Source of the DNA: Caldifarciminota bacterium | GTDB taxonomy: Bacteria; Hydrothermota; Tepidihabitantia; SM23-42 | DNA length: 32,632 nt | Direction of reading: 5' to 3' | Assembly (NCBI GenBank): GCA_020343595.1 | Contig: CP070802.1 | Span: 1,012,082 to 1,044,713, forward strand | In this document: positions 1 to 32,632 of the stretch, piece by piece | Position numbering within the stretch: the first letter of the stretch is position 1 | How the letters are laid out: every line of letters starts with the position of its first letter | Made by a program: the position numbers and the translations under genes | The notes under the pieces: generated by a model | Told to the model about the DNA's origin: nothing | Database searches by the model: none | Seen by the model: the letters and a program-made list of their open reading frames with translations, nothing else

Positions 1-2037
1 CTCCGGCGTATACTCATGCAAACCACCCGAATAATAAGCATAATAATAACCCGTATCCGACGGCACCGGCTCACCAATCGCTAACTCAAACGGTAAGGTA
101 TCAATATATAAACCCGCTTCAATCACCAGATCGCAATCCACCAACATCCCGTACGGCGCCGAAGCACCCGCCGTCACCGTAAACGGATCCGACGTGTTGG
201 AGATCGTATCACCGATTGTGATCTCGCCATAATTGCCCGAATTGTCGACGATCGTGATATGCGATGAATTGCAGGTGAGCGTCGTGCTGACATTCTGAGC
301 CGGGGCGGCGCCTCCATTGGTGAGTGTAATTACCACGTCAGCTGTCTCGCCGGGATCGAGTATGCCATTGCCATTGATGATGGTATATTCGCAGAAAGTG
401 ATGCTGGGCAGAGGATTAATGAAGACCGGAAGTGAATAATCCCAGTTGCCACTGTTACATGCTACACTGAGATCAAACTCAGTTTCGTATCCGTTGGGTA
501 CTGAATTAGCAGCCGATAGTCGGAATGACATCTCCACGGTTTCCTGTGAGAGAACGTTTCCAATATAACAACTGTCTTCCAATATAGTGACGTAAGGACT
601 GGTGTTGCTGATGACCCCGTTGGTGTTCTTGGCAGTATCAACACCCATGTTATAGATTTGAACTACGAGGTCGACTTCCTCTCCGTTTTCCCATAGTCCA
701 TTGCCGTTGCCGCCCGGCGCGGTATCTACGATCCAGTAGTCTGGCATCGTTAGGTATGCGGTTGCCAGTGGACGCGCCATTAGTGATAGTGCCGCCACTT
801 GGGCTTTCGTAACTTCGGTGCAGAAAGCGTTATCATTGTAGCCTGCGCCGATCGTATCGCCAGGCTCGTGATAATACGGATTCATTAACGGGCTATCTTC
901 GATATTACATACCGCGAGATAGCCGTTTTGCCAGAACGGATGATGATCAGAGTAAGCTGCAGAGGTCACCATACGTTTTCTTGCGAGCAGCGTCGTATAG
1001 GAATCGGCCGCCGCTACAAAGAAATCAGCAAAAGGCTCGCAGGGAGGGTTGGATATTTTCGCCAGAACCTCGACGCTCTCCGGATAGGCGTTAACGTAGG
1101 CGATCATGTCGGCATTGAGAACGCCGAGAATACTATCACCCTGGGACCGGGCGAGTGAGGCGTAATAATAACTTCCGTATAGACCGAACTCTTCGCCTGA
1201 GAATGCTATGTATCTTACTGAGTATTCGAACTGGTAGTTCCGCATCACACGCATTGCTTCGATCACACTCGCAGTGCCGCTTGCATTATCATCTGCGCCC
1301 GGCGCTATATTCGGCGAAAGATAGGATGTCGCATCAAAGTGTCCGCATACTACGGTGTATATGCTATCAGGGTATAAAGTTCCCGTCTTGACACCAACCA
1401 CGTTCGGTGCATGCCCGGTCGTGTGGTATTGAAAGTAGACCGAATCGCATCCGTAATCGGTGAATTTGCCGGCAATGTAGTCCGCCGCTGCTTCGCATGA
1501 GTCGTGGGTCGAGTACCTGGTGACGAAATCCTGTAGACGCTGTACGAAACTTAGAACGCTGTCGGCATCGACCTGGTCAGCGATCGTCTGTACCAGTGGG
1601 TTGTAGTAAAAACTTGATGCCCGCTGGTTACTCCTGATGATCGGCGTGAACATCAGCCGGTTGACGTCTACCTTCTCCTTTATAAGTTCTTCCAGCATTA
1701 TCGGATTGATTTTGAGCAGAGTTACTGAGCCGTCGGTCATCATGATCTGGCCGAAATTCAACAGATCCACTTGTTTGTCGACGGTCCGTACAAGATAGTG
1801 TTGCCCCTCAATGGGATCCTCATCGATGATCGAGAATGTATAAGGAGCCAGTTTATCGAATTCGTTATCGGCCACGAACAAGATTGCAGTATTGTCGAGT
1901 TCTGCGATCGGTCTCAGATTGCTCTCAAATATTGGCTCTAATCTTCGTTCATCCAAATCAACCTTAACGATATAGTCGGCAGCAAGTGCCGTCGTCATCA
2001 GTAGTAACCATATCGCAAATAATCTTCTAAGCAGCAT
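1..2037 (-). CDS. Exported M28-family metallo-aminopeptidase, C-terminus cut by window edge
   Basis: A probable zinc aminopeptidase that releases N-terminal residues from peptides outside the cell. The frame is open from ATG 2037 to base 1 (679 codons seen), with AAAGGAGGT just upstream. Residues 1-20 form a signal peptide (MLLRRLFAIW, then hydrophobic, ending TALAA). The M28 metal set is visible: CGHFDA (His about 233), PGADDNASG (Asp about 249), FSGEE (Glu about 282), LNADM (Asp about 310) and YSDHHPF (His about 361). After about residue 430 come two beta-rich repeats with NGNGLWENGEEVDL and NGNGILDPGETADV, resembling CARDB/adhesion-type domains. The stop lies beyond the window, so a C-terminal sorting domain like that of the next two genes cannot be checked. 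Family call is firm; exact substrate is unknown. Confidence 0.9.
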   Translation of the reverse strand, partial: MLLRRLFAIWLLLMTTALAADYIVKVDLDERRLEPIFESNLRPIAELDNTAILFVADNEFDKLAPYTFSIIDEDPIEGQHYLVRTVDKQVDLLNFGQIMMTDGSVTLLKINPIMLEELIKEKVDVNRLMFTPIIRSNQRASSFYYNPLVQTIADQVDADSVLSFVQRLQDFVTRYSTHDSCEAAADYIAGKFTDYGCDSVYFQYHTTGHAPNVVGVKTGTLYPDSIYTVVCGHFDATSYLSPNIAPGADDNASGTASVIEAMRVMRNYQFEYSVRYIAFSGEEFGLYGSYYYASLARSQGDSILGVLNADMIAYVNAYPESVEVLAKISNPPCEPFADFFVAAADSYTTLLARKRMVTSAAYSDHHPFWQNGYLAVCNIEDSPLMNPYYHEPGDTIGAGYNDNAFCTEVTKAQVAALSLMARPLATAYLTMPDYWIVDTAPGGNGNGLWENGEEVDLVVQIYNMGVDTAKNTNGVISNTSPYVTILEDSCYIGNVLSQETVEMSFRLSAANSVPNGYETEFDLSVACNSGNWDYSLPVFINPLPSITFCEYTIINGNGILDPGETADVVITLTNGGAAPAQNVSTTLTCNSSHITIVDNSGNYGEITIGDTISNTSDPFTVTAGASAPYGMLVDCDLVIEAGLYIDTLPFELAIGEPVPSDTGYYYAYYSGGLHEYTPE

Positions 2038-2058
2038 AAAACCTCCTTTTGAAACATC

Positions 2059-2142
2059 GTTGCTCGTTGTACGGTTTGGAAATGCGATACGGAAGACATT
2101 TTCCGACCGTCCGAAACGAATCGCGTTTCGAAACCGAGCAAC
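2059..2142. other. Intergenic inverted repeats between M14 and M28 peptidase genes
   Basis: The 122-base gap holds two nested inverted repeats. GTTGCTCG (2059-2066) pairs with CGAGCAAC (2135-2142). Inside, CGAAACG (2112-2118) pairs with CGTTTCG (2124-2130) across a 5-base loop. No run of T follows on the minus strand, so it is not a canonical terminator. It may be leader structure for the M28 gene or a processing site. Confidence 0.4.
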
Positions 2143-2159
2143 ATCAATCCCAGGTTTAT

Positions 2160-4223
2160 TCATCTCAACAATATAATTTTCTCGTATTGCTCATCAGCAC
2201 CGGTGTTGGTTTTCGCGAAGTATACACCGGCCGGTAGTTTTTGATTATTGTCATCATCACCGCTCCAAATGACTCCATATGTGCCGCCTGCATTGACGAC
2301 TTGTGTCAGATTGCGGACAAGACGGCCGGTAACGTCATAGATCCCGATACTTATCACGGCAGCCCCTTCACCGCTCAACACTTGCGTTATCTGGAATGTG
2401 ATTCTTGTCAGCTGTTGGAACGGATTCGGTAATGCATAGAAACTCGTAACGAACGGTGCTATCTCGAGCACCTGCTCTTTGACTATTCCGGTAGACTGAC
2501 CAACGTGAATTGCATCGAGGTCAAAACCGGCGTGTTGTCCTCCGGTATAGTTGCCATCATCAATGATCCTCACGTATCGCGCCTCAGACATGCCGGCCGT
2601 TGCGAGATCAAAGCTTGCCGTTCCCGTATCAGCACCGCAGGATAACCATGACCCGCTCCAATCATTACTTGCATAAACTTGATAGCCTTCAGCGGTTCCG
2701 TCGTCTCCTTCAAATATGGTGAAGTCGTCGCCGGGGCCGTCGGTGATAGGCGTATTCGGTCCCATATCGAGAACGATATACCCTGATTGTCCGAGCGAAT
2801 ACCATACGCTATCCACAGGTCCGAGCGCATGCCGCGGTTGTGTTTTGTTCGCCTGCTCTTCATGATCCGCATAACGGTTCACGACAACTTTGAATGCATG
2901 ATGGTAAGTTGAGTCGGGTATCAGAAGTACTTCGTCTATTGATACGGTGCTCTGCGACATCACGTTTACGTCACTCACGGATTTGGGCGCATATCCATTG
3001 ACCGAAATTCTCAGTTCATATGTTCCTGGTTCGATCATCTTGTGGAAATCACCATACAACGGGTCGGTATAGACATCAATCCTTTGTGGATCAGTGAATT
3101 CTATTCTTGCATACAACAGAGAATCGGTCAGTGAATCCCTGACTATTCCTGTGATCCCCCAGGCGGCGAACTCACAGACATTCATCAGTGCTTCACGGTT
3201 GGCAAAACATATCTGGTCGATCGCGCTCGATGATGAAGGCTCCATCGTTTCAATGGTCCAGGCAAGGACACCATTCGTTCCGATTGTGTAATCCTGCATC
3301 GAGCCAGGCGTTTGATACCAGTCGTATCCGTTTATCGCCACGAGGTTTGCCATGGTAGCATACGTCTCGGAAAGGCTAATGATATGCTGGCTATCTGCAG
3401 GGTCAGCCGGATGGTAGTCCCAGGGGTAATTGACGTATTGTGCCGCCGAATGATAGTTGTACTCAAGGGAGATGTTATTATCTTCAAGATGCTGCATAAC
3501 GACCTGGCTTTCTATCTGTGACGATGGGGCAGGACTACCACCCCAGCCGTCCCAGAAGTAACCGTAATCCCGGTTCAAGTCGACATAGTTCATATTGCGA
3601 CGTGTGTTTGCCACCTTGCCGTCGGGATTGAGTGTGGGCAGGATCCAGATCTCGTTGCTGTCCACGAGCGCCTGCACTTCAGGGAGTATAGTATAGTTCG
3701 TGAGCAGATGCCTCAAGAAATATAGGGTTATCTCGGTCCCGATGTGCTCGTCGCCGTGAATATTACCAGCGAGTCTGATCTCTGGTTCATTCTCCTCGAC
3801 CTGGACATTGTCAGTTACCCGCATTGCCCAGAGGGCGCGGCCCTGAATGCTGAAACCTATCGTATCGAGGCGGCAGATATTCGAATGTTCGGCAGCGAAG
3901 GAATCGAGTACGGCGTACAACTGTTCGTATGTACGATAAAATCCTCGCTGGAATAGGTCATCCTTATATGCTTGGTAATCCTCGATCAGAATGGCCACAT
4001 CGTAACCGGCACTTCTGAGTGTTGCTATCTCGCTATCGTTCACCAGAACCCTGGTATAGTCATCACCCGCATCAATAATGGTCAGGCGGTATTGATTCAG
4101 CTCATAGATCATGTCGTGATGCTGCAGCCTTATTTCGGCGAGTCTGATCACGTCACCTGCGTCTGCATATCCGAAGCCAAGCAGAGCTATTGATAGTACT
4201 ACTGACCAGCGTATTATGGACAT
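2160..4223 (-). CDS. Exported M14 zinc carboxypeptidase with regulatory-like and C-terminal sorting-type domains
   Basis: A secreted metallocarboxypeptidase of family M14, predicted 687 residues. ATG 4223 is chosen over the in-frame start at 4244 because GGAGAG sits 6 bases before it and a signal peptide follows at once (MSIIRWSVVLSIALLGFGYA). Zinc ligands are in GNIHGDEHIGTE (His about 156, Glu about 159) and NYHSAAQY (His about 258). NTRRNMNYVDLNRDYG supplies the substrate-binding Arg region, and TIETMEP the catalytic Glu (about 325). A carboxypeptidase-regulatory-like beta domain follows (about 358-435), then a probable carbohydrate-binding-like domain (about 440-580), then a final FlgD/type-A-sorting-like domain with IYDVTGRLVRNL, LPAGVYF and KIILLR. 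It lies 59 bases after the other M14 gene and may share its transcript. Confidence 0.9.
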   Translation of the reverse strand: MSIIRWSVVLSIALLGFGYADAGDVIRLAEIRLQHHDMIYELNQYRLTIIDAGDDYTRVLVNDSEIATLRSAGYDVAILIEDYQAYKDDLFQRGFYRTYEQLYAVLDSFAAEHSNICRLDTIGFSIQGRALWAMRVTDNVQVEENEPEIRLAGNIHGDEHIGTEITLYFLRHLLTNYTILPEVQALVDSNEIWILPTLNPDGKVANTRRNMNYVDLNRDYGYFWDGWGGSPAPSSQIESQVVMQHLEDNNISLEYNYHSAAQYVNYPWDYHPADPADSQHIISLSETYATMANLVAINGYDWYQTPGSMQDYTIGTNGVLAWTIETMEPSSSSAIDQICFANREALMNVCEFAAWGITGIVRDSLTDSLLYARIEFTDPQRIDVYTDPLYGDFHKMIEPGTYELRISVNGYAPKSVSDVNVMSQSTVSIDEVLLIPDSTYHHAFKVVVNRYADHEEQANKTQPRHALGPVDSVWYSLGQSGYIVLDMGPNTPITDGPGDDFTIFEGDDGTAEGYQVYASNDWSGSWLSCGADTGTASFDLATAGMSEARYVRIIDDGNYTGGQHAGFDLDAIHVGQSTGIVKEQVLEIAPFVTSFYALPNPFQQLTRITFQITQVLSGEGAAVISIGIYDVTGRLVRNLTQVVNAGGTYGVIWSGDDDNNQKLPAGVYFAKTNTGADEQYEKIILLR

Positions 4224-4282
4224 TGATGTCTCTCCATATCTCAATTCTCTAATTCAACCTATCTCAGTTGCGTCGATATCCT

Positions 4283-6520
4283 TCAATGCAGTAGGATCGC
4301 TTTGCTCACGGTCCGTGAATTTGTCCAATCAAGTTTGACAAAGTAGATGCCACTCGGTGCTGGTCGGCCGGAGTCATCCTGGCCGTTCCATGTGAGCGAT
4401 GTTGGATTCCCGGTTGCAGAAAGGCGTTCGGAAAAATCTCTGACCAAGCGTCCTGCGGCATCATAGATACACAGACGTGCGGCTTCCCTATCCGCGACAC
4501 CGAGCGTATAACTGATATGTAGCCGATCGGTGAAAATGCTGTTTCCCAAAGACAGAGATGGCGTAATCTGTTCCGGCTCTACGATGTCGTTTTGTACGAT
4601 ACCGGTCATAACTTCGGCGTAGCCGAGACAGGAGAAATCACCCCAGCCCCACGTGGAGTTATATCCGCGTACCAGGTAGTAGTATTCGCCACTCTGATGC
4701 CCGACGAAGTCATAAAGGGTATCGGCGATATCCGACGCGACCGTGTCTATTTCAGTAAAAAGGCAGGCCGGATAGATGTCATCAACATAGAAACCCGTGT
4801 TGAGTACTGCGCCGTCGGTCATGGCACGGAATCTTAAGTATACTGAACGTCCTGCCCAGTCATCAAGCGAGTACGCCTTGCGGATCCACCCGCCTGAATT
4901 TCCATTGAACCTTGTGGTATCGAGATTGAACCACTCCTTAGTATTCTCTGAGACTTCCACGACGGCAACGTCATAATTTGCTTCGAGATCGTACCAGCAC
5001 CAGAAGGTTACCGAGTCATCACTGCTCACGAAATATGGGTGGATGCTCTGCACTGCGCTGTTCATGCTGTTCACACTGCCTGAGAAATAACTGTGTGTGC
5101 CAGAATGAGCCTGGGTTGTTGATAACGTGAATCCCTGCAATATCCACCGGTCAGTGCCTGACTCGAGATCATCTTCGACTATTGAAGGCGTCGACAGCTC
5201 CAATAGTTCCCAGTAGAGCGGATTGTTGTGCTCAACATTCTTGGCATGCCAGGTAACAGAAAAATCTGCGGGTGTTGGGCCGATCGGATTGATCGTAGGC
5301 GCTGGTACTACTCCTTCGGTTGCAATCATCAATGAGTCGGCAAATCCGGCCAAATACTTGGCCGCTTTGAAGACCTGGCGTGAGATGAAGTCAAGTTGGC
5401 TTTGACTCTGGTAGAAGGTCGTACCGATCTCTGACCCGTAGAATAGCGCTGAGAGTCCGGCCACGTAGTGATTGTACCCATATACCCAGTCGCGTGTGTT
5501 GCCGGCGGTCGGATAAGGGTTGTAGTAAGAGGGGCCAGGTTCATAAGTGCCACCATACAACCCCTGCATCATACTCGCCATGTGATATCCCTTTTCATCG
5601 TATAGTGTAGCGTCTGGCGTTCCTTGAGGTTTGTATCCCCAAGGATACATTACCTGTTCACCATAACTGTGCAACGAGAAGCCAGTGATGATCTTACGTT
5701 CACGTATGAAAGTAGTGTAAGCCCATATTTCATCGCCACTGTAGGCAAACGGACCGCAGAAAGTTGCGTACGGAGGATTATGGGTAAGCTGTCCTTCGTC
5801 TGCCGCGCCCCAGTAGCCGTCTATCTCGCCGTTACAGGCGCCGCCGTAATTCCGGTTGCAGTCGGTACCGATCGAACCACCGAAAGGTTCACGGTTCTTA
5901 CGCCATGATAGTTGTGAAGGGTAATCATAGACATAACCGTCGACATTAATTAGAGGAAAGCAGTGGATCTGCGTTCCGTCTATGATCTCTGTTATCTCCG
6001 GAACCAAGGTATATGAACGGATCATCGAGTCGGCAAAGAAGAGTACAGCCTGAGGAGTCGCCCATTCCCGTGAATGGTGGCAGCCGTCAAGCGTGAAACC
6101 CGGCTCGTCTTCTTCGAGTTGCGGGTTGTCCGATATTTTTACGCCGTATATCCAGCGGCCTTCGTATGTAGTAAAAGGTAATGAGTCCAGGGCGCAAATC
6201 GACGGATGGTCAAATGCCATTTGCCGTAGCGAATCATTGATCTCATCATAAGAAAGATAAGAACCACGTACCTTGTCCTTTTCGTATTCGAGGCTGTGCA
6301 CGGTAACCTCATATGGCAGTCCAGAAGCAACAACCTTGTCAAGCAGCGCATGGTCAGCGACAAGATCATACCATTCGCCGTATCTACCGGCAGCGATATC
6401 TAATGATTTTTTATCTATCTTTTGCAAGTCATTCCATGAATTCACGTAGACCCGGACGATCATATCCTGGGCCATACCGAGTGTCAACATCAAAACAGAA
6501 ATGGCTAGAAGCCGTTTCAT
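4283..6520 (-). CDS. Exported M14 carboxypeptidase (carboxypeptidase T/A type) with C-terminal sorting-type domain
   Basis: A secreted zinc carboxypeptidase of 745 residues. ATG 6520 is preferred to the TTG one codon earlier because of the GGGGGT ribosome-binding stretch 5-6 bases upstream. The signal peptide is MKRLLAISVLMLTLGMAQ. The peptidase core has CHHSREWATP (zinc His about 149, Glu about 152), the RKNREPFGG and DCNRNYGG binding segments, FSLHSYGEQVMYPWGY (zinc His about 284) and YGSEIGTTFY (catalytic Glu about 364). This is closer to classic CPA/CPT than the neighbouring M14 protein. Residues about 450-620 are a beta-sandwich of the immune-inhibitor-A/MAM-like kind (LESGTDRW, HSGTHSYFSG). 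The last 80 residues form the FlgD-like sorting domain (CIYDAAGRLVRDF, PSGIYFVKL, KAILLH). A promoter lies about 110 bases upstream. Confidence 0.92.
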   Translation of the reverse strand: MKRLLAISVLMLTLGMAQDMIVRVYVNSWNDLQKIDKKSLDIAAGRYGEWYDLVADHALLDKVVASGLPYEVTVHSLEYEKDKVRGSYLSYDEINDSLRQMAFDHPSICALDSLPFTTYEGRWIYGVKISDNPQLEEDEPGFTLDGCHHSREWATPQAVLFFADSMIRSYTLVPEITEIIDGTQIHCFPLINVDGYVYDYPSQLSWRKNREPFGGSIGTDCNRNYGGACNGEIDGYWGAADEGQLTHNPPYATFCGPFAYSGDEIWAYTTFIRERKIITGFSLHSYGEQVMYPWGYKPQGTPDATLYDEKGYHMASMMQGLYGGTYEPGPSYYNPYPTAGNTRDWVYGYNHYVAGLSALFYGSEIGTTFYQSQSQLDFISRQVFKAAKYLAGFADSLMIATEGVVPAPTINPIGPTPADFSVTWHAKNVEHNNPLYWELLELSTPSIVEDDLESGTDRWILQGFTLSTTQAHSGTHSYFSGSVNSMNSAVQSIHPYFVSSDDSVTFWCWYDLEANYDVAVVEVSENTKEWFNLDTTRFNGNSGGWIRKAYSLDDWAGRSVYLRFRAMTDGAVLNTGFYVDDIYPACLFTEIDTVASDIADTLYDFVGHQSGEYYYLVRGYNSTWGWGDFSCLGYAEVMTGIVQNDIVEPEQITPSLSLGNSIFTDRLHISYTLGVADREAARLCIYDAAGRLVRDFSERLSATGNPTSLTWNGQDDSGRPAPSGIYFVKLDWTNSRTVSKAILLH

Positions 6521-6627
6521 CAATAACCCCCTGTTTGCTTGCTTTGATTGCTAACGGTGTCAAGTGATGGGTCTGAATATCGGGAGATGGTCCTGGGTAT
6601 TCAATTCAACTTGCATTCCGTTCTTAT

Positions 6628-6655
6628 ATTATAGTGAGCTATTATGCCTTGTCAA
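6628..6655 (-). promoter_or_regulatory. Promoter for the M14 peptidase gene
   Basis: On the minus strand, TTGACA (6655-6650), a 16-base spacer and TATAAT (6633-6628): a near-consensus sigma70-type promoter. The transcript would start near 6621, giving a leader of about 100 nt before ATG 6520, which carries a ribosome-binding site. This contrasts with the plus-strand promoter beside it. Confidence 0.75.
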
Positions 6656-6658
6656 CTA

Positions 6659-6686
6659 TTGATTTGGCTGATATTCTGCCTATAAT
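6659..6686 (+). promoter_or_regulatory. Promoter for the Nudix-Mre11-Rad50 operon (leaderless type)
   Basis: TTGATT (6659-6664), a 16-base spacer and TATAAT (6681-6686). Only 7 bases separate the -10 box from ATG 6694, so transcription should begin on or next to the start codon. The -35 box is 3 bases from the -35 box of the divergent M14 promoter. Confidence 0.75.
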
Positions 6687-6693
6687 TGTGTCA

Positions 6694-7089
6694 ATGGAGC
6701 ATCGCAATCCTGTCCCGACAGTAGATATTATCATCGAAATTGCGGGTAAAATTGTCCTTATCAAACGCAGGAATCCGCCGCACGGCTGGGCTCTACCGGG
6801 TGGTTTCATTGATTATGGCGAATCGGCCGAGGCGGCAGCCCGGCGTGAAGCCAGGGAAGAGACCGGGTTAGAAATTACTGGCTTGAAGCAGTTCCACTGC
6901 TACTCAGACCCGGCGCGTGATCCCAGACAGCATACGATATCCATTGTCTTTTCGGCCAGGGCATCTGGGCAGCCAAGACCGGGTGATGACGCGGCCGATC
7001 TTGCTCTGTTCGATCAGATTGCGCTCCCTGAAGAGATCGCTTTTGACCACCGCCGGATTCTGGAAGACTACTTCAGAAGAAAGTACTGA
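6694..7089 (+). CDS. Nudix hydrolase
   Basis: A 131-residue Nudix-fold hydrolase that would cleave a nucleoside diphosphate linked to another group (for example ADP-ribose or an oxidised nucleotide). The Nudix box is intact: [18 protein letters not shown] followed by REETGL, with the metal-binding REEXG core at about residues 53-60. The preceding [10 protein letters not shown] is typical of the ADP-ribose/NADH-type group, but substrate cannot be assigned. The longer GTG-initiated frame from 6634 is rejected because its first 20 codons are the promoter. ATG 6694 lies 7 bases after the -10 box with no Shine-Dalgarno, so it is probably leaderless. It is the first gene of a tight operon; the Mre11-like gene starts 4 bases after its stop. 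Confidence 0.9.
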
Positions 7090-7093
7090 TTTC

Positions 7094-8134
7094 ATGAAAA
7101 TACTACATACGGCTGACTTGCATCTAAGAAAGGGCCACGATGCAGGAATCGAAGTGCTCTCATGGCTGGTTGGAAAGGCAGGCGAGCTCGAGGTTGACGC
7201 CTGCATTATTGCTGGGGATCTCTTCGACTCTGATACTGATGCTACACTCATGAGGCAGAAGTTGAGGAATCTATTCGACTCTGCGACATGCAAATTCATT
7301 GTGTTGCCAGGTAACCACGATGAAAATTCGTATGGTCCGGATTTTGATTACGGCAGGAACGTTATTCAATTTACCGAGAAGCCGTTTCGTCTTGTTGAAA
7401 TCGGCGATATTAGGATTTGCGGCGTGCCCTATCAGCACAACAAATTCAGCGAATTTGCAAAAGGTTTTCCAGCCGAGATCGACATCTTGGTGGCTCACGG
7501 GACTATCTACGATCCATCGTATATTTTCAGTCTGCTCGACGATCCGGAGACGGAATACATGCCAATTTTCCCACCCGACCTTCAGGACACTGCACGATAT
7601 GTGGCAATGGGGCACTTGCACGCGAATCATGTCGATTTGACGTACGGGAAGACACGTGTAGTATATCCAGGTTCGCCAATTGCACTCGATAAAAAATGTG
7701 ATAGCGAGCGTAGCTATGCTCTCGTTGAGATTGACCGTGCCCGTGTCGAGGTGAACAGGTGCGGGATAGAAAGAGCACAGTACTGGCTTACCAGGGAGTT
7801 CTTCGTCTATCCGGATGCAGAGGAGCGTATTCTGACTGACATCGAGGAGTTTCTTGAAGGTATAGATAATTTACGCATCATGCCGAATGTCGTTGTGCGA
7901 GGCTATATTGGAGACAAGGAGACAAAGTACTTGGAATGTCTCGAATCCGTGCGTGAGAAATTCGAGAAGAAATTCGCCCGGTTGGATTTCGTTCCAAATA
8001 TCCAATCATGGGAAAGAGTGATTTCTAATCCAATGGTCAAACGGTTTATTGCCAAGACCAATGATCTTGAAGACAGTATACGCTTGAAGGTCTTTGAAAT
8101 TTGCTTGCCGATATTTGACCGGGTCTTGAAATGA
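7094..8134 (+). CDS. Mre11/SbcD/YhaO-like DNA repair metallophosphoesterase
   Basis: A predicted Mn-dependent exonuclease subunit of an Mre11-Rad50-like complex, 346 residues. The calcineurin-like phosphoesterase motifs run in order: HTADLHL (residues 5-11), AGDLFD, PGNHDE, VAHGT and GHLHAN, followed by the capping region and a C-terminal segment of about 130 residues likely to bind the ATPase partner. ATG 7094 is used because the protein then opens with MKILHTADLHL as in the family. The upstream in-frame extension overlaps the Nudix gene and has no family match. There is no strong ribosome-binding site, so translation is probably coupled to the Nudix gene. The stop overlaps the start of the Rad50-like gene by 4 bases (ATGA). 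The pairing matches both sbcD-sbcC and Bacillus yhaO-yhaN; the partner's structure favours the latter. Confidence 0.9.
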   Translation: MKILHTADLHLRKGHDAGIEVLSWLVGKAGELEVDACIIAGDLFDSDTDATLMRQKLRNLFDSATCKFIVLPGNHDENSYGPDFDYGRNVIQFTEKPFRLVEIGDIRICGVPYQHNKFSEFAKGFPAEIDILVAHGTIYDPSYIFSLLDDPETEYMPIFPPDLQDTARYVAMGHLHANHVDLTYGKTRVVYPGSPIALDKKCDSERSYALVEIDRARVEVNRCGIERAQYWLTREFFVYPDAEERILTDIEEFLEGIDNLRIMPNVVVRGYIGDKETKYLECLESVREKFEKKFARLDFVPNIQSWERVISNPMVKRFIAKTNDLEDSIRLKVFEICLPIFDRVLK

Positions 8135-10215
8135 GAATCAACAGCATAAGCGTAAGAAAATACGGACCGATTGACGACTTCACACTTGAGCCTGGGTTTT
8201 TTGATGTCATTTTTGGTTTGAACGAGGCCGGCAAGACAGCGCTAGTGGAAGTCCTGGCGCAAATTCTCTTCAAGAGAACCGCGGCAAATCTTAGATATGA
8301 GAAACCCGAAAAAGCGTCTGTTGAGCTGGAGGACAATGGGCGCACATATAGTCTTCCGCAGAAGAAGATGAAGATAGAACTGCCGGTAGGTGATGTTGCG
8401 AACCTGATGTATGTGCAGGCATCGGAGTCAGCTGTGTTTGGTTCGCGTGGTGAGGCACGTTTCTGGGATGGGATCAAAACGATGCTTGGCAAAGTGGGTG
8501 CCGGCATTACTTTCACCAAGCTTGATGAATACATATTCGATGCCGTCGATCTTCAGCCGGTAAAAGCGGAATGGAAGCGTTCCAAGCAGGCTGAAATTGA
8601 AAGAGATCAACGGCGCAAAGAGTTGCTCGGTCTTTTCATAAATAGAATCGGTGAGATCGGGAAGAAAGAATCCGAGTTGGCAAAATTGACCGCACACCTT
8701 AGTGCCGTCAAAAGGCGAATTGAAGACATCGAGCAGTACAGGAAATATTCTAATTATGCAGAACTGACCAAACTGCATAACGCTTACAGAGAAGCGAAAT
8801 CAGCGGCTCAGGATTATGAACGTTACAAGCACGAATATCTGAAGGATTGGCAGAAGCTCGATCTTGAGCGACATGCAAGTCTCGGCGAGGGAAGAAAAGT
8901 AAAGGAGATCGGAGACGAAGTAAAGCAGCTCGAAAGTGATATTCAGAATCTCCAGAATGTCGAAGAATATATCATCAGTGAAGGTCTTGGGAACGTTTCA
9001 GGAGGACGCGTAGACCGCGGGAAACAGCCGACTCTTGTGATACTCTCGCTCATCATGCTCGTCGCCATGGGACTTGCAGCACTCGGTGTGCTCAAGATCC
9101 TACCTCTGGTACCTACACTCATCCTGCTGGCAGGTACGGCTGGTGTTTTTGTATACACGGTTCTTCGGCGACGTTCATTGAGCAAGGCTATGGCAGAGGG
9201 TCGCATGTGGTTGGAAAAAGCACGGCGAGTATTTCCCGAGATGAGTAGCATCGATGAGCTACCTAACAGGATGGACAGAAATCAGGAAGAGCTGATAACG
9301 AAGAGGACACTGGTCGAAGAGAAGAAGAGAATAATCGACCTGCTGGGTAACGCACGTCCGGTCGATTTGATAGAAAAGGAGATAGCCCTTCTTTGCACCA
9401 AAACGGGGCTTGCGGAGTTGAGTGATCTGGAGGTCAAATTGTCCGAGAAGAGGAAGGTTGAGGACGAATTGAACCGGCTCGGAACGAAGCTCGCCGGGCT
9501 CCTCGAGGAAACCAATACGAAGAAATGGGAGAGGATGATCAGCGAGCGGAAAGTCATGCAGCCTTCAGGAGAACCCGATGTTTCAATGTATGGGGATCTC
9601 ATAGAAGAACAGAAAAAGACACAACGTCAGATCGACGGACTTACACGCGATATCAAACTCTTCCGTGAGGTGGAACAGGCGCGGGTAGATATAAGTGATG
9701 ATCATGATGCATTTGTTGAATATGAACGATTGGAGAAGAAGCTGAACGATAACGAGCTGGAGAAAAAGGCGGCACTTGCAGCGAGAGAAATTCTCAGGGG
9801 TATGAGCGGAGAGTTGGATGAGTTCATAGAGGATGTCCTGCAGGGCAAGGACAGTCTGAGTGAATATTTCAGAGCAGTTACCGAACGCTATGTCCGGGTG
9901 TTTGTCGAGGATGAGAATTTCAAAGTCGAAGATAGCTCAGGCACGACATACACCCTTGAAAGTCTCAGTAGTGGCACTCAGGATCAATTACTCATGTGTT
10001 TTCGCATGGCGGCACTGACTAAAGTATATGCAAAGGGTTCCTTAATGATCCTCGATGATGCTTTCATCTTTGCCGACTGGCAGCGGCGAGAAAGAATTAC
10101 TCGGCTGATTCAGAGGTTTGTGCAGAAGGGGAATCAAGTAATCTACTTGACCTCTGACGACCACACCCGTGACCTGCTTGCCGAGTACGGTGCTAGGGTG
10201 ACGGTATTGGAATAG
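8131..10215 (+). CDS. Rad50/SbcC/YhaN-like ATPase with two membrane segments inside the coiled coil
   Basis: An SMC-like ABC ATPase of 694 residues, partner of the Mre11-like protein encoded just before it (4-base ATGA overlap). Walker A is FGLNEAGKTAL (about 28-38). The ABC signature LSSGTQDQL (about 612-620) and Walker B SLMILDDAF (about 637-645) lie near the C-terminus, with YLTSDDH as the switch segment. Long charged coiled-coil stretches flank the middle. The apex holds no CXXC zinc hook. Instead two hydrophobic helices occur, about 300-320 (LVILSLIMLVAMGLAALGVL) and about 324-345 (LPLVPTLILLAGTAGVFVYT), followed by basic LRRRS. This predicts a membrane-tethered head-coil-membrane hairpin like Bacillus YhaN rather than soluble SbcC. 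The protein is shorter than typical SbcC or YhaN. Confidence 0.88.
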   Translation: MRINSISVRKYGPIDDFTLEPGFFDVIFGLNEAGKTALVEVLAQILFKRTAANLRYEKPEKASVELEDNGRTYSLPQKKMKIELPVGDVANLMYVQASESAVFGSRGEARFWDGIKTMLGKVGAGITFTKLDEYIFDAVDLQPVKAEWKRSKQAEIERDQRRKELLGLFINRIGEIGKKESELAKLTAHLSAVKRRIEDIEQYRKYSNYAELTKLHNAYREAKSAAQDYERYKHEYLKDWQKLDLERHASLGEGRKVKEIGDEVKQLESDIQNLQNVEEYIISEGLGNVSGGRVDRGKQPTLVILSLIMLVAMGLAALGVLKILPLVPTLILLAGTAGVFVYTVLRRRSLSKAMAEGRMWLEKARRVFPEMSSIDELPNRMDRNQEELITKRTLVEEKKRIIDLLGNARPVDLIEKEIALLCTKTGLAELSDLEVKLSEKRKVEDELNRLGTKLAGLLEETNTKKWERMISERKVMQPSGEPDVSMYGDLIEEQKKTQRQIDGLTRDIKLFREVEQARVDISDDHDAFVEYERLEKKLNDNELEKKAALAAREILRGMSGELDEFIEDVLQGKDSLSEYFRAVTERYVRVFVEDENFKVEDSSGTTYTLESLSSGTQDQLLMCFRMAALTKVYAKGSLMILDDAFIFADWQRRERITRLIQRFVQKGNQVIYLTSDDHTRDLLAEYGARVTVLE

Positions 10216-10232
10216 ACATACAACATTCCTGG

Positions 10233-11369
10233 ATGACATTACCATTAAGCATTTGCGAAGAGATACTCGCCTCGGCCGGTTTTGAGGGATTGAGCGATGC
10301 CACAGAGTCGTCTCACAAAAAGAGGCTACGTGTGATCAGAGACCAGATGAGGGAGTTATCCTCTGACTTCGCGGAGGGTATATCTTCCGAGTCCAGGTAT
10401 TCGATGGCATATTTTCTTTACAACTTCCCACTCAACTTCATGAAAACATTGTACGTCTTTGGAGAAATCTCTATCCGCCGTCCAGATTTCCTCACGCCCA
10501 GGCAACGGTACAGGATTCTTGATATTGGGTGCGGTGAAGGTGCGGGCATGTACGGAGCATATTATGCTCTGAAGAGTCTCGATGGTTCGGGGAATACCCG
10601 ACTCAATGGGATCGATGGCTCGAGGAAAATGCTTGAACGTGCCCGGGATATGGCAGCGCGTCTACGAAGGCGCGGCGAGGATTTAACAGCAGGGTTCGCG
10701 AATCGGGATCTGACAGATATCCGTAATGCATTGCCACGGAAGAGGTATGATATTATCATCTGCAGTAACTCGCTTGCCGAAATAATTCGGGAAGAGACGC
10801 TCCCGAACAAGTATATCGGCATTCTGTTAGGGCATCTGTGCGAAAACGGCATCCTCGTTATCATAGAGCCTGCTCTTAAGAAGTATGCGCGCCGTCTGAT
10901 GCAGCTGCGTGATGACCTGGTCAAGCACAAGGCCGCACAGGTGATCCTGCCCTGCTTGCATAGAGAGAAGTGTTCTTTACTTAAGATCGACAGTCGAGAT
11001 GAGTGGTGTCATGAATCTGTAGCATGGAAGCCGCCTGCTTTTCTGCGGATTCTTAACAAGGGACTCAACCGCGAGATCGATACTCTCAAGTTCACGTATC
11101 TCGTGATAGCTAGAACGAAATCGCAACATGTGTTGCCGGAAGGTTACCGGGTTATCAGCGGTTTGCTCAAGGAAAAAGGGAGGATGCGGATCTTCCTGTG
11201 CACAGAACGCGGTAGGGTGGAGCTGGTCCGGTTGAACCGTTCAAAGAGTGGAAAGAACCTTTTGTTTGGCAGAATACACAAGGGTGACCTGATTAAGTTA
11301 CATGATATTGTCGTGCGAAACCCGGATTACTGGGAGGTAAATTTCCAAACGGTTGTTGAAATCCTGTAA
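10233..11369 (+). CDS. Rsm22-like small-ribosomal-subunit methyltransferase-fold protein
   Basis: A 378-residue protein with the plan of the Rsm22/METTL17 family, which associates with the small ribosomal subunit during assembly. The SAM-binding motif I is ILDIGCGEGAGMYG (about 94-107), followed by GIDGSRKMLERA and DIIICSNSLAEI. The family's cysteine cluster follows: PCLHREKCSLL and DEWCHES (about 240-270), which in METTL17-type proteins binds an Fe-S cluster. The last 80 residues form a small basic beta domain. The gene begins 17 bases after the Rad50-like gene with no strong ribosome-binding site and is the last gene before a terminator, so it is likely co-transcribed with the repair genes. 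Catalytic activity is not proven for this family. Confidence 0.8.
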   Translation: MTLPLSICEEILASAGFEGLSDATESSHKKRLRVIRDQMRELSSDFAEGISSESRYSMAYFLYNFPLNFMKTLYVFGEISIRRPDFLTPRQRYRILDIGCGEGAGMYGAYYALKSLDGSGNTRLNGIDGSRKMLERARDMAARLRRRGEDLTAGFANRDLTDIRNALPRKRYDIIICSNSLAEIIREETLPNKYIGILLGHLCENGILVIIEPALKKYARRLMQLRDDLVKHKAAQVILPCLHREKCSLLKIDSRDEWCHESVAWKPPAFLRILNKGLNREIDTLKFTYLVIARTKSQHVLPEGYRVISGLLKEKGRMRIFLCTERGRVELVRLNRSKSGKNLLFGRIHKGDLIKLHDIVVRNPDYWEVNFQTVVEIL

Positions 11370-11376
11370 TAAAAAA

Positions 11377-11401
11377 GGCCCCTGGTCATTGACCAGGGGC
11401 C
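11377..11401. terminator. Bidirectional intrinsic terminator between convergent genes
   Basis: GGCCCCTGGTC (11377-11387), loop ATT, GACCAGGGGCC (11391-11401): a perfect 11-bp GC-rich stem. It is preceded by AAAAAA, which reads as a T run on the minus strand, and followed by TTGCTT on the plus strand. It closes the Rsm22 operon and the convergent outer-membrane protein gene. Confidence 0.9.
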
Positions 11402-11420
11402 TTGCTTATGTGAATAGCGA

Positions 11421-12440
11421 TCAGAAACCAGGGCCACAGCCAAAGCAACCTCTGAATTTGGGACGGTAAGTCAGGCCTATTGAGAATTTCAATCCATGGC
11501 TCGGCCCATCAATGGTAGGAAGATCGGCGAAATTTATGTGGTATCTGGCATCGAGTATGAACCGGATGTCATAAGTCCTCATGAACACCAACCCGCCACC
11601 AGCATTGAGGGTCAGACCGTACGCGCTCTCTGTGTCCAAAAAAGGATCGTCCGAATCAATGGTTAGCCACCCGAAACCAACTCCTCCGCCGAAGTAAGGT
11701 GAAATGTCTTTCTTGCTTAGCATGTAGAGAAGGGAAAACTCAATCGGACAGAACTCGGCAGCTGTACCATCCTCAATATTACCCGGGAATGTAACATAGC
11801 CAGCGACCTCGGCAACGAGACGAGGTGTTTCGTACCAGTACAGCCATCCAAGATTGTACAGGCTGCCGGCCCCGCCGTAACCATCAACAGGCAATACCAT
11901 GCCTGCGGTGGCCCCGACAGTGTGAAACACCCTACGCCGCATTGGCTCTTTTCCCTCTTCTTGAGTGACCAGTTCCACCTCAACTGTCTCTTCTACTTTC
12001 TTCCGTTCTGAGATGGATTTTGCCAATCTCTTTGCTACGGTGTCGAGATCCTCAGCTGTTTTAGCCGCAAGACTGCCCGCCCATACGACCTGACCGGTCG
12101 CCACATTTACAACTGAGAGTTGAACAATATGCTTTTCTCCCAGCGTTGAGACCGAACCGTAGATAACGTGATCGACGTTGGCCTGTAGACCTGCTTCGAT
12201 CGCGCAAGCAGTTTGGTAACATTCGAGTACTTCACCCGCCGCGGCATCTATCGCATCCGGGTTGAGTACGGTGTGGCCAAGATTGGTGAGATCGCTTGCC
12301 AGTAGATTTGCTACCGTCTCGGACGTTGCGTATGAGACGCCTACCGGTTTGAGATGCAGAACGCCATATTCTGCGGCTGCCGCTGCCAGCGGCAGGATCA
12401 ACATCATTGATAGAACACACAATCTGGTTCTACTTATCAT
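11421..12440 (-). CDS. Outer-membrane beta-barrel protein with periplasmic TolB-N/CsgG-like N-terminal domain
   Basis: An exported protein of about 339 residues. Three consecutive ATG codons (12446, 12443, 12440) follow AAGGAGG at spacings of 1, 4 and 7 bases; the third is best placed. A signal peptide follows (CVLSMMLILPLAAAAAE). Residues about 25-150 form an alpha/beta domain (SDLTNLGHTVLNP, HVIYGSVSTLG, VQLSVVNVATGQVVW) resembling CsgG/FlgO/TolB-N-type domains that sense or bind in the periplasm. After a charged linker (about 150-170, rich in E and K), the rest is alternating beta strands with aromatic girdles (YFGGGVGFGWLTI, LNAGGGLVF, FILDARYHINF, LKFSIGLTYRPKF) as in small OmpW/OprF-like barrels. 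Two cysteines lie close together near the end (CFGCGPGF). No function is assigned. Confidence 0.75.
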   Translation of the reverse strand: MISRTRLCVLSMMLILPLAAAAAEYGVLHLKPVGVSYATSETVANLLASDLTNLGHTVLNPDAIDAAAGEVLECYQTACAIEAGLQANVDHVIYGSVSTLGEKHIVQLSVVNVATGQVVWAGSLAAKTAEDLDTVAKRLAKSISERKKVEETVEVELVTQEEGKEPMRRRVFHTVGATAGMVLPVDGYGGAGSLYNLGWLYWYETPRLVAEVAGYVTFPGNIEDGTAAEFCPIEFSLLYMLSKKDISPYFGGGVGFGWLTIDSDDPFLDTESAYGLTLNAGGGLVFMRTYDIRFILDARYHINFADLPTIDGPSHGLKFSIGLTYRPKFRGCFGCGPGF

Positions 12441-12468
12441 CATCATTCCTCCTTAGATTTGTTGTTTC

Positions 12469-12506
12469 GCCGGTGACCTTGTCGGGATATCGTCAAGGCC
12501 ACCGGC
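12469..12506 (-). other. Hairpin in the leader of the outer-membrane protein gene
   Basis: GCCGGTG-A-CCTTG (12469-12481) pairs with CAAGG-C-CACCGGC (12494-12506) around a 12-base loop, with one mismatch. It ends about 29 bases before ATG 12440. No T run follows on the minus strand, so it is more likely a leader structure (mRNA stability or a regulatory element) than a terminator for the kinase gene upstream. Confidence 0.5.
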
Positions 12507-12641
12507 ATATAGAGAGACAAAGAGAACTTGGTAAAAGTCTTTTAAAGACATTATTACTTGTGATATAGCAAAAGTTGTGCCAGTAGAATTGCTTGAAATT
12601 ACGGCCTTTATCTATTGGCTGCGCACATATTTGGTGCTTGA

Positions 12642-12658
12642 TGCACAATAATTGTGCA
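12642..12658. promoter_or_regulatory. Operator-like palindrome upstream of the outer-membrane protein gene
   Basis: TGCACAAT-A-ATTGTGCA is a perfect 17-bp palindrome in the 245-base gap between the uridine-kinase-like gene and the outer-membrane protein gene. Size and symmetry fit a dimeric repressor site. No convincing promoter was found beside it and no T run follows, so its role is open. Confidence 0.4.
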
Positions 12659-12685
12659 ATCCGTGCGCTATCCAGAGTATATGAT

Positions 12686-14173
12686 TCAATATACGAAAGA
12701 ACTCCCGCCAATAAATTCTCGCAGGATCGAATTAAAAGGCACATCCGCATCTGATAGGTCATAGAACAGATTCAGGAAATCGCTCAGGCGGCTCGCCTCC
12801 TCGTACTCAGGCGTACCTTTCTTGACTCGTTTGATGATCGGCAGGCAGAATCTCTTGAGCACGCACGGCTCGTAAATAAGCGCCGAGTTGAACATTTCAT
12901 CAGCTGCTTCTTGAAAAGGGTAGATATTGTTTTCTTCACCCCTCCTTACTCGGCTCCATAACTGCAATACATTCCGAACATGGTAGCCGCGGAAGTGGGT
13001 GTCGCGGACAATTCTTCTGATCATTCTCGTGTCGGTCGTGGAGATACGATTATGGTCGTCTATGTTGAGCTGGGTCAAAGCACTGACGTAGATCTTGAAT
13101 TTCAGTCGCTGGGCGATCTTATGGGTCAGTGCATTGTTCAGACAATGGATACCTTCCAGCAAAACAAGGTCAAAGTCTGCTCCATGTATCAATCTTCCTT
13201 TGGTACGCCTCCCCGTAACGAAATTGAACCTTGGTGCTGAGACCTCTTTGCCTCTTATGATCTTTGTGAGATGCTCGTTCAGCAACGGGACATCGACGGC
13301 GCCTATCGTTTCGAAGTCAAGCCCGCCCCATTTATCCTTAGGGGTCTTGCTGTGCGGATGGAAATAATCATCGGTTGAAATGGTCAATGGTTTAACTCCG
13401 TTGACGATGAGTTGTATTGCCAGACGTTTTGTGAAGGTCGTTTTCCCGGCACTGCTCGGGCCGGCGATCAATACTACCTTACTGTTCTCCTTAACGATTC
13501 GATCGGCAATATGTGCGATCTTCTTTTCGTGAAGTGCTTCGACTACCTTTATTATCTCTGGTCCGTTTCCCTTACTTATCTTTTCATTCAGCGGTCCTAC
13601 GTCCTCAATGCCGAGAATCCGTGCCCACTCGACATACTCATTGAAGATGCGCGCGAGTTTTGGCTGGGGTTTAAAATCAGGGAGACTGAACATGTCGTAC
13701 CATGGAGGAAAGACCATGATGAAGCCGGGCTTGTAATACTTCAGGTAGAAAAGAGACGTCTGTTCCGTTGAATCGAGCGGTGGTATCGAATACATATCGT
13801 AGTAGTCGAGCAGGGAGAACAATGTAACTTGCCGTCTGCGAATATTCCTGAGCAGTCTCACCTTATCTGGTTGGTTCAGATTATTGAAAAGGTACGTCGC
13901 TTTCTTCAGCGGAAAGTTTGCCTGTTGTATGGGTAATTCTTCTTTGACAAGTTGCTTCATCTGTTTTTCGATCCGCTTCACACTTTCCGGATCAATCTTT
14001 CTGTTCATTGTGCAGTAGAAACCTCCACTCATTGAGTGCTCAATGCGTAATCTGTCTTTGGGGAATACACGTCTCACCGCGACGCAGAGGATCAACGATA
14101 GTGTCGATTGATATCTCCGCCATAGATGCAGGCTGCGTAAGTCTTTCGAGTGGTTGTTCTTCTTTACGGGCAC
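12686..14173 (-). CDS. Uridine kinase/phosphoribulokinase-family nucleoside kinase with N-terminal synthetase-like region, lacking TGS domain
   Basis: A P-loop kinase of about 495 residues from the group usually annotated uridine kinase or nucleoside kinase, in which a threonyl-tRNA-synthetase-like N-terminal part is fused to a PRK/URK domain. The N-terminal part shows RRYQSTLSLILCVAVRRVFP and HSMSGGFYC (second-additional-domain-like). The kinase domain has IAGPSSAGKTTF (P-loop, about 238-246), STDDYFHPH, GGLDFETIGAVD, LLEGIH and RRIVRDTHFRG. Family members commonly also carry an N-terminal TGS domain of about 60 residues; none can be read here. GTG 14173, one base after the yggS stop, is chosen. 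An alternative TTG at 14191 overlaps yggS and would add only six residues. It is the second gene of the yggS transcript. Confidence 0.8.
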   Translation of the reverse strand: MPVKKNNHSKDLRSLHLWRRYQSTLSLILCVAVRRVFPKDRLRIEHSMSGGFYCTMNRKIDPESVKRIEKQMKQLVKEELPIQQANFPLKKATYLFNNLNQPDKVRLLRNIRRRQVTLFSLLDYYDMYSIPPLDSTEQTSLFYLKYYKPGFIMVFPPWYDMFSLPDFKPQPKLARIFNEYVEWARILGIEDVGPLNEKISKGNGPEIIKVVEALHEKKIAHIADRIVKENSKVVLIAGPSSAGKTTFTKRLAIQLIVNGVKPLTISTDDYFHPHSKTPKDKWGGLDFETIGAVDVPLLNEHLTKIIRGKEVSAPRFNFVTGRRTKGRLIHGADFDLVLLEGIHCLNNALTHKIAQRLKFKIYVSALTQLNIDDHNRISTTDTRMIRRIVRDTHFRGYHVRNVLQLWSRVRRGEENNIYPFQEAADEMFNSALIYEPCVLKRFCLPIIKRVKKGTPEYEEASRLSDFLNLFYDLSDADVPFNSILREFIGGSSFVY

Positions 14174-14174
14174 G

Positions 14175-14852
14175 CTAAGTTCTCGGGCCAAATATGGCAG
14201 TGCCTATTCGCAGCATGGTTGAGCCCTCGGCGATGGCAACTTCGTAATCTGCGGTCATGCCCATTGAAAGGATGGGAAAGGGGCGGTCATACTCCTGCGA
14301 CATCTCATCACGGAGGTCCCTGAGCATACGGAAGCAGATCCTCGATGCTTCGGGGTTTTCGACTGCCCAGCCCGGGCCGATGGTCATCAACCCCTGCACG
14401 TCGATCATCCTGTATTTCTTTATGCTTTGATAAAAATCGAAGATCTCGTTTTGAGAGATCCCAAACTTTGTGGGTTCCTTCGAAGTGTTGACCTCGATCA
14501 GACACTCGATCTTGCCGGTCGCTCGTTTATCGATCTCCTCGGCAAGGCGCAGGGAATCAAGGCTCTGTATCATCTTGAAAATCTTCAATGCATCCTTTGC
14601 CTTGTTCGTTTGAAGATGGCCTACCATATGCCAATCAACCTTGTCACCAATAACCGAATGTTTCTTGCTTGCTTCCTGAACTCGATTCTCCCCGATTATC
14701 TTGATCCCACAGGCGAGTGCTTCTTCGATCCTTTCGGGCGGAAATGACTTAGCAACGGCAACAACAGTGATTTCATCCGGATCCCGGTCAGCGCGGCTCG
14801 CGGCGCGGTCGATCTGCATCATCAACCTTTCCACATTATCTTTGATTGACAT
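14175..14852 (-). CDS. yggS: YggS-family pyridoxal-phosphate homeostasis protein
   Basis: A PLP-binding protein of the YggS/PROSC (PLPBP) family, 225 residues, the usual length. It controls free PLP and affects amino-acid and cofactor metabolism. Family marks: VAVAKSFP with the PLP lysine at about residue 35, IGENRVQEA, WHMVGHLQTNKAK, LIEVNTSKEPTKFGI, GLMTIGP, LSMGMTADYEVAIAEGSTMLRIGTAIFG. The start is ATG 14852: a TATAAT box ends 5 bases before it, and the in-frame TTG at 14858 lies inside that -10 box and cannot be transcribed from it. No Shine-Dalgarno is present, so a leaderless mRNA is predicted. It is divergent from rpmB and is followed by the uridine-kinase-like gene with a 1-base gap. 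Confidence 0.93.
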   Translation of the reverse strand: MSIKDNVERLMMQIDRAASRADRDPDEITVVAVAKSFPPERIEEALACGIKIIGENRVQEASKKHSVIGDKVDWHMVGHLQTNKAKDALKIFKMIQSLDSLRLAEEIDKRATGKIECLIEVNTSKEPTKFGISQNEIFDFYQSIKKYRMIDVQGLMTIGPGWAVENPEASRICFRMLRDLRDEMSQEYDRPFPILSMGMTADYEVAIAEGSTMLRIGTAIFGPRT

Positions 14853-14857
14853 GGGCA

Positions 14858-14885
14858 ATTATACGAAATCTGTATATGGTGTCAA
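14858..14885 (-). promoter_or_regulatory. Promoter of yggS (leaderless type)
   Basis: On the minus strand, TTGACA (14885-14880), a 16-base spacer and TATAAT (14863-14858): full consensus. ATG 14852 follows after 5 bases. Confidence 0.8.
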
Positions 14886-14907
14886 TCATCGTTCGTGCGT
14901 TGGGCAG

Positions 14908-14935
14908 TTGACTTTGTTTTGTTTTTTTGTATAAT
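14908..14935 (+). promoter_or_regulatory. Promoter of rpmB
   Basis: TTGACT (14908-14913), a 16-base T-rich spacer and TATAAT (14930-14935). The start codon is 17 bases further on, leaving room for AAAGGAG before ATG 14953. It lies back to back with the yggS promoter. Confidence 0.8.
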
Positions 14936-14952
14936 TGCTGGAAAGGAGCTAT

Positions 14953-15144
14953 ATGGCAAGGAGATGCGCAATCTGCGAAAGAAGTGCACGCGTCGGTTCG
15001 AAAGTTAGCCATGCGGAGAATGTTACCAAAAGGAAATTCCGTATCAATCTCCAGAGAGTAAGAGTGAAAAAGGACGGAAAGATACAGAGGATACTTGTCT
15101 GCACCAGATGTCTGCATGCCGGCAAAGTAGAGAAGATCAAATAA
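14953..15144 (+). CDS. rpmB: 50S ribosomal protein bL28, four-cysteine form
   Basis: Ribosomal protein bL28, 63 residues. The start is ATG 14953, giving MARRCAICERSARVG, with AAAGGAG 5-6 bases upstream. The longer frame from 14935 would include the ribosome-binding site. The core SHAENVTKRKFRINLQRVRV is typical. CAIC near the N-terminus and CTRC near the C-terminus form the CXXC pair of the zinc-binding (C+) form of bL28, which many bacteria replace with a cysteine-free paralogue. It has its own promoter, and the prenyltransferase gene follows after 4 bases. Confidence 0.95.
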   Translation: MARRCAICERSARVGSKVSHAENVTKRKFRINLQRVRVKKDGKIQRILVCTRCLHAGKVEKIK

Positions 15145-15148
15145 GCAA

Positions 15149-16081
15149 GTGCCAAGATTCAGCCCATTTGATTATTTATTCATTTTAAGACCCCTCATTC
15201 TCATCCCGGCCTGGAATTTCCTTTTGATCGGCGCCTATATGGCCGGTCGCCAGGCCAGTTTCACGATCGATATCGGCATAGGTTTGCTCGCCTATACCTT
15301 TGTTGCCGGCGGCGGGTATATTCTCAATCAAATAATGGATATCGAAACCGACCGAATGAACAAGAAACTCTTTCTTCTTACCGGCGGTTTCGTTTCACGG
15401 CAGGCCGCCTACGCTGAAATGATTATACTATGGACGCTGGCGATCCTCCTTTCGTTGCGGTTCGGTTTGTTGTTTGTGGTTCTCATTACTGCCTCGATCC
15501 TGATGGGCATTCTGTATTCCGTGCCGCCTGTGAAACTGAAGGGTAAGCCTATCCTGGATGCTTTGGCCAATGGAGTCGGCTATGGTATGATCAACTTTGC
15601 GGTCGGTTGGTTGCTGGTGAGTGCTTTTGCTCCGTCAATGGTCATACGTTTTCTGCCCTATTGTCTAAGCATAATTGCGGTGTTCATCAACACGACCATC
15701 GTTGATGTTGAGGGTGACCGGCGGGCCGGCGAGTTAACGACTGGCGTGTTCCTGGGCGCTAGGCTTTCCAGCATAGCGTCAACACTCATCATGGGTGGTG
15801 CGATCGTGCTCGCATATGCGCAGAGGGAGTATATCTGTCTTATCCCGGCCGCCGTCTCCTGGCCTTTGTTCGTATACACGGCGGGCTACGCGCTGCTGAG
15901 AGGCGGGATGAACAGGAAAATGACCATTGCTTCCTTTAGACTGCCTGGCCTCCTCTTTACGTTGATCACGGCGTTTTTGTATCCTGTCTATGTCGTTGTT
16001 CTTTTGGTCATACTCATTTCAATGCGTATCTACTATAAGAAACGCTTTGGCATAACTTACCCCACACTTGCCAGCGGCTGA
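15149..16081 (+). CDS. UbiA-family membrane prenyltransferase
   Basis: An integral membrane aromatic or lipid prenyltransferase, 310 residues with about eight or nine hydrophobic helices. Both Asp-rich motifs are present: NQIMDIETDRMNKK (first, NXXXDXXXD, about 62-75) and DVEGDRRAGELTTG (second, about 190-203). These bind Mg-diphosphate of the prenyl donor. The start is GTG 15149, 4 bases after rpmB, because the protein then opens MPRFSPFDYLFILRPLILI as family members do; the ribosome-binding site is weak, so coupling to rpmB is likely. Possible roles include quinone, heme O or archaeal-type lipid synthesis (geranylgeranylglycerol-phosphate geranylgeranyltransferase-like). No neighbouring pathway gene decides between them. 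Confidence 0.85.
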   Translation: MPRFSPFDYLFILRPLILIPAWNFLLIGAYMAGRQASFTIDIGIGLLAYTFVAGGGYILNQIMDIETDRMNKKLFLLTGGFVSRQAAYAEMIILWTLAILLSLRFGLLFVVLITASILMGILYSVPPVKLKGKPILDALANGVGYGMINFAVGWLLVSAFAPSMVIRFLPYCLSIIAVFINTTIVDVEGDRRAGELTTGVFLGARLSSIASTLIMGGAIVLAYAQREYICLIPAAVSWPLFVYTAGYALLRGGMNRKMTIASFRLPGLLFTLITAFLYPVYVVVLLVILISMRIYYKKRFGITYPTLASG

Positions 16082-16123
16082 ACAGGCGCAAATGAACGTT
16101 CGTTAGTGCAGATAAAAGTTAAC

Positions 16124-16154
16124 AAAAAAGGGATGGCATAACCATCCCTTTTTT
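16124..16154. terminator. Bidirectional intrinsic terminator between UbiA gene and hup
   Basis: AAAAAAGGGATGG (16124-16136), loop CATAA, CCATCCCTTTTTT (16142-16154). A 7-bp GC-rich stem extended by A-T pairs, with T runs in both directions. It closes the convergent prenyltransferase and HU genes. Confidence 0.9.
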
Positions 16155-16167
16155 GACATTTGTTCAG

Positions 16168-16440
16168 CTATTTAACTGCATTTTTGAGGTCGCGTCCTGC
16201 CTTGAATTTCGGCGCCCTCTTTGCTGGTACTTCGATGGTCTCGCCAGTACGAGGATTACGGGCCATTCTTGCCTTCCTCTTCGAAACGGAGAACGTTCCA
16301 AAACCGACCAATGCTACTTTGTCACCGCTTCTCAAAGCGTTGGTCGTTGCTTCGACAAAAGTATTCAAAGCGATGCCGGCAGCACGTTTGGAAATCTTCG
16401 CTCTTTGTGCCATCCTCTCGATCAATTCGGCTTTCGTCAT
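16168..16440 (-). CDS. hup: HU-family DNA-binding protein
   Basis: A histone-like HU/IHF-family nucleoid protein of 90 residues, the standard length. It forms a dimer that bends and compacts DNA. MTKAELIERMAQRAKISKRAA matches the N-terminal helices; the signature GFGTFSVSKRKARMARNPRTG covers the beta arm with the intercalating proline (RNPRTG). The C-terminus is APKFKAGRDLKNAVK. ATG 16440 has a strong AAGGAGGTG at good spacing and its own promoter, so translation should be high. Single-gene transcript ending at the shared terminator. Confidence 0.96.
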   Translation of the reverse strand: MTKAELIERMAQRAKISKRAAGIALNTFVEATTNALRSGDKVALVGFGTFSVSKRKARMARNPRTGETIEVPAKRAPKFKAGRDLKNAVK

Positions 16441-16474
16441 AGTTGTTCACCTCCTTCCGTTCATCATTGTGTAT

Positions 16475-16502
16475 ATTTTACACGTAATTCTGAGTTTGTC
16501 AA
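16475..16502 (-). promoter_or_regulatory. Promoter of hup
   Basis: On the minus strand, TTGACA (16502-16497), a 16-base spacer and TAAAAT (16480-16475). This predicts a leader of about 28 nt that carries the AAGGAGGTG ribosome-binding site. Confidence 0.75.
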
Positions 16503-16558
16503 GTCCCAATTGACGTATTTTCAATGCCTGGCGAGACACTACAATCAGCAGTAAAAAG

Positions 16559-16586
16559 TTGACACAATGACATTAATTATTATAAT
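16559..16586 (+). promoter_or_regulatory. Promoter of pfkA (leaderless type)
   Basis: TTGACA (16559-16564), a 16-base spacer and TATAAT (16581-16586): full consensus. Seven bases then lead to GTG 16594. Confidence 0.85.
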
Positions 16587-16593
16587 ATTTTCA

Positions 16594-17565
16594 GTGACTA
16601 CAAAAATTGGCGTTCTTACCAGCGGTGGTGATGCACCGGGAATGAATGCCGCGATCCGCGCTGTAGTAAGGACAGCACTCCACAACGGATTCCAGGTGGT
16701 CGGAATAAGGGATGGCTACAACGGGCTGGTGTTGAATGATATAGAAGAATTCCATCGCGGCTCCGTGGCAAACATCATACAGCGCGGCGGAACAATATTG
16801 GGTACGGCGCGCTCCAAGGATTTCGAGACCGAGGAAGGTATGGCAAAGGCAAAGAAGGTGCTTGATGAGCACGGCATGAATGTCCTGATCGTGATCGGCG
16901 GAGATGGCACCATGCGCGGCGCCAGGGAATTTTCGGAGAAACATGGTGTGAATATTCTGGGGCTGCCAGGCACGATAGACAATGACCTGTACGGTACGGA
17001 TTACACCATAGGGTTTGACACCGCAATTAACAACGCACTGGAGGCAATCGACCGCATCAGGGATACCGCTGCTTCACTTGAAAGGCTTTTCTTCATTGAG
17101 GTGATGGGGCGATTGTCAGGTTTCATCGGCCTCGCCGTCGGCCTCGCCGGAGGGGCAGAAGATGTAATGATACCAGAGACCCCGACCGACATCAATGGGC
17201 TGGCGAATAAGATCAACGAAAGCATCAAGCGTGGTAAGAAATCGAATATCGTCATCGTTTCCGAGGGTGATGAGGCGGGTAATGCATTTGAGATCGCCGA
17301 GAAAATAAAGTGTTTGGTAAAGGAGGATTACCGTGTCGCTGTGTTAGGATATATACAGCGTGGCGGGACACCAACCGCGAACGACCGTATCCTTGCCTCC
17401 CGGCTCGGATATGCCGCCGTGGAAGCGGCAAAGAAGGAAAAATTCGGCTGCATGGTTGGCGAGATCAATCAGAAGATTGTCTACACACCATTTGCAGAAA
17501 CCTACGAGAAGAAAAAGAGGATCGATCCCACATTGATCAAGATAATCGAGATCCTGGCGACCTGA
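16594..17565 (+). CDS. pfkA: ATP-dependent 6-phosphofructokinase, GTG start
   Basis: Glycolytic phosphofructokinase, 323 residues, close to the usual 320 for the bacterial ATP enzyme. MTTKIGVLTSGGDAPGMNAA is the canonical opening. GGDGTMRGA has Gly where PPi-dependent enzymes have Asp, and PGTIDND has Gly where they have Lys; both point to ATP as donor. Substrate and catalytic segments follow: GTDYTIGFDTA, FIEVMGRLSG, GYIQRGGTPTANDR. The frame extends upstream to an ATG at 16567, but that codon lies inside the promoter spacer and would add a hydrophobic nonsense peptide. The family match begins exactly at GTG 16594, 7 bases after the -10 box, so the mRNA is probably leaderless. Convergent with radC (28-base gap). 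Confidence 0.95.
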   Translation: MTTKIGVLTSGGDAPGMNAAIRAVVRTALHNGFQVVGIRDGYNGLVLNDIEEFHRGSVANIIQRGGTILGTARSKDFETEEGMAKAKKVLDEHGMNVLIVIGGDGTMRGAREFSEKHGVNILGLPGTIDNDLYGTDYTIGFDTAINNALEAIDRIRDTAASLERLFFIEVMGRLSGFIGLAVGLAGGAEDVMIPETPTDINGLANKINESIKRGKKSNIVIVSEGDEAGNAFEIAEKIKCLVKEDYRVAVLGYIQRGGTPTANDRILASRLGYAAVEAAKKEKFGCMVGEINQKIVYTPFAETYEKKKRIDPTLIKIIEILAT

Positions 17566-17593
17566 CCTCGAATAGAATCAGTAAGTCAAGATC

Positions 17594-18274
17594 TCAGAGC
17601 AAGTGATGCTGCGAAAATGAATAATATCCTTCGTCGGATATTATTACATGATCAACAACGTTGACCCCAACGATCTCGCCTGCCCTGCATATTCTTTCGG
17701 TTATCTTGAGATCATCCTCAGATGGTTTGAGAATGCCGCTCGGATGATTGTGTATCAAAAAGATGGCGCTCGCACTTTCGTTTATCGCGAACTGGAATAC
17801 TTCACGGGGATGTACCAGACTGGCATCGAGTATTCCCTTAGAGATCGTGCGGTCATTTGTGAACGTGTTCCGCCCGTCCACTGAGGCAACCTTGAATACC
17901 TCATATTTCAAGCCGCCAATGAGCGGGTAATAGTACTTGTAGATGTCTTCGGGGTTCTTGAATCTGATCTTCTTATTGTTCTTGCTGGACAGCGAGCGTC
18001 TTCCCATCTCGAGCGCGGCGAGTATTGAGATCGCCTTTGCCCGTCCAATTCCCGGGATCTGTAATCGTTCGATTTCGCCCACCGATTTCTGATTGAGTTT
18101 TTTCAGACTGCCGACGCGGGTGATTATCTCTTTGGCGAGGTCAACAGCGGTGTTGTTTCTGGTCCCTTTGCCAATGACGATAGCGAGTAGCTCGGTATCG
18201 GTCAGACCGTAGCACCCTCGTGCATAGAATTTTTCTCTGGGGCGGTCGCTTACCGGCCAGTCTTTGATCTTCAA
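17594..18274 (-). CDS. radC: RadC-family JAB-domain protein, TTG start
   Basis: A RadC family protein of 226 residues. The helix-hairpin-helix part (QIPGIGRAKA, about 70-79) is followed by the JAB/MPN metalloprotease-like domain with HNHPSG (about 175-180) and the downstream SEDD metal ligand. The family was linked to DNA repair historically, but its activity is unsettled. The start is TTG 18274, directly after the hppA stop codon with no base between, giving MKIKDWPVSDRPREK as in homologues. There is no good ribosome-binding site, so translation probably depends on ribosomes finishing hppA. It is the last gene of nadE-hppA-radC. Confidence 0.93.
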   Translation of the reverse strand: MKIKDWPVSDRPREKFYARGCYGLTDTELLAIVIGKGTRNNTAVDLAKEIITRVGSLKKLNQKSVGEIERLQIPGIGRAKAISILAALEMGRRSLSSKNNKKIRFKNPEDIYKYYYPLIGGLKYEVFKVASVDGRNTFTNDRTISKGILDASLVHPREVFQFAINESASAIFLIHNHPSGILKPSEDDLKITERICRAGEIVGVNVVDHVIISDEGYYSFSQHHLL

Positions 18275-20359
18275 CTATCTAAAGAGAGCAAAACGGAGAA
18301 TGAAACCGGCAAAGACGATCGAAACCGTCGACATCAACTTGATGAGTATATTGAGGGATGGGCCAGCAGTATCCTTGAAAGGGTCGCCTACCGTGTCGCC
18401 GACAACCGAGGCCTTGTGTTCAGGAGAACCCTTCCCTCCTAATTCACCTTTTTCAATATACTTTTTCGCGTTATCCCAGGCACCGCCCGAGTTAGCCATC
18501 ATGAGTGCGACCGCGAAGCCGGTGATGAGCGCGCCAACGAGCAGCCCGATAACACCGTTGGGGCCAAGGAATATGCCTATCACGATCGGCACCGTGACGA
18601 CGAGCAATGACGGTACGATCATCTCTTTCTGTGCGGCAACGGTGCAGAGGTCGACGGCCTGGGCATAATCGGGCCGTGCCCTGCCTTCGAGCAGTCCGGT
18701 AATCTCCTTGAACTGACGGCGTACTTCAATCACGATCTTGCTTGCCGTTTCACCGACCGCCTTTATTGTCCGCGAACAGAAGAGGAAGGGCATCATACCG
18801 CCAATGAAGAGTCCGATGATGACCTGAGGATTTGCGACGCGCAGATCAAGGCCGGGGAAGATAAGTGCGATCTGGCTGCGGTACGCGGCCACCAGTGCCA
18901 GTACAGTGAGGGCTGCCGAGCCGATGGCAAAGCCCTTGCCGGTTGCAGCTGTAGTATTACCGATCGCGTCTAGAGCATCGGTTCTTGAGCGCACTTCTTC
19001 TGGCAATTCTGCCATTTGAGCATTACCCCCGGCGTTATCGGCAACCGGGCCGTAGGCATCGGTGGCAAGCGTGATGCAGAGAGTTGAGAGCATGCCTACC
19101 GCGGCGATTGCTACACCGAACAGCCCGTATTCGGGTTTGATAGCACCACCAGGCAGATAGTACGCGGCGGCAATTGATATTGCTACGACGATTATCGGAA
19201 ACACGATCGAGAGCATGCCGACGCTGAGTCCTTCGAGAATGACGGTGGCTGGTCCGGTCGACGCTGCAGATGCAATACCCCGCGTCGGTCTGTAATTATC
19301 AGAGGTGAAGAACTCGGTCGAATATCCAATGAGGACACCGCAGGCCAGTCCGACGAGTAAAGGCCAGTAGAAGTTGAAATATCCCGGTAACAGAAAATGA
19401 ATCACAAATGCTGATACGATCGCCATTATAATGCCGGCTGCCCAGACACCTTTCCTGATGGCAAAGAGTAGAGCCCGCTGACTCGCTTCTTCCCTGGTGC
19501 GGACAAGAAAGGTACCGATCACCGATGAGAGCACACCGGCGGCGGCAAGGACGAGCGGTATGACCACACCGCGAAATCCGAGACCGGCTGCATACGCCAG
19601 AGCCATTGCGGCGACTATAGAGCCAACATAGGATTCGTAAAGATCGGCGCCCATACCGGCAACGTCTCCGACATTGTCTCCGACATTGTCGGCGATTGTA
19701 GCCGGATTGCGCGGATCATCTTCCGGGATATTCGCCTCGACCTTACCGACAAGATCGGCTCCGACGTCGGCCGCCTTAGTGAATATCCCACCGCCGACAC
19801 GCGCGAAAAGAGCCTGGAATGACGCACCCATGCCATAGGCGACGATTGTCTGGGTGATGACGAGTAATCGGTAATCAAGCGTGAGTCCCCGGTATATCCA
19901 GTTCAAGAGAATGAACCAGAAACTGAGATCAAGCAGGCTCAGTCCAACGACCACAAAGCCCATTACTCCGCCAGATGCGAACGCTACGCGCAGGGCGCTG
20001 TTAAGACTCGTTCGAGCGGCATTGGCGGTTCTGGCTGACGAATTCGTTGCCTGGGTCATGCCAATAAAGCCGGAAAGTGCCGAATAGAAGCCGCCGGTTA
20101 GAAACATGAGAGGTACGAAGGTTGGTAACATCTGACTCAGCGATAGAACCAGTAGTATCGCGAAGACGATCATGAAGATTACGGCGACGACTCGGTACTG
20201 TCTTTTCAGATATGCGCGCGCACCTTCACGCACGGCCTGTGCGATCTGCCGCATCATGTCAGTACCTTCGTCATACCGTTTCGTTGTTCTTGAAAGATAT
20301 AGCGCAAAGAGCAGGGAAAGGAGAGACCCCATGGGCGCAAACACGACTATTGGTGACAT
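18275..20359 (-). CDS. hppA: Membrane-bound pyrophosphatase ion pump, K+-dependent type
   Basis: An ion-translocating inorganic pyrophosphatase, 694 residues with about 16 hydrophobic helices. It uses PPi hydrolysis to pump H+ or Na+ out of the cytoplasm. The PPi-binding site shows DVGADLVGKVE, DDPRNPATIADNVGDNVGD, ATDAYGPVADNAGGNAQMA and, near the end, DTVGDPFKDTAGPSLN. GNTTAATGKGFAIGS has Ala and Gly at the two positions that are Lys and Thr in K+-independent enzymes, so K+ dependence is predicted. The gate glutamate is in DLYESYVGS, the position used by Na+-pumping enzymes and some H+-pumping ones, so the ion is not settled. ATG 20359 follows AGGAGG that lies inside the last codons of nadE. 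Confidence 0.96.
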   Translation of the reverse strand: MSPIVVFAPMGSLLSLLFALYLSRTTKRYDEGTDMMRQIAQAVREGARAYLKRQYRVVAVIFMIVFAILLVLSLSQMLPTFVPLMFLTGGFYSALSGFIGMTQATNSSARTANAARTSLNSALRVAFASGGVMGFVVVGLSLLDLSFWFILLNWIYRGLTLDYRLLVITQTIVAYGMGASFQALFARVGGGIFTKAADVGADLVGKVEANIPEDDPRNPATIADNVGDNVGDVAGMGADLYESYVGSIVAAMALAYAAGLGFRGVVIPLVLAAAGVLSSVIGTFLVRTREEASQRALLFAIRKGVWAAGIIMAIVSAFVIHFLLPGYFNFYWPLLVGLACGVLIGYSTEFFTSDNYRPTRGIASAASTGPATVILEGLSVGMLSIVFPIIVVAISIAAAYYLPGGAIKPEYGLFGVAIAAVGMLSTLCITLATDAYGPVADNAGGNAQMAELPEEVRSRTDALDAIGNTTAATGKGFAIGSAALTVLALVAAYRSQIALIFPGLDLRVANPQVIIGLFIGGMMPFLFCSRTIKAVGETASKIVIEVRRQFKEITGLLEGRARPDYAQAVDLCTVAAQKEMIVPSLLVVTVPIVIGIFLGPNGVIGLLVGALITGFAVALMMANSGGAWDNAKKYIEKGELGGKGSPEHKASVVGDTVGDPFKDTAGPSLNILIKLMSTVSIVFAGFILRFALFR

Positions 20360-20360
20360 C

Positions 20361-21080
20361 CTACCTCCTAAAATGGAAGATCTTTGGTTTTTGTCTTTTG
20401 TGTGCTGTTTTTGTTATGACTTCACTCAACTTGCGGGTGGCTTCATCATCGATATGATCGCCTTCGATCTTTCTCAACGCACTGTCCATCTCTTCATAGC
20501 TGAAGCCGATTTCTTTCTCATCGGTCTGACCCGACCAGAGACCCGCGCTCGGTATCTTTTTGATAATATTTTCAGGGATATTCAATTCCCTGGCAAGTTC
20601 TCTTACTTCACCTTTGTACAGATCTCCGATGGGCAGAATATCACACGCACCGTCACCGTATTTGGTGAAATAACCGAGTGAGATCTCGGTCTTATTTCCG
20701 GTCCCGCAGACAAGGTGATTATGCAGATTAGCATGGTAGTAAAGCACGACCATGCGCAGCCGGGCCTTGATATTGCCGAGAGCAACGCGGTCACCGCCGG
20801 GCAGCATTTTCATGAGATTGTTGTAGACCGCAGTCAGATCGATGTATTGTGTTTTGATATGGAATAAATCGGCAAGATTTGCGGCATCATCAAGGTCCTT
20901 GGCATCAGATTCGATCGGGAGGATCAACCCCAGGCAATTCTCTGTTGCTTTTCTTATGAGCGCGGCGCAGACCGCTGAATCCACTCCGCCGCTCAGGCCC
21001 AGGACAAAACCTTGCGTGCCTGATTCGTTCAGTTGTTCTTTTAACCAGTCAACGATTTTATCTATGGCATCATTCCACAT
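20361..21080 (-). CDS. nadE: NH3-dependent NAD+ synthetase
   Basis: The final step of NAD biosynthesis: deamido-NAD, ammonia and ATP give NAD, AMP and PPi. The 239-residue length is that of the ammonia-only enzyme, with no glutaminase domain. Motifs: LGLSGGVDSAV (ATP pyrophosphatase P-loop, about 28-38), GNIKARLRM, CGTGNKTEI, FTKYGDGACDILPIGDLYK and IPSAGLWSGQTDE. ATG 21080 lies 9 bases after a TATAAT box with no Shine-Dalgarno, so it is leaderless or nearly so. The stop is one base before the hppA start. Its product PPi is the substrate of the next gene's protein. Confidence 0.95.
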   Translation of the reverse strand: MWNDAIDKIVDWLKEQLNESGTQGFVLGLSGGVDSAVCAALIRKATENCLGLILPIESDAKDLDDAANLADLFHIKTQYIDLTAVYNNLMKMLPGGDRVALGNIKARLRMVVLYYHANLHNHLVCGTGNKTEISLGYFTKYGDGACDILPIGDLYKGEVRELARELNIPENIIKKIPSAGLWSGQTDEKEIGFSYEEMDSALRKIEGDHIDDEATRKLSEVITKTAHKRQKPKIFHFRR

Positions 21081-21089
21081 TTTGTCAAG

Positions 21090-21117
21090 ATTATAATAAT
21101 AATGCTGAAAAAATCAA
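21090..21117 (-). promoter_or_regulatory. Promoter of nadE-hppA-radC (leaderless type)
   Basis: On the minus strand, TTGATT (21117-21112), a 16-base spacer and TATAAT (21095-21090), then 9 bases to ATG 21080. Confidence 0.75.
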
Positions 21118-21210
21118 GTAATTCAAAAACCAGTAGATATCCATCTGGTACTTTCGTGTTCCCTATATAATATACAATTCTAAGAGCGATATTGACAACC
21201 CTGCCAACCC

Positions 21211-21238
21211 TTGATTTTGAGCGTGATTTGCGGATAAT
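21211..21238 (+). promoter_or_regulatory. Promoter of polX (leaderless type)
   Basis: TTGATT (21211-21216), a 16-base spacer and GATAAT (21233-21238), then 6 bases to GTG 21245. The 164-base divergent gap between nadE and polX thus carries two leaderless-type promoters. Confidence 0.65.
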
Positions 21239-21244
21239 TTCAGT

Positions 21245-22951
21245 GTGAAGAACAAGGAACTGTCGAGGATATTCAATCGTATCGCCGATGCTCTTGAATT
21301 TAAGGGAGAAATGGTATTTCGCACCCTTGCCTACCGAAAGGCAGCCCGCATACTCGATGACCTCGTCGAAGATGTCGAGGTCCTGCACCGCGAGGGCAAA
21401 CTCGATGAATTGCCAGGCATCGGCGCCGGCATCGCAAAGAAAATAGTTGAGTATCTCGAAACCGGGAAAATGAAGAAGTATGTGGAGGTCACTAAAGGTA
21501 TTCCCGATTCCTTGCTCAATATGCTTGACATTCAAAATCTCGGACCCAAGACACTTGCCCTGGCAAACAAGATGCTCAAGGTGAAGACCATTGCAGATTT
21601 GAAGAAAGTGATCGCCAATGGTAAACTCGCCGAGCTGCCGCGGATGGGCGAGAAGAAGGCTGAAAATATAAGAAAGGGTATAGAGCTCTATGAAAAAGGG
21701 CACGAGCGGCTTTCGATCGCGGTGGCCGAGCGGGTCGCATCCGAGGTCATATCATACCTGAAAGAGAACACCAGCATAAAGGACATCTCTGCAGCTGGTT
21801 CGCTGCGGCGCTGGAAGGAGACGATCGGCGATGTCGATGTGCTCGTTACCGGCACGGGTGGCGCAAAGATCGTTCATGCGTTCATTGACTATCCCAGGGC
21901 TGAGCGCGTGCTGGCAGCCGGTGACACCAAGGGTTCGATCATGGTCGAAGGCGGCGTCCAGGTTGATCTCAGGATAGTCGAGCCCAAGTCGTACGGGGCA
22001 GCGCTTCAATATTTCACCGGTTCCAAGGCACATAATGTCCGGTGTCGCAACATCGCAAGAACAAAGGGAATGAAATTGAGTGAATACGGATTGTTCAAGG
22101 GTAGAAGAATGGTTGCAGGTAAGACCGAGGAAGAAGTCTACAAGAAACTCGGGCTCGGCTATATCCCGCCGGAGTTACGTGAGGATCGGGGAGAGATAGA
22201 AGCCGCACTGAAGAAAAAGTTGCCAAAGCTGATTGAATTGGCCGATATTAAAGGCGACCTCCAGATGCACTCAACTTATTCTGATTCATCGGCGACCATT
22301 GCTCAGCTCGCCGAGACCGCCGAGAAACTGGGATATGAATACATACTGGTAACCGATCATTCGCAGTCGGCGAAATATGCCCACGGCCTTGAGGTCGCGC
22401 GTCTGCGAAAGCAATGGAAGGAAATAACGAGGATCAACAAGAAGTCCGAGGTGCGCGTGTTGAAGGGTGCCGAGGTAGACATTCTAAAGGACGGTAGACT
22501 CGATTACCCTGATAAATTACTGAAGGAATTGGATCTCGTTGTGGCATCTATACATCAGGGTTTCAAGAAGAATGTGACGGAAAGAATGTGCGCGGCGATG
22601 GAGAACCCGTATGTCGATATTATCGGCCATCCGACCGGAAGGCTCATTTCATCACGCGAAGGTTATGTTATGGACGTACAGAAGGTTATGGAGAAAGCGG
22701 CTAAGACAGGTACCTGGCTTGAATTAAATGCTTTTTGGGATCGTCTCGATCTGAGTGACGTCAATCTCAGGGTGGTGAAGGATATGGGTGTCATGGTAGC
22801 GATCGGTACGGATGCACATGACACACAGGGATTGCTATGGATGAAGTTCGGGGTCGCGACTGCCCGTCGTGGTTGGCTTGAATCAAGCAATGTAGTCAAT
22901 ACATTTGCCTTGAAGAAATTGCTCGCTTCAAGAAAACTGCACCGGAAATAA
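21245..22951 (+). CDS. polX: DNA polymerase X family protein with C-terminal PHP domain
   Basis: Bacterial PolX, 568 residues, the expected length for the polymerase-PHP fusion. It acts in gap-filling repair; the PHP domain gives Mn-dependent 3'-5' exonuclease and AP-endonuclease activity in studied members. Helix-hairpin-helix motifs are LPGIGAGIAKK (about 56-66) and LPRMGEKKA. The palm has GSLRRWKETIGDVDVLV (Asp about 197 and 199) and VQVDLRIV (Asp about 241). The PHP domain begins near 335 with LQMHSTYSDSS, then VTDHSQS, KGAEVDIL, ASIHQGF, IIGHPTG and IGTDAHDT, an intact metal set. The start is GTG 21245, 6 bases after the -10 box, giving MKNKELSRIFNRIADALE. Convergent with the TPR gene (8-base gap). 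Confidence 0.95.
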   Translation: MKNKELSRIFNRIADALEFKGEMVFRTLAYRKAARILDDLVEDVEVLHREGKLDELPGIGAGIAKKIVEYLETGKMKKYVEVTKGIPDSLLNMLDIQNLGPKTLALANKMLKVKTIADLKKVIANGKLAELPRMGEKKAENIRKGIELYEKGHERLSIAVAERVASEVISYLKENTSIKDISAAGSLRRWKETIGDVDVLVTGTGGAKIVHAFIDYPRAERVLAAGDTKGSIMVEGGVQVDLRIVEPKSYGAALQYFTGSKAHNVRCRNIARTKGMKLSEYGLFKGRRMVAGKTEEEVYKKLGLGYIPPELREDRGEIEAALKKKLPKLIELADIKGDLQMHSTYSDSSATIAQLAETAEKLGYEYILVTDHSQSAKYAHGLEVARLRKQWKEITRINKKSEVRVLKGAEVDILKDGRLDYPDKLLKELDLVVASIHQGFKKNVTERMCAAMENPYVDIIGHPTGRLISSREGYVMDVQKVMEKAAKTGTWLELNAFWDRLDLSDVNLRVVKDMGVMVAIGTDAHDTQGLLWMKFGVATARRGWLESSNVVNTFALKKLLASRKLHRK

Positions 22952-22959
22952 CCAACGCT

Positions 22960-23784
22960 TCAATATTTGTAGATCTTCTTATCTGAGGTCAATTCATAGA
23001 GGTTCACCGTTGCGTAGGCGGCGTAGATAGTATTTGGGTACTCGGCGACGATTGCCCTGAATGTCAATAATGCTGTATCGTGATATTCCGCGTCCCCGGT
23101 GATCTCATAGAGCACTCGATTCAAATACCCGATCTCGGAAAGGCCGAGCACGTGCTCCTCCGGTTCCTCATACGCAGTGCAGAAATCCTCCCACATGGTC
23201 AATTCCTTTTGTATTAATTCAACTGAGTCCCGCCACGGGAGGTGCTCGATACGGAAGATATTGATGAGCCGGTACTGAGCCTTCGACGCGAAGGGGCTCT
23301 CTGGAAAATCAGTGACGATCATCCGGTAGATATCCCCATTATAGTAATTCCTATCAATGGTTTCATTGTGGGCAGTGCCTGGCATTGAATCATTGTTGCC
23401 AATGTCGATGAGGGCTTCGAATGATTGGGCAAGATAGTAGAGGGCTTCAGCCAGATAGTGTGAGCCGTCAAAATAGCGGGTGAAAATGTCAAGGAGACGG
23501 GCCGCTTTATCATATCCACCTTCGTCAAAGTAACCTCTTGCGAAGACGAATAACTCGTGTTCGCCTATCTCGCTACTCAAATCTACGAGCACATTCTTTT
23601 CCAATTTGCCGGATGTTGTATCGAAACCGACCCCACACCTTTCGCCGAGGTCCTCGAGGATATCGACCATATCTCCCGTATTGAGGATGCGCATTTTGTG
23701 GTCATCGCCATAAAACCAGACATTGTCGATGATGACAACGCCGGGATTGATCGAGAGCACAAACAGGAGTAATGATGTTATCAT
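22960..23784 (-). CDS. Exported TPR-like protein of unknown role
   Basis: A 274-residue protein that I cannot assign to a named family. The first 16 or so residues (MITSLLLFVLSINPGV) look like a short signal peptide or anchor. From about residue 75, amphipathic helix pairs typical of tetratricopeptide repeats follow, with ARGYFDEGGYDKAARLLDIF, YLAEALYYLAQSFEA, FPESPFASKAQYRLINIF and EYPNTIYAAYATVNLYEL, the tolA/YbgF or BamD-like style in which stretches of the type FPxSxxAxxA recur. It is probably periplasmic. ATG 23784 lies 6 bases after TATACT with no Shine-Dalgarno, so a leaderless mRNA is predicted. Divergent from buk, convergent with polX. Confidence 0.7.
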   Translation of the reverse strand: MITSLLLFVLSINPGVVIIDNVWFYGDDHKMRILNTGDMVDILEDLGERCGVGFDTTSGKLEKNVLVDLSSEIGEHELFVFARGYFDEGGYDKAARLLDIFTRYFDGSHYLAEALYYLAQSFEALIDIGNNDSMPGTAHNETIDRNYYNGDIYRMIVTDFPESPFASKAQYRLINIFRIEHLPWRDSVELIQKELTMWEDFCTAYEEPEEHVLGLSEIGYLNRVLYEITGDAEYHDTALLTFRAIVAEYPNTIYAAYATVNLYELTSDKKIYKY

Positions 23785-23790
23785 TATTCA

Positions 23791-23818
23791 AGTATACGGA
23801 ACCGAATCGGATAGTCAA
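23791..23818 (-). promoter_or_regulatory. Promoter of the TPR-like gene (leaderless type)
   Basis: On the minus strand, TTGACT (23818-23813), a 16-base spacer and TATACT (23796-23791), then 6 bases to ATG 23784. Confidence 0.7.
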
Positions 23819-23920
23819 TGGAGTTTGGTCATTATCGGCGCCAAACATGATATTGAGTAGCATGTAATACTGAGTGTGCGATTCAAAAGGACGAAACCGG
23901 ACAGTATATGCTTTCATCAA

Positions 23921-23949
23921 TTGACTTCGCAATGATTTTGTGGTATGAT
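23921..23949 (+). promoter_or_regulatory. Promoter of buk
   Basis: TTGACT (23921-23926), a 17-base spacer and TATGAT (23944-23949). GAGGAGG (23955-23961) and ATG 23967 follow, so this gene has a short leader with a Shine-Dalgarno. Confidence 0.65.
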
Positions 23950-23966
23950 GAGGCGAGGAGGAAGAA

Positions 23967-25040
23967 ATGGCCTTCAATATACTTGTTGTCAATCCGGGCG
24001 CAGGCTCCACGCGTGTGGGGTTATTCAGCGACGAAGAAATGGTATTCGAAGAGAAGCTCAGACACAGTCCGGATGAGTTGCTACAATTCCCCCGGATAGT
24101 AGACCAGCATGGTTTCCGCAAGGAGAAGATCCTGAAGTTATTGGAGTCCAAGAAAGTGGAAATGGGAACGCTTCATGCTGTTGTCGGGCGTGGAGGTCCA
24201 TTCAAGCCATTGACCAGCGGTACTTATGTTGTGAATGAGAAATTGATCAAGGATATAGAATCGGGTAATTACCAATCAGAACATCCTTCATTACTGGGAG
24301 CATTGATCGCAAAAGAGATCGCTGATTCGCTAAATATTAATGCCTACTTCGTCGATCCGGTGTCGATCGATGAATTCTGGGATCCGGCGCGATTCTCCGG
24401 ACTGAAAGAGATTAAGCGTAAAGCATTGAGCCATGCCCTGAATGTCAGAATGGTTGCAAAGAAGACCGCTAGGGCGTTGAATAAGAAATACGGCGAATGT
24501 AATTTTGTCATTGTGCATTTAGGCACTGGGATCACGGTTGCTGCGCACCTTAACGGGAAGCAGGTCGACTCATCCAACGCAAATGAAGACGGACCTTTCT
24601 CACCGCAGCGGACCGGTGCCCTGCCGACGATACCGCTGGTGAAACTCTGTATAAGTTCGGGTTGTGATTACGACGTGATGAAGAAGAAGCTGAACCGTGA
24701 AGGAGGGATGTTATCATACTTGGGAACTGATGATATCCAGGAGATCGAACAGCGGATCGCCGGAGGTGATAAAGAAGCAGAGGACGTGTACAACGCCATG
24801 GTTTATGGGATAGCAAAAGAAGTTGGTGCATATGCGGTCGTGCTGAAGGGAGAGATTGATGCTGTTATCATTACCGGCGGCATCGCCCATTCAGAGAAAT
24901 TCGTGTCGCAGTTAAAGGATTGGATATCGTTTCTTTGTGCAAAGTTCTATGTCTATCCTGGTGAGGGAGAGATGGAAGCGCTTGCGCTGGGCGTTCTCAG
25001 GGTTTTACGAAAGGAAGAACAAGCCAAAGACTACACCTGA
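23967..25040 (+). CDS. buk: Butyrate kinase
   Basis: An acetate/butyrate-kinase-superfamily (ASKHA fold) enzyme, 357 residues. It interconverts acyl phosphate + ADP and carboxylate + ATP. Butyrate-kinase features: ILVVNPGAGSTRVGLF (phosphate-binding N-terminus, about 4-19), VVGRGGPFKPL, LSHALNVRMVAKKTA, VIVHLGTGITVAAH, SSNANEDGPFSPQRTGALP and IITGGIAHSE. It is shorter than acetate kinase and lacks that family's pattern. Branched-chain or aryl acyl phosphates are possible substrates given the ferredoxin oxidoreductase genes downstream, but no phosphotransbutyrylase is in the window. ATG 23967 has a strong GAGGAGG. An inverted-repeat element begins one base after its stop. Confidence 0.94.
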   Translation: MAFNILVVNPGAGSTRVGLFSDEEMVFEEKLRHSPDELLQFPRIVDQHGFRKEKILKLLESKKVEMGTLHAVVGRGGPFKPLTSGTYVVNEKLIKDIESGNYQSEHPSLLGALIAKEIADSLNINAYFVDPVSIDEFWDPARFSGLKEIKRKALSHALNVRMVAKKTARALNKKYGECNFVIVHLGTGITVAAHLNGKQVDSSNANEDGPFSPQRTGALPTIPLVKLCISSGCDYDVMKKKLNREGGMLSYLGTDDIQEIEQRIAGGDKEAEDVYNAMVYGIAKEVGAYAVVLKGEIDAVIITGGIAHSEKFVSQLKDWISFLCAKFYVYPGEGEMEALALGVLRVLRKEEQAKDYT

Positions 25041-25041
25041 T

Positions 25042-25185
25042 GGGGACAGGCATAAACTTTTAAACTTCTGCGTGAAAAACAACACAGTCAACCTGTCGGA
25101 GATCCCATCAAAAGAACGATTCCACTGATTTTTTGGTGTCGATACAACCCGATTTCTAAAAGTTTAAAAGTTTATGCCTGTCCCC
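25042..25185. repeat. 144-bp element with perfect 26-bp terminal inverted repeats
   Basis: The left arm (25042-25067) starts GGGGACAGGCATAAAC. The right arm (25160-25185) is its exact 26-base reverse complement, ending GCCTGTCCCC. The 92-base interior has no convincing gene. The left arm starts one base after the buk stop; the right arm ends 7 bases before the -35 box of iorA. No clear target-site duplication is seen. It could be a MITE- or REP-like mobile repeat; in RNA it could also fold as a long hairpin ending the buk transcript. Confidence 0.85.
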
Positions 25186-25192
25186 GGTTTTG

Positions 25193-25220
25193 TTGACATT
25201 TTGCGGTCTTTATGTATAAT
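25193..25220 (+). promoter_or_regulatory. Promoter of the iorAB operon (near-leaderless)
   Basis: TTGACA (25193-25198), a 16-base spacer and TATAAT (25215-25220): full consensus. ATG 25232 follows after 11 bases with no Shine-Dalgarno, so the leader would be about 4-6 nt. Confidence 0.8.
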
Positions 25221-25231
25221 ACTCGCACATC

Positions 25232-26983
25232 ATGAAATCACTAATGTCGGGTAATGAGGCGGTTGCCCGGGGTGCATGGGAAGCGGGATGTAGAGTAGCG
25301 ACTGCTTATCCGGGGACGCCTTCGACCGAAATCATCGAGAATATCACCAAATATAGAGAGATAAACGCCGAGTGGTCGATCAATGAAAAGGTTGCGCTTG
25401 AGGTTGCTGCCGGAGCGAGTTTTGCCGGAGCACGGGCACTGGCGGCAATGAAACACGTCGGCCTGAATGTTGCGGCAGATCCATTTTTCACAATGGGATA
25501 TTCTGGAGTGACCGGCGGGCTGGTGGTGATCTCGGCCGATGATCCTGGTATGTGGTCGTCACAGAATGAACAGGATAACCGTCACTATGGCCGTCATGCC
25601 AAGGTGCCGATTCTTGAGCCGGCGGATTCCAGTGAAGCGAAAGAGTTCACGAAACTGGGTTTTGAGATCTCTGAAAGATTCGATACACCGGTTTTGCTCC
25701 GTCTCACGACAAGAATATGTCATTCATCGTGCCTCGTTGACCTTGAAAAGAGAAAGAAATCCGAGGTCAAAGGTTATGTTAAAGACATAAAGAAGCGTCT
25801 TGTCTTACCAGCACATGCACGCGCTCTCCATCTGGTTGTAGAGGAGAGGCTGAAGAAGATCGCTCAGTACAGTGAGGTCTTTCCGTTCAACAAGATCGAG
25901 TGGGGCAAGATGACGCTCGGTATTATCACGTCCGGCGTTGCGTACCAGTATGCCAAGGAGGTCTTTCCTGACGCCAGTATATTGAAGCTGTCATTGACCT
26001 ATCCGATTCCGAAAAAACTGATCGAAAAGTTCGCGCGAAAGGTCAAGAAGATCATCGTCGTGGAGGAAGGTGATCCGATCCTCGAGACTGAGATCAAAGC
26101 AATGGGTATCAAGGTTACTGGTAAGGACAAGATTCCTCTGTGTGGCGAACTCACACCACAGGTGCTGCGAATGAGTTTTGCGAAAAAGCGAGGGGAGCGT
26201 AAAGGGCGAGGGAACATTCCGGCCCGGCCGCCCGTGTTGTGTCCGGGTTGTCCGCATCGCGGTGTTTTCTACATCTTCAACAAACTGAAACTCGTGGCAA
26301 CTGGCGATATCGGCTGCTACACGCTCGGTGCGCTGCCGCCGCTGAGCGCCATGGATACGTGCGTGTGCATGGGCGCATCGGTCACGAACGCGCAGGGTAT
26401 GGAAAAGGCATTGGGTAAGGAATTCAGCAAGAAACTGGTCGCGGTGCTGGGTGACTCGACGTTCTTTCATTCTGGTATCACCGGTCTTGTGAACGCAGTC
26501 TACAACAAAGGACATCTCAACCTTGTGATACTCGATAACTTTACCACGGCAATGACCGGACACCAGCCCCATCCTGGTACTGGAAGACTGGCAGCAGGCG
26601 GACCGGGGAAACGCGTTGCGCCCGAGGATGTTGCCAGGGGGTGCGGTGTGGAAATGGTCAAGGTCGTCAATCCCAATGACCTGCGAGCAACCGAATCGGC
26701 ATTGCGTGAGGCAGTCGCTTATGAAGGTGTTGCGGTCCTTATTTTCAGAAGACCATGCGCTCTGCTGGTGAAACCAAGGTTACCCTATTGGATCGATCCG
26801 GAACAGTGTAATGGCTGCCGTCTTTGTCTTCATATCGGATGCCCGGCGATCAGTCTGACCTTTCCTTCGAAACGCGAAAAACCGCTTGCCGTTGTTGATG
26901 AATCACTTTGCGTTGGATGCGGTCTTTGCGTGCAACTCTGCAAGCGTAATGCTATTATCATGACGAAGGAACAAGATGCGTAA
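25232..26983 (+). CDS. iorA: Indolepyruvate ferredoxin oxidoreductase, alpha subunit
   Basis: The large subunit of the TPP-dependent, oxygen-sensitive enzyme that converts aryl 2-oxoacids (from Trp, Phe, Tyr) plus CoA into aryl-acetyl-CoA, CO2 and reduced ferredoxin. Length is 583 residues. The N-terminal domain opens MKSLMSGNEAVARGAWEAG and has AYPGTPSTEI. The TPP domain has GDIGCYTLGALPP and LGDSTFFHSGITGLVNAVYN (GDS...N cofactor motif). The last 60 residues hold two 4Fe-4S sites, CNGCRLCLHIGCP and CVGCGLCVQLCKRNA. Starts at ATG 25232, near-leaderless. Its last 8 bases overlap iorB. Ferredoxin reduced here would feed hydrogenase or Rnf-type systems not seen in the window. Confidence 0.95.
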   Translation: MKSLMSGNEAVARGAWEAGCRVATAYPGTPSTEIIENITKYREINAEWSINEKVALEVAAGASFAGARALAAMKHVGLNVAADPFFTMGYSGVTGGLVVISADDPGMWSSQNEQDNRHYGRHAKVPILEPADSSEAKEFTKLGFEISERFDTPVLLRLTTRICHSSCLVDLEKRKKSEVKGYVKDIKKRLVLPAHARALHLVVEERLKKIAQYSEVFPFNKIEWGKMTLGIITSGVAYQYAKEVFPDASILKLSLTYPIPKKLIEKFARKVKKIIVVEEGDPILETEIKAMGIKVTGKDKIPLCGELTPQVLRMSFAKKRGERKGRGNIPARPPVLCPGCPHRGVFYIFNKLKLVATGDIGCYTLGALPPLSAMDTCVCMGASVTNAQGMEKALGKEFSKKLVAVLGDSTFFHSGITGLVNAVYNKGHLNLVILDNFTTAMTGHQPHPGTGRLAAGGPGKRVAPEDVARGCGVEMVKVVNPNDLRATESALREAVAYEGVAVLIFRRPCALLVKPRLPYWIDPEQCNGCRLCLHIGCPAISLTFPSKREKPLAVVDESLCVGCGLCVQLCKRNAIIMTKEQDA

Positions 26984-27572
26984 GCAGAAGAAAACCGACG
27001 GAATCAGAAACATTGTTATTTGCGGGGTAGGCGGCCAGGGTATCATTCTGGCTTCGGATGTATTGTGTCACGCTGCTTTCCTTTCGGGCTATGACGTCAA
27101 GAAGAGTGAGGTGCATGGCATGGCACAGCGAGGTGGTAGTGTAATTACACACGTCCGCTTCGGGAAGAAAGTGCATTCACCGCTTATTGAACAGGGCAGT
27201 TGCCATTTTATGCTGGCTTTTGAGAAATTGGAGGCCCTGCGATATGTTGATTACCTCCATGAAGACGGCCATATCATTGTGGATGATCGCGAGATCCCGC
27301 CGATGAGTGTTCTGGTCGGCGATGCTGAATACCCGGCAGACATCGGGAAGAAATTGCAGAAATTCAGTAAGCTGCATCTCATTGATGCGACGAGTGTTGC
27401 CGCCGAATTGGGTAATCTGCGTGCTGTGAACATTGTACTCCTGGGTGTGCTATCGAATTTCCTGAGTCTCAAAGAGAAATACTGGCAGGATGCAATAAAA
27501 CAGAATATCAAGGAAAGATTCGTAGAATTGAATATCAATGCTTTTAGCTGCGGTCGAGAGCTTGCCGGTTGA
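26976..27572 (+). CDS. iorB: Indolepyruvate ferredoxin oxidoreductase, beta subunit
   Basis: The small (gamma-domain type) subunit that pairs with IorA, 198 residues. IVICGVGGQGIILASDVL (about 12-29) is the characteristic glycine-rich motif, followed by KKSEVHGMAQRGGSVITHVR. The mid-section HIIVDDREIPPMSV and the end LGVLSNFLSL also fit. ATG 26976 lies within the last codons of iorA, with GAAGGA a few bases before it, so the two are translationally coupled. The Lys/Arg-rich first nine residues are longer than in some homologues; no better start is seen. Confidence 0.94.
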   Translation: MRKQKKTDGIRNIVICGVGGQGIILASDVLCHAAFLSGYDVKKSEVHGMAQRGGSVITHVRFGKKVHSPLIEQGSCHFMLAFEKLEALRYVDYLHEDGHIIVDDREIPPMSVLVGDAEYPADIGKKLQKFSKLHLIDATSVAAELGNLRAVNIVLLGVLSNFLSLKEKYWQDAIKQNIKERFVELNINAFSCGRELAG

Positions 27573-27622
27573 TATCCCATAGACATTTCTGCTGAGAAGT
27601 GAGATTCAATAAGCAACAATAG

Positions 27623-28078
27623 ATGATTGCAAAAAGACTGAATGCTGATGACGCAGAGATCGCCAAGACTGCGATTCGGAAGTTAAAAGTCGAAACCCCA
27701 TCCGAGTTGCGGGCGAATCTCAGCACTGGTTACTTGCATGAATTCCTGTCATGCGAACGGAATTACTTCCTGGCGGCGTTGATTGATGAGCAGCCAGTGG
27801 GTTTTATTCTAGCGTACCGTCTAATGAGGGTGGACCGGAACCAGGATATGATGCTGTTCTACGAGATCGTCGTCGATGAGAAATACAGAAATCAGGGAGT
27901 TGGCGCACTGATGATCAATGAATTGAAGAGGATTTGCCGCGATGAGAAGATATTGAAGATGTGGGTGCTGACGAACCGGTCAAATCTCGCAGCGATGGCA
28001 TTGTACAGGCAGACCGGTGGAATTGAGAAAGCAAACGAAGACGAAGTAACCTTCACCTATTTCCCCGACTTCAAATAG
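27623..28078 (+). CDS. GNAT-family N-acetyltransferase
   Basis: A GCN5-related acetyltransferase of 151 residues that transfers an acetyl group from acetyl-CoA to an unknown amine. The acetyl-CoA site is in YEIVVDEKYRNQGVGALMI (about 76-94, RXXGXG/A type), followed by LTNRSNLAAMALYRQTGG. The general layout resembles the AAC(3)-I group, but this does not show drug resistance. It sits 50 bases after iorB with no obvious promoter and a poor ribosome-binding site, so it is probably read from the iorAB promoter. The next gene, also a GNAT, starts 5 bases after its stop. Confidence 0.85.
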   Translation: MIAKRLNADDAEIAKTAIRKLKVETPSELRANLSTGYLHEFLSCERNYFLAALIDEQPVGFILAYRLMRVDRNQDMMLFYEIVVDEKYRNQGVGALMINELKRICRDEKILKMWVLTNRSNLAAMALYRQTGGIEKANEDEVTFTYFPDFK

Positions 28079-28083
28079 AGAGA

Positions 28084-28581
28084 ATGCAGATACCCGCTGT
28101 TGAATTCAAGTTACTCGACAAACAGGATTCAGATAGGGTAAGAGCATGTGCAGGGTTGATGGCCGCCTCTGAGCCGTGGATTACCCTTGAGCGCACAGAA
28201 GATGACGTCATAAAGATCATCGACGATGAGACAAGCGAGGCATATGTAGCGATGTCCTATGGCAAGATCATCGGGTTTGCGATCATCAAGATACGAGGTG
28301 CGTTCGTCGGATATATACAAAGTGTTGTCATATTACCCAGATACAGGAGAGGTGGTATAGGAACGAAGTTCATGGAATTCCTGGAACACCGTATCCTCTC
28401 AGAACTACCAAACGTATTCATCTGCGTTTCTTCTTTCAACCATGATGCAAAGAGATTATACGAACGGCTGGGTTATGAAACGATTGGTCGACTCAAGGAC
28501 TATATAGTAAAAGGTCACGATGAGATCCTGATGAGAAAAAGCGTCGCACCGCTGAGTGAATTCAAGCGCGAGCCCAAATGA
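28084..28581 (+). CDS. GNAT-family N-acetyltransferase (RimI-like)
   Basis: A second GNAT acetyltransferase, 165 residues. The acetyl-CoA-binding segment is VVILPRYRRGGIGTKFMEF (about 80-98, the P-loop-like RRGGIG), followed by VSSFNHDAKRLYERLGYETIG, the usual GNAT C-terminal pattern. Substrate is unknown; peptide N-termini or small amines are possible. It differs clearly from the GNAT before it, so this is not a recent tandem duplication. Its stop overlaps the next gene's ATG by 4 bases (ATGA), so the two are coupled. Confidence 0.85.
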   Translation: MQIPAVEFKLLDKQDSDRVRACAGLMAASEPWITLERTEDDVIKIIDDETSEAYVAMSYGKIIGFAIIKIRGAFVGYIQSVVILPRYRRGGIGTKFMEFLEHRILSELPNVFICVSSFNHDAKRLYERLGYETIGRLKDYIVKGHDEILMRKSVAPLSEFKREPK

Positions 28582-29384
28582 TATCGATCGGCACTACTTT
28601 CAATTACACGATTCCGCTACGAAAACAGCTGCCTCTGATAAAGAACGCCGGGTTCACTCACGTCTCAATCGGCGCAAGGATAGAACACTCCAATTATCTT
28701 GAAGATAAAGGAAAGAACGACATCAGGACGATGGTCGAAAGCCACGGTCTTGGGATATGTTCGATCCATACACCCTTTGGCAAAGGTATAGATATCTCTT
28801 CGCCAGATAATGCTATTTCAGATCGCACTGTCGAGCTATATCAAAGATGCATCGATACTGCCTGGTACCTTTCTGCAGGCGTTGTCATATTCCATCCTAC
28901 TGCATACTTGAGGTCGGATAATATCGATGCACGGAAGGATGTTGTGGCCAGGAATGTGGCAAAATTGCTCGATCATGCTGGGAAAGGAAGCGTGAGATTG
29001 GCAGTTGAGAATGACAGTTATGAACCGGCAAACGATGTGCTGAGTCATTTGTTGGATGAGATCTCTGATCCCGGTTTTGGATTCTGTTATGATTCATCAC
29101 ACGATAATCTCGTCAAGCAGCCGCTGGCACTTCTTGACAAATACGGCCGCCGGCTTTTAACCACTCATATATCTGATAACCGCGGAAAAGAGGATGACCA
29201 TATGCTGCCGTTTGAAGGCTCTTATGATTGGGATCGCTTCTGTAAAGTCTTCCCGTGTGATGCTTTCGGCGGTATCTTTTTGCTTGAGGTGGAAATGAGG
29301 GAGTCGGCATACAAGACACCGGCCGAGTTTCTCAGTGAGGCATTCAGACGCGGCGAGAAATTGAGGAAGGCATGCAGGATGTGA
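28578..29384 (+). CDS. Sugar phosphate isomerase/epimerase-like TIM-barrel protein
   Basis: A xylose-isomerase-like/AP-endonuclease-2-fold TIM barrel, 268 residues. Likely metal ligands appear in the expected order: HTPFGKG and VVIFHPTAY, LAVENDSY (Glu), GFCYDSSHDN (Asp and His), THISDNRGKEDDHMLPFEG (Asp and His) and LLEVEMRES (Glu). This pattern fits keto-sugar or inositol-type isomerases and epimerases and, less well, endonuclease IV. The ATG overlaps the GNAT stop by 4 bases, and its own last 13 bases overlap the transporter gene. Substrate cannot be named. Confidence 0.8.
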   Translation: MISIGTTFNYTIPLRKQLPLIKNAGFTHVSIGARIEHSNYLEDKGKNDIRTMVESHGLGICSIHTPFGKGIDISSPDNAISDRTVELYQRCIDTAWYLSAGVVIFHPTAYLRSDNIDARKDVVARNVAKLLDHAGKGSVRLAVENDSYEPANDVLSHLLDEISDPGFGFCYDSSHDNLVKQPLALLDKYGRRLLTTHISDNRGKEDDHMLPFEGSYDWDRFCKVFPCDAFGGIFLLEVEMRESAYKTPAEFLSEAFRRGEKLRKACRM

Positions 29385-30265
29385 CGAGACAAAACACAAG
29401 ACGTCGACAGGGCATCATTTATACAGCAGTGGCATTTTTTGCCTGGGGTGTGCTTCCATTCTATTGGAAAGCGGTTGGACAAGTACCGGCCCTCGAGATA
29501 CTTGCCCACCGAATACTCTGGTCTTTCGCTTTCATTACCGTTGTACTCGCAATCCAGAAGAAAGTAGCGGTGAGAAGGCTTCTGCATGACAGAAGCAAGC
29601 GAAGGGCACTTCTTATCACAAGTTGTTTGATCGGTCTTAACTGGTTCATGTATGTCTATGCCGTGAACAGCGAACGTATTGTTGAAGCAAGCATGGGTTA
29701 CTACATAAATCCAATTCTCAGTGTCTTTTTGGGCATCATTATTCTCAAGGAAAGGTTAAACCTGCTTCAGGTGGTGGCCTTTCTTTTTGCCTGTGCCGGC
29801 GTGTTCTATCTGACTTTGGACTATGGCAGGTTTCCGTGGATATCAGTTGTCCTTGCCTGTGCATTCGCGCTGTATGGCTTATTCAAAAAGACGACCGATG
29901 TTGAGTCGCTGTCCGGGTTGATGATTGAAACCATGTTTCTTTCGCCTGTTGCGGCATTCATTATTATATACCAGGCATTGGTCGGTAGGGGTGCGTTACT
30001 CAATGCCTCGGTGGGAAGCGATCTCCTGCTCATCGGAGCAGGGGTGGTGACGACGATGCCGCTGTACTGGTTTGCTCAGGGTACGAAAAGGATCCGACTT
30101 TCGAGCGTGGGATTTTTGCAGTACATCGCACCTTCCCTCATGCTTCTGATCGGCGTTTTCGTGTATCATGAGGTCTTCACCTCTGCCCATTTGATAAGCT
30201 TCGGTCTGGTCTGGTGCGGACTGGCCCTATACACGATCTCACTGATGCGTGGGGCCGGGGCTTGA
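29372..30265 (+). CDS. RarD/EamA-family drug/metabolite transporter
   Basis: An inner-membrane protein of 297 residues with ten predicted hydrophobic helices in two EamA repeats. GIIYTAVAFFAWGVLPFYWK near the N-terminus, ILAHRILWSF, YYINPILSVFLGIIILKERL and FLQYIAPSLMLLIGVFVYHE are typical of the RarD group, which exports small metabolites or acts as a permease of unknown specificity. ATG 29372 follows GAGGAAGG and overlaps the isomerase gene by 13 bases. It is the last gene of the run from iorA, after which a 103-base gap leads to the recO promoter. No clear terminator follows it. Confidence 0.88.
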   Translation: MQDVTRQNTRRRQGIIYTAVAFFAWGVLPFYWKAVGQVPALEILAHRILWSFAFITVVLAIQKKVAVRRLLHDRSKRRALLITSCLIGLNWFMYVYAVNSERIVEASMGYYINPILSVFLGIIILKERLNLLQVVAFLFACAGVFYLTLDYGRFPWISVVLACAFALYGLFKKTTDVESLSGLMIETMFLSPVAAFIIIYQALVGRGALLNASVGSDLLLIGAGVVTTMPLYWFAQGTKRIRLSSVGFLQYIAPSLMLLIGVFVYHEVFTSAHLISFGLVWCGLALYTISLMRGAGA

Positions 30266-30327
30266 AAGTGGTCTTCAGAGATATGATCTCAGAGCCTGGT
30301 TCCTGCACTTTTACGGTAGGTCATTCA

Positions 30328-30356
30328 TTGACAACCCATATCAATAGTAATATAAT
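30328..30356 (+). promoter_or_regulatory. Promoter of recO (near-leaderless)
   Basis: TTGACA (30328-30333), a 17-base spacer and TATAAT (30351-30356), then 12 bases to ATG 30369 with no Shine-Dalgarno. The predicted leader is about 5 nt. Confidence 0.75.
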
Positions 30357-30368
30357 TATGGACAATTA

Positions 30369-31106
30369 ATGGCTAATATCATCAAGTGCCGGGGTTTTGT
30401 ACTCAATACAATACCTTTCAAGGAATCAAGCCTGATAGCATCTGTTTTGACGAACAAGTCCGGGAAGGTCAAACTTCTAGCAAAAGGCATCCGCCGGCCC
30501 AAGAGTAAGATGTGTGGTGCAATGGAGCCCTTCAGTTTTGACGAGATCATTTTCTACAAACGGGAATTCAAGGATATCTATACATTGAGCGATGCCGTAG
30601 TCATCGACAGTTTTCCGGAGATACGTGGTGATCCATTCAGAGTGAGCGGGGCAATGGTGCTCTGCGAGTTTTACGATAAGACTCTTCCAATGGAGGAGAG
30701 CAATACACAGGTCTTTTCCGAATTCTTTCGATTCCTTAGTAGTATGCGCAAGGCCGATTCTCATACTGTGCGTGCCCTGGTTATTTCCTATCTCATCAGG
30801 GCTTTCCCGTATTCTGGCGTGATGCCGCATCTGGATGATTGTGTGCAGTGCCACGGACCGGTTGGCGGCGGCAATGGTAAAATAGATTTCAGCATTTCTG
30901 CTGGCGGAACAGTATGCCGTAAACACCATGATGATTCAGTGCTGCTTCTGGATCGCCAGACCGTTGAGGCACTCAAGAGTATGTTACAGCGGAGGCATTT
31001 TCAACTGAGTAATAGCACGTTGGCCGAGATGGAGGGTTTTGTTGCCGATTATATTTATGTTCATATGAATAATATACGCTTGCATTCATTGAAGCATTTC
31101 AAATAA
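30369..31106 (+). CDS. recO: DNA repair protein RecO
   Basis: RecO, 245 residues, which helps RecR load RecA on gapped DNA covered by single-strand-binding protein. The N-terminal OB fold has CRGFVLNTIPFKESSLIAS and KVKLLAKGIRRPKSKM. The C-terminal helical part holds a zinc-binding region with DDCVQCHG and GGTVCRKHH (about 154-183), here Cys-Cys/Cys-His rather than four cysteines. The start is ATG 30369, giving MANIIKCRGFVL. A short ATG-GAC-AAT-TAA lies just before it, but its ATG is only one base after the -10 box. THEP1 follows after 67 bases and may be co-transcribed. Confidence 0.92.
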   Translation: MANIIKCRGFVLNTIPFKESSLIASVLTNKSGKVKLLAKGIRRPKSKMCGAMEPFSFDEIIFYKREFKDIYTLSDAVVIDSFPEIRGDPFRVSGAMVLCEFYDKTLPMEESNTQVFSEFFRFLSSMRKADSHTVRALVISYLIRAFPYSGVMPHLDDCVQCHGPVGGGNGKIDFSISAGGTVCRKHHDDSVLLLDRQTVEALKSMLQRRHFQLSNSTLAEMEGFVADYIYVHMNNIRLHSLKHFK

Positions 31107-31173
31107 TGCTGCGTCTACGGCCGGTATTTTTGTTAAGTTATTTTGATGCTTGAACTCTCGTATGAGGTGAAGA

Positions 31174-31686
31174 ATGACTAATATTGTGCTCACCGGTCCA
31201 CCACGGATCGGCAAGACAACAATAGTAAAGGCGGTTATATCAGAACTAACAGATAGATGTGCGGGGTTTTATACCGAAGAAATAAAGGAGCAGGAAGAAA
31301 GAGTTGGGTTCAAACTTGTTACCTTGAGTGAGAACAGTTGTACTCTGGCGCATAGGGAAATAAGAAGCCATTCGCACGTTGGTAAGTATGGCGTCGACCT
31401 CGATTGCGTTGAAGATGTGGGTGTTTTGGCTATAAAAAAGGGAATAAAGACCGGTAGGATCGTGGTCATCGATGAGATCGGTAAAATGGAGGTTTTGTCG
31501 CGGTCGTTCAGGTTATCTGTGCTCGATGCCCTTGATTCTAAGAGCCCGGTTTTGAGCACGATGCTTTTCAAACGCCAGCCTTTTTGTGACAAGATAAGAG
31601 CACGCAAAGACGTTGAGGTGCTCGAGGTAACCGAGGGGAATAGAGACAAGTTGGTCAAGATCGTCGTGGATAAACTGTCGCAGTAG
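31174..31686 (+). CDS. THEP1-family nucleoside triphosphatase
   Basis: A small P-loop NTPase/kinase-like protein of the THEP1 family, 170 residues, the usual size. Walker A is LTGPPRIGKTTI (about 6-17). The signature CAGFYTEEIKE follows, and Walker B is IVVIDEIGKMEVLS (about 91-104). Archaeal and Aquifex members hydrolyse NTPs with broad specificity; a role in nucleotide salvage or RNA metabolism is unproven. ATG 31174 has GAGGTG a few bases upstream. I found no strong promoter in the 67-base gap after recO, so it is likely the second gene of that transcript. Confidence 0.9.
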   Translation: MTNIVLTGPPRIGKTTIVKAVISELTDRCAGFYTEEIKEQEERVGFKLVTLSENSCTLAHREIRSHSHVGKYGVDLDCVEDVGVLAIKKGIKTGRIVVIDEIGKMEVLSRSFRLSVLDALDSKSPVLSTMLFKRQPFCDKIRARKDVEVLEVTEGNRDKLVKIVVDKLSQ

Positions 31687-31747
31687 GCAATCTGCGGATA
31701 GGGATTCCACCGGTCTGGTTTGTTATTATCTATTTCAGTAAGGCAAT

Positions 31748-31862
31748 TCCAGGGGACAGAATGTAATTTTGATCAGGCTGCCGCCGCGTGGTACGATCAT
31801 CACGTGGTGGGCACCAGTATGGTCCTAACACTTGTTTGATTGTTCTACATTATGTCCTGGAG
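31748..31862. repeat. Imperfect inverted-repeat region between convergent THEP1 and MFS genes
   Basis: Outer arms: CCAGGGGACAGAATGTA (31749-31765) and TACATTATGTCCTGG (31846-31860) are inverted copies with one mismatch and two missing bases. Inner hairpin: CCGCCGCGTGGT (31781-31792), loop ACGATC, ATCACGTGGTGG (31799-31810), 12 pairs of which three are G-T. The right outer arm overlaps the 3' end of the MFS gene. No T runs. The left arm shares GGGGACAG with the 25042 element. No gene is seen in 31687-31844. Confidence 0.5.
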
Positions 31863-32632
31863 CGACTGCTGCTCCGGGTCGAACCGCACGTATTTTCTGA
31901 ATGAAATACTCAAAAACATCGGCAGGTAACATATCAATACCACGGCAAAACTCACCGAGATCAACAACCGGATAGAAATGAATTCGGCGAGCACACCGCC
32001 GACGGCGTATGCGATCGGCATCAATCCACCCGCAATGCTGCCAAGTAGCCCAAAAACCTTACCGCGCTTGTCCTGGGGGGTGGTCAACTGCAGAACGGTG
32101 CTGATGAACGTGTTCAATATTGCGTTGACAAAACCGGTAATGAAGACCAGCGCCGCCATGATAGGAAAGTATAGGGTTACGGGCAGCAAGATCATCCCCA
32201 CACTCATTGTCAGGTAGCATATAGAGAACACCTTGAACCTCTGCTCGGGTTTGAAATTGACGAGTGAGGTGAATAAGAATCCCAAGAACAATCCACCGGT
32301 GAAAAATCCCATGATGATACCGTAGAGTGCTGGACCGAGATGCTCTTCCTGGTGAAAAAGCGGCAGGATGAGCATGATTCCCATGACCGCGAAGAAGTTG
32401 ATAATACCGGCAATAGTCATTAACGTTCTCAGTCCACGAAAATGCCAGACAAATCTTAGGCCGTCTTTCATGTCGGCAAAGAAATGGAGTTTTGCTTTTT
32501 CGTGGATGATCTTCGGTACCTTGATGAAGATCTCAGTCATTGCTGAGAACAAGTAAGAAATGCCATTGAAAAGGAACATGAATGAAGCACCGAGTATCTT
32601 GAAGAGAACACCTCCTGCCGAACTGCCAATGA
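31845..32632 (-). CDS. MFS transporter, N-terminal part beyond the window
   Basis: The C-terminal 261 codons or so of a major facilitator protein; the frame is open to the window edge, so the ATG at 32579 is internal. The first visible residues, IGSSAGGVLFKILGASFMF, match the end of the N-terminal six-helix half. A cytoplasmic loop follows with FADMKDGLRFVWHFRGLRTL, then six hydrophobic helices. TTPQDKRGKVFGLLGSIAGG is the second-half loop motif common in the MFS_3/EntS-like group, which includes macrolide and siderophore exporters. The C-terminus is short and charged (RFDPEQQSLQDIM). Substrate is unknown. Convergent with THEP1 across an inverted-repeat region. Confidence 0.88.
   Translation of the reverse strand, partial: IGSSAGGVLFKILGASFMFLFNGISYLFSAMTEIFIKVPKIIHEKAKLHFFADMKDGLRFVWHFRGLRTLMTIAGIINFFAVMGIMLILPLFHQEEHLGPALYGIIMGFFTGGLFLGFLFTSLVNFKPEQRFKVFSICYLTMSVGMILLPVTLYFPIMAALVFITGFVNAILNTFISTVLQLTTPQDKRGKVFGLLGSIAGGLMPIAYAVGGVLAEFISIRLLISVSFAVVLICYLPMFLSISFRKYVRFDPEQQSLQDIM

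Follow-up and report, generated by a model that had tools for sequence, protein, structure and literature searches.

The genes at 7094–10215 of the window (the whole stretch of 32,632 nucleotides that was analysed) encode an Mre11–Rad50-like nuclease–ATPase pair, and the ATPase, which has no zinc hook, carries two hydrophobic helices at the apex of its coiled coil. Hydropathy, charge and the structural model strongly support the prediction that the ATPase is tethered to the membrane through this apical hairpin. We consider the pair to be, more likely than not, a membrane-tethered two-subunit complex of the YhaO–YhaN kind that carries out housekeeping DNA end processing in place of canonical SbcCD.

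The first-pass annotation, made from the letters of the window, had placed such a pair at these coordinates, which proved right. The Nudix hydrolase, nuclease, ATPase and Rsm22-like methyltransferase genes follow one another on the plus strand as an operon-like run (Table 1), in which the Nudix gene is the first of the WOR-3 operon and stops 4 bp short of the nuclease gene. The nuclease and ATPase genes overlap by 4 bp at ATGA, which suggests translational coupling. A longer reading frame of 405 aa that begins at 6917 was dismissed as a start-codon artefact, since the homologues align from the ATG at 7094. The upstream Nudix gene is a conserved neighbour of the pair in the WOR-3 family and order, and the downstream methyltransferase is conserved in most of the WOR-3 family. 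Outside WOR-3 the methyltransferase is not conserved beside the pair, and a search there for a conserved third gene found none. The Rsm22/METTL17-like methyltransferase contains a cysteine-rich stretch, PCLHREKCSLLKIDSRDEWCH, which we take to resemble the Fe–S motif of mitochondrial METTL17. Divergent from the operon, tandem M14 carboxypeptidases are encoded on the minus strand (2160–4244 and 4283–6523), both with FlgD-like Ig domains at the C-terminus. Two further DNA repair genes of the window encode a PolX-like polymerase with a PHP domain (21245–22951) and RecO (30369–31106). The gene for the DNA-uptake channel ComEC (PF03772, 203 bits) is located at G000:C1:1045043-1045825, about 330 bp past the right end of the window and about 23–35 kb from the pair.

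Table 1. Features of the nuclease–ATPase locus, in window coordinates
Feature	Position	Strand	Evidence
Nudix hydrolase	6634..7089	+	PF00293, 86 bits; GTG start as in ORF list
Mre11/SbcD-type metallophosphoesterase nuclease, 346 aa	7094..8134	+	PF00149, 49 bits
Nuclease catalytic domain, motifs I–V (approximate limits)	7094..7828	+	Motif positions, Pfam spans
Nuclease C-terminal helices, residues 313–321 and 327–345	8030..8131	+	Model secondary structure
Rad50/YhaN-like ATPase, 694 aa	8131..10215	+	PF13514 AAA_27; PDB Rad50 heads
Walker A GLNEAGKT, residues 29–36	8215..8238	+	Motif; G29, N31, E32, G34, K35 invariant in 27 homologues
Ascending coiled coil, residues 150–283	8578..8979	+	AlphaFold2 secondary structure
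Hydrophobic helix 1, residues 302–320	9034..9090	+	Hydropathy; model helix 302–320; conserved hydrophobicity
Hydrophobic helix 2, residues 326–345, then RRR	9106..9165	+	Hydropathy; model helix 326–365
Descending coiled coil, residues 373–570	9247..9840	+	AlphaFold2 secondary structure
ABC signature LSSG, residues 612–615	9964..9975	+	Motif, homologue alignment
Walker B LMILDD, residues 638–643	10042..10059	+	Motif, homologue alignment
Rsm22-like methyltransferase, last gene of WOR-3 operon	10233..11369	+	PF09243, 71.7 bits

The assignment to the Mre11–Rad50 type was confirmed for both subunits. The nuclease has the full set of Mre11 active-site (metal-binding) residues: D8, H10, D42, N74, H75, D76, H135, H174 and H176, which do not vary across an alignment of 34 rows, YhaO among them. 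Its AlphaFold2 model (pLDDT 92) found Mre11/SbcD as the best PDB folds, with a TM of about 0.6, and its C-terminal helices are, by analogy with the Mre11 architecture, a candidate Rad50-binding helix–loop–helix. The nuclease stayed below the curated cut-offs of the SbcD models, scoring 62.6 against TIGR00619 (cut-off 77.65) and 62.9 against PRK10966 (cut-off 450). The sequence and the predicted head of the ATPase match Rad50, and the protein scored 29.1 bits against PF13514 AAA_27 (cut-off 22), a family also matched by 22 of 27 homologues. Walker A, signature and Walker B, described earlier as intact, were all found to be so, with Asp (DD) after Walker B where the catalytic Glu is usual. The coiled coil up to the apex comprises ~134 residues (roughly 20 nm). 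Because C422 and C623 are the only cysteines, the protein holds no CxxC, which bears out the proposed absence of a zinc hook. The relative placement of the parts is unreliable in the ATPase monomer model (pLDDT 83.8, pTM 0.48).

The two hydrophobic helices, previously put at about residues 300–345, were found at residues 302–345, where about five residues join them; the model breaks at 321–325, and its second helix extends toward the descending coil. The best 44-residue window of the ATPase sits at this apex, with a mean hydropathy of 2.26 that was reached by none of 5000 shuffles, and the best 19-mer, at 2.74, was equalled by 7 of 5000. Across 27 aligned homologues, the hairpin columns showed a mean identity of 34–37% and about 4% charged residues, and the flanking segments were 39–45% charged. 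The low identity and scarcity of charge indicated that hydrophobicity, not sequence, is conserved at the apex. In addition, where two helices could be detected (105 sequences), the loop was usually 1–5 residues long, and the density of K+R was 0.19 ahead of the hairpin, 0.13 within the loop and 0.26 behind it. The shortness of the loop and the abundance of K/R in the flanks agree moderately with a topology in which both arms of the ATPase would be cytoplasmic.

To place the window ATPase among its relatives, a profile scan of named genomes, most of those in the comparison being MAGs, yielded 227 relatives, of which 80 were kept and examined and 79 cover the apex. The DNA patterns of the scan were taken from the C-terminal head, so that the hairpin was not directly selected for, though the ranking used the whole protein. 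Homologues of the two-gene plan occurred in more than 20 phyla, in bacteria and in two archaeal MAGs, and the closest relatives belong to candidate division WOR-3/Stahlbacteria (Caldifarciminota in the tree taxonomy). The 80 include members of Myxococcota/Deltaproteobacteria, Thermotogota (Fervidobacterium), Spirochaetota, Bacillota, Actinomycetota, Chloroflexota, Planctomycetota, Calditrichota, KSB1, Elusimicrobiota, Omnitrophota, Bacteroidota (including the isolate Seramator thermalis), Thermoplasmatota and Euryarchaeota. The archaeal hairpin pairs are those of a Thermoplasmatota MAG (L139) and a Euryarchaeota MAG (L141); L139 resembles a copy from Aerophobetes very closely, which suggests recent transfer or MAG contamination. 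Homologues without the helices had been named in advance as grounds for abandoning the membrane proposal; each of the 79 homologues that span the apex proved hydrophobic there, at mid-protein (mean of the best 44-mer 1.32–2.56), with two helices above the 1.6 threshold in 72 and one in the other 7. No zinc hook was found in these 79 proteins. CxxC motifs in L120 and L126 were rejected as hooks since they are located far upstream of the apex, and that in L133 since it lies inside the hydrophobic stretch. Moreover, with a single exception the examined relatives read DD[AP]F at Walker B, and the nuclease gene adjoins the ATPase gene in 72 of 80 loci; the eight loci without an adjacent nuclease call are six truncated contigs and two over-extended ORFs with nucleases present.

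The same 44-residue measure was applied to control proteins. It gave 0.59 for E. coli SbcC (CPLC at 506), 0.19 for a zinc-hook Rad50 of the same phylum (CPIC at 456), 0.43–0.50 for soluble hookless pairs of the same phylum, 0.57–0.92 for proteobacterial YhaN (~1150 aa) and 1.33–1.91 for firmicute YhaN, which has two helices in Listeria. These values indicated that the hydrophobic apex separates kinds of pair and is a property neither of the phylum nor of all YhaN proteins. WOR-3 genomes hold at least four kinds, namely hairpin, soluble hookless, zinc-hook and long YhaN-like, the last (L187, 1037 aa) with a hydrophobic apex. The soluble hookless YhaN-like ATPases of the phylum (L183, L184, L185, L186, L188 and L191) form a separate class with neither CxxC nor hydrophobic apex; they measure 836–1057 aa where full length, and several have an Mre11-type partner gene.

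In the mechanism that we propose, a transmembrane helical hairpin would replace the zinc hook in a complex of the YhaO–YhaN kind. The hairpin would be lodged in the cytoplasmic membrane, leaving the heads and both arms on the cytoplasmic side, and two ATPases would dimerise via their ATP-bound heads and the nuclease dimer, so that the membrane, perhaps with packing of hairpin against hairpin, could do the zinc hook's job. As in SbcCD, ATP binding would clamp the heads on a DNA end, a hairpin or a protein-blocked end and admit the clamped DNA to the Mn-dependent nuclease; with Asp following Walker B, turnover may be slower. Most likely, the complex would serve as a housekeeping substitute for canonical SbcCD that processes broken or hairpin DNA close to the membrane, the step from an Mre11–Rad50-like complex to one acting on DNA ends at the membrane being one that we infer.

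In the genome of the window, which belongs to candidate division WOR-3, no SbcD match above a curated cut-off was found, and none of 100 relatives exceeded the TIGR00619 cut-off; since only 8 of 14 SbcD controls exceeded it, this model misses true SbcD relatives, and the lack of a canonical SbcD counts as weak negative evidence. The sole match to an SbcC-type Walker B in the window genome was the window ATPase, below cut-off. RecN and AddAB-like PDDEXK proteins are encoded in the genome and the pair occurs in part of the phylum only (strong matches in some 45 of 147 genomes), indicating that the pair is not essential. Published work links YhaN/SbcE to the repair of double-strand breaks (PMC4205851, PMC6452273). 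The yhaONM operon is listed among the LexA/SOS-regulated genes and is induced by H2O2 in B. pumilus (PMC3896406), and cells could do without SbcEF when survival of replication-blocking nicks was screened (PMC12748557).

The first-pass annotation had also suggested action on incoming DNA or at the replication–membrane interface, which we regard as speculation. In its incoming-DNA form, the complex would be a sentinel or processor at the membrane that trims or degrades DNA ends arriving by transformation or phage ejection. A membrane location would suit such a role, the title of Krishnamurthy et al. (2010), as cited in PMC3896406, ties YhaN/SbcE to competence in B. subtilis, ComEC is encoded just past the right end of the window, and the ATPase has a weak LmuB-like similarity (50.7 bits). 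However, ComEC is widespread and stands in an unrelated neighbourhood. The pair is chromosomal, and its gene order is vertically conserved across the WOR-3 family, unlike that of defence islands. No ATPase relatives were found among 2.9 million viral contigs, where the nuclease query gave distant SbcD-type matches only; a phage or plasmid origin of the pair was rejected on the absence of viral ATPase relatives. Searches of phage and plasmid proteins returned short head-domain matches only, several of which led to YhaO–YhaN comparator loci. The neighbours of the pair are mostly metabolic or information-processing genes and rarely known defence genes, with few strong PADLOC matches among the 93 neighbours of non-WOR-3 copies. 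The conserved order, the absence of viral ATPase relatives and the few PADLOC matches favour a housekeeping DNA-end processor over defence, and we consider a role on incoming DNA unlikely.

It is also quite improbable that the hairpin lies outside the membrane and that two protomers bury their hairpins against one another, making a hydrophobic clasp that takes the zinc hook's place in soluble form. The hairpin does occupy the exact place of the hook, and its second helix alone is marginal for insertion (about +1.8 to +2 kcal/mol on the biological insertion scale). Nevertheless, a protein–protein clasp should conserve specific contacts, and some 44 continuous residues with so little charge, low conservation and short loops are typical of lipid-facing hairpins. 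Still harder to sustain is the reading, in keeping with the operon partners, that the substrate is RNA or nucleotides and not DNA ends. The Nudix–nuclease–ATPase–methyltransferase order is conserved in the WOR-3 family and an HD-domain gene comes next after firmicute YhaO–YhaN, but beyond the WOR-3 order the pair has neither a Nudix nor a methyltransferase partner, and both its fold and its ATPase coupling are of the kind seen in DNA-end processors. A Lamassu-type defence system with the ATPase as a relative of LmuB, a short-coil SMC-like ATPase of distant sequence similarity, is scarcely conceivable even though the PADLOC LmuB model PDLC03859 spans the whole protein at 50.7 bits and 19 of 27 homologues match it, because the neighbours (Nudix, an Mre11-type nuclease as partner, methyltransferase) include neither LmuA nor LmuC and Walker B reads DD, in contrast to the E-to-Q change described for LmuB (PMC10586767), which ruled this identity out.

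The membrane-tethered, end-processing complex would have a wider bearing, because the tether by which Mre11–Rad50 is customarily defined is the zinc hook. If a whole class uses a membrane hairpin, either the membrane can do the hook's job or these complexes work on membrane-sited DNA, such as replication or segregation sites or DNA under uptake. What began as a single odd gene now stands for a class of which at least 79 members have been checked. It is possible, and we put it forward tentatively, that Mre11–Rad50 complexes acting as integral membrane machines form a broad and apparently undescribed class in bacteria and archaea, with a hairpin for the hook, cutting ~20 nm from the membrane, and with firmicute SbcE as one branch. 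This would offer a testable account of the little-understood YhaN/SbcE. A literature search, which did not extend to the main SbcE paper (PMC2811018), found no paper joining YhaN or Rad50 with a transmembrane apex; an earlier notice of YhaN's hydrophobic apex in the literature is possible.

Compared with known systems, the window pair shares with SbcCD/Mre11–Rad50 the Mre11 active site and fold and the Rad50-type bipartite ABC head, but it differs in the missing CPxC zinc hook, the Asp for catalytic Glu, a much shorter coil, the hydrophobic hairpin and SbcD scores below curated cut-offs. Proteobacterial YhaN ('YhaN family protein') agrees in head family, DD Walker B, a DNA repair exonuclease partner and the absence of CxxC, and differs in its length and in lacking a hydrophobic apex. 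The resemblance to YhaO–YhaN noted at first pass held up best for the firmicute proteins (SbcEF), which share the two-gene nuclease–ATPase plan, the AAA_27-type head, the DD after Walker B, the absence of CxxC and, in Listeria, E. faecalis and L. curvatus, a hydrophobic apex midway along the protein; the plan of the window pair is thus not unique. As had been stated, the window ATPase is the shorter (694 aa vs. 903–907 aa in firmicutes), and so is the nuclease (346 aa vs. about 400 aa for YhaO). The HD-domain gene that follows YhaO–YhaN in annotated firmicutes, which encodes the exoribonuclease YhaM, is absent after the window pair.

The family ATPase profile found seven YhaN proteins at 63–108 bits and did not find E. 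coli SbcC, and the family nuclease profile scored YhaO and SbcD alike. In a quick, unrooted nuclease tree with long branches, the YhaO rows formed one clade (99% SH-aLRT) with the window nuclease outside it, in a separate hairpin clade of 40 rows (98%). The 66 hairpin rows require two changes on this tree, so a single origin of the hairpin is neither shown nor excluded; in the ATPase-head tree, which lost 22 rows to the motif filter and is no more than supportive, the hairpin rows fall on one side of a branch (89%). On the basis of the profile results and both trees, the window pair is a compact variant of the YhaO–YhaN (SbcEF) kind, distinct from strict YhaO–YhaN and from SbcCD.
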